A DNA stretch of 64,000 bases from Fabrea salina. Its lineage: Eukaryota > Ciliophora > Heterotrichea > Heterotrichida > Fabreidae. Where the stretch lies: positions 124,001 through 188,000 of the forward strand of contig JALIHJ010000045.1 of assembly GCA_022984795.1 (NCBI GenBank). Direction: 5' to 3'. The notes beneath the pieces are model-generated. The model saw only the letters and a list, made by a program, of their open reading frames with translations. It did no database searches and was not told the origin of the DNA. A program made the translations under genes and the position numbers. Shown here piece by piece: positions 1 to 64,000 of this stretch; the first letter of the stretch is position 1; each line of letters opens with the position of its first letter.

Positions 1-487
1 TAGTGAGAAGAGAGGGTTTGCAGACAACTTGGAGCTTCTTGTTAGAGTCCATTTTGGTTGTGAGGAAGCAGTCTCCTGAACTCATGGGGATCTTCAAAGC
101 GGCTTGGGAGTGTGTGAGGGTTTTGATGCTGAACTTCCCTAGCACTGAGAACCTTTCGAGCCTAGAACAAATAAGACTGGAGTGGGTTTGCATGTTTTCT
201 AAAATAGTCTCTATAGTTTGGCAGCAGGATTGGATGTAGGCCTTGCCTAGCCGGGAAGAGTCCTGGATGCTAATTGCAAATTTTAATTCTTGTAAGGCAG
301 AGTCGTAAGTCAAGTTTAAACACTCATCTTGTGACTCGTACTTAGTCTGGGTTTGGTAGTTTGTTACGATTCTAAAGTCTGCTGGGAATCTTTGGACACT
401 CAATTCCAGAGTTGAGTCATCTTTGAAATTGATACAAGCTGGGTATGTAGCATTCTGTATCTTGAATTCAAACTTCGCTACATTCAT
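1..487 (-). CDS. Unknown protein, 5' part only (runs off left edge)
   Basis: A reading frame opens with ATG at 487 on the minus strand and stays open for 162 codons to the window edge, so only the N-terminal part is seen. It begins MNVAKFEFKIQNATYPAC, has several cysteines, no signal peptide and no motif I recognise. Its ATG is only 23 bp from the ATG of the divergent inositol-phosphate synthase, so both promoters must fit in that gap or lie inside the neighbouring genes. Codon use matches the neighbours. Function unknown. Confidence 0.75.
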   Translation of the reverse strand, partial: MNVAKFEFKIQNATYPACINFKDDSTLELSVQRFPADFRIVTNYQTQTKYESQDECLNLTYDSALQELKFAISIQDSSRLGKAYIQSCCQTIETILENMQTHSSLICSRLERFSVLGKFSIKTLTHSQAALKIPMSSGDCFLTTKMDSNKKLQVVCKPSLLT

Positions 488-510
488 CTTGATTATATGG
501 CTAAATAAGC

Positions 511-2034
511 ATGTCTAGGGTTGGTTTTGTCACTGAGCCTTTAATAGTTCACTCAGAGAACGTCACTTACACCCAAGATGAAATAATATCTGAGTACAAC
601 TACTTAGACTCGCAGGTCTCAGGAAACGTTGTCTCCGAGGTGTCTAAAGCTCTGACCTTCAAAACCTCTAAAAAAGTCCCCAAAACAGGAATTCTAGTGG
701 TGGGTTGGGGAGGCAACAACGGGTCTACCCTTACAGGGGCACTTTTGGCCCACAAGCACAACTTAAGCTGGGAAACCAGCCAAGGCCACAAGCACCCAGA
801 CTACCTAGGCAGCATATGCTTGTCAACTTCTCTGAAAATAGGAGTTAACCAAGACATGCACCCTGTGTACTGTGGACTTAAGGACCTTGTGCCTATGCTA
901 GACCCCAAAAACCTTGAAGTAGGAGGCTGGGACATTTCAAGGGCTAACCTAGCACAAGCAGTTGCCAGGTCTAAAGTACTGAGTTGGGAAATCCAGGAAA
1001 AACTAACCCAGCATCTAAGCCAACTAGAACCTTTGCCTAGTCCCTACTTCCCTGAGTGGATGCCTAACCCCTTGCCTGAAAGAGCTGATAACCTTTTGCA
1101 GGGCACCAAACAAGAAATCCTAGAAGAAATTCGCAGAAACATTAGGGACTTTAAAACCTCAAAAGAACTCGAAAAAGTTATAGTGGTTTGGAGTGCCAAC
1201 ACAGAGAAGAACTCAAGTAACTATTCCAATGTCAACGATACAGCCCAAGCACTGCTGAATGCAATAAGCCAAAACAGAGAAGAAATCTCAGTTTCAAACA
1301 TTTTTGGAGTAGCAAGTGTGCTTGAAAACTGCATTTACATCAACGGGTCACCTCACAACATTCCTAAAGGCTTGTACGAACTTGCAGAAACTAACGGAGT
1401 TCCTTTTATAGGTGATGACTTCAAAAGTGGCCAAACCAAAATAGCAAGTGTGATGGTGGACTTTTTGATAAACTCAGGGTTGAGACTGATGTCTTTAGTT
1501 AGTTACAACGGCTTAGGAAACAACGACACTCGCAGTTTAAGTCAGCCAGACACAGGCACCCGAGAGCTCATGAAAAGTCAAGTCCTCAAAGCTCCAGTAA
1601 GAGATAACCCTCTTATCTACCAAGATTTAAACCCAGACCACTGTGCTGTTATGAAGTTTGTTCCTTACCTTGGAGACGAGAAGCACACTATGTTTGAATT
1701 TGTGAGTGAAATCTTTATGGGAGGGCACAACACTATATTTCTAGAGTCAAACGCAGAGGACTCTTTATTGACAGCGCCTGTAATCCTGGACTTAGTGATT
1801 CTAGCTGAGTTGTTTACGAGAGTCCAAGTGAAAACACCAGAAAGCCAGTTTACAAGTCTCCACTACCAACTGGGCATTTTAGGTTACTTGCTGAAGAATT
1901 CTGTTTCAGGCGAGCCTGGGTACTCCCACTTTGGACAAAGACAAGCTATTCTCAACTTAATCAGGGCCTTAGTCGGACTGCCTCCTGAAAGCTTTACACT
2001 GCTAGAGCACAAAGTTACTAATCTTTACACTTAA
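511..2034 (+). CDS. INO1: Inositol-3-phosphate synthase
   Basis: 507 aa, the usual length of eukaryotic myo-inositol-1-phosphate synthase, the cytosolic NAD-dependent enzyme that turns glucose-6-phosphate into inositol-3-phosphate for phosphoinositides and inositol phosphates. Visible family signatures are the NAD-binding loop GWGGNNGSTLTGALLAHK near residue 65, the FKSGQTK block near 310 and SYNGLGNNDTRSLSQP near 335. The start is the first ATG after the 23-bp divergent gap. The TAA stop overlaps the stop of the convergent RING gene through a shared TTAA at 2031-2034. Identification is secure by family signatures. Confidence 0.97.
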   Translation: MSRVGFVTEPLIVHSENVTYTQDEIISEYNYLDSQVSGNVVSEVSKALTFKTSKKVPKTGILVVGWGGNNGSTLTGALLAHKHNLSWETSQGHKHPDYLGSICLSTSLKIGVNQDMHPVYCGLKDLVPMLDPKNLEVGGWDISRANLAQAVARSKVLSWEIQEKLTQHLSQLEPLPSPYFPEWMPNPLPERADNLLQGTKQEILEEIRRNIRDFKTSKELEKVIVVWSANTEKNSSNYSNVNDTAQALLNAISQNREEISVSNIFGVASVLENCIYINGSPHNIPKGLYELAETNGVPFIGDDFKSGQTKIASVMVDFLINSGLRLMSLVSYNGLGNNDTRSLSQPDTGTRELMKSQVLKAPVRDNPLIYQDLNPDHCAVMKFVPYLGDEKHTMFEFVSEIFMGGHNTIFLESNAEDSLLTAPVILDLVILAELFTRVQVKTPESQFTSLHYQLGILGYLLKNSVSGEPGYSHFGQRQAILNLIRALVGLPPESFTLLEHKVTNLYT

Positions 2035-2381
2035 GTAATAACATTTCTGCAGTTAGGACACTTGTTACTGCTGTGGAGCCAAGGAAGTATGCATTCAGTG
2101 TGGAACGAATGCTTGCAAGGCAAAACTAGGCCTGACTCATGAACCTCCATACAAATGGAGCACTCAGTATGAAGACTCCCGACTTCAGAAAGACAACTTA
2201 TTTCTGACTCAGTAAGTCCTTCGCAATCAGGCTCGCCTTCGAAAAAGAACTCTAACTCAGAAAGAGGCACATTGACTTCTGGCAAATTCTCCAAGCTAGG
2301 CAGGGTGCCTTCTGCATACTAGTTACCTGTTCTTTGAATAAAAGACTCCACAAAGAGCTCTATGTCCGGTTGTCTAGCCAT
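2031..2381 (-). CDS. Small RING-H2 finger protein with one 15-nt intron
   Basis: Two exons (2327-2381 and 2031-2311 on the minus strand) give 111 aa. The C-terminal half is a complete RING-H2 finger: CSIC, then CKHSFHTEC, then CPNC, expected to bind two zinc ions and recruit an E2, so it is probably a ubiquitin ligase. The only usable ATG is in exon 1 (MARQPDIELF); without removing 2312-2326 that exon stops at TAG after 20 codons, whereas splicing gives a continuous frame. The ATG follows directly on the stop of the upstream gene (TAA|ATG, zero spacer) and the 3' end overlaps INO1 by 4 bp. Substrate unknown. Confidence 0.85.
2312..2326 (-). other. 15-nt spliceosomal intron (RING gene)
   Basis: Minus-strand sequence GTAACTAGTATGCAG: GT...AG borders, in-frame TAG, exactly 15 nt. 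Removal joins ...FIQRT to EGTLPSLENL and gives the RING gene its only ATG. The size and GTAA start match the three introns of the ankyrin gene in this window. Confidence 0.85.
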
Positions 2382-4403
2382 TTACTTTTTAGAAATAAAC
2401 AAGTTTTTAATAGCAGAAGCAAACTCTTCGCGGTTGGTGAGTTTTGCAGTGATAGCTCTTTTCTTCATTTTTATGGTCAAAAGGTCTCCTTTTTCTTCTA
2501 GTTTAACCATGTCTGAAGTGTAGTTTTTGTGAAGCACCTTACCGTCATGAGCCATCACGTACAAAGAGTCACTTGTCAGCACCATCTTTACAGAGAACCC
2601 TTCAATGGTTGCATCATGACTGAAAGCCAACACAGAAGAGGGATCTACAGAAAGGAGTCTTGCGAAGCCTGCAGGACCAGCTACTTCCCCTAGAACTTTT
2701 CTGAGCATCTGCACTTCTTGCTCTGCTGACTGGAGCTTGTCTGCAAGGCTTCCTGCGTAGGTCTTTAAAGAGTCCACGGTGTCTTGATAAACGCCAAGTT
2801 TGTTTGAGTAAGGCAGTTCAAGAGAAGCCTGGTGCGAGTGGAGGATTTCTTGCATGGAGACTGGATTGGTTCTTTCGAAGCAGTTTTGCACTCTGTAGTA
2901 AAAAGCTTTGGCTTCAAGGAGAGTTGTAATCACTATCATCATTTCCTCAATTGTAAAACCGAGCGCTAAGGGATCTGTGGAGAGCTTCATATTGAGCTCT
3001 TCTAAAAACTCTATTCTGCCTGAAAGCTGAGAAGTTCTGCAGGCTTCTCTTAGGTTCCCACGAACTCCTTGGAACACCTGGGCTGTTAAGTCCTTGCACC
3101 TAAAGTTCAGCCAGTCTTCTCGGGTTTCAAAAGTAGTTTTCACAGACTTATAAAGCACATAGTCTCTGTTTACGTAAAAAGAGGCTAAGAAGTTACTGGC
3201 TGAGCCTGTTAAAACTTTTTCGTCTTTATTGGGAGAAGAACCTTTTGAACTGCTTGAGTGGAAACTTGAAGACCTGCAGGAGAACTCTCCAGAGTACACT
3301 GAAAGTTTAGACTGCTGGAGTGATTGGGGATTGTGGAGTTTGGCTGCTAGCTGTACAGAAGGAGCTTCTAGCTGGAGACTAAAGCTTCTAGAAAAAAGCT
3401 TGTCTTGGATCTTGTTGCGCGAGTTAGAGCAAAAAGGAGACAGCAACAAGTCTCTTCCCCAAGAAAACCACGAAGAATTCTCTTCTTCAATAAAGTTTTC
3501 AGAAAGTTTTTGGCTGAAACTACTCAGGATCTTCGAAAGGTCCCTGCAAACCGCCGAGTCGCTGACTAAGTTAAGTTTGACTTGCAAAGGAGTCAAGTAG
3601 TGTATTTGAATTGAAAGTTCAGAAGTGTCTTTAATGAGTTCCACAAACTGAGACTTAGAGTTAGTCACTGAGTTTTCAAAACCTGTAGTAAGCATGACCA
3701 CAAAAGAAGTGCTTTGAATACTGCACAAAGAGTGACAAGAAGAACTCTTAAAAGCATAGCACACAGGACACCCTCCACAAGCAGGACTGTCAATTTTGTG
3801 ACTGATCACAACCATACTGACGTTGTCCTGACTCCCAGAAATAATCCTTCCCGAAAGCTCCCTAACTTCTAGTCTGCGAATTAACTTGTACTTAACTCCT
3901 CCAGGCGTAGAAGCAAACCCATTCAAAAACTTAAGTTTTCCGAACTCGTCACAAGCGTTCATTTTAACTTGCTTGATGTTGATCTCTCCAAAGTAAAAGT
4001 TTTCCTCTTTTGCTTTGAGTTTTAGCTTAAGGTCTTCTACTTCTAGGTTCAGGTTGTCCAAAACTTTTTTCAAAAGGCTTTCTTCAGACTCAGAAACCTT
4101 AGGAGGACTAGGTGTGGTTTGGTTTTTTTCAAAACTAAGTTCAAGTGTCACTTGGGAGAGTTTTAAGTGCACAGGAGTCACTGAAAGGGAACTCCAAGGA
4201 ATCACTAACTCTATTTTAGATATTATTCCTTCAGTGATGGCCAGGTAATTTAAGTTCAGGGATTCTGTTAGGGCTTTTATGTTCAGTTGGACGTTTTGCA
4301 GAGTGATTTTTCCACTCCACAAACTGAGTTTGTTTATGTCTACGTTTGACAAGTATTCAGAGGCAAACCTCAACAGTACAGTCCTTAGAATTCCAGCAAT
4401 CAT
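2382..4403 (-). CDS. Short VPS13-like protein with chorein N-terminal domain
   Basis: 673 aa. The first 100 residues (MIAGILRTVLLRFASEYL, then the block WSGKITLQNVQL and a hydrophobic run) match the chorein_N region of VPS13/ATG2 bridge-like lipid-transfer proteins: an N-terminal amphipathic helix followed by beta strands with the KLSLWSG pattern. Full VPS13 proteins exceed 3000 aa, so this is a very short form, perhaps a half-channel or dimeric tether. The middle has a Ser-rich stretch, and the last 100 residues form a beta-rich block that may be a PH-like fold. It lies zero bases upstream of the RING ATG and 49 bp from the next gene. Lipid transfer at membrane contact sites is inferred from the N-terminus alone. 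Confidence 0.7.
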   Translation of the reverse strand: MIAGILRTVLLRFASEYLSNVDINKLSLWSGKITLQNVQLNIKALTESLNLNYLAITEGIISKIELVIPWSSLSVTPVHLKLSQVTLELSFEKNQTTPSPPKVSESEESLLKKVLDNLNLEVEDLKLKLKAKEENFYFGEINIKQVKMNACDEFGKLKFLNGFASTPGGVKYKLIRRLEVRELSGRIISGSQDNVSMVVISHKIDSPACGGCPVCYAFKSSSCHSLCSIQSTSFVVMLTTGFENSVTNSKSQFVELIKDTSELSIQIHYLTPLQVKLNLVSDSAVCRDLSKILSSFSQKLSENFIEEENSSWFSWGRDLLLSPFCSNSRNKIQDKLFSRSFSLQLEAPSVQLAAKLHNPQSLQQSKLSVYSGEFSCRSSSFHSSSSKGSSPNKDEKVLTGSASNFLASFYVNRDYVLYKSVKTTFETREDWLNFRCKDLTAQVFQGVRGNLREACRTSQLSGRIEFLEELNMKLSTDPLALGFTIEEMMIVITTLLEAKAFYYRVQNCFERTNPVSMQEILHSHQASLELPYSNKLGVYQDTVDSLKTYAGSLADKLQSAEQEVQMLRKVLGEVAGPAGFARLLSVDPSSVLAFSHDATIEGFSVKMVLTSDSLYVMAHDGKVLHKNYTSDMVKLEEKGDLLTIKMKKRAITAKLTNREEFASAIKNLFISKK

Positions 4404-4452
4404 TTTTATTGATTAATTACTGTAAGACTTCCCTACATACTCTAATTAGTAA

Positions 4453-6579
4453 TTATACGAACAAAGTTTCTTCAGGGTGTTCATAAGACAGCAACTTTGC
4501 CTTTAAGAACCCTATTTGCATTTCGATGTCTTCAATTTCAGAGTGTTTGTTCATGACTCTTTGGGCAATTTCTGATCTTTCTTTAGACTTAACAAAGATT
4601 TTTTGGTTGATGTCAGAAAGTTGCTGGTGGAGCTGAGTTAAGTTGTAGTTGAGTTGGTCAATTTCAATCTGCTGAACTAAGTACTGGTGTTCGAATTGTC
4701 TGCTGGACTTAAGCTTATCGCGCAAAGCTTGTTTGAGTTCTTCTTTTTGTTTGCGTTGGTTTTCTAAGAAGCTTTCGCTTTGTTTTTTGCAGTTCTGAAC
4801 TATTTCGTCTTTTTTCTTCCTTATTTTGCGAAGTAGTTCTGCACGGTCTCCTTCGTACTTAAGTTTGAGTTTGTGGAGTTGGTTTTCTTTTTCAATAGCA
4901 GTTTCTTCGAAGAGTTCGATTTTCTCTTCGATTTGGTTGTGGTACAGAGTCTTTTTTTCATACTGAGCTATTGACTCTGATATGAAGTCCATTATTTCAT
5001 TGGCTTGTTTGCGTTCTTCTTTTCCGAATTTTTGACCTAGTTGGTAAGAACTGTCAATTCGGGACTTGAGGATCTCAGCTGTGGTTTCTAGTTCAGAAAT
5101 CTTAGTTTTGTTCTCACGTTTAGACCTGTTTAGTTCGTCTTTGAGTTTTTTTAGTTGGTTTTGGAGAGTCCTGAGTTCTTTTTCTTTCGATATAAGTTCT
5201 TGGTCTTTGGACTCAATGGACCCTCTTGTGTTGTTTAGTTGTGACTTGGCTAGTTTGGTTTCTCTAGAAAGTTTCATGAGTTCTAGGCTTTTTTCGTTAA
5301 CTTTTTCTACGATGTTTTTGTTGTCATAGAGGTTTTCGACTCTTTCTAAGTCTAGATTTACGTCTGAGATCTGGGAAAGGATTTCTTTTTCTTTAGCAAC
5401 GTACTTGTTGTACTCAGCTTTTTTGGAGTTGATGCTTTCTTTGAGGGACTCAAACAGAGCGTAGGCATTTTGCAACTCTTGGGTTTTTTCTTCAATTTTA
5501 GTTTTTTCAGCTATGCTTTCTTTTTCTTTGTTTTGAATTTCGCTTTGAAGTTTAGTCACGCTTTCTCTGTACTCACTTTGGTTTTTGTTGTCTTCTTTAA
5601 CGCTTTCAGTGACTTCTTTATTGTGGTTAATTACTTTGTAGCCTTTGGAAACTTTTATTTCAGTTTGTGTTTCAGGAATGGGTTTGGGCAAGCATTCTTG
5701 AGTGATGGTTTCACGCAAAGGTTGGTTGTCCAGGAGCCACCGGTGCTCTTTGATTTCGCTTGCACTGGGTCTTCTGGAAGGGTCTTTAATAAGCATCTTG
5801 GAAATAAGGTCTTTTGCCACCGTAGGAAAGGACAAAGGGAACTTAGTTTTGCATGCTGAAATGTTTGCAAGCATTTTGTCCCGGATGTTGGCTTTAAAAG
5901 GAGTGGAACCTGTCAGCATCTCAAACAAAAGAATTCCTAAGCACCAAATGTCAGCTGCAGTGTCGTGCCCGCGCTCCTCAACCATTTCAGGCGGCAAGTA
6001 CTCTAGTGTTCCACAAGTAGTGAAGCGTGGCAAAGCGTTGTCCACAGAGTAGTAGTTGGACCAGCCGAAGTCAGTTAGCTTAAGGCGTCCTTTAGAGTCT
6101 ACAAGGATGTTTTCAGGCTTGATGTCTCTGTGGATGATAGCAGGGATGTGGGAGTGCAAGTACTCCACTGCCAAAAGGACTTCTCTGAAGTACTGCGCGG
6201 CTGTTCTTTCGAGGAAGTTTTTATCGCGGTACAGTTTATGGAAAAGATTCCCTCCTTCAACTAGCTCCATGATTAAGTAGCAGTACCTGGCGTCTTCAAA
6301 GTGGTTGTAAAGCTTCACTATGTGGGGATGGTTTAGTTCGTACATGATGTATACTTCTCTTTTGAATTGGTCGATCATCTTCATGACCTTTTCTTTAGGA
6401 ACTTGTTTAAGGGCGAATTTCTGGTTGGTTTTCTTGTGCTTGACTCTCCAAACTTGGCCAAAAGCTCCGTCTCCAAGTCTCCTTTCGAACTCAAAGTCTA
6501 TTTTCTTCAGTTCGCCTTCTTCGCCTTGTTGAACAGATGGCGACTCAAATAATATTTTTCTAAACGATCTATTAGCCAT
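4453..6579 (-). CDS. Aurora-like Ser/Thr kinase with long C-terminal coiled coil
   Basis: 708 aa. Residues about 28-285 are a complete kinase: glycine loop RLGDGAFGQVW, VAIK lysine in FALKQV, catalytic loop HRDIKPEN, DFG in DFGWSNY and activation loop TTCGTLEYLPPEM. DFGWSN and the CGT-x-[DE]YLPPEM block are hallmarks of Aurora kinases. Unlike Aurora proteins, which end soon after the kinase, this one continues for about 400 residues of Glu/Lys-rich heptads, nearly all coiled coil. The active residues are present. It is divergent from a cyclin, suggesting a cell-cycle role (chromosome segregation, spindle or cortical structures). A NEK- or PLK-type function cannot be excluded, but the activation loop favours Aurora. 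Confidence 0.88.
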   Translation of the reverse strand: MANRSFRKILFESPSVQQGEEGELKKIDFEFERRLGDGAFGQVWRVKHKKTNQKFALKQVPKEKVMKMIDQFKREVYIMYELNHPHIVKLYNHFEDARYCYLIMELVEGGNLFHKLYRDKNFLERTAAQYFREVLLAVEYLHSHIPAIIHRDIKPENILVDSKGRLKLTDFGWSNYYSVDNALPRFTTCGTLEYLPPEMVEERGHDTAADIWCLGILLFEMLTGSTPFKANIRDKMLANISACKTKFPLSFPTVAKDLISKMLIKDPSRRPSASEIKEHRWLLDNQPLRETITQECLPKPIPETQTEIKVSKGYKVINHNKEVTESVKEDNKNQSEYRESVTKLQSEIQNKEKESIAEKTKIEEKTQELQNAYALFESLKESINSKKAEYNKYVAKEKEILSQISDVNLDLERVENLYDNKNIVEKVNEKSLELMKLSRETKLAKSQLNNTRGSIESKDQELISKEKELRTLQNQLKKLKDELNRSKRENKTKISELETTAEILKSRIDSSYQLGQKFGKEERKQANEIMDFISESIAQYEKKTLYHNQIEEKIELFEETAIEKENQLHKLKLKYEGDRAELLRKIRKKKDEIVQNCKKQSESFLENQRKQKEELKQALRDKLKSSRQFEHQYLVQQIEIDQLNYNLTQLHQQLSDINQKIFVKSKERSEIAQRVMNKHSEIEDIEMQIGFLKAKLLSYEHPEETLFV

Positions 6580-6855
6580 TTTAAACTTTTATATTTCTGA
6601 GGTGTACCTCCTCGGTATGTTGAGCTTATATATAAATGAGTGTATTTAATTGCTTTGTTTTCATTTTGGACTTATTTACTTATTCTTTATGATTCTAGAA
6701 CTAACAACTAAAGGTCCATAAAGTAAGGAACTGTGGTTAACAGTTTTTAGGCAACTACTATTTTTAGCTAAAAAATGTGTAAATTCGTTTTTACGCTTGT
6801 TATTGAAAAACTCAAATGAAAAAGCAATGGCTATCACTTATAAAATTAAAATCAA
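6580..6855. promoter_or_regulatory. Shared upstream region of kinase and cyclin genes
   Basis: 276 AT-rich bp between the divergent ATGs of the Aurora-like kinase and the cyclin, one of the longest promoter gaps in this window, where most are under 50 bp. No named factor site is recognised. The length itself suggests regulated, perhaps cell-cycle-dependent, transcription. Confidence 0.4.
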
Positions 6856-7587
6856 ATGAGTAAATTCAGTGCTGAGCCTTACTCGAAAGAGAACCTGGCT
6901 TCTCTTTTAGAGGAAAACCTTGCCCCCAACAGAATCCAGTATCTCTATAATGGCAATCAACCATTAATAACACCCCATATTAGGGAACGCCTAATTAACT
7001 GGATATTCGACACGGCTCGCAACCTCTCCTCGAATCCTACTTTGCCGCAGCTAGCCGCCACATACATTGACATTTTCTTAGAAAATAAAAAAGTCTCCCA
7101 CTTAAACGTTCTAGAACTGGTGGGAACTGTTTCAATAGGCATAGCTCTTAAGTACTTAGAGGGAAAAACACTTACTCCAAAGCATATTTTTCATATGCTT
7201 GACAGAAACTTTACGGTAGACTCTATAGTTACCACTGAACTTTTTCTGCTTAACTGCTTGGACTGGAAACTCAGCCTCCCAACTCCATCTGAAATCAGCA
7301 GAGCTCTTTTGGTAGAGTCGTGTGAAGTCAGTCCTGCTAAGCTGGAAGAAATGGGGGATAACTTTGCAGCTCTGTGCTTGGCCAACGAAGAACTCTGCAA
7401 AGAGGGCGACTTACTGATATCCGTAGGATCCTTGGCTTGTGCTATGGACAAACTTGGCTTTGGGCAGTTTCAAAACGATTGGCTTGAATGGATTGAAAAA
7501 ACTCAACGCCTAAGTGCCAATGACGTCTTCCACTACAAGCAAAAGGTTTATAAAGCTCTTACCGAGATAGCTAAAAGCTCTGGGTAA
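6856..7587 (+). CDS. Cyclin
   Basis: 243 aa. An N-terminal cyclin box is visible at about residues 35-140: RERLINWIFDTARNL, AATYIDIFLENKKV, then the IALKYLEGK block and LLNCLDWKLSLPTP, which leads into the second fold. Cyclins activate CDKs; the LNWKL-type motif (here LDWKL) and spacing resemble A/B-type mitotic cyclins of protists, but the protein is short and lacks a clear destruction box near its N-terminus. It is divergent from the Aurora-like kinase. Assignment as a cyclin is good, the class is not settled. Confidence 0.85.
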   Translation: MSKFSAEPYSKENLASLLEENLAPNRIQYLYNGNQPLITPHIRERLINWIFDTARNLSSNPTLPQLAATYIDIFLENKKVSHLNVLELVGTVSIGIALKYLEGKTLTPKHIFHMLDRNFTVDSIVTTELFLLNCLDWKLSLPTPSEISRALLVESCEVSPAKLEEMGDNFAALCLANEELCKEGDLLISVGSLACAMDKLGFGQFQNDWLEWIEKTQRLSANDVFHYKQKVYKALTEIAKSSG

Positions 7588-7625
7588 TAGTACTTACTTG
7601 ATACTTAATTTAATCAAATAGTGAA

Positions 7626-8540
7626 TTAAGCTTTGAGTATAAAGTTGCTGAGTGAAGTTTGTGCGCCTTTTTTGTTGGATAAGCCTTGGTTGACTTGAGT
7701 TTTCGGAGAACTTGAACAAGGCACCCACTCGTATTCCTCCACATCTTCGGTGACTATCCTTCCTTTTTCGTCCACATAACTTTTAGTTTTAGTAACTTTT
7801 ACTTTTTTCATTGCTTTTTCTTCTGGTTTAGGTGTGACATACCCTACGTTTTCTTTTTTGGTTTGGGCTGTTTCCTGTTGGGTTTTAGGCTTTTTAGAGG
7901 GTTTTTGGGAAGGTTCTGCTTTCCGTTTAAGGGTAGGTTGGCTTTTTTCAACAACGTTGTCTTCGTCCACAGTGTACAGGTCACTAGAAAACAGTTCTTC
8001 GAAGCCTTTGCTTTTGGTAGTTTTGGGTTTGGACTGCTTGGCAGGGTGAGGAGTGGAGTCCCTTACTATTTGGGAGCAAGGGTTTTCTTTAGTGGAAAAC
8101 TTAACTTTGGACTTGGCAGGAGTAACTATTTCGGAGGTTTGGGTCTTCAAAATAGGAGTGGGTTCTGGAGTAGGTTGTGGAGTGGGTTTTTGGAAGTTTG
8201 AAAAGTTGCGCACTTCTTGGTAAAAAGGTTGTATGCAAGAAGGAGGGTACACTAGGTCTGAACTTTTGCTAACTCGGCTTTTGTGTTCTGTTTTAAACAA
8301 GTTCTCAGTTGCTTGTTTTGCCACTCCAAAAATTTGGGCCCCCTGTTGGTGTTCCCGCGTAATATGGATCTTGCCTTCTGAGTACACTGAGTAAAGCACT
8401 GTTAATTGCTGAGTGTTTGTTAGGCTCTGGACGTACTCAAGGGCTTCTGGGAAGGAAACTTTTAGGTGTCTTGCTGCTGTGTTCACTGAGATGAATCCCC
8501 GCTCGTTTAGGACTTGTTCTGGAGTTCCGCGCTTTTCCAT
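7626..8540 (-). CDS. POLD3/Cdc27-like DNA polymerase delta subunit
   Basis: 304 aa. The N-terminus has a winged-helix-like stretch (VLNERGFISVNTAARHLKVS) as in POLD3. The middle is low-complexity and Lys/Pro-rich. Near the C-terminus comes SYVDEKGRIVTEDVEEYEW, which matches the conserved YLDEEG-x-IVTE block of POLD3, and the protein ends with QTSLSNFILKA, a PCNA-interacting (PIP-box-like) motif with one aromatic position replaced by Ile. The predicted role is to link DNA polymerase delta to PCNA in replication. The family is poorly conserved in sequence, so the call rests on the block order: winged helix, linker, IVTE block, terminal PIP box. Confidence 0.72.
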   Translation of the reverse strand: MEKRGTPEQVLNERGFISVNTAARHLKVSFPEALEYVQSLTNTQQLTVLYSVYSEGKIHITREHQQGAQIFGVAKQATENLFKTEHKSRVSKSSDLVYPPSCIQPFYQEVRNFSNFQKPTPQPTPEPTPILKTQTSEIVTPAKSKVKFSTKENPCSQIVRDSTPHPAKQSKPKTTKSKGFEELFSSDLYTVDEDNVVEKSQPTLKRKAEPSQKPSKKPKTQQETAQTKKENVGYVTPKPEEKAMKKVKVTKTKSYVDEKGRIVTEDVEEYEWVPCSSSPKTQVNQGLSNKKGAQTSLSNFILKA

Positions 8541-8586
8541 TTAATAAGAACTTTGGAGTGTTGGTTCTGAAGGTCTTTAAATAATA

Positions 8587-9477
8587 ATGTTTGGAAGCTT
8601 TAAGTCCCAAGCAAAGGAAGAATTCTGCAAAGGTCCAAACTGCGAAGGAATCGAGCATTACTGTGAAGACCCAAGCCACGGCCCAGTGTACTTCTGCAAC
8701 TGTAAACCAGCCAGAAAACAACACATAGGGCACTCCATAGCCATGATTAATATAGACCACTTCCTTGACTGTGTCTCTCAAGTCCAACAAGAATGCACAG
8801 AAGAAAAACGCCGACTTACAATCAAAGCAGAAAAGTGCATCCAAAAAATCCTCCAAAAGTTAAGCGAATTCTGTAATGAACTTGAAACATCTATTAAAAA
8901 ATGCAAGGTCATAAAGCAAGCATTGATGTCTCCTGAAAAAAAATTTAACACGTTCAATGAGTACATTGAAGTGATCCAAGCGCCAAATACTTTAGAAAAA
9001 ACTAGGCAACTACTAATTCCTAGTGTAAAGGCTAGTTGCTTTGAGGGATTAGGGAAAGAACTAGAATTCCCTAGTCCAACTCAAACAAAAATTTATGAAG
9101 AGCCAGAATTTGTGCTGCCTAAGTTAGCGCAAAACATTTTCCCAAAATTTGGGGAAATCACTCAACCACTTCGCCCTAAATCTATTTTCGAGCAACCCCA
9201 AATGCCTTCTTCAATGTTTGAAAGCCAAGAAAATTTCCAAGAACAACCTCAAACGCCTCCGCCAGTGTTTGGATCTCTTCCAGTGTTTGGACAACCTCAA
9301 ACGCCACCAGTGTTAGAGTCTCCCCCAGTGTTTGGGCAATTCCAAACACCTCCACAAGTGGTTGAGCAACCCCAAACCCCTCCGCCAGTGTTTAGAAGCC
9401 AAGGGATTTTCGGAGCTGGAGGATTTACTATTGGAAAACTAAAAAGAAGATCTAAGAATAAAATGCCTATTGACTAA
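8587..9477 (+). CDS. Variant B-box/coiled-coil protein with PQTPP and FG repeats
   Basis: 296 aa. Residues about 13-60 hold a Cys/His cluster (CKGPNCEG, HYCEDPSHGP, YFCNC, HIGHS) like a B-box zinc finger, followed by a helical region of about 90 residues. The C-terminal third is a run of imperfect repeats built from PQTPPPVFGS and PPVFGQ, with FG or FR dipeptides. The same zinc module plus helix plan occurs in the TPR proteins at 24606-26180 and 49994-51409. FG-type repeats hint at binding to nuclear transport receptors or to other FG-rich proteins, but this is inference. It is divergent from the POLD3-like gene with a 46-bp gap. Confidence 0.7.
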   Translation: MFGSFKSQAKEEFCKGPNCEGIEHYCEDPSHGPVYFCNCKPARKQHIGHSIAMINIDHFLDCVSQVQQECTEEKRRLTIKAEKCIQKILQKLSEFCNELETSIKKCKVIKQALMSPEKKFNTFNEYIEVIQAPNTLEKTRQLLIPSVKASCFEGLGKELEFPSPTQTKIYEEPEFVLPKLAQNIFPKFGEITQPLRPKSIFEQPQMPSSMFESQENFQEQPQTPPPVFGSLPVFGQPQTPPVLESPPVFGQFQTPPQVVEQPQTPPPVFRSQGIFGAGGFTIGKLKRRSKNKMPID

Positions 9478-9670
9478 TTTAACTAAACTCCCTTAAGTCC
9501 TAAAGTCCTTTTTGTGAAGCCAGGTTTAAATGGCACCTAACTACTAACACCCGCTCATCAGTAACTACAGTGAGTGCCCAAGTTTCAAAAACTTTAAATT
9601 AACCCATTGCCAGTCCCTCTAATTCAGTTTAAAAGATTCAGAAATAGTGGTTTTCCATTTATATTCCAAA

Positions 9671-10435
9671 ATGCTGAGCAAAGCAAGAGTAATGTCTCGG
9701 CTAGTGAGAGTGCCGACAGCCAGCTTTTCAGAAGAGTGGTACCGTGGAAACCGCTACTCAGCAGAAGGTGCGCCGTTTTTCGAGACGCCTACAAGGCCAG
9801 GGAACTTCTCAGACCCGATGGACTTCAAGCTTAAGCTGGACAACTGGTTCGACGAAGCACGTGAGTTCAACGAACACGAAGGGGACATAAAAAAAGCACA
9901 ACTGTACATCTGCAACACTATGTGTTCAGTCATTTGGATCACACTGGCCAAGTGGGTGGCAAGTGCTTGGGCCTCGTTAACAGCGGGGTGGATTCGCTAT
10001 TTCCCAGACAAATACATGGAGTTTGACATTGGAGAACTGCCTCCAGGCGAAGTTATGCAGATTTCTTGGCATGGGAACCCCCTTTTCATCAGGAGACTTA
10101 CTCAAGAAGAAATGGACGACGAAGCACAAACAGAAGCCTCTACTTTAATGGACTCAGGAACTCCTGTGAAGATCACTGACGCCCCTAACTCTAAGGTACT
10201 CGTCATTAGTGCTCGCTGCACTCACTTAGGATGCATTCCTATTCCCTACATCGGGAAGTACAAGGGCTGGACTTGTCTGTGCCACGGAAGCATCTTTGAT
10301 AAGTGGGGTCGTGTGAGACAAGGTCCTGCTTTGGAAAACCTCAAGTACCAGAACCACTCTTTGTACGGAAATGTTCTCTGTGTTGACGGTTTGCGTTACA
10401 ATTACGAGCCCAGAAGGATTTGGATCGTCCAATAA
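9671..10435 (+). CDS. Rieske iron-sulfur subunit of mitochondrial complex III
   Basis: 254 aa from the ATG at 9671; an upstream in-frame GTG is not used. The N-terminus (MLSKARVMSRLVRVPTASF) is Arg/Ser-rich and looks like a mitochondrial targeting signal. A hydrophobic helix near residue 95-115 would be the membrane anchor. The 2Fe-2S ligands are in CTHLGCIP and CLCHGSIFD, the classic Rieske pair. The protein carries electrons from ubiquinol to cytochrome c1 in the inner membrane. The window upstream (9478-9670) has no gene and probably carries the promoter. Confidence 0.96.
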   Translation: MLSKARVMSRLVRVPTASFSEEWYRGNRYSAEGAPFFETPTRPGNFSDPMDFKLKLDNWFDEAREFNEHEGDIKKAQLYICNTMCSVIWITLAKWVASAWASLTAGWIRYFPDKYMEFDIGELPPGEVMQISWHGNPLFIRRLTQEEMDDEAQTEASTLMDSGTPVKITDAPNSKVLVISARCTHLGCIPIPYIGKYKGWTCLCHGSIFDKWGRVRQGPALENLKYQNHSLYGNVLCVDGLRYNYEPRRIWIVQ

Positions 10436-10456
10436 GTAATCCTTTATAACAGCTAG

Positions 10457-10936
10457 TTACTTAGTGTTGTTTTTTCTTTTGCGCATAAAGTTAGGAACAA
10501 AGTTGTTTTTAGGCAGGCTTTTGCGGGGGAAAAGTCTTATGAAAGTTTTAGGCAGGCTGTTTCTGGGTGAGGTTATTAAGTCTTGAGGTGCTGAGGCTTT
10601 TCTGGGCTTGGAGTACTCAGCTATGTTAGAAGGGATATCTGAAGAGCAGGTTCTGTGAGAGTAGTTTGAAGAGTCTTCTTTTTTGTGTATGTTGCTTCTT
10701 GATCTTTTTAAACACTTAGTTTTGTTTTCTTCTCGGTGGCAATTGTTGGACTTTTTGATTTTGGACTCTAGTTCTTTGTTTTGGGTTTTTAGAGTTTTCA
10801 GTTTAGACTCAAGTTCTATTTGTTTGGAGGTGGAAAATTGTATACTTGATTCTAGCTTAGTCAGTATGGTCTTTTTAAGACTGGTGTTTTCTTTTTTCAG
10901 GATTTCAAGTTCTTCTTTTAAGGTTCTGATTTCCAT
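10457..10936 (-). CDS. Small coiled-coil protein with basic tail, unknown
   Basis: 159 aa. The first 65 residues are a leucine/lysine heptad coiled coil (MEIRTLKEELEILKKENTSL), followed by a Ser/Asn/Lys-rich tail with several SP and RK sites (SPRNSLPK, PRKSLPK). No catalytic motif is seen. Convergent with the Rieske gene (21 bp) and divergent from the histidine kinase (88 bp). Function unknown; possibly a structural or scaffold protein. Confidence 0.65.
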   Translation of the reverse strand: MEIRTLKEELEILKKENTSLKKTILTKLESSIQFSTSKQIELESKLKTLKTQNKELESKIKKSNNCHREENKTKCLKRSRSNIHKKEDSSNYSHRTCSSDIPSNIAEYSKPRKASAPQDLITSPRNSLPKTFIRLFPRKSLPKNNFVPNFMRKRKNNTK

Positions 10937-11024
10937 GGATTTAATATTATGTTCCGGCTTTTTCTTAGGAATACCAAGACAACTCTATTAAGCACAATGC
11001 TTGTGAATTAAGGTCAGTATAAAA

Positions 11025-13151
11025 ATGAACTTCAGGTTTGAGTGGGAAACCTTAGAAATCAAAAGAAACTTCACTGAGCTCAGAGGTATCTTGACAACTG
11101 TCCAGTTGCTGATTTCGTGCTTAGCTCCAGTAGGAATAGCTTTCGGGATTCTGGAACCAGAAACCAACATTGCATTGAGCGTCATTTACTGTGCCTCTAT
11201 AGGGGCTTCTTGGTTCATAGGTAAAAACTCAGCTGAGCTCCAGAAACTTGCAGTCATTTTCTTGTGCGAGTACATTAACATAACTTACTACTACTTGTCC
11301 TACACCAAGTTTCCTAGCCACAGTCACGAGTTGTTACTTACTTCAACTACTTTTATGCTTATTTTCGAAATCAAGTTAATTCAGAACCAAAAAATAGTGC
11401 TACTAGTTCTTTTGAAGCATTTAGCTATTTGGTTTGGGGAAAACTTCCTAACCACAATTTGGACTCTTTCACCAGAACTTCCGGCACTTTACGCTCCACT
11501 GGTTTTGTTGTACTTAGTTTACTGCAACGATAGAAACACCAAAAAAGAAAGCTTAGACCTGTTCGAAAAGCAAACTCAACTTCAAGAAACCCAAAAAAGA
11601 CTTTCAGTACTCATAGAAAATATGCCTGGAGGTTTATTGCTGCTTTCTTCTTCCCTTGAAGTGCTTTTACGCAATAACAACAGTGCTAACTTGCTGCCTG
11701 AACAAACACTTGAAGCTCTTGGTCAATTGCAGTACTCTCAAGAGCGCAGGTTCTTTTATAAGGACTCGCCTGACAGAGGCCTTTTAGAAGATGTTAAAAA
11801 GTGCTTTGAGTTAGGACTTAACCAAGAAATAACCCTTGGAATCACTTACTTCCAAGAAGAGTACTTAGAGTGGAAAGCCAAAAAAGTAGAGTGGGGAAAT
11901 GAACAAGCTGTACTTTTGATCATCAAAAACGTAAATGAGATCATCAGCTACGAACAAGTTTCCTCAGAAAACCGTTGCAAAAATGCTATCCTCAGGTCAG
12001 TCTCCCACGAACTACGCACTCCTACTAACTCTATCTGTTGCCTCACAGACAAACTCCTTGAGCTCCAGAACTTAGAAAAAGACTCTGTTGAGAACTTGAA
12101 AATAATCAAAATCTCGTCAGACTTACTGCTTTCACTCATAAATGACTTGCTAGACTACTCACGCATGCTAGCTGGAGCATTTAGGATCGAAAAGTCAGAT
12201 TGTGAAGCCAGAGGAACTTTTGAACAGGTGATTCGGTTAGTTGAAGTCCAAGCCTCCAAAAAGAACATTCGGATCTTTTCAAGAATAGACTCCTTTGTTC
12301 CCGAAACCGTTTTCACCGACGACAAAAGGCTGCGCCAAGTGCTGATTAACTTACTAAACAACGCAGTCAAGTTTACTTTTAAGGGCGAAATAGAGCTGTG
12401 TGCTTGGATCAACCACAAGAACAAACTTGGTGTATGCGTAAGAGACACAGGGATTGGAATTCCTCAAGAAAGGCAGTCAGAACTCTTCAGATTATTTAGC
12501 AGAGTGCACAATGCAGAAGTAACAGCAGAGGGCTGTGGACTAGGGCTACACATTTCAAACTTGTTAGTGAAAGAATTGGGTGGGGACTGCATCCACGTGA
12601 ATTCAGTGCAGGGCTTAGGCTCGTCTTTTTCTTTTGAAATAGATATCTTTAGAGAGCCCCCCTCAATCATATGCAGCTCAGACTCTGAGGACAGCATCTG
12701 CGAAGAGACTGACCGCTTAGTAAGTGTTTACAAGTTCAGTGTAAGCGCCAAGACCTTGAGAAACGTGGAAGTCATGGTTGTAGACGATGAATCGTTTAAT
12801 AGGCATATTGTAGTCACAGTGTTGAAGTCTCTCAACATAGGCATAACAGAAGCTTGCAATGGAAAAGAAGCTGTAGAAAAGGTGAAGCACTTTGACCGCA
12901 TTGGCAGTTCACTCAAAGTAATCATCATGGACTGCAGCATGCCTGAAATGAACGGCTGGCAAGCCACCCAAGAAATTAAAAGGATACACTTTGAAAAAGT
13001 TATAAGCGCAATGCCTACAGTCATAGGCTACACTGCATTTACAGGAGCAAGCGAGACTTCGGAGTGCTTTAGGTCTGGAATGACGAAGGTGCTTTCTAAG
13101 CCAGTAGACTCCCAAATACTTTTGAAGACAGTAGCTTCATACATCTTTTAA
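11025..13151 (+). CDS. Membrane hybrid histidine kinase
   Basis: 708 aa. Several hydrophobic helices fill residues about 20-190. A linker or PAS-like region follows. The phosphoacceptor histidine is in SVSHELRTPTN (about residue 327). The ATPase domain has the N-box NLLNNAVKFT, G1 DTGIGIP and G2 GCGLGLHIS. The C-terminal receiver (about 580-708) has VVDDE, the phosphorylated Asp in IIMDCSMPEMNG, and the conserved Lys in VLSKPV. All key residues are present, so phosphorelay activity is likely. Hybrid kinases of this type are common in ciliates and other protists; the signal sensed is unknown. Confidence 0.94.
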   Translation: MNFRFEWETLEIKRNFTELRGILTTVQLLISCLAPVGIAFGILEPETNIALSVIYCASIGASWFIGKNSAELQKLAVIFLCEYINITYYYLSYTKFPSHSHELLLTSTTFMLIFEIKLIQNQKIVLLVLLKHLAIWFGENFLTTIWTLSPELPALYAPLVLLYLVYCNDRNTKKESLDLFEKQTQLQETQKRLSVLIENMPGGLLLLSSSLEVLLRNNNSANLLPEQTLEALGQLQYSQERRFFYKDSPDRGLLEDVKKCFELGLNQEITLGITYFQEEYLEWKAKKVEWGNEQAVLLIIKNVNEIISYEQVSSENRCKNAILRSVSHELRTPTNSICCLTDKLLELQNLEKDSVENLKIIKISSDLLLSLINDLLDYSRMLAGAFRIEKSDCEARGTFEQVIRLVEVQASKKNIRIFSRIDSFVPETVFTDDKRLRQVLINLLNNAVKFTFKGEIELCAWINHKNKLGVCVRDTGIGIPQERQSELFRLFSRVHNAEVTAEGCGLGLHISNLLVKELGGDCIHVNSVQGLGSSFSFEIDIFREPPSIICSSDSEDSICEETDRLVSVYKFSVSAKTLRNVEVMVVDDESFNRHIVVTVLKSLNIGITEACNGKEAVEKVKHFDRIGSSLKVIIMDCSMPEMNGWQATQEIKRIHFEKVISAMPTVIGYTAFTGASETSECFRSGMTKVLSKPVDSQILLKTVASYIF

Positions 13152-13179
13152 ACAGTTAGTATACTAAATTAGTTAATAA

Positions 13180-13956
13180 ATGTCTTCACTGCCACCAAAC
13201 TGGAAAACAGCAACAGACCAAGAAGGAAACGTTTACTACTACAATACAGTTACCCGAGAAACTTCTTGGAGCCCTCCACAGCCTTCCATCTTCAGTATAA
13301 ACGAGCAGAGACAACCCGAAAGCTTATCCCCGCCTAATCCTAAATCCCCAACTATCATTACCAAGATAGTGTCTGTTTTGCAGCCTTACTTTAACGTGGA
13401 CACTGAAGACATAGTTTCTAGAATTAAGTACTCACTTGTTCCTAACAACTCTTCTTTTTTCCAAATGATTAAAGAAAACCCAGACATGTACGGGCCTTTT
13501 TGGATCTACACCACCCTAGTTATAGTTTTGGCTGCAGCTTCTAACTTTTCACTAGTAGTCCACCAACAGATGCCTAACAACTTGGAGTTCGTCACAGGTG
13601 CTTGTTCTTTGATTTACTTTATAGGGTTCATTGGGCCTTTGCTGATTTGGGGAATCATAAGTTTTATAGGGGTTGGCCTTAACTACACACAAGTTCTGAG
13701 CTTGTATGGGTACTCCATGGCAGTGTACGTCCCAGTGGCTGCTTTGTGCATTGCGCCTTTCGAAATACTAAGGTGGGCTTTGATCATATACGCTACAGGT
13801 GCTTCTTGTGTGTTTTTGGTTATGAACTTAAACAGCGAGATTGACCAGATGCCTGCAAATAAAAAGTATGTATTTTTAGGCGTTGTAGGAGGAGTGCAGT
13901 TATTTATAGGCTTGGCTTTTAAACTGAACTTCTTCGATTTAGTATATGATAACTAA
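13180..13956 (+). CDS. WW domain fused to Yip1-family membrane protein
   Basis: 258 aa. Residues 4-35 form a textbook WW domain (LPPNWKTATDQEGNVYYYN, then TSWSPP) with both tryptophans. From about residue 75 the sequence matches YIPF1/2-type Yip1 proteins: the NPDMYGPFWIYTTLV block, then five hydrophobic helices. Yip1/YIPF proteins act in Golgi and ER vesicle traffic with Rab GTPases. A WW domain on the cytosolic N-terminus should bind PPxY or proline-rich ligands. I know of no common YIPF protein with this domain, so the fusion is unusual. It lies 28 bp after the histidine kinase. Confidence 0.88.
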   Translation: MSSLPPNWKTATDQEGNVYYYNTVTRETSWSPPQPSIFSINEQRQPESLSPPNPKSPTIITKIVSVLQPYFNVDTEDIVSRIKYSLVPNNSSFFQMIKENPDMYGPFWIYTTLVIVLAAASNFSLVVHQQMPNNLEFVTGACSLIYFIGFIGPLLIWGIISFIGVGLNYTQVLSLYGYSMAVYVPVAALCIAPFEILRWALIIYATGASCVFLVMNLNSEIDQMPANKKYVFLGVVGGVQLFIGLAFKLNFFDLVYDN

Positions 13957-13975
13957 CTTTTGCCGTTAAATTTAA

Positions 13976-14374
13976 ATGGAAACAGCTACAAAGGCACTTA
14001 AGCAACAGAAACCTTACGAAGAACTTTACAAAGTATGGTTGGATTGGGAAAGCACTTCTAAGTCAGTATTGTTTTTGGACTTAGCTATTGTGCACAGGTG
14101 TAAAGAAGGCGTTAAACTTATAGGCGACTTAGAAGGCCCAGGTGTGTTTTTGACTCCTTACGATGACTATGAGTTAATCACTCCAGTGTATGTGGCCCAG
14201 TTACTTAGTAGACTTCACTCAGACTACAAAGAGATTTCTGAGTACATGCTGAACCAAATCGAGCAAGCTAAACCTTGGAACCGTAGAAAGCCTTTTCTTT
14301 GGTTCACTAAAGCTTCAAGCTTCACTAAGCTTCCTAAGTCTTTGCTGCGACTTGTTGCTGAGGACTACTTGTAA
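13976..14374 (+). CDS. Small conserved-looking protein, unknown
   Basis: 132 aa, acidic/aromatic, no signal peptide or membrane helix. It contains KVWLDWESTSKSVLFLDLA and a C-terminal KPWNRRKPFLWFTKASSF stretch. No family is recognised. ATG at 13976 follows a TTTAA context typical of this window, 19 bp after the WW-Yip1 gene. Codon use and compact placement support a real gene. Confidence 0.65.
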   Translation: METATKALKQQKPYEELYKVWLDWESTSKSVLFLDLAIVHRCKEGVKLIGDLEGPGVFLTPYDDYELITPVYVAQLLSRLHSDYKEISEYMLNQIEQAKPWNRRKPFLWFTKASSFTKLPKSLLRLVAEDYL

Positions 14375-14377
14375 TAT

Positions 14378-14824
14378 TTAATTAAACCTTATAAAAGAAG
14401 TTTTGTTTTTAGGAGACTTTTTGTAGCCTTTTTTCTTCATAGTGATTGCTTTGGGCTTTCTAAGTTTCTTAGGTTTAACAGAGCTTGCAGTTGTGTTTTT
14501 AGGCGAAGCGTTTTCAGTAGGAAGGGTTTCTTGTTCTTCAATGGGGTCTTTGATGTAGACTCCTTTTTCCACAAACATTTCGCTGTACTTCTTTCTGCAA
14601 GCTCTGAACATCCTGACTTCTCTGCTCGAAGGAGTTTTGGCCTTACGAGTCTTAGGAAGCTTTATGCGTGATACAAAGTCAAAAGAAGACTCTTTGTTGT
14701 CTGGAGCGTCGTTTTTAACAAATTCTCTGATTTTTTGTTTGAGTAAAATTGTGGACTTTTTGGGCAAGTCAGACCTGAGGTAGCTGGGGTACTTTTTGGG
14801 TATTTTGGGGAGACCTGTTTTCAT
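14378..14824 (-). CDS. Small basic protein, unknown; start codon lies in a LINE target-site duplication
   Basis: 148 aa, Lys/Pro-rich (MKTGLPKIPKKYPSYL), ending with a strongly basic tail (PKKLRKPKAITMKKKGYKK). No domain recognised; possibly nucleic-acid binding or cytoskeletal. The ATG at 14824 lies inside the 14-bp repeat that flanks the retrotransposon tail at 14831-15025. A second copy of the same ATG context is at 15026-15039, so the original start was probably there and the insertion duplicated it while keeping the frame. It is convergent with the gene at 13976-14374 (3-bp gap). Confidence 0.65.
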   Translation of the reverse strand: MKTGLPKIPKKYPSYLRSDLPKKSTILLKQKIREFVKNDAPDNKESSFDFVSRIKLPKTRKAKTPSSREVRMFRACRKKYSEMFVEKGVYIKDPIEEQETLPTENASPKNTTASSVKPKKLRKPKAITMKKKGYKKSPKNKTSFIRFN

Positions 14825-14830
14825 GATTTA

Positions 14831-15025
14831 AATTTTATTTATGGAATTGTTGCAACCTGCCTAGGCTTCTGAAATGGATGAGTGAGTGCCTTTTTGGTTG
14901 TTTGCTTTTGATCATTTGTACTTTTTGCTTGAGTTTCTGGATTCAGTCATTAGTTAGTCTGGTTTCTCTTGAGTGTTTCTTGCTTTTTAGGGTGTTAGCT
15001 TGATTCTTCTTCATCCAGTAGTTCA
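14831..15025 (-). mobile_element. 5'-truncated LINE (non-LTR retrotransposon) tail with 14-bp target-site duplication
   Basis: 195 bp flanked by perfect 14-bp direct repeats (minus-strand TAAATCATGAAAAC, at 15026-15039 and 14817-14830). On the minus strand the 3' end encodes RSLGRLQQFHK followed by TAA and a short AT-rich tail (ATAAATAAAATT), parallel to the RGLDGLQQFQ-stop of the copy at 59231-59522. The upstream part of the frame is interrupted by a stop, so it is an old, dead fragment. It sits between two divergent genes whose original gap would have been about 28 bp. Confidence 0.75.
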
Positions 15026-15061
15026 GTTTTCATGATTTAGATTATTGTAAACTTAATCCTA

Positions 15062-15679
15062 ATGGAAAGGAGGAGTCCTTTTAAAGGCAAGTATTTTAAA
15101 GCAGACGTTACCTGCAGAAAACTCTTAGACATTTTAGACAACTTAGTAAAGAATTCACCTAAAGACAGAAATATAATTAGGTATTCCTTCAAGGTCCCAG
15201 ATTTCCAGTTTAATAAAGTTAAAATACCTAAACTTAGCATCAACTCAAGAAAAATCAACTCTGTTCCAAAAAGAACCTCTAACTGCACTAGTCCAGTTCC
15301 GCTTTTCCAAACTGAAACTTTGAACTATAACTACAGACCTTACTCTGCTCGGAAAGAGTCTCCTCAAAACAGAACTAAAGAAAACACTCTGGCTGAACAG
15401 TACTCTAGTTACCGCAAAGCTGTACTTAAGGACCTAAACGTAAAAGGCAACAGTGTGGCCTACCAAAACAAACCTAAGTCTAGGTTGGGCAACAGGCCTA
15501 AGCCCCCTAAAAGTGTATTCAACAACAAGCCTATTATTAAATACTTAGAAAAACTCAAACCAAAGTCCAGCACTCTTAGAAAGAACTACAAAGACCCTGC
15601 CAAGTCTTCTAAAAAGAAGGTGGTGTTTTCAAGGAAGCCCTCACAGTTAACACTCACTCCTGATCGATTAATATCATAA
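15062..15679 (+). CDS. Basic low-complexity protein, unknown
   Basis: 205 aa, Lys/Ser/Asn/Pro-rich with pI clearly basic. It starts MERRSPFKGKYFKADVTCR and includes repeated short basic motifs (KPKSRLGNRPKPPKS, KLKPKSSTLRKNY). No catalytic motif, signal peptide or membrane segment. This kind of Ser/Lys-rich protein is often cytoskeleton-associated in ciliates, but no function can be given. Convergent with the copine gene, 9 bp apart. Confidence 0.6.
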   Translation: MERRSPFKGKYFKADVTCRKLLDILDNLVKNSPKDRNIIRYSFKVPDFQFNKVKIPKLSINSRKINSVPKRTSNCTSPVPLFQTETLNYNYRPYSARKESPQNRTKENTLAEQYSSYRKAVLKDLNVKGNSVAYQNKPKSRLGNRPKPPKSVFNNKPIIKYLEKLKPKSSTLRKNYKDPAKSSKKKVVFSRKPSQLTLTPDRLIS

Positions 15680-15688
15680 CTTATCTAA

Positions 15689-17620
15689 TTAAGGGTGTTG
15701 AGGTCCGTAAGGAGCGTATGGGTTGTACTGAGGCGGTTGCTGGAGTTGCTGGTTTATAATGTGCTGACCAGCTTGAATGACAGAAGGAGGAAGCGTTTGT
15801 GGAGCGTAGGGGTTGTTTGGAGGGTAAGAGCCGGGATAAGGAGGGTTAGTTGGTGGGTATTGAGGAGGGTGACTTTGAGGGTAACTAGGGTTAACTGGAG
15901 GCTGAGGAGGGTGACTTGGGGCATTAGGTTGCTCGTAGTACTGAGGAACTTGCTGACCAAGAGGCTGGTCTCCCAAAGGCGCTTCTGGAGCACTTGGCTC
16001 CATAGTATAAGACCTTTCGAAGTCATAAGATTGTGCTTGTACAGGGGGATTAGGCCTTATGCCCCTTTTTACATGAAAGTTCACAATTTCTCTAGGAATT
16101 TCATCCAAGACCTCCCTTGCCAAAGCTGTAGGTGAGTTAGACACTTCCCTAAAAGGCACAAACTGAACAATGTCTCGGTCCATTTTCTTCCCTCTAGAGT
16201 CAACTAAAGGAGTGTCATCGGCGTCCAAGACTTCCATGTTCTGGAAGTTCTCGTTCCCAATACCTACTATGACAATTGAAATAGGGCTTAGGGACCCCCT
16301 TACTATCCAGTCAATGGTTTCCCGCATGTCATGGATTACTCCGTCAGTAAGCAGCAGTAACACAAAGTAATGTTGGTTCTGTTGTGTGGACTGCAGAGAT
16401 TCAGCCCGAGAAACCGCGTTTTTAATCAAGTGGGAAAACAGGGTAGGCCCGTTGAGTTCTACACTCATCAGCGAGTTTCTGTAAGTGCTCATGAGTCCTT
16501 GGATTCCTGGGACGCGTGGGTCCTGACTGAAGTTCATGTGGAAGCAATGGTTCACTATTCCTTGGACCTTGCCGCCGAATCCAAACATGTCAATCATCTT
16601 GGTAGAGTCGTAGTTAATTAGGATTTCTCCCACAGAAAACAAAGCTTGTTCGTACTGGTTGTAGCCTCCGGGGTTCAAGAAGTGCAGTGAGTTGGGGTTT
16701 GAAGGATGTCCGTTGGAAGCTGTGAAGTCAACTCCTACCATAAGGTGGATCTGGCAGCCCCCAGCTATATACTCCAGAAAAGAAGGTTGTTGTATTAGTT
16801 GGATGGTTTTTACCACAATGAAGCCTGAATTCTTGTAATTCTTTTTCTTGGACTTAGTAGGGTTTATAATCGGGATTTGCAGTTTAGGGTTCTCAGTCAT
16901 TTCTCTAATGGATGTTTGTGCAACTCCAACTTGTTTGTGGTCTCCACTAGAGTGGTGGTCGTAAAGCTCTATCAGAATAGGCCTGTTATAGTCCCCGTTG
17001 CATAACTCCTGAGCTTGCTTTTCAAATATTTTCCACGAAACGTTTTTGCCTGATAAATGTTCTGACATGTACACTCTTTGAGCACCTCCGTTTTCAAGTG
17101 CACGTGAAACGTATATAAAGGGCTTGAACGAGTGAAAAAACCCCGAAACGTCTTCTAAGCCTTTAGCGCCTAACTGCATTACAACTTTATCGTTGCACTG
17201 GGCTACTTCTTCAGTGCGCAGAATAATGTTGCCTCTGCTTTGCTTGTTTCCTGGAAGTTTGAGCGTTCTGATGATTTGTTGTCCCTGAGCCCCAACTATC
17301 TCTCCTAGAGTGCACTCGCACTCCCCGATAAAGTCTGAGCTCCGGATGTTTCCTGACTTATCATTGGCGTCGTAAACACGGAACTTCAGGAACTTCTGTT
17401 CCTCGAAATGAAAGCTGAACTTGAAACTAGTGATAAAGTCAGGGTTAAGGTTGTCCCAAATGATTTCTGTCCTGCCTGCGGAGACCCACTGGCCTTCTCT
17501 GGTGTTTTTCTCCTGGACGTCTACGAACGGGTCAGACTTGCTGAAAGTGTCTAGGTCCGTAAGTTTTCTGCAACTCACAAACAACTGCACTTGGGGGTAA
17601 TGGCTAACTTGTTCTACCAT
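15689..17620 (-). CDS. Copine
   Basis: 643 aa. Two C2 domains (about 1-125 and 140-260) followed by a copine-type von Willebrand A domain (about 285-500), the order that defines copines. C2A retains the Asp-rich calcium loops (KSDPFVDV, DANDKSGN). The vWA part shows the VGVDFTASNG block with its DxTxS-like metal site and LLTDGVIHD. The C-terminal 100 residues are Pro/Gln/Tyr-rich (PPQYPPTNPPYPG style), longer than in animal copines. Copines bind phospholipids in response to calcium and recruit partners to membranes. It is followed by a 9-bp gap and preceded by UBC9 at 18 bp on the same strand. Confidence 0.95.
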   Translation of the reverse strand: MVEQVSHYPQVQLFVSCRKLTDLDTFSKSDPFVDVQEKNTREGQWVSAGRTEIIWDNLNPDFITSFKFSFHFEEQKFLKFRVYDANDKSGNIRSSDFIGECECTLGEIVGAQGQQIIRTLKLPGNKQSRGNIILRTEEVAQCNDKVVMQLGAKGLEDVSGFFHSFKPFIYVSRALENGGAQRVYMSEHLSGKNVSWKIFEKQAQELCNGDYNRPILIELYDHHSSGDHKQVGVAQTSIREMTENPKLQIPIINPTKSKKKNYKNSGFIVVKTIQLIQQPSFLEYIAGGCQIHLMVGVDFTASNGHPSNPNSLHFLNPGGYNQYEQALFSVGEILINYDSTKMIDMFGFGGKVQGIVNHCFHMNFSQDPRVPGIQGLMSTYRNSLMSVELNGPTLFSHLIKNAVSRAESLQSTQQNQHYFVLLLLTDGVIHDMRETIDWIVRGSLSPISIVIVGIGNENFQNMEVLDADDTPLVDSRGKKMDRDIVQFVPFREVSNSPTALAREVLDEIPREIVNFHVKRGIRPNPPVQAQSYDFERSYTMEPSAPEAPLGDQPLGQQVPQYYEQPNAPSHPPQPPVNPSYPQSHPPQYPPTNPPYPGSYPPNNPYAPQTLPPSVIQAGQHIINQQLQQPPQYNPYAPYGPQHP

Positions 17621-17638
17621 ATTTAACCAATTATATAT

Positions 17639-18124
17639 TCACTTAGGAGTTCTTTCGGTGGCTTGGCGTCTAATTCTTCTAATGTACTCAGTTGAGTCTT
17701 TCATATACAAGTTGTAAGGCTCAGCTTGGGCAGGACTGTTAGGATTGGGGTTGTTAAGTAAGTCTTGGATGCCCAAAAGGATTTGCTTAACTGTAATGCT
17801 AGGTTTCCAGTCTTCGTCTTCGTTCAGGATACTTAAACACACCGTTCCTGAAGGGTAAACGTTAGGATGGAACAAGACAGGCTGGAACTTGCACTTAGGA
17901 GGCTTAGCAGGGTACTCGTCACTAAAGTCCATACTGAGTTTGTAAAGTCCTCCTTCAAAAGGAGTGCCTTTCTTCCCAGGTATTCCGCATTCCCATTTCA
18001 TTAAGTTGGGCGACCCGTCCTCATTCTTAGTAGGCCTAGCGTAGAAGCCATGAGGGTGGTCTTTGCGCCAGAGTTTCCTTTCTTCTTGGAGTCTCCCTAT
18101 CACAATTGAGTTCCTTGAATTCAT
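17639..18124 (-). CDS. UBC9: SUMO-conjugating E2 enzyme UBC9
   Basis: 161 aa from the ATG at 18124; the longer frame begins at GTG and is not needed. It closely follows eukaryotic UBC9: [50 protein letters not shown] with the catalytic Cys, then [17 protein letters not shown] and the PAQAEPYN block. It transfers SUMO from the E1 to targets in the nucleus. Its stop is TGA, the only TGA stop I saw among confident genes here; reading through it would run into the copine start, so TGA is a true stop. Confidence 0.97.
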
Positions 18125-18239
18125 TTTTATTGGAACCCTCACACAAATTAGCTTAGTTTGAATCTTTCATTTTTCCTTAAAAATAGGGACACCACTTGAC
18201 TAGGGGTTTTAGCTATGAAAAAGCGCCATCGATTTGGAA

Positions 18240-18638
18240 ATGAACCATAATATGAGTGCCTGTCCCGAGGAAAACCTACCCAAGAAAAGAATTCCAACAG
18301 AATACAAGGATGAAGAGGCTGAATCTCAAGACTCCTCAACACTAAGTAACTCAAGGACCAGCTCACTCTGCGAGGGGTCCCGGCCCATGAACAGAAGCCT
18401 TCCAAAGAAGAAACCCAAAGTTCCACCACCTACCAAAGACCCACTAGAAGGTCCTATTCTAGTTTACCGAAGCAAAGGACCAGCAAGCACCCTCCAGGTA
18501 CCCCATCCTAGCTACCTGCCTTCCCAAACTGTGTCACTGCCTAAACCCCTCCTCACTTGTGAATGTGGACAAAAAGCCCGTTACAGACATCCTAAATCTC
18601 TGGAGCCTTTCTGCAGTGTCAAGTGTTTTAAAGCTTAA
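18240..18638 (+). CDS. Zinc-finger HIT protein, INO80B/IES2-like
   Basis: 132 aa. The last 30 residues hold a HIT-type zinc finger (TCECGQKARYRHPKSLEPFC, then SVKC), preceded by a Lys/Pro-rich region. In INO80 complex subunit B (IES2) a PAPA-1 region followed by a C-terminal zf-HIT is the norm, and this short protein fits that layout, though PAPA-1 is not clearly visible. The role would be chromatin remodelling. The start was set at ATG 18240; an upstream ATG at 18214 is in another frame and closes quickly. Convergent, one base from the ankyrin gene. Confidence 0.65.
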   Translation: MNHNMSACPEENLPKKRIPTEYKDEEAESQDSSTLSNSRTSSLCEGSRPMNRSLPKKKPKVPPPTKDPLEGPILVYRSKGPASTLQVPHPSYLPSQTVSLPKPLLTCECGQKARYRHPKSLEPFCSVKCFKA

Positions 18639-18639
18639 T

Positions 18640-19906
18640 TTAAGAATGACGAAGAAACTTTTGAAGGAAAGAAGTTGTTGGAACACGCGGAGGCGTGGTT
18701 AGTTCTTCGTGGGCCATTGGGAAGTGGATTTGCTTAGTTGAGTTTTCGCTGCGATAAGAGTCTTCTTCAGGGAACTGACTTAAACAGTTTTTGATAGTAT
18801 TATGGAGTTCAGATTGTAACTGGGACTTTAAAGAACTGAACTGGTGGTACAGGTTAGAAGAACTTTTGCACTTAGTTTCTTCAAGCCGGTTGCTGAGTTC
18901 TTGTTTGGCTAGTTTGTGAGCTCTTTGTTTGGTTTGATAAGTAAGCTCATTTAGTTCTTGGGTGAAATTGGGTTGTTTGGAAACTGAAATGTCTTTTTCA
19001 AGGACTTCACAAAGGGCACTTTCAAGTCCAGGGATTATTTCTCGGTTGACTCTGCTAGTTAGTTTGTTGGTGAACTTGTGTAGAGAGTTCTGTGCGTTAG
19101 ACACCTCTAGGTTTACAATGCTTTGCAGTCGGTAGTTCCACTCTGCTTCAATGTGTGTTTGGTAACTATCCACTGTGTTCTTTAAGAACCCTTCAGCTAG
19201 CTTTTTGACCTCTTTCCTTCCAGTAAGCGTTTTTTGGGGTTTAAAAGCTCCTAAACTCCTGGACCGCTTAGGAACGACTTGGGAAGCCTTAAAAGGACTG
19301 AAGGCTCTAGAAATAAACAGAGTCTTTTCAAGCACGTTGCTTGGAATGCTCAGTGTAGTGTTGGCACTTTCAACTCTTCTTTCAATAGTTTTGCTTTCAA
19401 GAATTCTTGTTATTTCAGGCACTTTGCTGCGGTCTGCAGCTTTTTTGCCGAACTAACTAGGGCTTACACAGTCTCTTTTCTGGGGATCAGCGCCGGAGTC
19501 CAGCAGCATTTTGACCACTGAGTAGTTTCCGTGGTAAGCACTTATCATAAGGGGAGTCCACTGTCTGGAGTCTTGGGAGTTAATGTCAGCTCCTGCTTCT
19601 ATTAAATGCCTAAGTACACCTAAGTGTCCGCACCAACTTGCCAGAAACACTAAACTTTGCCCTGCCTAAGTAGTTGTTTACATTGTTTTGAGTGTTTACG
19701 TCAGCTCCAGCTTTGATGAGGAGCTTAGTTATGGACTCGTTTCCTTTTTTAACAGCAATTGACAAAGCACTTTCGCCTTTCTAAGTGAGTTTTACCTCGT
19801 TTCTGTGGTTTAAGTCTGAGTACGGAAGGAGCGACCTGATGTACTGGATATCTTCTTGGTCAGCAGCTATCATCAAAGAGTCCCAGTTTTCAAAGAAGGT
19901 AGCCAT
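18640..19906 (-). CDS. Ankyrin-repeat/coiled-coil protein with three tiny introns
   Basis: Four exons on the minus strand (19796-19906, 19682-19780, 19468-19665, 18640-19452) give 406 aa with no stop. The N-terminal 150 residues are about four ankyrin repeats (GESALSIAVKKGNESITKLL, AGADVNTQNN, AGADINSQDSRQWTPLM, SGADPQKRDC then FGKKAADRS). The rest is helical, with Glu/Gln/Lys-rich coiled coil. The long last-exon frame has no ATG of its own and begins after a stop, which the third intron removes. Introns are 15, 16 and 15 nt. The ATG directly follows the CCDC124 stop (TAA|ATG). Likely a protein-protein adaptor. Confidence 0.85.
19453..19467 (-). other. 15-nt intron 3 of the ankyrin gene
   Basis: Minus strand GTAAGCCCTAGTTAG, 15 nt, contains an in-frame TAG. 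Splicing joins ...PQKRDC to FGKKAADRSKV and completes an ankyrin repeat. Confidence 0.85.
19666..19681 (-). other. 16-nt intron 2 of the ankyrin gene
   Basis: Minus strand GTAAACAACTACTTAG, 16 nt. Its removal also corrects the reading frame: upstream NTQNN is joined to AGQSLVFLASWCGHLG, which continues the ankyrin repeat in a different frame. Confidence 0.85.
19781..19795 (-). other. 15-nt intron 1 of the ankyrin gene
   Basis: Minus strand GTAAAACTCACTTAG, 15 nt, with an in-frame TAG. Splicing joins ...DLNHRNE to KGESALSIAVK. Confidence 0.85.
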
Positions 19907-20551
19907 TTAAATTTTAGTGTTATAAGAGACATGTTCTTGGTTCATCGGGTTCTTAGGTGACTTCTTCCACTCTTTTTTGAGGAGTTCGATGTGTTGGGAG
20001 CGTTTCATTCCGGGGTTTTCTTTTTTCATCTCAGGAAGTCTTTCGTCTAAGAAGGAATTCCAAGCAGCTTTCATTCTTTTTTCAGGGTGTTTGTCTAACT
20101 TGGAGTCTTCCATGAGGTCTTCAGCAGTGACTACTTCTAAGTCGTCTTTAGGTCTGTTGGGGTTCAGGTCTTCATGAAGGTTTTCTTCTATTTCTTTCTG
20201 TTGTTTCTTTTCTTCAGCTTTGACTTGTGCTTGCAAAGTCGCCAGTAAAGCATTTCTTTGCTGTTCTATTTGGAAGCGAGTTTTCTTAGGAGGTTGGCCT
20301 TTCTTGGGGTTTAAAGTTTTTTCTTCTTCCTGTTCTAGTTGCTTTTTTTCGTTTTTTCTTTCTTGTTCGCGAACTTTCTTTTCTTCGCGTTCTTTTTTGC
20401 GTTCTTCTTTTCTTTGGAGGAGTTTGTGATCGTCTTCCCATTTTTGGGCTTCTTTGCGTTCTTGTTCGGCTGTTCTTTTCTGGGCTTTTTCGCTTTCTTT
20501 TCTTTCTTGAGCTTCGACTGCTTTCGGGTTTCTGCTGAGTTTCTTAGGCAT
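19907..20551 (-). CDS. CCDC124: CCDC124 homologue (ribosome-associated)
   Basis: 214 aa. Starts MPKKLSRNPKAVEAQ, followed by a long Lys/Glu coiled coil, then the conserved C-terminal block HPEKRMKAAWNSFLDERLP, MKKENPGMKRSQ, LLKKEWKKSPKNPMNQ, which is diagnostic for CCDC124/Lso2-type proteins. These bind vacant ribosomes and help recovery from translational shutdown; they are also linked to midbody function in animals. The length matches the family (about 220 aa). The gene is 2 bp downstream of the carrier gene and touches the ankyrin gene. Confidence 0.94.
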   Translation of the reverse strand: MPKKLSRNPKAVEAQERKESEKAQKRTAEQERKEAQKWEDDHKLLQRKEERKKEREEKKVREQERKNEKKQLEQEEEKTLNPKKGQPPKKTRFQIEQQRNALLATLQAQVKAEEKKQQKEIEENLHEDLNPNRPKDDLEVVTAEDLMEDSKLDKHPEKRMKAAWNSFLDERLPEMKKENPGMKRSQHIELLKKEWKKSPKNPMNQEHVSYNTKI

Positions 20552-20553
20552 AT

Positions 20554-21378
20554 TTATTTACAGCCGTCTTTAAAAGGACCTAACATGTACATACTGTACT
20601 CGTAGGCCAAAAACCCCACTCCGTTAGGAATAGTTGACCTTATGAAGCAAGCAGAGTACCCTTTGTAAAGGGCCCTCAGTCCTCCTTGCTTCCATACTTG
20701 TTTCAGAGTCTTAGTGAATCCCCCGTCCCAGCTGCTTTCTTTGGAAGTTTGCAGTTGCAACTTAGTTTTCACTATGTCTTGTGGGTAGCTCCAGAACCAG
20801 CAGTTGAACCCTCCGAATACTCCTGCCCAGAAGTGCCCCCACACAGAGGTTCCTAAGTGGGACTTTGCCCACTCGTAAGAAGCAAACTGAGCAGCATACC
20901 CAGGAACTTCTCTGAAAGCAGTTGCAACGCTTCCTCTATACACTCCAGCTACTCCTTCTTTTCTGAGCAAGCTAAGAAAGCAGTCCCAGCAACTTCTGTA
21001 CTGGTATTGAGTTGTGTAAGCATTTGACTGAACTTGCATTCGGCACCTTATAAGTTCTACTGGAGACACCAACACTGTGTTGACCAGCCCTGCGTAGGAC
21101 CCTGCCACAACTCCTTGCCAAAACACTTCGTCACCTCCAAGTAAGTACTTAGCTTGGGCATAGGCTGAAAAGACTACTGCGTTGACTAAAGGAACTGTGT
21201 AAAGCGGAGAAGCCACTCCTTGGTACAGCCCCTTAAATCCGTCTGCTTTTAGGGTGCATTTAAAGCATTCTGAAAGACTTTTTAAATACCCTGCTTGCAT
21301 ACGTACCTTCAAAGTGTCCACAGGGTGGCCAATCAAAGTAATAGCAACTCCAGCTACTGTCCCTGCACAGAATTCCAT
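20554..21378 (-). CDS. Mitochondrial carrier (SLC25 family)
   Basis: 274 aa with three repeats of about 95 residues, each with the Px[DE]xx[KR] signature: HPVDTLKVRMQ, SPVELIRCRMQ, YPQDIVKTKLQ. Six membrane helices are expected in the inner mitochondrial membrane. The first repeat and the R-CRMQ of the second resemble carnitine/acylcarnitine and ornithine carriers (SLC25A20/A15 type), but substrate is only a guess. Start ATG at 21378. Confidence 0.93.
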   Translation of the reverse strand: MEFCAGTVAGVAITLIGHPVDTLKVRMQAGYLKSLSECFKCTLKADGFKGLYQGVASPLYTVPLVNAVVFSAYAQAKYLLGGDEVFWQGVVAGSYAGLVNTVLVSPVELIRCRMQVQSNAYTTQYQYRSCWDCFLSLLRKEGVAGVYRGSVATAFREVPGYAAQFASYEWAKSHLGTSVWGHFWAGVFGGFNCWFWSYPQDIVKTKLQLQTSKESSWDGGFTKTLKQVWKQGGLRALYKGYSACFIRSTIPNGVGFLAYEYSMYMLGPFKDGCK

Positions 21379-21403
21379 AATAACTTAAGCACTAATAACA
21401 GTT

Positions 21404-21835
21404 TTAGTTATCTCTCTTGACAAACTTCCCTCTGACTCTGGGTTTGCTCTTCGCTACTTGGCTTCTGCCTTTGAACTCCCTGCTCAGGTGGACTTTTTGC
21501 TTGTACTTCTTGATTTTTTCTTTGTATTTAGCTATTTTTTGTTGCCTGATGTGCAGAGGGTAGACTCCGATTTTAGGCTCTTCTTCGGGTGCAGTGCTGG
21601 CTATTGAGCTCCAGCTCTGTACACGGGGCATTCCTTTGGCCGGCTGGATGATTCCGGACAAATATCCTTCGAGTTGGGTGTTTTTCTGCTTTTCTTGTAG
21701 AAGTTCTCGAGAAAGTTGCCAGTTTTTTTCGCGTTCTGACTCAAGTTCTTGCTTGAGTTGCCCGACTAAGTCTTCTGAGCTGCAGGGTCTATGAAGTGCT
21801 ATTGGCATTTGTAGGTCTTGGTCTGCTTCCGTCAT
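21404..21835 (-). CDS. CCT-motif protein with N-terminal coiled coil
   Basis: 143 aa from ATG 21835 (MTEADQDLQMPIALH). Residues 25-60 form a short coiled coil. The C-terminal 45 residues (RQQKIAKYKEKIKKYKQK, then SRPK-type basic blocks ending RVRGKFVKRDN) match the CCT motif of plant CONSTANS/TOC1-type regulators: R...KRY-x-EK-x-K ... RPR-x-[KR]GRF-x-KR. In plants this motif mediates nuclear import and DNA or partner binding. Occurrence outside plants is known in some protists. A transcriptional role is inferred. Confidence 0.75.
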   Translation of the reverse strand: MTEADQDLQMPIALHRPCSSEDLVGQLKQELESEREKNWQLSRELLQEKQKNTQLEGYLSGIIQPAKGMPRVQSWSSIASTAPEEEPKIGVYPLHIRQQKIAKYKEKIKKYKQKVHLSREFKGRSQVAKSKPRVRGKFVKRDN

Positions 21836-22033
21836 CAAGTTAAATGGTAATAATTCAGAAAGATTCTGCTAAATTTCTAAGTACTGGAATAAAATGATGT
21901 TGATCTGAATTTTAGGATTAATTAAGGCTTAAATAGGTTAGTTAGGAAACCTAAGTTCCAGTGCTTACCTATTGATTTGTGGAAGTTATTTAAGTCACTA
22001 TGTATAGTTTCTAGAACAGGAGTATTAATTGAT

Positions 22034-22713
22034 TCACCTTATATTTAAGCTCTGCATATAGTAATCTTCTGCTTTAGAGTAATTCTTCATATGTTCCTGT
22101 AAACTAAACCTAAGTTGTGGTATGTTGTTGCTAGATCATTGCTTCCAGAAACTACGGTTTCTTGAATTATGATTGCTTTGAAGTAATAAACTAACCCTAA
22201 GTGATGTACACAGTATGCCTTTTCTCGCTCAAATTCATTTAATTCCAGCACAAATGGCTGAACTTTCTCTAGTTTGACCTTTCTTCTGCTAAACTCTTGA
22301 ACTAAAGAGTCAATTCTGGTCTTCAGTCTCTGAATTATCTCCTTTTCTGCTTTGGCATTCTCTTTTCCAGGATCCTTTTCGACCTGTAGTTCTTGGAGTT
22401 CGTTAATTAGCTGACTAAATAGCTTTTGGGTTGAATTTGATCTAGCTTTTTGTGCACTGCCTTCTTTGAACTCTTCTAGTCGGGCAAGCTGTCGGAAGCC
22501 CAGCTCCTCAATTTTGGAAATAACTTTTTCTGCCATCTGAATGACTTCTTTTTTCTTTGGGAAATCAAGTCAATTACTTCATTTGACTCAATTATTTCAG
22601 GCAGAAGAGCAATGCTGTAACTCTGCTTAAAGTGGATAAGCATATTATGGATACACAAAAAATCTCCACACCTGCAAGTGTAGGTAGCTTGACAAAGTAC
22701 AGCTAGTTTGCAT
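22034..22713 (-). pseudogene. Decayed B-box/coiled-coil/TPR gene
   Basis: A broken copy of the family at 24606-26180 and 49994-51409. The start is conserved (ATG CAA ACT AGC TGT against ATG GAA ACT AGT TGT in the intact paralogue), followed in shifting frames by the zinc module (CQATYTCRCGDFLC), ALLPEIIESNEVIDLI, VISKIEELGFRQLARLEE, then ETVVSGSNDLATTYHNLGLV and MKNYSKAEDYYMQSLNIR. At least three frameshifts separate these pieces, and only about two TPR units remain. It lies on the same strand as the intact paralogue 2 kb away, so it is probably a dead tandem duplicate. Confidence 0.85.
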
Positions 22714-22970
22714 TATAAATGGAAATCCTAACTAAGGATTTTATTGAATGCTTAGTTTATTAGTTAGGTTTTAGAGTTGATTCCAGAGTTAGTTATTGTT
22801 AAGTTGGCTTTAAACGTTTAGTAGAAAGGACTCGATTTGCCCTTCATAGCGTTCTTCTGTTAATCGGGTGAGCTTTCCTTCTTGGAGGTTACTCGTACAA
22901 CATTGTATCCTATAATGGGGATAAGCCATTCTTTTTGAATATGCCTTGTGGACACTTAGTCCAATCCGAT

Positions 22971-23099
22971 GTTGATCTTTAGTTTAGCCCTTTCGAGCTT
23001 GAAACATTGTAAGTCTTATCTTTAGTCCATCCCTTTCGAGTCTGGAACATTGTAAGTCTTATCTTTAGTCCATCCCTTTCGAGCTTGGAACATTGTAAA
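22971..23099. repeat. Three tandem 43-bp repeats
   Basis: Three head-to-tail units: 22971-23013 (diverged), 23014-23056 and 23057-23099 (nearly identical). Each ends in CGAG..TGGAACATTGTAA and contains TTTAGTCCATCCCTTTCGAG. No open frame. They abut the hairpin array that starts at 23102. The stretch 22714-22970 before them holds no gene I can support. Confidence 0.85.
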
Positions 23100-23101
23100 C
23101 T

Positions 23102-24150
23102 TTCAATTTTTTTATTGAGGTTTTTTTCCTCGTTTTAAAGTGTTAAACAAGCAAACTATCTGAGACTGAAACTCAAAGAATTGTTCGAAAGTATTCACAC
23201 TAACCGGGTTTTATTGAGGCTCTCTTCCTCTTCTAAGAATCCTTACGAACAACCCTTTGAGTTCCAGTCTCAAAAAGGTTGCTTGTGGACTGTCTGAGTT
23301 CAATTTTTTTATTGAGGTTTTCTTCCTCTTGTTGCGTTAAAGAAAAGCAATCTATCCGAGACTGAATCTCAAAAAGACTGCTTGTAGGGTGTTTCAGTTC
23401 AATTTTTACTGAGTTTTTTATGTTTCTACTGTTAATAAACAAACGACTTATCTGAGACTCAACTCAAAAGTTGTTTGTTGAATTCTTACAAGCAGCTTTT
23501 TTGAGTTATATTCCAAAAAGTTGCTTGTAAGTTCTTTCCTTATGTCATCAATTTTAAAGTTTTTGTGCTGGTTTAAGTTCTTCTTATGTGCCACCAATTT
23601 AAAGGTTTTCTGTTCGTTTTGTTGTAGTGTTTACTAAATAAACAACCTATCTGAGACTGAAACTCAAAAAGGCTACTTCTAGTGTCTTACAGTTCAATTT
23701 TTTTATTGAGGTTTTTTCCTCGTTTTAAAGTGGTCAAACAAGCAACCTTTTTGAGACTGAAACTCAAAGAATTATTCGAAAGTATTCACACTAACCGGGC
23801 TTTATTGAGGCTCTCCCTCTTCTAAGAATCCTTACGAACAACCCTTTGAGTTCCAGTCTCAAAAAGGTTGCTTGTTGGGTATTTGTTGAATCTTTACTGA
23901 GGTTTTTCCTCTTTTTCTTTTCAGTTCAATTTTTTTATTGAGGTTTTTTCCTCTTTTTCCCTTTCAACAAACAAGCAGTACATTCAAAGCTAGGGCTCAA
24001 AAAAGCTACTCACAAGAGCCCATGCAAATAGCTTTCATGAGCCTTAGCCTTGAATGTACTGTTTGTTCAGTTCAATTTTTTGTTGAGGTTTTCTTCCTCT
24101 TCTTAGCGAAGTAAACAAATCAATCTATCTCAGACTGCTTGTATTAATCG
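23102..24150. repeat. Tandem array of about six hairpin-forming units
   Basis: Six units start with nearly the same header, TTCAATTTTTTTATTGAGG followed by T-rich sequence and CCTC, at 23102, 23299, 23398, 23693, 23924 and 24071. The header itself folds twice (CAAT-T6-ATTG and GAGG-T6-CCTC). Bodies differ in length (about 100-295 bp) but carry inverted repeats: units 1 and 4 pair GAGACTGAAACTCAAAG with CTTTGAGTTCCAGTCTC about 100 bp apart, and unit 5 pairs AGTACATTCAAAGC with GCCTTGAATGTACT. No coding frame. It could be a cluster of small structured RNA genes, with the T runs as terminators, or a non-autonomous repeat. Confidence 0.8.
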
Positions 24151-24600
24151 CATGATCGCTTCTTGTGAAATGGCTCTCCAATAATTTTGGGGCCTTTCCT
24201 GGCTTCACCAATACCAAAAACTCACCACTACGGCTTCTCTAACTTGAAGCTATAGTCTGAAACGGTGGTTGTATTACCTTCAGTTGCCCGCTTAAATATG
24301 GGGTCTGAATTTAACCATTAGCCACGGCACGGATGTACTTTCAATAACTTCCAGTCCGTTTACCTAAGGCTATTTCCTTCCATTGGAAAGAGTTATCTAC
24401 TGTGTAGCGCCCTCCAATCTCCACAGTAGATGACTCTTCCCTGAAAAATCGCTAAAGGGGACAAGTCCTAGAGTTTTCACCCGGACTCGCAAGAAACGTC
24501 TCTCGACTCTCCACAGAGGGCTTATTGATGAGACCTTGTCAAGAGCTCTGGATCTCAGACCCCCATTTAACTTTTTAAATCGGCATTTAACTTGAGAATA
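24150..24600. ncRNA. Candidate structured RNA
   Basis: Non-coding, GC-richer than its flanks. A perfect 9-bp helix (GGGGTCTGA at 24300-24308 with TCAGACCCC at 24555-24563) closes a 264-nt domain. Inside, 24390-24404 pairs with 24422-24436 (14 of 15 bases, stem TCTACTGTG/CACAGTAGA), and ACGGA/TCCGT and AGTCC/GGACT helices are also possible. On the minus strand the closing helix reads GGTCTGAGATCC ... AAATTCAGACC, faintly like the P4 helix (CR-I/CR-V) of eukaryotic RNase P RNA. Only about 45 nt separate it from the preceding gene's stop, too little for the usual P1-P3, so the identity is open. Strand not settled. Confidence 0.45.
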
Positions 24601-24605
24601 TTACT

Positions 24606-26180
24606 TTAAAAAATTATGCAGGCTTTAGGGTCTTTGAGCTGCATTAATTTTTTCCTTGTGTTCTCAATGCTAGGGTCATCGATCATTTTCTTAATTCTTA
24701 GACTCTTCAAATAAAAGTTCTCTGCCTTGGAGTAGTTTTCTTTAACGCTAGAGTATCTTCTCATGCCTCCATAACCAAAGAAAGTTTTAATAAACTCAAT
24801 TCTGCTGAGACCTTGAATATAGTGATTGATTTCTTCATAAAATAGTCCTAAGTTGTGGTATGATTGGGCTAGACATATGCTTGTATGGGCTGAAATCTCT
24901 TCTACTCTCAAACACTTAAGGTAGTACTCTTCTGCTTCAGAGTAGCGGCTCATCTTTTTGTAAAGCAGTCCTAAGTTGTGGTATGCAGAAGCTAAATAAG
25001 TACTGTGAGGATTCAGTGAAGCTTCTTCTATCCTGATACTTCTCAGGTAACACTGCTCAGATTTAGTATAGTCCTGTGTTTCACCATAAATAAATCCTAG
25101 ACTATTCAAGCAATATCCTTTTTCTGGGTTGAGTCCGTCTAACTCTAGTTCAAGTTTCAGAACTTCTTCAGCTTGAACCTTCCGACTTTTGGACTCCTCA
25201 ACCAAAGAGGTAATTTTAGTCTTAGTTTCTTGGATTCTTTGATTCTCTAACTTAATCTTCTGGTTAAGTGTTTGGATTTTCTGATTGAGCTGGTTCTTCT
25301 CATAGCTGTAATCTTGCTTGGTTGTTTGAAGCTTCTTTTCCAGAGCAGTAGTTCTTTGAGTGAGTTCACCAACTTTTTGATTCAGTTGATTCTTCTGATT
25401 CTTGTGGTTTTCTTTGGCTTCCTCAACTTGCTTTTCTAAATCAGTAATTTGTTGGTTGAGTTCATTGACTTCCCGCTTGTTAGATTCTTCAAGTTCAGTT
25501 TTGAGTTTTTTGGAAGCTATTCTTTCCTGCTCAATTTGAATTTTTAGTTGGTTAAACTGGTCTGAAAAGCTTTGATTGAGTTGTTGCTTCTCCTTTTTGT
25601 GGTCATCTTTGGTCTTTTGGAGTTCTTTTTTTAGAGCAGCAACTTGTCTCTGGTAATACTCAGTGAGTTTTTGAATTTTTTGATTTTTAGCTTGGATTTT
25701 GTTATTGTTTTCAGATAGTTGGTCAGTGAGATCGGCAACTTTGTTTTCTAGTAGTCTTTTTTCATCTTTGCTTGAAGTTTTTATCTGTTCAATTTGACTT
25801 CTTAGTTCTCGGAGTTCAGTTGAGAAGCTCAGTTGGTTAATGAGTTGAGTAAAAGAACTTTTGACCTGGATTTGGTCCAGTGTTTCTTTTGCTTGGTTAA
25901 TATTTGATGAATCGATTGTTGTTTCCCTTAACTTTTTGAGTTGAGCAAGTTGTTCGGAGGCCAGCTTCTGGATCTCTGAAATGAAATCTTTGCTTACCTC
26001 AAAAACTTCTTTTTTTTTCTGGAAAATGATGCTGATTACTTTGTTCACTCTGACTATTTCAGGCAGAAGTCCAAGGTTGTGGCCTCTTCCTAGGTGAACA
26101 GGCGTCATGTGGTCACACAGTAGAACGCCACAACTACATTTATAAGCAGCTTGGCAAGCAAGGATACAACTAGTTTCCAT
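24606..26180 (-). CDS. Variant B-box / coiled-coil / TPR protein
   Basis: 524 aa. Residues 1-40 hold the Cys/His zinc module (CILACQAAYKCSCGVLLCDH, then HLGRGH), residues about 60-330 are an almost unbroken coiled coil with many Asn/Gln/Lys heptads, and residues about 345-500 are kinesin-light-chain-like TPR units (YHNLGLLYKKMSRYSEAEEYYLK). It ends CIIF, close to the CIVF end of the paralogue at 49994-51409; a C-terminal CaaX-like cysteine four from the end could be prenylated. The protein has the TRIM-like order zinc module, coiled coil, interaction domain. Function unknown. Confidence 0.85.
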   Translation of the reverse strand: METSCILACQAAYKCSCGVLLCDHMTPVHLGRGHNLGLLPEIVRVNKVISIIFQKKKEVFEVSKDFISEIQKLASEQLAQLKKLRETTIDSSNINQAKETLDQIQVKSSFTQLINQLSFSTELRELRSQIEQIKTSSKDEKRLLENKVADLTDQLSENNNKIQAKNQKIQKLTEYYQRQVAALKKELQKTKDDHKKEKQQLNQSFSDQFNQLKIQIEQERIASKKLKTELEESNKREVNELNQQITDLEKQVEEAKENHKNQKNQLNQKVGELTQRTTALEKKLQTTKQDYSYEKNQLNQKIQTLNQKIKLENQRIQETKTKITSLVEESKSRKVQAEEVLKLELELDGLNPEKGYCLNSLGFIYGETQDYTKSEQCYLRSIRIEEASLNPHSTYLASAYHNLGLLYKKMSRYSEAEEYYLKCLRVEEISAHTSICLAQSYHNLGLFYEEINHYIQGLSRIEFIKTFFGYGGMRRYSSVKENYSKAENFYLKSLRIKKMIDDPSIENTRKKLMQLKDPKACIIF

Positions 26181-26269
26181 TATAAGTAAGTTAGAAGAGT
26201 AGATAACGCATAAAGCAGTTGTTGCTGTGTAAATGGACTCATTGTTACAATATCGACGACTCGTAACAG

Positions 26270-27313
26270 CTAAAAAGAATTACTTAAAAAAAGGACTCCA
26301 GCCAAACTAAGCAAACTACCAGATGAGGCTTCAGTTAGGTACTCTGTTTTAGCCTTGTAGTAGTTACTTGCAAAGACCTCAACTACTGTTTCCGAAGCAT
26401 TTGTGATGCTAGGATGAGTTTGGGCTTTTAGCAACAAGTAATTATACTCAGGGTAGTCAGGCCACCAGTCCTTCATGCACTGGGAACTGTCTTTCCGAGC
26501 AGTGTTACAGTGGTGACTATACTCCTCCAGATACTCTTTATAAAGGCTCATAGTTTGGTTCATGTCTCCCTCAAAAAGCGTGCAAAAAGACTTTCCACTA
26601 AGTCCACAAACGCACTTTCCTTGGAGTTTTAAAGAACCTGAAGACACACAGTCTGTGTCATTCTTACAAGGAGCTCCTGGGTTCTTTGACACAGGTGCTT
26701 CTATGCACAGGTTATCTTTGCAGAACCCAGTTTCGCAAAGTGAACTTTTGTTGTTTTTGCATTCAGGCACCTTTTCACCCTTCTTCACAGAAAAAGGTTT
26801 AGTGCAAGTGTGGTTTCCTTCAAAGTTAAGTAAGCACTCCAAGTTGTTTTTGCAGTAGTTGCTTCCTCCAAAGTCACAAACAGAACCTTCGCTGTGCTTG
26901 GGTTGGCAAGAGTAAGTTAAGCTTGAGTAGTAGAACCCAGGGTTGCAGTACAGCTGGGGGTTGTACTTTCCAGTGTTGAAGATAGGCACTCCTTCTGTCA
27001 TCCCTTTGCAGACTCCATTGTCACACCCATTAAAAGCAGTTTCGTGGCAGTCTCTGTCATGGGTACACTTTTCACCAACGTACTTGATATTTCTAGAATC
27101 ACTTGAAACATCTGAGCAGTTAACATTGGCTTTAGGGTCCATTCCAGAGGAACAAGTTTGATTCGTAGAACAGCCTCTTAAATCAACATAGTAGTTTCCT
27201 TGCTGGTAAACTACACACGTGCTGTTAAGGTTTGTAAAGTTCTTTGGAAAGTACCTTGGACAACTGCTCAAAGCCAAGCTAAGCAAGCATACTAGCAGCC
27301 AAGTTTTTTTCAT
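26270..27313 (-). CDS. Secreted cysteine-rich protein, probably GPI-anchored
   Basis: 347 aa. Residues 1-17 (MKKTWLLVCLLSLALSSC) are a signal peptide. The body has over 30 cysteines in short loops (CTHDRDCHETAFNGCDNGVC, CKNNLECLL) and many N-glycosylation sites. It ends with a short hydrophobic tail after Ser/Gly (ASSGSLLSLAGVLFL), as in GPI-anchored surface proteins. Ciliate surface coats are built of such proteins. No enzyme motif. Its ATG is only 7 bp from the divergent TTC38 gene. Confidence 0.8.
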   Translation of the reverse strand: MKKTWLLVCLLSLALSSCPRYFPKNFTNLNSTCVVYQQGNYYVDLRGCSTNQTCSSGMDPKANVNCSDVSSDSRNIKYVGEKCTHDRDCHETAFNGCDNGVCKGMTEGVPIFNTGKYNPQLYCNPGFYYSSLTYSCQPKHSEGSVCDFGGSNYCKNNLECLLNFEGNHTCTKPFSVKKGEKVPECKNNKSSLCETGFCKDNLCIEAPVSKNPGAPCKNDTDCVSSGSLKLQGKCVCGLSGKSFCTLFEGDMNQTMSLYKEYLEEYSHHCNTARKDSSQCMKDWWPDYPEYNYLLLKAQTHPSITNASETVVEVFASNYYKAKTEYLTEASSGSLLSLAGVLFLSNSF

Positions 27314-27320
27314 TACTTAA

Positions 27321-28460
27321 ATGAACGACTTACTAGGCAACCCTATTACTTGCAGCAACCCCTATACAAAGCAAGTCATTGACAACTTCATAAGTTTGGA
27401 CCTCAACTACTGCGACCAGGACCCAGAAATACTGACCTACACCGACTCAGAGTGTCCTTTTTTAAACATAGCAAAGTCACTGCTAGAACTCCAAAAGGAC
27501 TCCCATGAAGCCCCAAGACTTGCACTAGGCCACCTCAGTAGTCTCAAAGGCAACTTCCGGGAAACACTCTGGAAAGCCTTTATAGAAACTATCTGCAACC
27601 AAGGAAAAGAAGCCTCTATCTCTAAAGCTTTAGAACTCATACAAGAGTTCCCAAGGGACATCCTAGCTTTTAGGTACTTATTAGTAATGTGCCTGCTCTC
27701 AGGCAACCCTTCTAAAATGCTAGAAGGAGTTAGCCTCATAAAAGCTGTTCCTGCCAACCTAGAAACACCAGAAGCCTGGAGTCTGATAAGTTTTGCCCAG
27801 CTCGAAAACTTTTACTTAGAAGAAGCCTACGGAGCAGCTTGCAGAGCACTTAGCATGAACCCACACAACGCCTGGGCACAACACAACTTAGGACACGTCC
27901 ACAGCATGAACAAAGAGTACCAAGAAGCCCAACTAGCCCTTGAAAACAAGCAAAGTGACTGGAAAGGAGTTTTCATCTACACACACAACTCCTGGCACCT
28001 TTCCTTATTCCACCTTTTTAAGGGCGAGTTGCAAACAGCAGTGAATATATTCGAATCTAGTGTGATTGGGTATGGCTGGTGGCACTTTATGAACCAAATC
28101 AACATTCTGTCTATGCTGGTTTACTTAGAGCTTGCCGGTTTAGAGATTCACAAGTACTTTGTAAAGGAACTTGTTGACTACATGACGGACACTTCTAAGT
28201 GGGGCTTGAATTCACTGGCAGATGTACTTACAGTCTGGGGACTAGTTAAAGCCCAAAAAACCAGATACTCAGAGCAACTAATAGATAACTTAGATGGGCC
28301 CATTAAACAAATAGCAGAAGCAGTGCTTTTACTAGCTTCAGGAAACAACCAAGAAGCTAAGCACCAAATAGAAACTCTGCAGGACAAGTTAGTTTTACTA
28401 GGAGGTTCAGTAGAACAGAGACAGACACTCACAGACGCAGTAGGGATCACTTACAGTTAA
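27321..28460 (+). CDS. TTC38-like tetratricopeptide protein
   Basis: 379 aa. The segment HNSWHLSLFHLFKGELQTAV and the preceding AWAQHNLGHVHSMNKEYQEA resemble TTC38, a conserved eukaryotic TPR protein of unknown function; the length (TTC38 is about 470 aa) is somewhat short. Helical throughout. The TAA stop overlaps the stop of the convergent gene in a shared TTAA at 28457-28460. Confidence 0.82.
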   Translation: MNDLLGNPITCSNPYTKQVIDNFISLDLNYCDQDPEILTYTDSECPFLNIAKSLLELQKDSHEAPRLALGHLSSLKGNFRETLWKAFIETICNQGKEASISKALELIQEFPRDILAFRYLLVMCLLSGNPSKMLEGVSLIKAVPANLETPEAWSLISFAQLENFYLEEAYGAACRALSMNPHNAWAQHNLGHVHSMNKEYQEAQLALENKQSDWKGVFIYTHNSWHLSLFHLFKGELQTAVNIFESSVIGYGWWHFMNQINILSMLVYLELAGLEIHKYFVKELVDYMTDTSKWGLNSLADVLTVWGLVKAQKTRYSEQLIDNLDGPIKQIAEAVLLLASGNNQEAKHQIETLQDKLVLLGGSVEQRQTLTDAVGITYS

Positions 28461-28987
28461 ATCATTTCTTCACTATCTGGACTTTCACTTTCTTGGTCGT
28501 CTTCCCAGATGCCTTTGAGTTCTACTTTTTCTTCGTCAATTTCCTCATTAGGCCTTTCAGTCTCGTCCATTTCTTCTGAGTACTGAGCATCAGATCCTTC
28601 AAGCCCTATTTCGATGTAGTCTGTGTCTTCTTTGTGTTTAGGTTGCTTTTTAGAGCTCAGTTGTTTGGGAAAGGCCCAGGGTCTTTGTTCTATTAAGCTT
28701 TTGGAAAACTCAGAGGCGTAATGGTCAGAGTCGTCTTGGAGTATGTGTGAGTGCTTGGGTCTTTTGAAGAGTTGGTAGTAAGCTGAGTTAAGTGCTCTTA
28801 CTAAGAACTGTCTGCTGATGTTCACAAGTTCAGTTTGCTCAAAAGTGAGTTCTGGGTACTTAAGAACTGTTTTCTGAGGTGGGTACAGTAAAGGCTGTTC
28901 CTGGGTGTCTTCTAAAGTGCCTAACTCAGACTTCACGTTTTTGATAAAATTAGCAACAGCAGACCTGGTTTTTTGTCTTCTAGGCAT
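28457..28987 (-). CDS. Acidic-tailed protein, unknown
   Basis: 176 aa. A basic N-terminus (MPRRQKTRSAVANFIKNVKS) is followed by a helical middle (ELVNISRQFLVRALNSAYYQ) and a strongly acidic C-terminus (Glu/Asp in about 40% of the last 60 residues). Such charge splitting is common in nuclear or histone-binding proteins, but no family is recognised. It is 5 bp downstream of the next gene on the same strand. Confidence 0.6.
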   Translation of the reverse strand: MPRRQKTRSAVANFIKNVKSELGTLEDTQEQPLLYPPQKTVLKYPELTFEQTELVNISRQFLVRALNSAYYQLFKRPKHSHILQDDSDHYASEFSKSLIEQRPWAFPKQLSSKKQPKHKEDTDYIEIGLEGSDAQYSEEMDETERPNEEIDEEKVELKGIWEDDQESESPDSEEMI

Positions 28988-28992
28988 TTTAT

Positions 28993-29754
28993 TTAAAAGT
29001 TAAAACTTACATTCTTTTTATCAGAAGGAGAGTCCATAGGTGGCTTCCACTTCCAGTCCAAGTCCTTTTTAAGGATGCTTAGGGGCTTACCAAGCAGTTG
29101 GCTGGACTTTTTTTGAGCTATTAAGTTTTCGTTCAAAATGCTAGGGTCGGAGTCCCTGATGAGTTGTAAGTCTAGTTCAAGAGTGGGATACATACAAGGT
29201 GCTCTTTTTTGTAGCCTATGTTTATTGATGTCGTTCCGCGGCAAGAACCTGGCGGGTCGTCTTCTGTAAGGAGTTTCTGACTTTTTGGGAGTCGTCCTTT
29301 CTGTAGAGGGAGCACTGCTAGCTTCTTCTGTAGTGTTTGCTTCAAAGTTGTACTTAGGTTTTGAGCAAAGGGTCTTGATTTTGTTGGAAAAGAACTGTTG
29401 TTCTTTTGAGGTTCTGGCAGGCGACTTGTTGGGGGTGCTATTGGGAACAACTTTAAAGTAGTGGTTGCCGTTCTCTGGAACTAAATTTTTTTTGTCTAGC
29501 CTGTTTCCGCTTTGAGGCGAGTTTACTGAACCTAAGTAACTAAAGGACAAGTTCGAATTACTTTGCTTGAAAGTAGTAGTTTGAGGGTGCTCCTGAGGAG
29601 TGCTGTTAGGGAGATAATCACAGTCTCCCTTTTCTGCGATGGTTTTGAGTTTCCTTAGAGGGTTTTTTTTGGACTTGGTGATTGCGTTCCAGAAAGACTT
29701 CACTAAGTTTTTAGGGGTTCTTCTACATGAGCTACTTCTACTTTTTTCGTTCAT
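28993..29754 (-). CDS. Basic Ser/Thr/Pro-rich protein, unknown
   Basis: 253 aa, rich in Ser, Lys, Asn and Pro with SP/TP sites (NSTPNKSPART, STERTTPKKSETP). No ordered domain is seen. It begins MNEKSRSSSCRRTPKNLVKS and ends SPSDKKNVSFNF. Several proteins of this type in the window (15062, 31747) may be substrates of proline-directed kinases or cytoskeletal, which is only a guess. Confidence 0.6.
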   Translation of the reverse strand: MNEKSRSSSCRRTPKNLVKSFWNAITKSKKNPLRKLKTIAEKGDCDYLPNSTPQEHPQTTTFKQSNSNLSFSYLGSVNSPQSGNRLDKKNLVPENGNHYFKVVPNSTPNKSPARTSKEQQFFSNKIKTLCSKPKYNFEANTTEEASSAPSTERTTPKKSETPYRRRPARFLPRNDINKHRLQKRAPCMYPTLELDLQLIRDSDPSILNENLIAQKKSSQLLGKPLSILKKDLDWKWKPPMDSPSDKKNVSFNF

Positions 29755-30021
29755 TTTACTATAAATTGAATTTATTCAACACTACTCAAATGGAACATAA
29801 AACCCAGTTTTGTAAGGCACTTAAAACACACTCAGCCAGACTCAACTAAAACTAATAACAAACTACCCAGTTCTCAGAATAGTAACCAAATACTCAACAA
29901 CACTTCTCAATTCGGCTACAACTGAACCCTTTAAACGCTTAATTAACACTTAAAACTCCAAACCAAGCTAATTGCCAGAACTCAGCACTCAAAGAACCCT
30001 ATTCCATTTTTATAATAAAGA
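29755..30021. promoter_or_regulatory. Upstream region of the eS25 gene
   Basis: 267 bp between two divergent genes, AC-rich on the plus strand with many ACTCA and AACT words and no long open frame. One of the larger gaps here and probably the ribosomal-protein promoter. No named site seen. Confidence 0.35.
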
Positions 30022-30372
30022 ATGGCCAAGGGCAAGCAACAAGACCAAAGTTCAACCAAAAAAGTCTCACTTTTGGCCAAGCCCAAGAACACCTCAAGCG
30101 GCAAAGCCAAAAAGAAGAAGTGGTCCAAGGGAAAAACTAGGGAAAAACTCGACAATGCCGTCTATTTCGACCAAGAAACCTACGACAAACTTTTGAAAGA
30201 AATCCCTACCAAAAACAAACTCATCACACCTTCCGTTATCAGCGATAAGCTTAGAGTGAACGGATCCCTAGCAAGACAGGCCATTAGAGAACTCGAGGCT
30301 CGCGGAGCCATTCGCAGAGTAGGAGACCACCACCACGCCCAGCTCATTTACACTCGCTATACTCAGCCTTAA
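30022..30372 (+). CDS. RPS25: Ribosomal protein eS25 (RPS25)
   Basis: 116 aa. Lys-rich N-terminus, then the conserved core [50 protein letters not shown] and [18 protein letters not shown]. This is the small-subunit head protein eS25, required for some IRES and frameshifting events. Length is normal. Its stop overlaps the stop of the convergent M20 hydrolase through a shared TTAA. Confidence 0.97.
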
Positions 30373-31529
30373 TTTATTAGCCTTTCTTCTATAAGTCTCA
30401 CCCAGTAAGATGCGCCCACTCCAAGCACTCTTTCGTCTATTTCAAAGTTGGCCGAGTGCAGTGCTGGCTTGATCTGGTCGTTGCCGCTTCCTAAAATTAA
30501 GTAGCAGCCTTCTCGTGCTTCTGTGAAGTAGGAAAAGTCTTCTCCTATCATAGGGGGTTCCTTCACACGTCTTCCGTGAGTAACTTTGCTGAGTGCTTCT
30601 AAAGAGTTGCTGATACACCTAGCTGAGTTAACTATCGGGAAGTAAAGGTTTGTGTAGTTAAGTTTAACTTTGCACCTACTCATGCTTTGGACTCCTTGGC
30701 AGATTTCTTCCATGCGCTGCTTGATTGTTTGTTTCACTTCGGGTTCATAGCTCCTGACTGACCCCTTGATAGCTACAGAGTCAGGAATGGCATTGTAAGC
30801 TTCGCCTCCGTGAACATAACTAGTAGAGACTACTGCTTTGTATTTAGGGTCGATATTTCTGCTGACTATAGTTTGAAGCCCTGTGATTAGTTGGGCACTT
30901 GCAGGAAGGGGGTCGATTGTGCAGTGGGGGGCAGAGGCATGGCCTCCTTTGCCAAACACTTCAATGCTGAAAATGTCTGAGTAACAAGACATAAACTTGT
31001 CACTCAGCAAGTAGTCCCCAACTTCCAACTTAGAGTCTAAGTGCACAGCGTAAACTTCACTTACAGAAGAAAGCAAGTCCAAAGATGGGTCTTTAATCAT
31101 AGCCCTGGCTCCATGGCCTCCTTCTTCAGCAGGTTGGAAACAAAACTTCACAGTTCCTTTTATGGACTCGCGCATCCCTGCAAGTACTTTTGAAGCTACT
31201 AAAAGCATAGTTGTATGGGCATCGTGTCCACAAGCGTGCATTACGCCTGGGTTTTTGGAAACGTAGTTATGAGAGTTTAGTTCTTGTATGGGCAAAGCGT
31301 CCATATCAGCTCTTAGTAGAAGAGTAGGGCCTTCTTGGCCTTTAAGGATTGCTACAACTCCAGACTGCCCAATTCTTCTGTGGACTTCCAAGCCTAAGTT
31401 TTCAAGGTAGTTAGCTACAAAGTTACTAGTTGTAGGAAGGTCATACTGGAGTTCTGGGCACTGGTGGAGCTCTCTGTATACTTGAGAAAGTTCGCTAATA
31501 AGGGGTTGTACAGCTGGGTGGAGTTCCAT
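30369..31529 (-). CDS. M20 family amidohydrolase (ILR1/hippurate-hydrolase type)
   Basis: 386 aa. Metal ligands are visible in [13 protein letters not shown] and in [10 protein letters not shown], with further conserved Asp in [11 protein letters not shown] and His in the dimerisation-domain block [10 protein letters not shown]. This is the pattern of IAA-amino-acid hydrolases, hippurate hydrolases and N-acyl amino-acid amidohydrolases. No signal peptide, so probably cytosolic. It cleaves acyl-amino acids, substrate unknown. Such genes are often shared between bacteria and protists; codon use here matches the neighbours. Confidence 0.93.
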
Positions 31530-31746
31530 TTGTTTGATAATACAAGTCGTTGGTGAATAAGAATCTAAAATGGGATGCTGCTTTAGTTGGAATCAGCAAA
31601 GAGAACAAGAAAAGACCTTTACAAGTGTGCCTAGTATAAGAGTCTCGTTTCTCTACACCATAAGCGAAAATCCTACTGAGGAGTCCGAGACCCTGACTCG
31701 TAATACCCCAGTAACTAATAGTTCCTGAATTTAGTTAGATATTAAA

Positions 31747-33147
31747 ATGGAACAGCCTGAAAACCCTTTGCAGTCCTCAATAGCATACTTGTGTAAAGTG
31801 TGCGAAGCTAACTCTGAAGCCCAACTGAAAACTCAAGAACTGCTGAAGGACTTGCAAGTTGCTTTGCAAGAAATAAAGGACTCAGAGCCCACCAAACCGA
31901 CCAGAAAACTAAGTGGTTGTTTCCAACCAAGAGCCTTAATGATGACTTTGGTTTTAGCAAAGTGCTACAGAAACAACAAAACCCATAACTCAAAGTTCTT
32001 TTTGAACTTGCTAAAAAATCTGTACAGAACTAACCTTTTCAATTGTAAAAAAAGCGATAAAATGAAAAGAACTATAGTAAGGCATTATAGTATACCTTCT
32101 TGTGGAAATGAAGATCTGCGCAGAAAAAGACTAGTTAAAAAATTAGGATCAGTGTTTAGGAAGTGCTTGCATTCCTACTTCACCAGGTTTTTAATTGGTG
32201 GCTTAAGGAACTCTAGTACAAGAAGGAGGTCGATTGCCAAAACCCAGAGTTTATCTGGAAGCCTTCGAAGCAACTACAAAGACTTAACTCCTTCTAAGTG
32301 CAAAAAGTCAGCACTCAGAAAGCGTTTTTCAACACAAAAAAACTTAAGTATAAGGTTCTCGAACCCTCTAACTGCTTTTTCTAAGAAACTATTTTCTAGC
32401 AAGAGGCCTCTTGAAACATACACCCTAATGACGGTTCCAGTGCTAGAGCCCCTAGTAAAGTTTCAAAGACTCCCTAAACGCAGAATACTTAAGACTCCCA
32501 AACAGAAGGTCATTAAAAAAGTCCTTGACTCTTTTGACCAACTAAGACCTTTTGGCTTGCTAGATAGGAACCTTGTTATGGCTAAAACTAAGTTTTTCGG
32601 AGTTTGGAAAAATAAACTTATTCACCCAAAGCACTCTAAAAACCTTTTAAAGGCTCTAAGGAACTGCGAACTGAGGGCTAAAAAAGGAACACTTGAAACT
32701 TTGAAAAGCTCCAAGGTTTTTGTGTTCTGTACCTACCCTAACTTCCAGTTCACCTGCAAATCTGCCCGGCGCCTTTCAAATGTTTTAAGTAAGCTGCACT
32801 TAAGATTCCAGTGCAAACTAGCTTTTAAAGCTATTCAAAAACACCCTGCACTTGAGTCTGCATCTACTGAAACTTCTCCTGACTTGGACTACTCCAAGTA
32901 TGTCACTATTTCGACGTGCTTTCGAAGTATGTTTTACCCTAAAGTTCTTTCTCGCTTAACTGCTGGGTTCTTAAGCATCCAAAGAAGTCACCAAAACACC
33001 AAAGACCTTAGGTTCTTTACTCCTAAAAGCTTTTTGTCGCCTTCTTTGTCAAGTGTCCCTAACTCCAACACCCAAAACACACCTGAAAACTTTTCACTAT
33101 ACAACTCACTTTGCAATAAGTTCAACATTAACCAAGAAGACTTATAA
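31747..33147 (+). CDS. Large basic protein, unknown
   Basis: 466 aa, very Lys/Arg/Leu/Ser-rich, no signal peptide. The N-terminus (MEQPENPLQSSIAYLCKVCE) is helical. The rest looks like degenerate repeats of about 50 residues around FGVWKNKL and LLKALRNC, each with Trp/Phe followed by basic residues. No family recognised. The 217-bp upstream gap (31530-31746) has no supported gene; a possible pairing (GAGTCTCG with CGAGACCCTGACTC) is noted there. Confidence 0.6.
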   Translation: MEQPENPLQSSIAYLCKVCEANSEAQLKTQELLKDLQVALQEIKDSEPTKPTRKLSGCFQPRALMMTLVLAKCYRNNKTHNSKFFLNLLKNLYRTNLFNCKKSDKMKRTIVRHYSIPSCGNEDLRRKRLVKKLGSVFRKCLHSYFTRFLIGGLRNSSTRRRSIAKTQSLSGSLRSNYKDLTPSKCKKSALRKRFSTQKNLSIRFSNPLTAFSKKLFSSKRPLETYTLMTVPVLEPLVKFQRLPKRRILKTPKQKVIKKVLDSFDQLRPFGLLDRNLVMAKTKFFGVWKNKLIHPKHSKNLLKALRNCELRAKKGTLETLKSSKVFVFCTYPNFQFTCKSARRLSNVLSKLHLRFQCKLAFKAIQKHPALESASTETSPDLDYSKYVTISTCFRSMFYPKVLSRLTAGFLSIQRSHQNTKDLRFFTPKSFLSPSLSSVPNSNTQNTPENFSLYNSLCNKFNINQEDL

Positions 33148-33154
33148 TTAACAC

Positions 33155-33616
33155 TTAGGAAATACTTTGTATTTGCTGTTTAAGGGATTTGAGTTTTTGG
33201 TCTATTTCATGTTCTTTTAGCTGAGCCATCATAACTTTGAGTCTTTGGTCGTAGAGTTCAGTGGGGACTTGTCTAGCTTGGTTTCTGAGTTTTCTGGAGT
33301 CTTCGAGTTCTTTAGAAAGCTGGTCATCCACCATAAGCACAGGAACTACTGAGAACTCGTAAGGGTTAACTTCTTCTTCTTTCCTGACCTTGAAGTTATC
33401 AACTACATGCTTGTAGGAACGGTTGAGTACCTCTAACTCCTCAGATATGTGTCCGTGCACTATGGCTTTCAAGACTTCTGGAGAAGGCGTTCCGCGTTTG
33501 TAGGGCGAACGCGATCTGTGGCGAGGGGACTTTTTCTTTTGGTCTCTTGAAGAGTCAAAAATGACTTTGTAGCCCGAAGGGTTGTACCTAGAGTGGAACT
33601 TGTCTCTGCGGGACAT
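33155..33616 (-). CDS. Small RS-containing coiled-coil protein, unknown
   Basis: 153 aa. The N-terminus is rich in Arg/Ser (SPRHRSRSPYKRGTPSPE), as in splicing-associated proteins. The C-terminal half is a helical coiled coil (QLKEHEIDQKLKSLKQQIQS). It is 3 bp downstream of NAA20 on the same strand. A role in pre-mRNA processing is possible from the RS region only. Confidence 0.6.
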   Translation of the reverse strand: MSRRDKFHSRYNPSGYKVIFDSSRDQKKKSPRHRSRSPYKRGTPSPEVLKAIVHGHISEELEVLNRSYKHVVDNFKVRKEEEVNPYEFSVVPVLMVDDQLSKELEDSRKLRNQARQVPTELYDQRLKVMMAQLKEHEIDQKLKSLKQQIQSIS

Positions 33617-33619
33617 TTA

Positions 33620-34150
33620 TTAATAGAACTCTAGTTCATTAGGGTTAATTGTTTTGTTTAGAGGCTGCATAGTAACTTTTTCTGTGTCGCGAGGCATGCT
33701 TTTCCGCATGTCAAAAGCGTCTTCTTCAGGACCTGAATAGTAATTCCGCACTCTTCTGTAGATGAGGTAGCCAAGTTTTTCGTACATCCCAATAGCCACC
33801 TCGTTGCTGGCCCTCACGAACAGGTCAACGAAGTACCCTGCATGGGTGATAGTAGTGTCTTCTAAGAACTTCATAAGGGCAGTGGCTAAGCCTTGGCGCC
33901 TAGAAGCTGGTGCCACTGTCACAGCTGTGACGTGTCCGTGCCAAGTCATAGCTTCTTCTTCGCCCTCTACTTTGCCCAGAACGTAGCCTTGAATATCTCC
34001 TGAGGGACTTTCTGCCACTTTGCAGTACTCTGGCCACCTGGCTAAGTAACGTCCATAAAAACCTATGTTGTAAGTTTCTGTTAACAAGTCCAAGTTGACT
34101 TGGTTGAACTTAAGCAAATCAAGCAAAGAAAACTGCCTTAAAGTAGTCAT
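33620..34150 (-). CDS. NAA20: N-alpha-acetyltransferase NatB catalytic subunit
   Basis: 176 aa, normal for NAA20. Begins MTTLRQFSLLDLLKFN and contains the acetyl-CoA loop VAPASRRQGLATALMK and the block FVDLFVRASNEVAIGMYEKL, GYLIYRRVRNYYSG, DAFDMRKSMPRD, which together identify NAA20. It acetylates N-terminal Met-Asp/Glu/Asn proteins on ribosomes with NAA25. The start codon is 40 bp from the divergent coiled-coil gene. Confidence 0.96.
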   Translation of the reverse strand: MTTLRQFSLLDLLKFNQVNLDLLTETYNIGFYGRYLARWPEYCKVAESPSGDIQGYVLGKVEGEEEAMTWHGHVTAVTVAPASRRQGLATALMKFLEDTTITHAGYFVDLFVRASNEVAIGMYEKLGYLIYRRVRNYYSGPEEDAFDMRKSMPRDTEKVTMQPLNKTINPNELEFY

Positions 34151-34190
34151 TTTTAGATTGTTGAACCCAGTAAGAATTAGTGCATTTATA

Positions 34191-35666
34191 ATGTCTGATA
34201 CAGAAGAGATAGAAAAGAACTGCTACTCAGCTTTGGTGTTCGTTGAGTCTGAGTTCGAAAACTTAAAGACTCAGTTAAAAAACTCAGGACACCTTTCGTC
34301 AATGCTAGCTTACTTCTTTGACCAAGTTGAAGTGCTAATTACACTAAAGCATCTACTACGAAAATCCAGTTTAAAAAGGTCAAATACTTTCAGTCACTGG
34401 GAAGAAACTCAAGGATTCGAAGACACCATTCCCAGTATAATCCACGAAAACCCAGACGAACTGAAAAACAAACTGAAACTGAAAGAAAAAGCCCTAAACG
34501 ACGCTGTTTCCCAGATTCAGTCCATGAAGGCTGCTCTATCTTACCAAGAGTCCTTTTACAAAGTTAAAGAAGCCAACCTCAGCAACGAACTCGAAAAGAT
34601 GAAGGAAAAGTACGACGAGTACCGAGAAATCAAGCGAGAAAGAGACAAGTACTTCAAAAAGGTACAAAGCCAAACTAACATAATCGAAAAGTTGTCAGTT
34701 AAAGTTGACAGAGTACACAAATCTTACTTATACTACAAAGAAGAAACTAAAAGACTTGACAAAACTATTGAAGACCTAGAGTCCAAACTGTCAAGTGAGA
34801 CAAACAAAAAGTGTAAACTCCAAAGCCAATTCCAAGCAGTTAAAGAAGAACTCCAAGAAATTAAGCAACAACTATTCCCTATAAAAGAAGAAACTAACAC
34901 TCTGAAAGAAGCTTTAACAACAGACATCAAGGACCTCATTGTTAAAGCTGATTGCTTCCACATAAACGCAATGAGCCAAATCAGACAAGAACACGAAATG
35001 ACCCTTAACCAAATCATACTGTCATTCAACGAACGAATAGAAGAGTACGAGCAGAAACACCAAGAAACCTACAAAAACCTTAACTCTTACTGCAAAGACC
35101 GCACTGAAGAAATCAAAAAGTTCTATGAAGGCCGAATCCAAAAAATGATAGAAAACTACAGCAGTCAAGAGTCTAACTTCCACTCCAAGATTACCAAACT
35201 CAACAACTTGTACCAAAACTCACTTTCTAAGTCCCACAAACTCAAAGCTAAACTCAACACTTACGACTATAAACTAAAAAACACCACTGATAGCTTTGAA
35301 ATAGCTTCTAGAAGAGCTAACCAGCTCGAAAAACTCTACAATAGAACTAGTTTAGAACTCCAAAAGTCCAAAATAGGAAACAAAGTAGAGTTGAACTTTG
35401 CTAGAAAAGAACTTCAGAACACCAGAGAAGACTTTGAATTCAAGCAAAACCTTCAAAGAAGGTCTTTAAAGCTCATGAAAGAAAGCCTTGCCGAGACAAA
35501 TCGCAGCAAGTACGAAGAACAACTTAACAGAGTTAAAGACGACTACAAGTTCCGTCTCAGCAAACTCAAAGTTAAAAAAAGAACCCAAAAAGAAGCTTTT
35601 CTGAGCGAAATCACCAGACTTAACCAAACTGTGCATTCTCAAGTTGCTCTGGAGTCTAATAATTAA
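34191..35666 (+). CDS. Long coiled-coil protein, unknown
   Basis: 491 aa from ATG 34191 (MSDTEEIEKNCYSALV); the open frame continues upstream into the NAA20 gene, but no start is expected there. After about 90 residues the sequence is almost wholly coiled coil (KEKYDEYREIKRERDKYFK, SKLKVKKRTQKEAF). Suggests a filament or basal-body/cortical component. Cannot be placed in a family. Confidence 0.7.
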   Translation: MSDTEEIEKNCYSALVFVESEFENLKTQLKNSGHLSSMLAYFFDQVEVLITLKHLLRKSSLKRSNTFSHWEETQGFEDTIPSIIHENPDELKNKLKLKEKALNDAVSQIQSMKAALSYQESFYKVKEANLSNELEKMKEKYDEYREIKRERDKYFKKVQSQTNIIEKLSVKVDRVHKSYLYYKEETKRLDKTIEDLESKLSSETNKKCKLQSQFQAVKEELQEIKQQLFPIKEETNTLKEALTTDIKDLIVKADCFHINAMSQIRQEHEMTLNQIILSFNERIEEYEQKHQETYKNLNSYCKDRTEEIKKFYEGRIQKMIENYSSQESNFHSKITKLNNLYQNSLSKSHKLKAKLNTYDYKLKNTTDSFEIASRRANQLEKLYNRTSLELQKSKIGNKVELNFARKELQNTREDFEFKQNLQRRSLKLMKESLAETNRSKYEEQLNRVKDDYKFRLSKLKVKKRTQKEAFLSEITRLNQTVHSQVALESNN

Positions 35667-35671
35667 TTCTA

Positions 35672-36235
35672 ATGTGGATAATCTTTATTTCACTTGTGAG
35701 TGCTAGCAGTCTTTGTGAAGATTCTGAGAACTATTCAATAGGAGACTCGGTACCTGTGTGTGTTACTTTTTCAAACGGCAAAACAATAGCTTTCAAACCT
35801 ACCCTTGACAAATACAGCGCTGTAGAGGTATCAGAAAGTTATGAAGAAATGAACTCAGAAAGCGACATAAAAGTCCAGTTGAAAGCGGGTGGTGTAACTT
35901 CTCCGAGTTTACCTTACATAAGAAACAACGAAGTAGCTCCTATCATGAACGTAGTGTTTAGGCTGGACGAAGGCGAAGTCACAGAAGTCATCTGGGACAC
36001 TCACTGCGACCTTTGTGACGAAAAGTGTTTGGAATTCGAAAGCGAAGAAGTATGTTCATTTAATGAACCTAGCAGCGTAACTGACTACAAAGACTACAAC
36101 TTAAAAGTGTTTATGAGTTGGATAGGAACAGACTCAGACGGGTTCCACTTAACAAGTGCTGGGTACAGAATGTCCCAGTTCAGAAAGTACAGCTTGTACA
36201 AGAACTACGAAGAAGCTAGGAAAAGTTTTAACTAA
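35672..36235 (+). CDS. Secreted or luminal protein, unknown
   Basis: 187 aa. Residues 1-14 (MWIIFISLVSASSL) look like a short signal peptide. The mature part has paired cysteines (CDLCDEKC) and is acidic. No GPI tail or membrane helix. It begins only 5 bp after the coiled-coil gene and overlaps the convergent myosin-like stop by 8 bp. Confidence 0.65.
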   Translation: MWIIFISLVSASSLCEDSENYSIGDSVPVCVTFSNGKTIAFKPTLDKYSAVEVSESYEEMNSESDIKVQLKAGGVTSPSLPYIRNNEVAPIMNVVFRLDEGEVTEVIWDTHCDLCDEKCLEFESEEVCSFNEPSSVTDYKDYNLKVFMSWIGTDSDGFHLTSAGYRMSQFRKYSLYKNYEEARKSFN

Positions 36236-39200
36236 AAACAGGCCAGTAAGCCTGGTTGACTTCGCCTTGTTTTTGCTGCAGGTGTTGGTTTTGCAAGTTC
36301 TTTTTCTTCTTTTCGTCAGCAAACTTCATAGAGTTCTTAGACATAGCAAAAGGAGCCATGAAGCTAAGTTGGAGTTCTTCTTTAGCTTTAGCTTCTTCTT
36401 CAATTTTCCTTTCTTTGTGTTTTTGCCAGTTGTACAGAGAGTTTAAGGTTTGGTCAAAGGTTCTTTTCTGGAAAGTCGTTTTGATACTGGGTGCAAAGGT
36501 GCATTCAGTGTCTGTTTCTGTTTGTTTTTGCAACTGAGCATTGTCTCTTTTGATTTTGGATTTCATGTAAAAAGCGTGTTGTCTGTCTAAAAAGTTAGTT
36601 CGCAAAGCTGCTTTGGAGTTGATTCTGGGGGAGTGTGTAGCTATGGACTTTTCTTTTTGGACTTCTTGTTGTCTTAGAGTGTGGAGTTTTTCTTGTCGGA
36701 GTTTTTCTTGCATTTGGAATCTTAGGTGGAATGGCACTTTGGAGGTGCTTTTGCTGGCTAGAGTTCGTGAGTGGTTGGAGATTTTAGGAGTGAACGTGTA
36801 CTCAGGAGAGGACTCTTGTTGTTTGCGAGGGGCTCTTCTGCCTGTGTAGGTCATTGCTACGTACTTTTGGTTGGCTGGTAGGTACTTGTAGTTCCCGTTG
36901 TGTTTGAAGTTGTAAGCTCTGAACTCAGTAACGCTTTCTTTGAAAAGCAGTATTTTCCTGAACCACCGCTGGATAGTTACTGCTGCGCGGAACCTAGCTA
37001 AGTAATTTCTCCAGGCTTGTTGTATTTTAAGGGCTGCTTTGTGGAGGGGCCAGATAGGCTCTAAGTCCCTTCTGACAAAGTACCCTTTCCAGACCTTTTG
37101 TATGACTGTGGCTTTTTCGTTTAGCTTCCTAAGTCCATAAGCCTTCCTTCTGTCAATTAAGCCTCTGCAAAGAGCTTGGATCTTTGTGATTTCGTTAAGT
37201 ACATTTGAGTAGTCTAAGTTTTTGAAGTTAGTAAAAGTTTTAGCTAGTTTTTTGCGCTGTTTTTTCGAGGACATGAAAACGGTGTTTTGTGACTCATTTA
37301 GTTGCGAAGAAGATATATAGGACTCGATGGTGAAGTTGGGCAGCTGCTTAAAAGAAACTCTGTGAACGCAAGGCTGAGTGACTTGGATGGATGACTCTGG
37401 AGCTTCTTCGTAGACACAAAATCCAAAGTCAGTGGAGCCCTGTGCAGTAGAAAAACTAGTTTTCAACATAGAGTTGAGTTTTTTCAAGTGCTTGTCTTTA
37501 AGCAAAACATACTTGCCAGCTATTTGAAAGTCTGCTTCAGGAAATGCTTTGTTCAGTAGTGCTTTCAAGTCTTCTAGTTCAGGAGTGTTAACTTCTCTAG
37601 CTAAGTCTTCTAAAGCCACCCAATGTCTGAACCCGTACCAGTTCCACAGAAGACTGGGCACTATTAAAGAGTTCCTAACAATGTTAAGAGCGCAGTGAGT
37701 TAAGTCTGACTTGTCAGCCCTTATACAGTATATAACATAAGGAGAAGTGTTTATCAAAGGCTGCAACATAGAGTTGACTTTTTCAGAGAGCTTCTGGGCA
37801 TAAACACTTTTATCAGGAAGAGGAGAAGTATGGGGGTTGAAGTTAGGATTTGAAAAAGAAAGGTATTTCAAAGTACTTTGGATTAGTTTTGAGTTGCAGC
37901 TTTTCAAAAAGTAGTAGTTAAGTTCCCCTGACAAGTGCTCAGCTGCCTCGTTCCTTAAACTTGAGAACTCATAAGTGACTTGGCCACAAGAAAAGTTGAG
38001 CTTTAACTCAGTTTCAGAAACAAACTGAGCAATGTCTGCAAAGTGGCCTTGAGGCTCAGAAATGACCTCTTGGATTCGTTTGGTGAAGGCTTTGTACTGT
38101 TTTTGAGTAGAAGACAAGCAGTGAACTAAGCCGTTTGGGGACAAAAACAAGTCTATTAGTTTTTTGCAGCGAGGAGTCTGCAGGAACGGAAAAGAAATGT
38201 GCTGTGAAGAAAGGGACTCTAGTAAGTTAAGGTAGTCGCTAGAAGTGTAGTAGTTAAACACCTCAATAGAAACGTTGAGAGACAAACTGCCTAAAGACTT
38301 TTCTCTAGAGAAGCCAGGAACGTCAATTATAGATATTGACTTGCAGTTGTCTTTTGAAAGCTTCTGAAGCTTAATGTTGATTTTGGCATTTAGCCACTTA
38401 AAAGCCATTTCGTATAGTGTTCTGCTTAGGTCATAAATTCTTTTCAAGGTTTCATTTTTCGAGTTAAAAATAGCAAAGCTACTCATAAAGTGGTCTTCTT
38501 GAGTTCCCAACAACTTACAAATCTTCTGAACTACAAAGCGGTTTCTAGGAGTCCACTTGTGAGTTTTAGCCCAGTTAATGTCGAAAAGGTGCAGAACTAC
38601 AGCTACTACGTCCATTAAGTTGTCTATTTCTTTTTGAGGAACTCCTATAACTTGCAGGCAAGAGTTAAACTTCAGCCACACGTCCCTGTCAAGCAAAGCG
38701 TGCGAGTGGGGCTCTGAAAGTCTAGCTGCACTTAGTCCTAGTCTCTGGAGAGTTGGTTTTTCTGCTGTTAGCACTGAGTGGAGCAGCTGGTAACTCCTGC
38801 CCTTTTTAGCTTTTGGAAGAGAAAAGTCCAAAAGCGAAGCCTGGATCTCCCCTCCTACAGCCTCAAACTTGTCGTTGAACTTCACAGAAGTAATCAAAGC
38901 TGCTGAGGTGCTTTCGAGGTTGTGTTTTTTAACTACTGAAGACATGATGTGCAGGGCTTGGATTCCGTTATGCAGCAAGTTAAAAAGTTCTTTGTTGGGT
39001 GAAGAAATCGTAATTAAGTGGTCAAGCAGGTGTATTGAGTTAAAGGTTTTGCCTGAACCTGAGTCTCCTAGTAAGGTGATTACTTGGTTTTCTTGTGTGG
39101 AAACTAAGTTTTGGTAAGCTTCATAAGAAGTTTTGTATATGTGGGGAGGCAAGTTGGTTTGGTTTCTGCAGTAACGACTAAAAACTTCTCGGTTGAAAAC

Positions 39201-39449
39201 AGCTGAAGGAGGGATCTGCGATATAAGTGCAATCAAAGCACTTCCAGCGTAGGTAAAAGGCATGCCTGCACTGATTCTCTCAGTTAGTGTTTGAATGATT
39301 TGTGCTTCGCTATGTTCTTGGAGCTGAGTTAAGTTGTGTGTGTTTGAAAGGAAAGCTATGTACTCTTGGGAGTGCCTGTCAACTTTATTTAAAAAGATTG
39401 ACTGTATGAGTCTCAAAGGGTCCTTTTGAAAGCTGTTAGAAGAGTCCAT
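36228..39449 (-). CDS. Divergent myosin-like motor with IQ motifs
   Basis: 1073 aa from ATG 39449. The P-loop is intact (LGDSGSGKTFNS, about residue 128). At the expected position of switch I, where myosins have NDNSSRFGK, the sequence is TSAALITSVKFNDKFEAVGG, and switch II reads IIDVPGFSRE instead of DIxGFE, so the ATPase is probably altered or lost. IQ motifs (KIQALCRGLIDRRK, VIQKVWKGYFVRR, KIQQAWRNYLARF) lie near 760-830 and would bind calmodulin or light chains. The tail is basic and helical. The alternative ATG at 39491 lies inside the divergent GCN2 start region. Probably a myosin-derived scaffold or a weak motor. Confidence 0.8.
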   Translation of the reverse strand: MDSSNSFQKDPLRLIQSIFLNKVDRHSQEYIAFLSNTHNLTQLQEHSEAQIIQTLTERISAGMPFTYAGSALIALISQIPPSAVFNREVFSRYCRNQTNLPPHIYKTSYEAYQNLVSTQENQVITLLGDSGSGKTFNSIHLLDHLITISSPNKELFNLLHNGIQALHIMSSVVKKHNLESTSAALITSVKFNDKFEAVGGEIQASLLDFSLPKAKKGRSYQLLHSVLTAEKPTLQRLGLSAARLSEPHSHALLDRDVWLKFNSCLQVIGVPQKEIDNLMDVVAVVLHLFDINWAKTHKWTPRNRFVVQKICKLLGTQEDHFMSSFAIFNSKNETLKRIYDLSRTLYEMAFKWLNAKINIKLQKLSKDNCKSISIIDVPGFSREKSLGSLSLNVSIEVFNYYTSSDYLNLLESLSSQHISFPFLQTPRCKKLIDLFLSPNGLVHCLSSTQKQYKAFTKRIQEVISEPQGHFADIAQFVSETELKLNFSCGQVTYEFSSLRNEAAEHLSGELNYYFLKSCNSKLIQSTLKYLSFSNPNFNPHTSPLPDKSVYAQKLSEKVNSMLQPLINTSPYVIYCIRADKSDLTHCALNIVRNSLIVPSLLWNWYGFRHWVALEDLAREVNTPELEDLKALLNKAFPEADFQIAGKYVLLKDKHLKKLNSMLKTSFSTAQGSTDFGFCVYEEAPESSIQVTQPCVHRVSFKQLPNFTIESYISSSQLNESQNTVFMSSKKQRKKLAKTFTNFKNLDYSNVLNEITKIQALCRGLIDRRKAYGLRKLNEKATVIQKVWKGYFVRRDLEPIWPLHKAALKIQQAWRNYLARFRAAVTIQRWFRKILLFKESVTEFRAYNFKHNGNYKYLPANQKYVAMTYTGRRAPRKQQESSPEYTFTPKISNHSRTLASKSTSKVPFHLRFQMQEKLRQEKLHTLRQQEVQKEKSIATHSPRINSKAALRTNFLDRQHAFYMKSKIKRDNAQLQKQTETDTECTFAPSIKTTFQKRTFDQTLNSLYNWQKHKERKIEEEAKAKEELQLSFMAPFAMSKNSMKFADEKKKKNLQNQHLQQKQGEVNQAYWPVFS

Positions 39450-39460
39450 ATTAGGTATAA

Positions 39461-42400
39461 ATGATAGAGCCTGTGTCTTGTTTCCAGGCATTGTTTTTAG
39501 GACTAGGACTAGGCTTAGTTTCGGGCTCGCAAACTAGGCAGCGCAAAGCTTCGGAAACTGAGAAGAAAAAAAGGAAAAAGAAAAAAAAGCCACCAGAACC
39601 TAAAGAAAGTATTTGCAGCTATGCTTTGTCCAATGAACTTGTAGCCCTTCGAAGGATCTTCAAAGACGACCTAACTGAAGTTTCGAGTTTTGGACAGCAA
39701 AACAACTTAGAGGTGTTTTTGAAGCCTTATCACTGCTCTGGAGAAGACGTCCACTGCAGTGTTTACTTGCAAGTGTTTATTGAAAACGAGTACCCCAAGA
39801 AAAGACCTTACGTGATGCTCAACAAACCCGTGAACCTCACTCGCGAAGTGCTTTCTTCTTACGAACAAAAGATCCTAAAACTCATCTCTGAAAAAAGTTC
39901 ACTGCAAGAACCTATGATTTACGACATCTGTGACCTAGTGCAAAGCTTACTTGCTGAACAGAACTTAGAAGTCATCAAAGCACTTGACTCCAAAGACTCC
40001 ACTAAAACCGAACTCGAAGAAAAGGTCAAAAACGAGATTGAAAGCCGCAGTAAGTCTGAAGAACTACTTATGCTCAACGAACACAGAGACATCAAGAAGA
40101 TCGCTGAACAACTTGAATTCAAGTCACTTGCAACTCCTGAAATGAAAGGTTTCAGCTACGAAACTAGTTTTTCTGAAGAACAAAAACTCGGCAAAGGTGC
40201 TTTTGGAAGCGTTTACAAAGTTAAAAACAACTTAGACGGCAACGACTACGCCATCAAAAAAATCAAACTCAAGCACATTCCAGAGTCCGAACGCAGCAAC
40301 AAAAAGATGTTCAGTGAAGTGTTTTTGCTGTCTAAGTTGCAGCATCAAAACATAGTGCGTTACTATAACTCTTGGATTGAAGACGATGAAAGCGCTTCAG
40401 AGTCAGAACCTGAGGAAGGCAGTTACTCCTGCTTGTCTTTTGAAGACTCTGAAGAAGAGTTCAGTGAAGACTCAGAAACAGACGAAAACTGGGTGTTTGG
40501 GTTCGAACGCAGCGAAGGGAAAATAGACCCCTGCATCTGGAACAAAGACCAACCAGAGTGGAACAAAAAGATCCTTTACATACAAATGGAGTTTTGCGAC
40601 GGAGCTACTTTAAGGAGCAAAATGGACGAGTCTTCAGTTTCTGGCAACGAGAAGTGGCAAATCACCAGAGAGATACTTAAAGCTCTTGACTACATCCACT
40701 CCAAAAACATGATCCACAGAGACCTGAAGCCCGGAAACATTTTTTTCGACGAAAGAAACAGTGTGAAGCTAGGTGACTTTGGCTTAGCGTGTGCTGGTGC
40801 TATTAAAAAGGAACCAGTTTCTTCGAGTTCGCAGTACGAACTAGGAGAGTTAAGTACTGGGATAGGCACTCCTTTGTACATTTCTCCAGAACAAGAAACT
40901 TCAGTTAACTACGACGAAAAGTCAGACATGTACTCGTTAGGAATCATTCTGTTCGAACTCTGGAGCAAGTTTGAGTCAAGCATGCAACGCATAACTGAAA
41001 TCACCCAACTCAGAACCAAGCACCAATTCCCTGAAGACTTCGAAGCTCCCAAAAAGGTCCAAGAAATCATATTCTGGCTTACAGAACCCCTTCCTGAGAA
41101 CAGGCCTAAAGCCTTTGAACTCCTGCAGTCAGGACTCTTGCCTCACAAAATTGACCCTTCTAAGTTTTCAGAGTTCCTGCAAGTAGTTCTTAACCCTGAA
41201 AACATCGAAAACAACCAACTCTTATCTAAACTCTTCGAGCAACAAAATCCTTTACACATAGACTTCACTTACAACATGAGTGCAGACATGCAAGAAGGAG
41301 CCACTCTCAGACGCAGAAAACAAAAGATAGAAAACATTCTGCGAGCAAACGTGTCTGGAAAGGTCAGAAGCATATTTGTAAGGGCAGGCGCTGTAGAAAT
41401 AGAAGTCCCTATAATCATGCCTTTTTACTCCAAAAGCACAATTTGGCAGCAAACCAGAAAAGGAAACATGGTCTCTGTGAAGGTAGACACTCTTGGAGCT
41501 CCTACGTTCTTGGACAAGTCGGGCTACACTGTGCAGCTACCTACTAACTCAGTAGCTCCTTGGGCTCGAATGCTTTCAAGAACTCACTTAGGTGGAATGC
41601 TTAAGCGCTTCTGCATCCAAAAGGTGTTTCGCGCCCAAAGCAAAGGAGAACACCCTAAAGAGTACCTAGAAGCCAGTATTGACTTTTGCTATGATGACAG
41701 TGAAGCAAACAACCAAGTGCTCTTCCAGGCTGAGTTGTTGAAACTCACTATGAGCTGCTTCGAAGGCTTTAGCGAGGAACTGCCTTTGCTCCAGTTGAGT
41801 GTAAACGACTCTAGACTGACTGACGCTTTGTTTGACTACTTAAACGTGCCTTCAGAAACTAGACTCCAAGTGTTCCAAGTGTGTGCAACAATAAAAAGGA
41901 AAAAGTGGCCTAAAGTCCAAAAAGAACTTGAAGAAATAGGCTTGCAACCCCATATTATTCCTAAGCTCAAAAACTACTTTACTAAAGTAGGCACTTTGCG
42001 AACTATTAGACAAGAAATCAAAAAGCAACCTATTAAAGCCGACAAGGTTTTGCTAGAAGTCCTTAAAGAAATGAAGCAACTCGAAAACAAGTGCAAAACG
42101 TTTGGAGTGCAGTTTGTAGTGGACTTAGGGTTGTTTTCAGAAGACTACATTTACTACTCAGGACTGATCTTCAAAGTTACTTTCCAACAAGAGTCAGTAA
42201 GGATTTCCCGCAGTGTAAAAGAAAGAACCACCTTAGCTATGGGGGGTTCTTACAACAACCTTATAAAGCACTACGAGTACCCCCCTAAACCTGCAACTGC
42301 TTGTGGAGTAGGTGCTAGAGTGTACCTAGACAAACTGATTTTTGCGCTTTTACAAGGCAACTACGCAAAGTGGATTAAAGGACCTTTGGTGTTTGTGACC

Positions 42401-42733
42401 AACGAAGAATCTGACCACGACCACATAAACTTAACTCTTCTTTTGTGGAAAGAAAAACTAGACACAATTTACTCCTACGAAAAAATAACCTACGAAGAAA
42501 TTCTGGACATCTGCAGTAGGTACAGAATTAGATTTTGGGTCAGTTTGAAAAACAGTGGGTCAGAAACCGAAACCAAGATAGCTAAGGTCAACGACTTTGC
42601 CAGAGAAGGCAAAAAAACAACAACCAGTGTGAACTCAGTAATACCTTTCATCCACGAAAGACTCCTCAGACACCCCCAAGAAGACACTCCTTTGAACTAC
42701 CCTCAAATTACTCGAGTTACAAATAAAACTTAA
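39461..42733 (+). CDS. GCN2: GCN2-type eIF2-alpha kinase
   Basis: 1090 aa. Order matches GCN2: RWD-like domain (about 50-170), protein kinase (about 235-580; KLGKGAFGSVYK, HRDLKPGNIFF, DFGLAC) with an acidic insert typical of eIF2 kinases, then a HisRS-like region from about residue 610. The kinase phosphorylates eIF2-alpha on uncharged-tRNA sensing during amino-acid starvation. The N-terminus is hydrophobic (LFLGLGLGLVSG) and then Lys-rich, unlike typical GCN2. The ATG at 39461 is 11 bp from the myosin-like start. Fairly secure call. Confidence 0.93.
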   Translation: MIEPVSCFQALFLGLGLGLVSGSQTRQRKASETEKKKRKKKKKPPEPKESICSYALSNELVALRRIFKDDLTEVSSFGQQNNLEVFLKPYHCSGEDVHCSVYLQVFIENEYPKKRPYVMLNKPVNLTREVLSSYEQKILKLISEKSSLQEPMIYDICDLVQSLLAEQNLEVIKALDSKDSTKTELEEKVKNEIESRSKSEELLMLNEHRDIKKIAEQLEFKSLATPEMKGFSYETSFSEEQKLGKGAFGSVYKVKNNLDGNDYAIKKIKLKHIPESERSNKKMFSEVFLLSKLQHQNIVRYYNSWIEDDESASESEPEEGSYSCLSFEDSEEEFSEDSETDENWVFGFERSEGKIDPCIWNKDQPEWNKKILYIQMEFCDGATLRSKMDESSVSGNEKWQITREILKALDYIHSKNMIHRDLKPGNIFFDERNSVKLGDFGLACAGAIKKEPVSSSSQYELGELSTGIGTPLYISPEQETSVNYDEKSDMYSLGIILFELWSKFESSMQRITEITQLRTKHQFPEDFEAPKKVQEIIFWLTEPLPENRPKAFELLQSGLLPHKIDPSKFSEFLQVVLNPENIENNQLLSKLFEQQNPLHIDFTYNMSADMQEGATLRRRKQKIENILRANVSGKVRSIFVRAGAVEIEVPIIMPFYSKSTIWQQTRKGNMVSVKVDTLGAPTFLDKSGYTVQLPTNSVAPWARMLSRTHLGGMLKRFCIQKVFRAQSKGEHPKEYLEASIDFCYDDSEANNQVLFQAELLKLTMSCFEGFSEELPLLQLSVNDSRLTDALFDYLNVPSETRLQVFQVCATIKRKKWPKVQKELEEIGLQPHIIPKLKNYFTKVGTLRTIRQEIKKQPIKADKVLLEVLKEMKQLENKCKTFGVQFVVDLGLFSEDYIYYSGLIFKVTFQQESVRISRSVKERTTLAMGGSYNNLIKHYEYPPKPATACGVGARVYLDKLIFALLQGNYAKWIKGPLVFVTNEESDHDHINLTLLLWKEKLDTIYSYEKITYEEILDICSRYRIRFWVSLKNSGSETETKIAKVNDFAREGKKTTTSVNSVIPFIHERLLRHPQEDTPLNYPQITRVTNKT

Positions 42734-42734
42734 A

Positions 42735-43694
42735 TTAAAAAGCCACTTCGTTGTTTTCCGAGAAACAAAACTCAATGTGGAAAGAAAAGTACTCAGTGGA
42801 GTCTTCTGGGTTCAAAAAACAAAAGTCCTTGATCGTTTCGTAGCCAATTGAAAGGGCCCTCCTTTTGTCAATCTTGGGGTAGTCTGCGAGCAGCCCGTGT
42901 CTTTCCGGGTCAATTTCAGATGTGATGTCGCTGAAAGTTAGTTTGTTGCTTTCTTCGTTTCTGTTCAGCAAGTGAATATTGTACAGTAACTTTATTTCTG
43001 AGTCAAAAGTCCGCACTGCAAACAGCAGAACTTTGTGCTGGGGAATGTAGATGTGCTCCAGCAAGAAGTTGGTTTTAGAACACCCTCCAGAAGGGTAGGC
43101 TATCGACAGTATCCGGTACCTGTGCCTTCCTACTAGTTCTTGTGGAGGGTTCCAAAGGAACTTAACTGTGCGGTTGCGTTCGATTGGACCTATACAATGC
43201 TCAATTGCTAAGTGCCTCGGAAGCTGCAAAGGGTTTCCACTCCAACTACAAACAAACTCGTGGACTTCGTGTGAGTAAAGGCAGCTAACAGACCCTGGTT
43301 TGTACTGGCACTCGCGTTCGTGGCTTTCACGGGAGCTCAAAGATACTCTTTGTGTGCAGCCTCTTTCATGCCACATGCAACCTACTGAAACTTTTTCAAG
43401 TTGGTCTTCGATTATGTGGTTGCGGCTGGTTTTGTCAAGGGGGGCTCTGCACTGAGGACACCTAGCGTCCCCAGTAGACCGTTCCATTTTGTCAATGCAC
43501 GAAAGGCAGTAACTGTGGCCTTTTCTGCAGTTGACTACTGGGGGCGCGAAATAGTCGTAGCATATAGGACAGATCAAAAGTTCGAAAAAGTCGTGAGAAG
43601 ACCTAGGGCGTTTGCGACTAGGAGTTATGGCCGGAAGGGGAGTTACAGCGTCCATGAGTTCCGAGCCTGACTCTGTTGAAGAAGTTGAAGACAT
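42735..43694 (-). CDS. SIAH-type RING E3 ubiquitin ligase
   Basis: 319 aa. N-terminal RING (CPICYDYFAPPVVNCRKGHS, then YCLSC and CPQC) followed by a SIAH-type zinc region (CMWHERGC, then HERECQY and C) and a C-terminal beta-rich substrate-binding part as in Seven in absentia proteins. Ubiquitin-ligase for proteasomal turnover. The substrate-binding portion is diverged. One-base gap to the GCN2 stop. Confidence 0.92.
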   Translation of the reverse strand: MSSTSSTESGSELMDAVTPLPAITPSRKRPRSSHDFFELLICPICYDYFAPPVVNCRKGHSYCLSCIDKMERSTGDARCPQCRAPLDKTSRNHIIEDQLEKVSVGCMWHERGCTQRVSLSSRESHERECQYKPGSVSCLYSHEVHEFVCSWSGNPLQLPRHLAIEHCIGPIERNRTVKFLWNPPQELVGRHRYRILSIAYPSGGCSKTNFLLEHIYIPQHKVLLFAVRTFDSEIKLLYNIHLLNRNEESNKLTFSDITSEIDPERHGLLADYPKIDKRRALSIGYETIKDFCFLNPEDSTEYFSFHIEFCFSENNEVAF

Positions 43695-43732
43695 TCAAAT
43701 AATATAAATGCAAAAGACACTTACAAAGTTAA

Positions 43733-44551
43733 ATGGAAGAATATGAAGAAGCAATACATAAACTGGTGCAGGACCTGTTGGTTCCTGAGAAACGCGAGGA
43801 AGCCTTGATGGAATTGTCACGAAACCGTGAGAATTACTCTGAACTCGCTCCGATACTTTGGCACTCTGTAGGAACTATAACAGCTTTGCTGCAAGAAATA
43901 ATCGAAGTTTACCCCTTGTTAGTGCCACCTACCCTTAGTGTGGTGGCTTCCAACAAAGTCTGCAACGTCCTGGCCCTCATGCAGAGTGTGGCTTCCCACC
44001 CCAGCACTCGAAACGAGTTCTTGAAAGCCCACATTCCGCTGTTTCTGTACCCTTTCTTAAACACACTGTCGAATTCCCGACCGTTTGAGTACCTAAAGCT
44101 AACTTCCTTAGGAGTAATAGGTGCACTCGTCAAAGCAGACGACCCTCAAGTCATAGAGTTCCTGATCCACACTGAAATAATTCCACTGTGCCTGAGGATA
44201 ATGGACAGGGGAAGTGAACTCTCCAAAACAGTGGCTACTTTCATCATCCAGAAAATACTTACAGACGAGAGCGGACTTAATTACTTGTGTGCAACTTTTG
44301 ACAGACTGCACACGATCTGTAATGTACTCAACAACATGGTAGAAGCTATAAAGGACCACCCCTCGCAAAGACTATTTAAGCACATTATCAGGTGCTTTCT
44401 GAGGGTATCAGAACACCAAAACGGAACTGAGTTCCTCAAAAAACACCTACCTGGGCCTCTGAAAGAACCTACGCCGAGCATGCTGGTTGACGAAAACACC
44501 CGACGTACCCTTTCAAATATTATGTATAACTTAGGCATGGCTCCTATCTAG
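43733..44551 (+). CDS. CNOT9: CNOT9/Rcd1, CCR4-NOT subunit
   Basis: 272 aa. Armadillo-like repeats conserved from yeast Caf40 to human CNOT9: REEALMELSRNRENYSEL, PILWHSVGTITALLQEI, then NVLALMQSVASHPSTR and SRPFEYLKLTSLGVIGAL. It is a core surface of the CCR4-NOT deadenylase, binding proteins that recruit it to mRNAs. Length matches. Convergent with the USP gene, 2 bp apart. Confidence 0.96.
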   Translation: MEEYEEAIHKLVQDLLVPEKREEALMELSRNRENYSELAPILWHSVGTITALLQEIIEVYPLLVPPTLSVVASNKVCNVLALMQSVASHPSTRNEFLKAHIPLFLYPFLNTLSNSRPFEYLKLTSLGVIGALVKADDPQVIEFLIHTEIIPLCLRIMDRGSELSKTVATFIIQKILTDESGLNYLCATFDRLHTICNVLNNMVEAIKDHPSQRLFKHIIRCFLRVSEHQNGTEFLKKHLPGPLKEPTPSMLVDENTRRTLSNIMYNLGMAPI

Positions 44552-44553
44552 AA

Positions 44554-45540
44554 TTAGTTTATAGCTCTATAAAATAATAAGTAGCCGCAAGGCATGGTAG
44601 CGCCTTCTTTTGGAGACCCAAAGATATGCTGGATCAGTTTGTCGTCCACCATTTCTATGTAATCGTCGTCGAACTTTATCCAATACCCGTGGGACTTAAC
44701 TATAGACATGTAGTGTCCGTACTGGAACCCCGGTCCTAAGTGAATTACTGTGGCAAACAACTCGTAAAGCTTGTCTGGAGTTTCTGGAAGAATCGTAGGT
44801 AGTCTCAACTGACTAGGAAAAGCCACTCTCGAAGAGAGCTTTACGTAGCGTCTTAACTCCTCAGAGTACTTAAAGCGCTTCAAGTGGCACACAAGTACAT
44901 GGGGGGAGTGCTTTATTAGGGTTTTTCTTTCAGCTTCTTGTTTGCAACAGCATTTGTCGCACAAAAACTTGTCTTGTCCCGAAAGAATCTCGGTGTTGGA
45001 GTAATTTTTAAGAGAAGCTATTAAAGAAGAGTTCTGCTCCACTTCTAAACTCAGGTCCATAAACACCTCTTCTCGGTAAGTCACGTTTTCACAACAAAGA
45101 CATTTTGTAGCTGTGGTGAATTTGCCTTCGAAGAGTTGCTGCAGCCAACTTTGCCCGTTAACAGCTTTGATTTCTTCGTCTAACTGATTAATCATCCAGT
45201 TAAAGAACTCATGGGAGTCATGGTGGTCGTCGTTGTTAAACAATTCATTGGAGCGTCTGACTTTACTCATTAGTTTTTTGGAGTTCATCACACCTGTCAT
45301 TTTCTTTTGAGTAGACATTGTGTAGTAAAGCTCTCTTAACTCTGCCAAAAGAGAGTCTGGAGGCACTGCTTTTTGGTTGAGTACGTACTTCCTAAAATCC
45401 TGACAAAAATACAGGGACTGCAAAACTGAATTCGCGTAGCAAATGTTATCGGGGTTCTCGAGTCCAAACAGTCTTTCAGGGACTTGTTCTCCTAGGGCTT
45501 CGAAGTCTTGTTCTATCCTGCTTAGGCGATTTCCTCCCAT
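44554..45540 (-). CDS. USP12/46-type deubiquitinase
   Basis: 328 aa. Catalytic Cys is in LFGLENPDNICYANSVLQSL; the usual Gly-Asn-Thr before Cys is Asp-Asn-Ile here, an unusual but Cys-preserving change. The catalytic His is in YGHYMSIVKSHGYWIKFDDD, and two CxxC zinc pairs are present (CLCC, CDKC). The QLFEGKFTTATKCLCC block and length fit USP12/USP46. In animals these need WDR48 partners. Its ATG is 29 bp from the divergent F-BAR gene. Confidence 0.94.
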   Translation of the reverse strand: MGGNRLSRIEQDFEALGEQVPERLFGLENPDNICYANSVLQSLYFCQDFRKYVLNQKAVPPDSLLAELRELYYTMSTQKKMTGVMNSKKLMSKVRRSNELFNNDDHHDSHEFFNWMINQLDEEIKAVNGQSWLQQLFEGKFTTATKCLCCENVTYREEVFMDLSLEVEQNSSLIASLKNYSNTEILSGQDKFLCDKCCCKQEAERKTLIKHSPHVLVCHLKRFKYSEELRRYVKLSSRVAFPSQLRLPTILPETPDKLYELFATVIHLGPGFQYGHYMSIVKSHGYWIKFDDDYIEMVDDKLIQHIFGSPKEGATMPCGYLLFYRAIN

Positions 45541-45569
45541 TTTATATACTTAATAGTTTCATAGTAACA

Positions 45570-46616
45570 ATGTCCAAACTCACTTTTTCAGAGCACTTGT
45601 ACGGGTCTTTTGAGTTAGTTGACGACTACGCCACTCAGCGCAGAATTGCAAGTGAAGAGTTCATGAGGATCCTTAAAGAGCGCGCTTCAATAGAAGAAGC
45701 TTACGGGAAAGGAATGCACAGACTTTCTGAGCACTCTTTCCACCAGTTCTACTCGCCAACACTCACCCAGGCGCTTTCGTCGCTCAAAAACTACTCTCGC
45801 AACAAAACTGAGCAGTCCAAGTCCCTTGTGGAAAACATCACTCACGACTTACTTGACCCTTTTAAAGACCTTCTTAAAAGCCAGTCTGTCTCTATGAAGA
45901 AGTCGCAGTCTGAAGCCAAAAAACTCGAAAAAACCAAAAGGATGCTTCTTGACAAGTGCGAAAAAGCCAAAGACAGGTACTGGAAAGCTTGCAACGAGTA
46001 CGAACAACTCACTCTTGCTGTAGAGTCTTATGGAGGACAAGCCCCTCCCAAACTCATCCAAAAACACTCACAAAGCCACAAAGAAGTCGAAGCAGCTACT
46101 AAAGCTTACCAAGAATGTGTAACTGACCACAACATCCACCAAAAAAGATACGACGAGTTAATGCCCAAGATCCTTGAAGTCTACCAACAACACGAAGAAC
46201 AAAGACTCCACTACATGAAAAACGCACTTAGGAAACTCATAGTTTACGAAACTTCTTACTTAAGAAGTCTGCAGTACGACATTGACTCTCTAGCTTACTC
46301 TATGGAAAGCGTCAACGTTAACTCTGACATACAACAGTTCATAAGCGACCACGAAAAACCCATACCTGAAAAAACCTTTATTTCCTTCGAACCTTACACT
46401 GGAACCCACCAAGCCTTCCAAAACTTAGGCCAAGAACCTCCTAAACCTGACACTGCCCAAAAAGTAGTGAGGGGTGTGCCTTCTTGGCTCCAAGAAATGA
46501 TGGGTGCACAAGCTATTCTAAAAGCCAGAAAACCCTCTACTCCAGTTCCTTCTAAAAAGGACGAAGATGTTGAGGTCGTTTACGACAGCCAACAACCCCA
46601 GCCTGAGGACTCTTAG
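45570..46616 (+). CDS. F-BAR domain protein
   Basis: 348 aa. Residues 1-260 match an FCH/F-BAR domain (EHLYGSFELVDDYATQRRIA, ASIEEAYGKGMHRLSEHSF, LDPFKDLLKS), a banana-shaped dimer that senses or makes membrane curvature in endocytosis. The C-terminus is short and Pro-rich (KARKPSTPVPSKKDED) without an SH3 domain. Likely works with actin at membranes. Confidence 0.9.
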   Translation: MSKLTFSEHLYGSFELVDDYATQRRIASEEFMRILKERASIEEAYGKGMHRLSEHSFHQFYSPTLTQALSSLKNYSRNKTEQSKSLVENITHDLLDPFKDLLKSQSVSMKKSQSEAKKLEKTKRMLLDKCEKAKDRYWKACNEYEQLTLAVESYGGQAPPKLIQKHSQSHKEVEAATKAYQECVTDHNIHQKRYDELMPKILEVYQQHEEQRLHYMKNALRKLIVYETSYLRSLQYDIDSLAYSMESVNVNSDIQQFISDHEKPIPEKTFISFEPYTGTHQAFQNLGQEPPKPDTAQKVVRGVPSWLQEMMGAQAILKARKPSTPVPSKKDEDVEVVYDSQQPQPEDS

Positions 46617-46664
46617 TGCTTGCTACTACTAACCTTAACTTGAGAATAAAAAACTTCTAAATAA

Positions 46665-48731
46665 ATGTTTCCAACATACCAGTCAACTCTATACTGCCAA
46701 GTCCCAATGGCACCGCAAAACGCCCAAGTGGAGGATGAGTTTCCTCAGTACGCTTGTCTGAACTTCGACGACCCTGCTGAGTTCGACGCTTACGCTTTTC
46801 CAACTCACTTCCAAGAACTAGGCCACAAAGTTCCTTGCAAAGTACTTATTTGCGTTACTATTTACAACGAAGACTCTTTTGAACTCCAAGAGACCCTTAA
46901 AGCCATCTGCAAAAACGCTGAAAAGATGCAGGATGCTGGCATAGTCAGTGAAGCTGTAGGAGTAGTCATCATTCAAGATGGACTTGAAAAGTTGCACGAG
47001 AAAATGGCGGAGTTTGGCAAAAGTATGAACCTCTTCAACATAGACGAGATCCAGCGCGATGCACCTCCTAACTCCTTACACTGCTTTGCTGCTGAACTCC
47101 AGTACGCCAAGTCACCCACTGAATTCTACCCCAAGATTTCAGTGATCACAGGAATCAAGCAGTCTAACAAAGGAAAACTCAACTCGCACAGGTGGTTTTT
47201 CAAGTGCATGTGCCAGCACGTCAACCCCAAGTACTGTGTGCTAATTGACTGCGGAACGATTCCTCAAGACGACGCTATTTACTGGTTGGTGGATGAAATG
47301 GAAAATTACGACAATGTAGGCGGAGTTTGTGGCGAAATCCGAGTTCTGGACCCTAAGTACTGTTACTTCATAGAAACTGCTCAGGACATTGAGTACAGAG
47401 TTTCCCACATTATGGACAAGTCTTTAGAGTCGTTGTTTGGGTTTGTAACTGTGCTTCCAGGAGCTTTTTCGGGCTACAGGTGGAAGTACCTCAACGGAGA
47501 GCCTTTGGACGAGCACTATTTCTACGCAATTCGACCTGACGCCAAAGTGAACTGCTTTTTCGCCAACATGTTTTTGGCGGAAGACCGAGTGCTGGGAGCA
47601 GCACTGCTTTTAAGGGCGTTCCACGGGGTGATACTGAGTTTTGTGGAGAAGTCCATAGCTTACACAGACTGTCCAAGGACCTTTGCAACTATTATGCAGC
47701 AACGCAGGAGGTGGATTAACGGGTCTTGGTTTGCTTTGCTGTTTACTTTCAGGATGTTTTTGGGACTCAAAGACACTTCACACGGGACATTTAGGAAGTT
47801 AGGGCTTATTTTGTTTATGACTTACAACTTTGTGAACACTTTCATAGCTTATTTTGCTCCAGCTATATTTTACATGTACATACACATAATTTTCGAAACT
47901 ACTTTTGGAGAAAACAAAGATGTAGAAGGAGCAGCAGTGACTTTTAAGGTGGTGTACGGGTTAGTGGTGTTTTTGAACATCGTGACTTCTTTAGGAAACA
48001 AACCCACCAGTTACCCTAACTTGTACATATTCTGTGCTTCGATGCTTGGGCTGATCATTTTGTTTGCGCTAGGACTCACAGTGTTCCAGATGTACAACGG
48101 AGAGATCACAGCAATAGTGATTTTCTTTGTGTTGGGCTTGGTAGCTTGTTTGCTGTTCTGTGCGTGGATTCACGGACAGTTCAAGCCTTTGGCCAGAGGC
48201 ATTTTGCAGTACGTGTTTATGATTCCTTGTTACATCAACGTTTACTTAATTTACGCTTTTTGCAATATTGACGACGTTACGTGGGGACTGCGTAACGACA
48301 AAGAGTCGCACAACGTAGCTAACATAGACAACAAAAAGGAGGAGTTCAGGGTGTTCCGGACAAAGTTCATCAGTGCTTGGATTTTGCTCAATATAGCTTT
48401 TATAGGGTTCTTCACGGCTATTCAGGACACAGGGGAGTATTACATAGTAGTTATGACGTTTACTACTTCTGGACTCATCATCATCAAAACTGTGGGGTCT
48501 ATTCTTTATGAAGTCAAAATGTGGACGCGCAAGTGGTTCAGGAGCTGTGCTAGTTGTTGTGGAGGCAAAACTAATGACACTGTAGACCAAGAAAGCAACC
48601 CTCAAAGTGAAGTTAACCCCACTGTTTCTCAGAACGTTAACTCTCAACCTCCTGCTTCTGTTTATAACTTACCTGTGAATTCACAAGTAGTTTCTTACCA
48701 GCCTAGGTCTTTTAACTCTGCACAAGCTTAA
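46665..48731 (+). CDS. Chitin synthase (GT2)
   Basis: 688 aa. The glycosyltransferase-2 core has CVTIYNEDSFELQETLKAIC, the acceptor-side EDR (FLAEDRVLGAALL), and the product-binding QQRRRWINGSW (QxxRRW). About seven hydrophobic helices follow (residues 360-620). It makes beta-1,4-linked GlcNAc polymer from UDP-GlcNAc at a membrane. The C-terminal 60 residues are Asn/Gln/Ser-rich. In ciliates chitin occurs in cyst walls and loricae, so an encystment link is plausible. The convergent neighbour is a nucleotide-sugar transporter. Confidence 0.95.
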   Translation: MFPTYQSTLYCQVPMAPQNAQVEDEFPQYACLNFDDPAEFDAYAFPTHFQELGHKVPCKVLICVTIYNEDSFELQETLKAICKNAEKMQDAGIVSEAVGVVIIQDGLEKLHEKMAEFGKSMNLFNIDEIQRDAPPNSLHCFAAELQYAKSPTEFYPKISVITGIKQSNKGKLNSHRWFFKCMCQHVNPKYCVLIDCGTIPQDDAIYWLVDEMENYDNVGGVCGEIRVLDPKYCYFIETAQDIEYRVSHIMDKSLESLFGFVTVLPGAFSGYRWKYLNGEPLDEHYFYAIRPDAKVNCFFANMFLAEDRVLGAALLLRAFHGVILSFVEKSIAYTDCPRTFATIMQQRRRWINGSWFALLFTFRMFLGLKDTSHGTFRKLGLILFMTYNFVNTFIAYFAPAIFYMYIHIIFETTFGENKDVEGAAVTFKVVYGLVVFLNIVTSLGNKPTSYPNLYIFCASMLGLIILFALGLTVFQMYNGEITAIVIFFVLGLVACLLFCAWIHGQFKPLARGILQYVFMIPCYINVYLIYAFCNIDDVTWGLRNDKESHNVANIDNKKEEFRVFRTKFISAWILLNIAFIGFFTAIQDTGEYYIVVMTFTTSGLIIIKTVGSILYEVKMWTRKWFRSCASCCGGKTNDTVDQESNPQSEVNPTVSQNVNSQPPASVYNLPVNSQVVSYQPRSFNSAQA

Positions 48732-48759
48732 TCCTAAGTTTAACCATTAAAGTAAGGAA

Positions 48760-49806
48760 CTAAAAGAAAAAGGTTTTTTCGTCGATTTCAAACCTTTCGA
48801 TGATTCTGGCTCGGTAGTAAAGGTAGATAGAACTAGTTATAAGCACTAAAGCACAGATAAAAGGCAGTGTGAACTCAAAGTCAAAAAACAAAGCACTCAT
48901 TATGGCTGTTAGGAGCATTGCTACTGTAAGACAGATCACGTAGACTATGTTGTCTAGAAACTTAAATACAAAAGACAAACTCACTCCCATAGAAGTCTGG
49001 GCGATGAGCACATGCAGTGCGCTGCCGTCGAAACCGTAGAACAGTCCGTTTTCAATCAGTTCTTCGTTTAGAGTGAACACTAGAAATATAGAGTTGACTA
49101 GTATTCCGTAGGAGTAAAGCACCATGTTTTGGTAGAAGATGCTTAGTTCTTGAGTCTTTTTGTAGTTGAGTTCAGTGTAGATGCTTGAAGAAGTACTGCA
49201 AGTGCACATCACAAAGATCACAAGCAACCCTAGCAAGCTACCTGAAGAGCCTATTTCGGCTGAGGTGAGTTCAGGTGTAGCTAGTACAGCCCCGATAGTC
49301 AACAGCATCAAAGCCATCCACTGGAGGTCACTTAGTTTCTTTTTCATGATGAACCTGTAAAGCAACCCAGCAGTCATGATTCTAATGTTGCCAAGTACGT
49401 GGAACAGGGCTGGGTTTATGAAGCTGATTCCGTAGTACACCAAAGTGTTGGAAGCCCCGTACAAAACTGCCGGCACTAAAAAGTGCAGTGACTGCTTAAA
49501 TGGCAAACTCACTAGTTCTGGGCGCTTAAGGGGTTCTGTGCTTGTGTACTGGAAAACCAGCATTACTCCGCAGAAGATCAGTTTCATGAGTTCAACTAAA
49601 ATGACCATGACTGTTTTGTTGTAGGTGTAAGTGCCATCTGGTTGCTTAGAAGAGGCTATAGCTAGAGGTTGCCAGCTTTTGATTCCGATTGCTAAGGTTA
49701 TCATAAGTAAGTACTTGAAGCAGTTGCGGTTCTGGAGTTTGCCGTTTGTAGTTTCCAGTTTCTTAGGAAACATTTCGTGTAACTTGGAGTGCTTGACAGT
49801 TGACAT
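48760..49806 (-). CDS. Nucleotide-sugar transporter (SLC35A type)
   Basis: 348 aa from ATG 49806; a longer frame begins at GTG. Ten hydrophobic helices. The segment NPALFHVLGNIRIMTAGLLY with KKKLSDLQWMALMLL is typical of SLC35A proteins (UDP-GlcNAc, UDP-galactose, CMP-sialic acid carriers). Golgi or ER membrane, exchanging nucleotide sugars for UMP or CMP. Its position beside chitin synthase suggests UDP-GlcNAc supply, but substrate cannot be read from sequence. Confidence 0.88.
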   Translation of the reverse strand: MSTVKHSKLHEMFPKKLETTNGKLQNRNCFKYLLMITLAIGIKSWQPLAIASSKQPDGTYTYNKTVMVILVELMKLIFCGVMLVFQYTSTEPLKRPELVSLPFKQSLHFLVPAVLYGASNTLVYYGISFINPALFHVLGNIRIMTAGLLYRFIMKKKLSDLQWMALMLLTIGAVLATPELTSAEIGSSGSLLGLLVIFVMCTCSTSSSIYTELNYKKTQELSIFYQNMVLYSYGILVNSIFLVFTLNEELIENGLFYGFDGSALHVLIAQTSMGVSLSFVFKFLDNIVYVICLTVAMLLTAIMSALFFDFEFTLPFICALVLITSSIYLYYRARIIERFEIDEKTFFF

Positions 49807-49993
49807 TTTTAGCACTCAGAGTTTCAGAAGGAAAGTGGCTTAACTTAGGCAACTACTCCTTTCATTTATTTATTATGAAGTCACATGGATACCAATATAG
49901 CCCTTGTGCCTTCACCCCCTAGCATTGAGCAGAACGTGAAAAAACTTGCAAACTAGAACTTAGTACTTCCTTTTGATTAAGTTATACTTTATG

Positions 49994-51409
49994 ATGGAAA
50001 ATACCTGCTCTTTTGGTTGCTCAGCTGCTTATCAGTGTAGCTGTGGAATTTTTCTCTGTGAACATGTGGTGCTTAGTCACCTTAGGATAGGTCATACACT
50101 TAATATTCTGCCTGAAGCTCAGATAGCTGATATGATTTTCCAGAAGAAAAAGGAAGTCATCCAAATAACCGAAAGGGTTATTTCAGAGGCCCAAAAGCTG
50201 GCCTCACAGCAACTTGCTCGACTAGAAGAGCTCGAGCAGGGCAAAATTGAAGAAGCTAAAGAAGAACTCAACCAAGTCCAATTCGAGAAGCTATTCACTC
50301 AGCTAATCAACCAACTGGGCTTTTCGAATCAACTCCAAGAACTAGAGACCCAGAAAAGAACTTTGGAAGACAGAATTGATGAGCTCACTGAAAGACTAAA
50401 CAAAGCCAGAAATACAGTTCAAGAACTCGAACAAAGAATGACTGATCTAAAAAGGGAGCTCCAAGAAACCAAAGCAGAATTCAACAAACAGAAGACTGAA
50501 GGAGCAAATGAAATCCATAGACTCAACAAAAGAATAATTGATCTGAAAAGAAACCTCCAAATAAGCAACAAGGAGGAGGAACAGCTGAACCAAAAGACTG
50601 AATCAGAAAAGGAGAGAGTCCAGGGATTAAAGACCAGAATTAAATCCTTATTTCAGGAGTCTGAAAGAAGAGAGGTCAAGCCAGAGGAAATTCAGCCACT
50701 TGTGCTAGAAATCGATGAATTTGAATCAGAAAAGGGATTCTGTTTGCATAGTCTGGGTTTTATTTATGACAACACGAAAGACTACGCCAGTGCTGAACAG
50801 TGCTATTTGAGAAGTATAAGGATTAGAGAGACTGTAGTTCCTGGGAGTGGTGATTTAGCCATTACATACAACAACTTGGGGTTCCTTTACTACAACATGA
50901 ACAACTACTCGAAGGCAGAAGACTACTACCTCAGAGCCATCGGAATTCAAGAGACTGTAGTTCCTGGGAGTAATGCTTTAGCCAATACATACAACAACTT
51001 GGGGTTAGTTTACTACAACATTAAAAACTACTCGAAGGCAGAAGACTACTACCTCAAAGCCATGAGAATTAAGGAGACTGTAGTTCCTGGGAGTGGTGCT
51101 TTAGTCATTACATACAACAACTTGGGGTTACTTTACGACAACATGAACAACTACTCAAAGGCAGAAGACTACTACCTCAAAGCCATGAGAATTCAAGAGA
51201 CTGTAGTTCCTGGGAGTGGTGATTTAGCCACTACATACAACAACTTGGGGTTACTTTACAACAACATGAACAACTACTCAAAGGCAGAAGACTACTACCT
51301 GAAGAGCCTAGAGATAAAAGAAGCAATAAATCATCCTACTCTAGAAACTACGCGCAACAACCTAAGACTACTTCACCAAGAAATGGGCAAAGAATGCATA
51401 GTTTTTTAA
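49994..51409 (+). CDS. Variant B-box / coiled-coil / TPR protein with recently amplified TPR units
   Basis: 471 aa from ATG 49994 (MENTCSFGCSAAYQCSCG). Same order as 24606-26180: Cys/His module (C..C....C.CG..LCEH...H....H), coiled coil (about 55-240), then TPR units to the end. Four units at 50822-51313 are 41 residues each with nearly identical DNA (core NNLGLLYNNMNNYSKAEDYY). It ends CIVF; a C-terminal cysteine could be a lipidation site. Function unknown. Confidence 0.87.
   Translation: MENTCSFGCSAAYQCSCGIFLCEHVVLSHLRIGHTLNILPEAQIADMIFQKKKEVIQITERVISEAQKLASQQLARLEELEQGKIEEAKEELNQVQFEKLFTQLINQLGFSNQLQELETQKRTLEDRIDELTERLNKARNTVQELEQRMTDLKRELQETKAEFNKQKTEGANEIHRLNKRIIDLKRNLQISNKEEEQLNQKTESEKERVQGLKTRIKSLFQESERREVKPEEIQPLVLEIDEFESEKGFCLHSLGFIYDNTKDYASAEQCYLRSIRIRETVVPGSGDLAITYNNLGFLYYNMNNYSKAEDYYLRAIGIQETVVPGSNALANTYNNLGLVYYNIKNYSKAEDYYLKAMRIKETVVPGSGALVITYNNLGLLYDNMNNYSKAEDYYLKAMRIQETVVPGSGDLATTYNNLGLLYNNMNNYSKAEDYYLKSLEIKEAINHPTLETTRNNLRLLHQEMGKECIVF
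50822..51313 (+). repeat. Four 123-bp intragenic tandem repeats
   Basis: Units start at 50822, 50945, 51068 and 51191, each 123 bp and 41 codons, highly similar at DNA level including synonymous sites (GAGACTGTAGTTCCTGGGAG recurs unchanged in all four). They encode TPR units. Recent expansion is likely and copy number may vary. Confidence 0.9.
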
Positions 51410-51513
51410 CTATGAACTATTTAAAACACTTACTAACTTTAATCTGTACAACAGTTCTCTTTGAACTGCTCAAAATTTAAAGTAGAAATACTGAATGTCT
51501 ACTTTCATGTAGT

Positions 51514-52010
51514 TCAACCTGAATCTAGTGGCCTTTTGTAAGTAATCACTTTGACTCTTTCGAAACGATGATAAAACAAATCGCATATTGGAGTTTTGAT
51601 TTCTTCATAAATTTTATCAACTCCCTGCTCTAATTTTCATTGTTGAATTCAGCTTTCAGTAGGTTATTAGCCAGAAATTCACTTACTCTGAATTCAAATT
51701 CTTGTATCTTGTCATTTAGTTCTCTTTGCCTACTTGGCTCAACCATTTTAGATTATAACTGCTACGTGAAGTCTTTAAGCACAACTGAAACACAGGGTCC
51801 AGAACATTCAAAGCTAAGGTGAATCTGGAGTTTTGGTATCTCCATATTCACTGCAAAAGGCTGTACTAGTTGACTTATTGTCTGAGAAAGGAAAACATTA
51901 GATCCTAAGTATTCAATAGTAAAAGGGTACTACTTACAAGTGCAGTTGTGGATTTCAACTGATGTGAGTTCTGTTACTTTTGATCTCTAGTTATTGCTTT
52001 ACTAAGAGTC
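51514..52010 (-). pseudogene. Decayed gene, unknown family
   Basis: No intact frame in 51410-52229, but the minus strand shows a coding-like sequence broken by several stops and shifts: KVTELTSVEIHNCTCK, then YPFTIEYLGSNVFLS, IPKLQIHLSFECSGPCVS, then MVEPSRQRELNDKIQEFEF (ATG at 51746) and finally LEQGVDKIYEEIKTPICDL. No candidate 15-16 nt intron restores it. Family not recognised. The remaining part of the stretch looks empty. Confidence 0.45.
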
Positions 52011-52229
52011 TTAAGTAACTTAATTATTATTACGTTCAAATCTAATAAATAGAAGTCTGTGGTCAAAGCAACTAAGTTCTTTTAAATTCGATTTAGACTA
52101 TCTAGTTACTGCATCTTCAGTACTAAAAGTGCTTAAGTTTCGACCAAACTCCCAGAAGACTTCTTTCAAACCAAGACAGAAACAATTAGTTCAAATCTAA
52201 AGATAACTATAACTTTAATAAAGTTAACA

Positions 52230-55200
52230 CTAAGTCCTCACTTTTCTTCCTCTGAAGAACTCTAGAGCTTTTGAGTTACTGTTAATTTCTTCAATCTTCA
52301 GTTCTTCAACGACTGCATTGTTACGGGCCATTCTGCGCTTGACTAACTCAGCAATTGTCTGGAAGAAGATCAGAACAGAAGCCAGCACTTGGACTCCCAT
52401 CACTGCTAGTGTAGTGTATATGATAACTTCTTCAACCTGTTTTTCGTAGTTAAGGTCTTCTCCCAAAAAGTAGTTCACCAGTCCAAACACTGCAAAACAA
52501 CCCAGTTCAGAAATGGTGTTTGTAACTTGCAGAATGCTTTCAGAGTAAGGTCTCACAGCCACTAAGTAACCTAAAGACCCCAAAGCCAAGAAGATATTGA
52601 TGAGTGATTGCATTACTGGAAAAGCACCCATCAACATAAGGTTCAAGCAGTAAAGCAGTCTCCTCAGTACAAAAAAGATGTAAAAGTACCTAGCAAACTT
52701 ACCTCCTTTAACATCGAACTCGTAAAACAAGGACCCAAACATTCCATAAAAAGCTGACTCTTCACTGAGTCTTGTAATGTGTTCAGGCTTCTTAGCAATG
52801 AACCTAAGCACCAAAACAGGAGACAATAGAAGAAATACTCCAAAGACCACTCCTACTACCCAGTTAGCAATGGCCAGTAGTTCTGTGCTGAAGTTCCACA
52901 ACTGAATAAAAACTGCCAAACAAATCTCAAGGTAGGACTGAATCCAGAACCTAATGAACACTCCGTACTTGTACTCACTCAGAAGTTTAGTGAACTTCTT
53001 GTGAATAACCTTCACTTTGCACTTTGACAGTCCCCAAACTACAGGCCATAGCACTAAAATAAGGATCATCACAGAAAGCGAGTTGCCTGCATTGGTGAGG
53101 AACAAGCTAGACTCAAACCCATAGTCAGAGGAGTTACTGTGATTGTTAGGAGTTTTTTCTTGGAGGAGTTTAAAAGGGTTAGGAATAGGCACCACTTCAT
53201 TGAAAGAAGAAAAGAACCCAACTAGCACTGGAGTGAGTTTGTTCTTAGAAATGGGAATCAAGGCCAGTATCTGCACAGTGTTGACCAAAGACCACAGACT
53301 AGCTGGGTTGGGGTTTAAGAAGGCAACTGCTAGACTTGTACCAGATGCTAGTGCCACTGCACTTTGACCAGTTCTAGTGCCTCCGTAAGTTATCTGGGGT
53401 TGGTAATCCCCTTCAGTGTAAGAATCTAATTGGCACTGTATTGAAGAAGCCGAAGCAGACAAGATTCTGCATACATTAGAGCCTAGCCTGGTTTCCAGTT
53501 TGAGAATTTCAGTTGAAAAGTTCTCTCCGTTAATGGTTACTATACCTGAACTTTCAGAGAAGCTTTTAATGACTGGCTGGAAAGAGCAATCCCCTCTACA
53601 CATGGTTAGTCTGTTGTCAATCCAAACTCTGAGTTGAGGCTTAGTTTCATAAGTTCTTAAGAAGTCAGAAGGGATCACAAACCAGAACTGGGAGTCTGTT
53701 GAGGCTTCTCGTAAAGTTTCTCCATCTACTTCACTGTCGTCGTTGAGTTTGAACTTGAGTTCAGAGGAACTGGGATTCATGTAGCTAGGAAGAAGAGCGT
53801 AAATGTAGTTATTGTGGCAGTAGATAAACAAGTTGAAGTAATTTCTGCTTATCGAACTTTATAAAAGTAGTTCTTTGAAGTGCAATCTGCAGGATTGAAT
53901 GAGTGTACTGCTTCATTTTCTTCTCTGTAAATAAAGGGACGTCTGTTAGTATCAAGAGCATTGGAACTAAGATCCAACCTCTTGATCATAGGGAATCCAT
54001 TCCTTTGCCCATTTCCAGGCATTTCCACTCCCAGGGAAAAGGAGTTCCTTCCTCCTGAACTATAGTGCTCTACTTCTAAGTAGTAGGATTCTCCTGCTGT
54101 AAATGCTATAGAGTTCGACTGATTCTCTCCCCACATGAAGTAACTATATTCATCTGATTCCTGACTTGAGTTAATGATTTCTTGCTTGTTGAGAGGATTG
54201 GAGTCAGTACTTAAGTATACTATAACGCTTCCCCTGAAAGAAGTGTAGAATACATAGTTTCCTGTCCTTGGTGGTTTGAAGAGTCCGTAGATCAGAGAGT
54301 CATAGTTATCTGTGTTTGTGAGAATAGATGCTGAAGGGATGACTGTTTTCTGAACTAGTTCACTCTCGACCCTAATGTTACCTGGAGTATAAGTCTCTCT
54401 GGTCAATCCTGCACCCCCTTTGTAGTAGTTTCTGTCCTCCAAGTCGAAGTAGTTTTCACTGCTACATTTGATAGTGTCGGAGCTTGCTTCAGTGACTTGG
54501 TATTGGGACCCATTCACTTCTACCTGAACTCTAGAAATCTCATTGGGGAAGGACTTTCCAGTGATTGTAGCTTGCATCCCGTTGCTTGAGTCGAAGGAGA
54601 CAACTTCTACAGCAGCCAGAGTTCTGAACCAGTATTGATCTCCCTCTGGTGTGTAGCCTCCTGTCCAGTGGAATCCTTTTGTTTCGTCAAATAGCTTGTA
54701 CTCCATATTCTGGTCCCCATGCACATTGTTGCCTACTACTCCATTAAGAATGTAAGGATCAGAGTTTTCGACATACTCACTCCCAAATGCTATTCCTAGT
54801 CCTCCTATCTTCAAGTAGTTGATGTTGTCTTTATGGCCTGCCTCAGGAAGAAAATTCAGGCCAATAGTGTCTCCAGCAGCCCCTTCGCTTGGGACTAAGC
54901 TCATTATAGGATCAGGCCAACCCCAATTAAACGCACTGCTCTCTAAGTATATTTGCACAGAGTTGTGCAGTACTTGTAAGTCAGGGTTACTTGCATCACT
55001 TGAACCCCAAGGAGGAATAAGGCACTCAATCTCATCTGCTTTCACAGAGAGCATTTCGCAGTCCCTTCCATCTAAAGTCACTTGGTAGTTACTTTTATCC
55101 AAGTCACTTGTGAAGTCCCCAAACAAGTACAAGCTACTCAGCCCATAAAAGTACTGAGGATCAGTAGTTCCCTTGTTTGGGGTGGCTATTTGACTTACAC

Positions 55201-55237
55201 TTACAGCTTGGCACAATCTTATCAGCAACACGATCAT
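52230..55237 (-). CDS. Large surface protein with PA14-like, IPT and multi-pass membrane parts, one frameshift
   Basis: Two frames in line: 53849-55237 (462 aa) and 52230-53831 (533 aa), split by one frameshift near 53831-53851. The first opens with a signal peptide (MIVLLIRLCQAVSVS; an upstream TTG start is not needed) followed by a beta-rich block, IPT/TIG-like repeats (VVSFDSSNGMQATITGKSFP) and a PA14-like domain (YDSLIYGLFKPPRTGNYVFY). The second has another IPT-like unit, then six or so membrane helices. The parallel family member at 59539-63514 has the same membrane part. Probably a cell-surface receptor-like protein or a recent pseudogene; assembly error not excluded. Confidence 0.7.
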
Positions 55238-55280
55238 ATTTATTAACCTTTGCACCTTAAATTTAGTTAATTGCTTACTT

Positions 55281-55411
55281 CTAAAAAGCAAAGAAAAACG
55301 ACCATATTCAAGAGGAAAAACAACCTAAGAAGACGAAAATAAGCAAGAAACTCTCAAAAACCTAAACAGAGGCCTAGACGGCTCACACTAATTCCCATAA
55401 ATAAATAAATG
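55281..55411 (+). mobile_element. Old, truncated LINE tail
   Basis: Shares the block GAGGCCTAGACGGCT and the (ATAA)n tail with the copy at 59231-59522, and TTCAAGAGGAAAAA upstream of it. The frame decays quickly (RGLDG followed by a stop). A weak direct repeat (TGCTTACTT against TGTTTACTT) may be a diverged target-site duplication. It lies upstream of the surface-protein gene, opposite strand. Confidence 0.6.
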
Positions 55412-55514
55412 TTTACTTGAACTGCTTAAGAATTTGGCGACTTTGAGCATAAAAAGTGCATAGCCTTCCCTATAGTTGAGTTTACACTTAAGAATTTAGA
55501 GGTAACTGTGAGTC

Positions 55515-57953
55515 TTAGAAAATACTAATTATTGAGTGGGTGACCGGGTCGAAACTAGTAGTTCCTTGTTGGTCTTGGAAGTAGATCTTCCCAGAGTAAA
55601 GCAAAGGGTCCGAGGGTTCTGCAGTCAAGTTGGTGTAAACTTCTTCCCAGTTACCTCTTTGCTCCTTGACTCTGTAAGACTTGCTTTCTCCCAAAACGTA
55701 GATGTACTCAGTGTCTCTGCACAGAAGCTTCTTTCCAGGGAGCACTAATTCTTGTTCAAAGCTGTTGTGCTTAGTGTTGTACTGGTACAGATTGTTGGCT
55801 GAGCTACTAGTGAGTAGTAAGTTGCCTTTGAAAGAAACCCACTTGGGGTCTGGGAGTTCTTCTGGGAGTTTGCAAAGGGTCTTCCACTGCTTGGTTTTTA
55901 ACTCGTAGCCGTAAAGCGACAGTGAGTCACTGGCTAAGCAGTAAACCACTCCTTGGTTATAAAAGGCTTTAGTAAGCTTAGCAGGAAGGGTTACTGATTC
56001 TTCTAGGTACAGAGTGTGAGGGTCAAGTAGAACTGCCTGGTCTGAACCTAAGACAAACAAGTTCCTGTTCGGAAGAGTGCAGTGGTGCAGATAGTTACCC
56101 ATTCTGGACTGGATGAGCTCAGGAACAATTCTTACTGAATCGGTTTTAGTTTCCAGGTCAAGGGTTTTGAGTCTGTTTCCGTAAAGCTTAAAGTGGTACC
56201 TAGAGCTGTAAGTAGGCAGCTGGAACTCTTCTTTCTCCAGAATGAACTTACTGCTTTCGTTAGTATGAAACAGTTTGCCCAGAATCACCATTCCGTCGCT
56301 TTCGTACCTTCTGATTGAATTTGCTAAGTCTTTCTGGTTCCAGTGGAGCAAACACTCTGCTAGAGAAGTTGATTCTTCCAGGTTCTTTTCTATTTCGTAA
56401 ATTTGAGTTTCAAATGAGTTCAGCTTAGCTACTTCTTCACTGCATATTTGGTCAAGGACAAGCTTCATTTGGTTTGTGAAGTCGTAAGCTCTTTGCTTGA
56501 GTAAGTTTATGGAGCCTTTGACTGCAGTCAAGGAGTCGTGCATCTTGGACTCTTTTCTGGACTTGTCAGGAATGATTGACTCCATAACATGGTATTTAGA
56601 TCCATAGTCTTCGTAGTGGGATGGAATATGCTTAAAGCACAAGTAAGAAGAATTGCATCTGCATAAGAAGTTAGGGTCAGTACCACAGTACTCGCACTTG
56701 TTGGTAGGTGAGTCGGAAGTGATGGCCTTGGAAAACTCTGGCAAAGGAATTGAAAATGCTTGAGTGTGATCTTTCATGAACTTTTCTTGTTGTTGTTTCT
56801 TTTGGTGGAGTTCGTTGACTTTATCTGAGAGTTTTCTGAGTCTTGAATCGTTGTCCCAAAAGTTTTGGAACACGTCTTTGGTTTGCAAGTGGTCATTGAA
56901 GAGTTTGGTGATTTCGTTTCTAAGGTTCAAAGTAGTTGCAGCTCTGCTTTCACAGAAACTGCAGTCAGAATTAGAGCACTTTATGCAGGAACTGTGACCG
57001 CAAGGGTGTTTGAAGGCGCAAGAACTACAACCTTGATGTCCGCATGGAAACTTTTCTGTGCAGTCACTGCAGAGTATGTGATTGCATGCACTTTTCTTTT
57101 GATAGTTTTCAAAGCATTGTCCGCACACCTCATGACTACAACTAAGAGTAACTTTGCAGCTTAGACATGACTTATGACCACATTTCAAGTATACCATGCA
57201 TTCTTTGCATACTTTGTGACCGCAATTTGAGAGTAAGCAGCAGTTAGAACATGCCTCATGACCACAGTCTAAAGTCTCCACATATTCACTATAAACCTTA
57301 TGACCGCATTTGAGCTCAACTTTGCAAAAAGGACAAACTCCATCATCCCAGTATTGTAATTCAGGACTTATTGAATTGCAATCATAGCAAATCAGGTGTT
57401 CACAAGCAAAATAGTAGGCACTGGAGCATTTTGGACAAGTTGTATGGCCGCATCTTGTGCTCGAATCTTCTAATTCACATTCCCAGCAAATCTTATGCCC
57501 ACATTTCAAAGTTTTAGAATTTCCTGAACAGTGAGTGCAGACTATGTGCCCACAAGCTAAACTTATGGAGCACTGCGAGCAAGCTTTATAGCATTGAGTA
57601 CAAATTTTATGTCCACACAGCAATGCCTCAGCATTAGTTTCGCATTTCCGACAAACTATATGACCACATTGCATTGCTTTGATTCTCTGTGGGCATATGA
57701 AACATTCTGTATGTCCGCATTGTAAGCTACATTTTGGGACACAAATTTCGCAAATTTCATGTCCACACTTTTGTTTTTGAGTTTGACAGGCATTACAAAC
57801 TTGGTGCCCGCAATGTATTCTCTTAGATTGTGAGTAACATTTTTTGCAAAATTTATGCCCACATTGTGACATTATTGAACATCTTGCACAGATATTTCTT
57901 CCGCATAAGCATTGATCATGAGCTGAGTTGCCACAATAATTGCAATGCACCAT
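55515..57953 (-). CDS. Protein with about 18 CGH-x2-C-x2-C repeats, B-box-like module, coiled coil and propeller-like tail
   Basis: 812 aa. Residues 1-340 are a chain of about 17-19 short zinc-type units of the form CGHxxCxxC (for example CGHKFCKKC, CGHEICEIC, CGHTTCPKC), spaced every 15-20 residues, with a few degenerate ones (CGHKVYSEY). Around residue 425 lies a variant B-box-like cluster (CEYCG, FLCRC, LCFKH, H), followed by a coiled coil. The last 200 residues contain short beta blocks (SLYGYELKTKQWKTLCKL, NNLYQYNTKHNSFEQ) like a kelch propeller. The unit resembles NF-X1 or RING-like knuckles but the long tandem chain is not one I know. May bind nucleic acid or act as E3. Confidence 0.85.
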   Translation of the reverse strand: MVHCNYCGNSAHDQCLCGRNICARCSIMSQCGHKFCKKCYSQSKRIHCGHQVCNACQTQKQKCGHEICEICVPKCSLQCGHTECFICPQRIKAMQCGHIVCRKCETNAEALLCGHKICTQCYKACSQCSISLACGHIVCTHCSGNSKTLKCGHKICWECELEDSSTRCGHTTCPKCSSAYYFACEHLICYDCNSISPELQYWDDGVCPFCKVELKCGHKVYSEYVETLDCGHEACSNCCLLSNCGHKVCKECMVYLKCGHKSCLSCKVTLSCSHEVCGQCFENYQKKSACNHILCSDCTEKFPCGHQGCSSCAFKHPCGHSSCIKCSNSDCSFCESRAATTLNLRNEITKLFNDHLQTKDVFQNFWDNDSRLRKLSDKVNELHQKKQQQEKFMKDHTQAFSIPLPEFSKAITSDSPTNKCEYCGTDPNFLCRCNSSYLCFKHIPSHYEDYGSKYHVMESIIPDKSRKESKMHDSLTAVKGSINLLKQRAYDFTNQMKLVLDQICSEEVAKLNSFETQIYEIEKNLEESTSLAECLLHWNQKDLANSIRRYESDGMVILGKLFHTNESSKFILEKEEFQLPTYSSRYHFKLYGNRLKTLDLETKTDSVRIVPELIQSRMGNYLHHCTLPNRNLFVLGSDQAVLLDPHTLYLEESVTLPAKLTKAFYNQGVVYCLASDSLSLYGYELKTKQWKTLCKLPEELPDPKWVSFKGNLLLTSSSANNLYQYNTKHNSFEQELVLPGKKLLCRDTEYIYVLGESKSYRVKEQRGNWEEVYTNLTAEPSDPLLYSGKIYFQDQQGTTSFDPVTHSIISIF

Positions 57954-58129
57954 TTTAGATTGTAGTCTGAATCAAATACTTAAATGTCCTTAAAGACCTA
58001 TTCTAACTAACTGGAATATAAATTCTTGAAAAACCCACACATGCACAGAATGCGAAACCGAAGATAGATGCTAATAGGACAGCTTTTTGCACAAAAGACA
58101 ATACCTATTACTAAGATATAGTGCTACGA

Positions 58130-58476
58130 AGGAAAAACTCGGCATTAAGCAGATGGAAAAAGCCACAAAGAACTTTATAAACTGGATTCACAACAAGGAA
58201 TTCCAAGCTCAACAAAAGACTTGTGAAGCAAATTCCTTTTGATGTACCTCTTAAAAGCCCCAGAAATTGACACAGAACACTTACCTCAAACGCTATCACA
58301 ACCTGTAAAAGCACCAAGCAACCCATTAACCCATTTAAAGCAACTTTAAATATAATTTGAAAATGAAAAGCGTACTGTTCTGCAATCCAAAGTAACTTCC
58401 AGAAGCGCAATGAACCCAGGCAGCATAAACATCCCAGTTGACCCCGAAAAGCCTAAGACCTCAGAAGTCGACTTGT
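58130..58476 (+). pseudogene. Decayed coding-like sequence, unknown
   Basis: Plus-strand fragments read as coding in shifting frames: KQMEKATKNFINWIHNKEFQ, VKQIPFDVPLKSP, IDTEHLPQTLSQPVKAPSN, then MNPGSINIPVDPEKPKTSEV followed by a stop at 58474-58476. Several stops and shifts. No family recognised. Could be the remains of a host gene or of a mobile element. Confidence 0.35.
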
Positions 58477-58710
58477 AAACAGAGGTCTATCGCCCAACCC
58501 CTTCCTAAGCAATTTGAGCATAGTGCATGGTTGCATCTTTGTGCTCGAACTTGGCAGCCTTTGCAAACTTCATGTCCACAATCTGTTTTAATGCCTATGT
58601 CCGCATCCCAAAGTGACTGAACACTCTTGACAGCACGCGTGTCCACAAGAAGTATTGTAAAGAAACTTGCTTTGAAAACATTTGTTGCATTGTCTCGTTG
58701 CTTCCTGCAT
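58461..58710 (-). pseudogene. Fragment of a second CGH-repeat gene
   Basis: Begins with ATG at 58710 (MQEATRQCNKCFQSKFLYNT), then CGHACCQEC and CGH, and after one frameshift CGHEVCKGC and CNHALCSNC. Clearly from the same family as 55515-57953 and on the same strand, so a broken neighbouring copy, cut off after four or so units. Confidence 0.75.
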
Positions 58711-58835
58711 GTATTAATTAGGGTGTAGTTGGGGGCTCAAATTATTTAAAATGTTCTAAACTAAATTCATACTCTCCAGATTATTCTTGGAATTGACTCT
58801 GAGGTGTTAGGCAAGGTTCAATAACTAACCATAAT

Positions 58836-59027
58836 TCAGTTAGAAGACTCTGACTTTGTACCTACTTTTAGATTCACTGGTATTGGTACTTCTTCGTCAA
58901 GTGGAACTAGTTCTAAAGTTGTATTTCTGCTCTTGAACTTGGTAGTTTTCTCTGAAAACTCAAAGCTTCAAGTCTTCACCTCGACTCTTATAGTAGGTTT
59001 AGTGATCTTTTCTTTGACCTGTTTCAG
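58836..59027 (-). pseudogene. Short decayed coding-like fragment
   Basis: Minus-strand frame LKQVKEKITKPTIRVEVKT, a TGA, then SFEFSEKTTKFKSRNTTLEL and VPLDEEVPIPVNLKVG to a stop. Reads as coding but family unknown. The rest of 58711-59215 shows nothing I can support. Confidence 0.3.
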
Positions 59028-59230
59028 TGACTATTGCAGTTGAGTGGTTTGAAATTAACTACATTTATACTTTGTTGCAAAACTGGGTACTCTGAATTCA
59101 TTACTTAGTCAGAAGCATAAGCTAGAGATCACAGTGATTCACAAGTAGAGAAATAACGATAGAAACCAAAAACATACGCTTTGTCACACACCTAAAATTG
59201 CGAATTATTCTGATTAACTTAGTGAGTAAT

Positions 59231-59522
59231 CTAGAGTCAGACAAACTAGAAGACGAAAGGAACCAGCTCACGACGAAACAAAAGCAAAACTAGACACAGA
59301 AATTAAGAACTACGTAAACACAATCATTAAAACCAGAAAGACTCCACACGAAGAAACAAAGCAGGAAGACGGAACAACGACGCTCCCAAAACACGAAGAA
59401 ACACGAACGGAACTCAAGAGGAAAAGAACGGCAGAAGAAAATGACAACCCAACCAAAAAACTACCCAAGACACAAAGCAGAGGCCTAGACGGCTTACAAC
59501 AATTCCAATAAATAAATAAATA
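59231..59522 (+). mobile_element. 5'-truncated LINE with 15-bp target-site duplication beside an ATG
   Basis: 292 bp between perfect 15-bp repeats (AACTTAGTGAGTAAT, 59216-59230 and 59523-59537). It holds an open frame without ATG from 59233 to 59511, 92 codons, Lys/Glu/Thr-rich, ending KTQSRGLDGLQQFQ and a TAA, then an (ATAA)n tail. That is the expected look of a non-LTR retrotransposon 3' end inserted by target-primed reverse transcription. Intact frame and perfect repeats suggest it is the youngest of the three copies. The host ATG at 59539 follows the second repeat by one base. Confidence 0.85.
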
Positions 59523-59538
59523 AACTTAGTGAGTAATT

Positions 59539-62500
59539 ATGTCGAAGTTGCTTTTAGTTCCAATGCTATTGCATATTGCTTGTTGTGCTTGTCCCGCCAA
59601 CTGCGGAAGTTGTGGAACAGGGGTAGACAGTTGCACAGCTTGTTCAACAGGTTACCACCTAACTCAAGGGATGTGCATCAACTTCTGCCCAACCGGATTT
59701 ACTCAGGAATCTGGAGTATGCAGCCCTTCCGACACTTTTGTGTTTCATCTAAGCTTAGAAAACGCGATTTTGGACATTGTGCAAGACCAAAGGAACTCCA
59801 TCCCAGTGCTGACGGGGAAAGACAACAGCTTCTACCCCAACTACGATTCAAGTGACCCTATTGCTGCAATTGGAAGAGGGTATTACTTCAACGGAGTTTC
59901 TAGCTACATGCAATTACCTCCTCACGCTTATGATGGAGGCAAGGAACTAACTCTGGCCCCTAAATTCACTATGGTGTTTTGGGTAAACCCTAAGCTTTTT
60001 GGGAAGGAATTGTTCGATAAGAAGGATGCCAGTAACATTGGGATTCAGCACCTGAGATTAGAAATACATTCAAACTATTTATATGTAGTGATGGAAAGCA
60101 TAACCTATACTTTGCACACCACTACAAACTCGGGTGAATGGAGTTTTCTAGTGTTTAAGACCTACACAGAGTCTGGCAACTACAAAATCTCTTTCTCAGT
60201 CAATGGAAATACTCCTGCGGTTGAAGACCTTGGGAATAACTTTTACCAAGATGCTACTACTGGATATGTTTCCAATATAGGAGCTTATTACCACGCTACA
60301 AATTCAATGTTGCTGTTTTTTTGGGGATTTTTGTGGGAGTTCAGGATCTACAACACTGACTATGACACTTCTAGTCTGTTACAGTCTTCTGGGTGTTTAG
60401 GAGGATGCATTTATTGCCCAAGCAACAACTTAGATCAATGCTTGTCTACTTGTGACATAAATGAATACTGGGATGACCCAAATAGCTCATGCAAGCAATG
60501 CCATCCTAACTGCCAGCAAACTGGATGCTTTAGATATGACTCCTCTTGCAATCTGTGTAGTGATCAACTATGCGAAACCTGTGATAGCTTTTCTACTTGC
60601 CAAACTTGTATCCCCAATGCTTCTCCTTCTTCTGATTGCCAGTGTGATCCTGGGTATGCCTGGAACTCTGTAACAGAATCTTGTGATGAAAGTTCTGCCA
60701 CTTGCACTTCCAACTGTAACTTTTGCACCACCTCAGCATTCAACCACTGCACTCAGTGCTCAACTAGCTACTACTTAGTCAACGAAGTATGTCACCCTTA
60801 CTGTCCTTCTGGTTACTCCCTTAACTCTGGAGTCTGTGACTTGTTTGATGACTTTGTATTCCATTTTCAGCCTCACTCAATACAAGACGTGGTGACTGAC
60901 TCCAAGTCTTCCATCCCTTTATCAACTGGTACAGACTCTTCCTTTTACCCTGACTCTACCCAAGGAGACCCTTACCCAACTCAAGGAAGAGGTTACTTTT
61001 TCAGCGGAACCTCCCACATGCAGTATGAGTGTCAAGCAGGCTGCAGTCCTACTCTTGTGATCTCGCCTAAGTTTACTTTGAGTATGTGGATCAAGTCAAC
61101 ATCGAGTTCTGGCACTCTGTTCTCCAAACAGAAGAATACTACTCCCTACACCAAGTCAGTTGCAGTAGAGCTTGACTCCAACAGCCCTAAAATCCATTTA
61201 AACGTTTCAGGGTATACATCTTACACAAATATCTGTGCCTTGAACCAAGACTGGAACTTCCTGGTAATCTCAACAAGCATTGACTCTACTCCACAGTTCA
61301 AACTCCAAGTTCAAGTAAACACTACTTGCACTGACTCAGTAAGTTTGGGAACTAACTGGTTAGAAGATTTTCAAGACAACTACTATTTAGTGATAGGTGC
61401 AGCTTTAGGTGGAACTGACACCTTCAGCAACTTCTTTTCTGGGTTCATTTGGGAAGCCAGACTTTACAATGCTCAAAAAGACCCCAGCACTCTGGTGCAG
61501 TCCTCAGATTGCAGAACCTGTGACCACTGCCCCATTGACAACTTCAACGAATGCTTATCAATCTGTCCAATAGAGCATTTTTGGAACGGGTACATCTGTG
61601 AAAACTGCAACTCTGAAGAGGACAAAGGCTGTGTAGATCCAGACTTAACTTTCGAAGCTAGTCTCACAACTCAGGCAGACAACTCACTGCAACTCAGTTT
61701 CTCAGAGGACCTAAAATCATCCCTTAGAGAAGATGACTTTGAAGTGGTGCTGCAGAACGAGACTATTCAGTACAGTTACTTTCTAGAAGAACTTAGTCTC
61801 AGCAGCTACAGGATCAACCTAACCTTCAAGTCATTTGTCTTGGAGGGAGAAGTGGTTCAAATAAAGTTCACTTCCAGCATTCTAAGCAGCTTGAACCACA
61901 CTTTAAGCAGCAGTAAAATTCAAGCTGAACTAAATGAGTTCCAGCCAGGCACCCACGAACCAGAAGAGCCCCAAAGCCTGGGAGAGCCCCAAATCCCAGA
62001 AGAACCAGTCAATTTCTACGCCAACTTAACAACTGAAGACAACTCTTTAAACATCGAATTTTCAGAGGAACTAGAAATGCCCTTAAACAAAGACAAGCTT
62101 ATAGTAGAACTTAAGAATAAGACTATTGACTACACCTACTCCTTAAAAGAACTCAGTCTCAACAGGTACAGAATAACTCTGAACTTCAAGTCATTTGTTT
62201 CAGAGGGAGAAGTAGTTAGGGTGGAATTCATCACACAACTCCTAAGTACTTCCAACCGCACTTTAGCTAACAACACTCTTGAAGCCAAGCTGCAGAAATA
62301 TGACTTGGCTAAAGTCCAAACCAGGCAAGCTAGGGAGCAAGTGCAATCACTAATTGCAGGAACAGGAACTACCACAGCCTTTTTCAGTTTAGTCAGCCGA
62401 AAACCATCAACTTTATGGACTTTAATGAACACTCTTGAGATACTGTCCTACATAGCCTTAAGTAGCAATCCCCTCACTCCAAGAATCAGAGGATTCTTTG

Positions 62501-63514
62501 AAGGAATAGACTTGCTGGAGTCTTTCAGGGCCTACTTAGACTACGCCTTAAAAGCCCTTACAGGCAGTGACTCCAGAAGCTATTCTTCAAGGTTTTCCTC
62601 AAATCTTTTCATGGTAACAGCTGCCACAAACTTAGCAGTATTGGTTGTGCTTTTAGTAGCATGGCCTTTTATTTGGATGGTATCGAAAACATTCACATCT
62701 GCTGAGGAAATACTCAAAGAACTGGCTGAAGGAGTACAAATACAATGTGTTTATTAGGTACTGGATCCAATGCTATTTAGACTTAGTAATAGCTTGCTTG
62801 ATCCAGTTATCTGATTTTCCAGAGGTTGAAGCACTGGAAATAGCCAACTATTTATCAGCTGGGTTGGTACTTTGCTTTGTTGTAGCTACTCCTGTGTCTC
62901 TGTGGCTATTCAACAAAAAGAAAGCATATGAAATAGCCGAATCAGACGAAGATTCGCATTTCTATTCTACTTGGGGAGCTTTGTTTTACGAGTTCGACCG
63001 AGAAAACAAGCCAGCAGCTCCCTACACCTACTTTCTGTTTGTCTCAATCAGAATATTACTAGCAGGGAGCTTGGTACTTTTGGGTAGCTACCCTTTGGTT
63101 CAAGCTGGTATTAACGCAGCAATCATGCTAAGCTATGCTTTATTTACCTGTGCAGTGAGGCCGAACCTTGAAAAAAGCAAGCAAATAGTGAATGGTCTCA
63201 CCGAAACAATTGTGTTCTTAGTATTTTTGGCTGTAATGTACTTTCTGAACAGTGATTGGGAAGGCAGCTTCTACAAAGTTGAGAACCTCATAGTATGCTT
63301 GGTTTTAGGAGTAGTTTTATTTCAGGCTTCCACTGCTATTTTCAGTTTTGCGTACAGAGTTTACTCTTTCTTGAGAGAAAAGAATAGTACTAAAGTAGTC
63401 AACTTACAAGAAAATAGTTTAGTAAACAAAACTCAAGGGACAAACATCACTACACAAATAGGAAGTCCTGAGGTTGTGCGATATGACCCCCAAAATTTCT
63501 TCAGAAAAGAGTAA
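59539..63514 (+). CDS. Large LamG/Cys-rich surface protein with multi-pass C-terminus, one frameshift
   Basis: Two frames, 59539-62757 and about 62732-63514, joined by a +1 shift somewhere in 62689-62731. Signal peptide (MSKLLLVPMLLHIACC), furin-like Cys-rich units (CPANCGSCGTG, CTACSTGYHL), two LamG-like domains each followed by Cys-rich units (CQTCIPNASPSSDCQC), two homologous beta domains (LSFSEDLKSSL, IEFSEELEMPL), then helices shared with 52230-55237 (FIRYWIQCYLD against FIRFWIQSYLE, and NSDW). At the junction the sequence is 2 nt shorter than the paralogue, so a small indel, not an intron, explains it. A LINE lies one base before the ATG. Confidence 0.75.
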
Positions 63515-63715
63515 CAAATTTAACTTTAAAGATAAATCTCTATTCATACAGCTGTATTGATAGTTATGCATAGGAGCAAGCTGCATTCTGGAGTCAGTCA
63601 GTGCAAGTCCAGTCGAAAACTTAAGTTATTGGAACCTTAACTACTTCTCAAACCAAGAAATTGTTTCTTACTTCAAATTCTTTAACAATGCAACCTAAAA
63701 CTGATCTCATAGTTA

Positions 63716-64000
63716 TTAGTTTATATCATTATTTGGCTTTCTTCTGAAGAATTCAGTTGGATCCCTTTGAGGCACTTCAGGGCTTTGTGTCTCGTCAGTG
63801 ATATTTATTTGCCTAGGTTGAATCCTTTGAACAGTTGCTTTATTCCTAGCCCAAGAACGAATTCTCTGGACCAAACCAAAAATAGCCATGATGGTTTGGA
63901 CTAAAATCACTAATGAAACTACCCAAGTGATTAGTTGTTCCAGGACTCCGAATGAATCTTCCCAGTCACTGTTTAAGAAGCAGATCACTACCAGGAAGAT
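63716..64000 (-). CDS. C-terminal end of a third surface membrane-protein paralogue (runs off right edge)
   Basis: 95 codons, open to the right edge. Contains FLVVICFLNSDWEDSFGVLE and a final membrane helix, then a Lys/Arg/Gln tail ending DPTEFFRRKPNNDIN, parallel to FLAVMYFLNSDWEGSFYKVE and DPQNFFRKE at the end of 59539-63514. The two genes are convergent and separated by 201 bp without a recognised feature. Most of the gene lies outside. Confidence 0.85.
   Translation of the reverse strand: MFLVVICFLNSDWEDSFGVLEQLITWVVSLVILVQTIMAIFGLVQRIRSWARNKATVQRIQPRQINITDETQSPEVPQRDPTEFFRRKPNNDIN

Follow-up and report, generated by a model that had tools for sequence, protein, structure and literature searches.

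A TRIM-like Kelch protein of Fabrea salina carrying a tandem array of units related to the RING-finger core

Here, we describe a gene of the ciliate Fabrea salina whose 812-residue product opens with a long tandem array of cysteine- and histidine-bearing units, related in sequence to the central part of the RING finger. Behind the array come a variant B-box-like finger, predicted helices and a Kelch-type propeller, an arrangement that supports the TRIM-like order proposed for this gene in an earlier sequence-only reading. The gene lies in a stretch of 64,000 nucleotides (hereafter the window). We lean, if only modestly, towards the view that a putatively zinc-loaded RING-core array has replaced the RING of a TRIM-like Kelch protein, which would then serve as an adaptor rod and not as a ligase. 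The features concerned are given below in window coordinates.

55515-57953, minus strand: array gene (812 aa), in the order putative zinc array, helices, B-box-like finger, helices, Kelch-type propeller
56946-57953, minus strand: array, aa 1-336, with 17 CxHxxCxxC units, two degenerate units and a CxxC pair at either end
57933-57944, minus strand: N-terminal cap, the CxxC pair CNYC at aa 4-7, which can be compared with C1-C2 of a RING
57324-57437, minus strand: near-RING stretch, aa 173-210, read from the sequence as C-x2-C-x7-C-x-H-x2-C-x2-C-x14-C-P-F-C
57282-57293, minus strand: YSEY, aa 221-224, in a unit without its CxxC pair
56952-56963, minus strand: C-terminal cap, the CxxC pair CSFC at aa 331-334, which can be compared with C7-C8 of a RING
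56766-56960, minus strand: first predicted helical stretch, aa 332-396 (block pLDDT 45-69)
56589-56696, minus strand: variant B-box-like finger, aa 420-455, C-x2-C-x7-C-x-C-x5-C-x2-H-x3-H-x8-H
56304-56546, minus strand: second predicted helical stretch, aa 470-550 (block pLDDT 37-58)
55551-56198, minus strand: Kelch-type beta-propeller, aa 586-801 (block pLDDT 61-92)
58316-58506, plus strand: 5'-terminal piece of a dynein heavy-chain gene that came with a segmental duplication
58500-58710, minus strand: remains of the 5' part of a further array gene, with a frameshift

The frame starts with ATG and is open in the standard code. Residues 31-326 include 17 C-x-H-x2-C-x2-C units, 14 of which are exact CGHxxCxxC, and with two degenerate units, one marked by CGR at residue 17 and the other reading CGHKVYSEY at residue 216 with both trailing cysteines replaced, the number of registers in residues 1-326 comes to 19. 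The unit periods are 14 residues (seven times), 15-17 (eight times) and 18, 21 and 32 (once each). The earlier count of about 18 tandem units thus stands, and a chance origin of the array is ruled out by shuffling and by genome-wide pattern counts: 10,000 shuffles of residues 1-345 gave at most one CGHxxCxxC, the same treatment of the first 345 residues of a paralogue on another contig (C64) gave at most two, and across the searched genome (18.33 Mb in 103 contigs) the corresponding DNA pattern had 113 matches versus 2 for the reversed pattern. Among the 100 matches listed, runs of more than two close CGHxxCxxC occurred only on the contig of the window (C43), on C64 and, in a looser form, on a third contig (C46).

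The sequence-only reading had held that no described domain fits the array, with RING and NF-X1 fingers as the nearest ideas. Profile searches do not support the first of these statements, and they support the choice of RING. Scanned alone, the array exceeded the Pfam cut-offs for PF00097 (E=4.1e-9 over nine stretches in the window copy and 1.6e-12 over 11 stretches in the C64 copy) and for PF14634 (E=3.8e-9 and 8.7e-12, respectively), these being summed partial matches whose best stretches span only the middle of the RING profile or its C-terminal part. Scanned in full length, neither protein passes a RING cut-off in Pfam (window copy, PF14634 E=0.021; C64 copy, PF00097 E=0.0073). The Pfam match that had been named beforehand as grounds against the earlier reading thus exists only in part, appearing for the array alone and being lost when the whole protein is scanned; our guess is that composition corrections in HMMER lower the full-length score. 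NF-X1 zinc fingers are also cysteine- and histidine-rich tandem repeats, but their ligand spacing differs from that of the array unit, and we rejected this identity, as the NF-X1 model was not listed by Pfam at E≤10 with either the full-length protein or the array, in a scan whose tool drops most matches above about 0.1. An NCBIfam search returned nothing informative.

Searches of the PDB with unit profiles gave the same answer. With a profile of single units (37 units, run without a control of its own), all 16 matches at E≤0.1 were RING proteins, all but LNX2 recognised as such by their names; singly these matches are weak, the best having E=0.0068. The best match of a three-unit profile was the RING of TRIM31 (E=5.6e-7), and its 55 matches at E≤1 also included 17 ribosomal L32/L40 entries (from E=0.022) and one Gal4-type finger. 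Reversing the rows of this profile left no match at E≤1, and shuffling the other letters within rows while holding cysteines and histidines fixed left 16 matches, the best again being TRIM31 with E=0.03. The RING match thus rests jointly on ligand spacing and on other residues. In one TRIM31 alignment, C1-C2 is followed by CGHNFCLKC on a whole unit and then by CGFFKCPLC on the next unit. Judged by these alignments, the array repeats in tandem the middle half of a RING finger, C3-x-H4-x2-C5-x2-C6. The unit equals the corresponding hairpin of PF00097, PF14634 and TRIM31, and the CxxC caps are alike as well. The array differs from a RING finger in that this core is repeated about 18-20 times, with each unit holding only C3, H4, C5 and C6; the full set of eight ligands, with C1-C2 and C7-C8 of its own, is absent from the units.

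The common view of a RING is that of a closed domain with two zinc ions. Since CxxC pairs cap both ends of the array, the array can be written as CC-[CxH-CxxC]n-CC, and the RING follows from this formula with n=1. The ends of the C64 array are CFVC and CSFC in the alignment, with CSFC following the array in both copies, and the dead piece beside the window gene opens with CNKC-x10-CGHACCQEC, which is the spacing of the first six RING ligands. A more far-reaching reading, which we hold only tentatively, is that RING fingers are the single-unit form of a zinc solenoid, that n is about 20 here, that neighbouring hairpins share zinc along a rod, which would be a new kind of repeat architecture, and that the resulting arm replaces the ligase head. 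Compared by eye with the C64 copy, the CxH is lost in two units of the window array and the CxxC in one, and as far as an alignment can tell such ligand losses fit several zinc-pairing schemes. The unit that misses its CxxC pair adjoins the near-RING stretch at 57324-57437.

In a full-length AlphaFold prediction the array was left unmodelled (block pLDDT 26-40). An AF2 prediction of seven units plus cap, made without a control model, reached a mean pLDDT of 82.5 in its best model and 78.8 to 62.4 in the other four; the input consisted of six in-register rows of shifted repeats, which may itself favour periodicity. The model repeats a strand, a CGH turn, a second strand and a CxxC turn about every 14 residues. 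Foldseek returned 133 PDB matches for this model, none at E≤0.001, with viral fibre, megalin and GATA entries at the top ranks. RING structures gave weak local fits, the best being RNF168 (32 columns, 2.2 Å, probability 0.28), with TRIM69 at 37 columns, 3.5 Å and probability 0.20. Of the 365 matches in BFVD, two had E≤0.001, and the top ten included phage proteins annotated as LIM- or amidoligase-type, whose predicted fold resembles the model along about 110 columns (TMq up to 0.57), although identity across the ten top matches is only 8-18%; in one phage protein of this list, identified from its length and the name of the phage, no CxHxxCxxC unit occurs. Viral contigs searched with the protein, with the array and with two fixed two-unit patterns yielded no relative, two pattern matches being unconfirmed by tblastn, and the best E-value in the phage tblastn search was 3.

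The domains behind the array had also been anticipated. The variant B-box-like cluster is present as a ligand pattern, for which 10 distinct matches were found among the fetched loci, and as a confidently predicted small fold (pLDDT 85-86 across aa 421-450 in the full-length AlphaFold model). The B-box profile PF00643 matches neither array gene, though it has 38 matches elsewhere in the genome. At least 17 of these 38 lie within 300 nt, on the same strand, of a listed CGHxxCxxC (counted by eye), and RING-B-box proteins are thus common in this genome. What had been called a coiled coil corresponds to long helices in the predicted model; those behind the finger, at aa 470-525 and 529-550, have low to moderate confidence. 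The propeller-like C-terminal end proves to be of the Kelch type by profile, Foldseek and pLDDT. A family profile made from the C-terminal half and eight relatives had 9tsn as its best Kelch structure in the PDB (E=3.6e-19), and Foldseek of the propeller gave E-values down to 9.1e-12, with KLHL17 (6hrl_A) at 8.7e-11. The Pfam Kelch models exceed their cut-offs in three relatives (L025, L029 and L030), but not in the 812-residue protein itself. The C-terminal substrate-binding domain of TRIM proteins is thus represented by a modelled Kelch-type propeller, with substrate binding as a predicted property. A RING-B-box-Kelch protein of the same genome (L037), which passes Pfam for all three domains, shows the same order of array or RING, B-box-like finger, helices and Kelch. 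The array protein differs from such TRIM proteins in having a RING-core array and no N-terminal RING, and in its variant B-box-like finger.

The C64 paralogue has 853 residues, is diverged and contains 16 exact CGHxxCxxC and 20 CxH units. A protein search of the genome with 314 residues of its array gave at least six matches at E≤10. Two of them fall in the window gene, and the others are the C64 source of the query, the dead piece, a RING-B-box-Kelch gene on C57 and one C46 gene, which brings the known array sequences to two complete frames and a single remnant. The C46 genes (L011, C46:7000-16000, frames at 2276-7541) likewise have several C-x-H-x2-C-x2-C cores per protein, five and seven in two frames; by eye, these cores are embedded in longer stretches of RING type that have CxxC pairs on their flanks, unlike the array units. 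One of five C46 pieces exceeded a RING cut-off in Pfam, and one had an IBR match below the cut-off. These multi-core frames may show how RING cores multiply. On C48 (L012:1398-5031), two adjoining frames appear by eye to encode kinase domains followed by RING/IBR-like cysteine tails. Literature on tandem RINGs and on ciliate TRIM and Kelch proteins, in a search that left subscription journals largely outside its scope, held no such array among the matches listed.

A block that overlaps the gene has been duplicated, window positions 53517-57767 being 92% identical to C64 (L009/L032) over 4,310 columns. The two copies lie on different contigs and their divergence is mosaic, which rules out alleles of one locus. 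Along the gene pair, dS falls from 1.55 (aa 24-225) to 0.35 (aa 225-335), 0.31 (aa 335-480) and 0.014 (aa 480-812), the last part having no amino-acid difference at all. Gene conversion of the 3' part, or its second transfer, would be the simplest reading of this sharp gradient. In the three diverged parts dN/dS is 0.22-0.28, and the value of about 0.22 over aa 24-225 (dS 1.55) indicates that the array is under purifying selection. Between the copies, 60 of 65 cysteines and 19 of 23 histidines in aa 1-335 are conserved, compared with 121 of 243 other aligned positions, in an alignment whose scoring itself favours cysteine. Within one gene, the units share a mean nucleotide identity of 51%, with 76% for the best pair, and the array is thus old; a recent minisatellite-like expansion of units is ruled out by the same figures. 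The earlier suggestion that the family is duplicating therefore holds for genes, and not for units, which have not been amplified recently.

Under the adaptor-rod explanation, an iterated RING core would take the place of the single RING in a soluble TRIM-like Kelch protein. Each unit of 14-17 residues would form the RING beta-hairpin and the start of the helix, with C3-x-H4 at the hairpin turn and C5-x2-C6 behind it, and would bind about one zinc ion, which would amount to roughly 20 in the whole chain. Dimerisation would come about through the helices, as coiled coils, and target binding through the Kelch propeller. The rod would serve as a stiff adaptor of multiple valency, with partners probably recruited through RING-like surfaces and not by E2 loading of its own. 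Zinc in place of disulphides, the rod shape, the manner in which zinc might be shared, the dimerisation and the adaptor function are what this explanation would predict. Against it stands a paralogue on C51 (L024:1833-6425) that shares the C-terminal half, with the B-box-like finger and Kelch propeller (aa 394-794, 59% identity), but has no array. The N-terminus of that protein is different and about 1,100 residues long, no CxHxxCxxC-type unit was counted in it, and searched against PDB and Pfam (1,102 aa) it had no significant match.

A working E3 ligase, in which many E2-binding RINGs would make a multi-RING TRIM and build ubiquitin chains in a processive manner, is an unlikely alternative that the TRIM-like order and the TRIM31 match would suit. 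The same goes for the near-RING stretch of the window copy, whose first loop is short and which overlaps the best zf-RING_5 stretch of the full-length scan (aa 179-211, below the cut-off); at this place, however, the C64 paralogue has ordinary units. RINGs carry a hydrophobic residue just before C2 for E2 binding, and such a residue occurs in only 2 of the 37 CxxC pairs of the arrays. Because these E2-contact residues, a further difference from the RING finger, are mostly missing, we favour the adaptor rod over a ligase.

Tandem zinc fingers often bind nucleic acid, and the array carries a net positive charge in both copies, which would suit a nucleic-acid-binding rod. The charge differs greatly between the paralogues, however (+9 in the window copy and +23 in C64), and the array alone was matched only by RING models in Pfam; RINGs mostly bind proteins, and we consider this rival distinctly unlikely. 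The composition of the array region, with 66 cysteines and 23 histidines in 345 residues, might instead point to a metal store or buffer of the metallothionein kind. Metallothioneins are short, cysteine-rich proteins without such other domains, whereas the present protein has 812 residues and goes on from the array to a B-box-like finger and a Kelch propeller. The unit also matches a folded RING core and holds hydrophobic residues at fixed places (L, I, M or F at -2 in 25 of 37 units; V, I, L or F at +4 in 26 of 37), and a metal store seems quite improbable. Finally, secreted repeats held by disulphides and not by zinc, for which one might cite the adjoining genes that by eye encode cysteine-rich membrane or secreted proteins (TIG/PA14 and laminin-G-like domains in Pfam), can hardly be credited, given that no strong hydrophobic run was found at the N-terminus, that histidines are conserved along with cysteines between the paralogues, and that the context is one of B-box-like and Kelch domains.

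If the adaptor rod and the relationship to RING fingers are correct, a RING core repeated end to end, selected in two paralogues and placed where a TRIM-like protein has its RING, would mean that the RING fold can be extended. The array would then lend itself to testing how the zinc ligands of a chain are paired, and as a rigid scaffold built with metal it might be open to engineering. It would also point to a way in which TRIM-like proteins may lose the ligase function yet keep the architecture.

The dead copy that had been noted next to the array gene is real. It aligns best to the N-terminal start of the array genes and includes two exact CGHxxCxxC units, at 58554-58580 and 58621-58647, whose starts are 67 nt apart and which thus lie in different frames. 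In the window, positions 58316-58710 join a truncated 5' end of a dynein heavy-chain gene to this remnant. The dynein fragment (58316-58506) is 95.9% identical to C64 over 194 columns; on C64 the matching, divergent dynein frame remains open for at least about 8.4 kb and continues into L031, which is dynein by Pfam. The genes flanking the array gene and the remnant, at 53849-55291 and 59539-62757, have TIG/PA14 and laminin-G-like domains in Pfam, and a similar-looking gene of this flanking type is found further along the same contig (L033).
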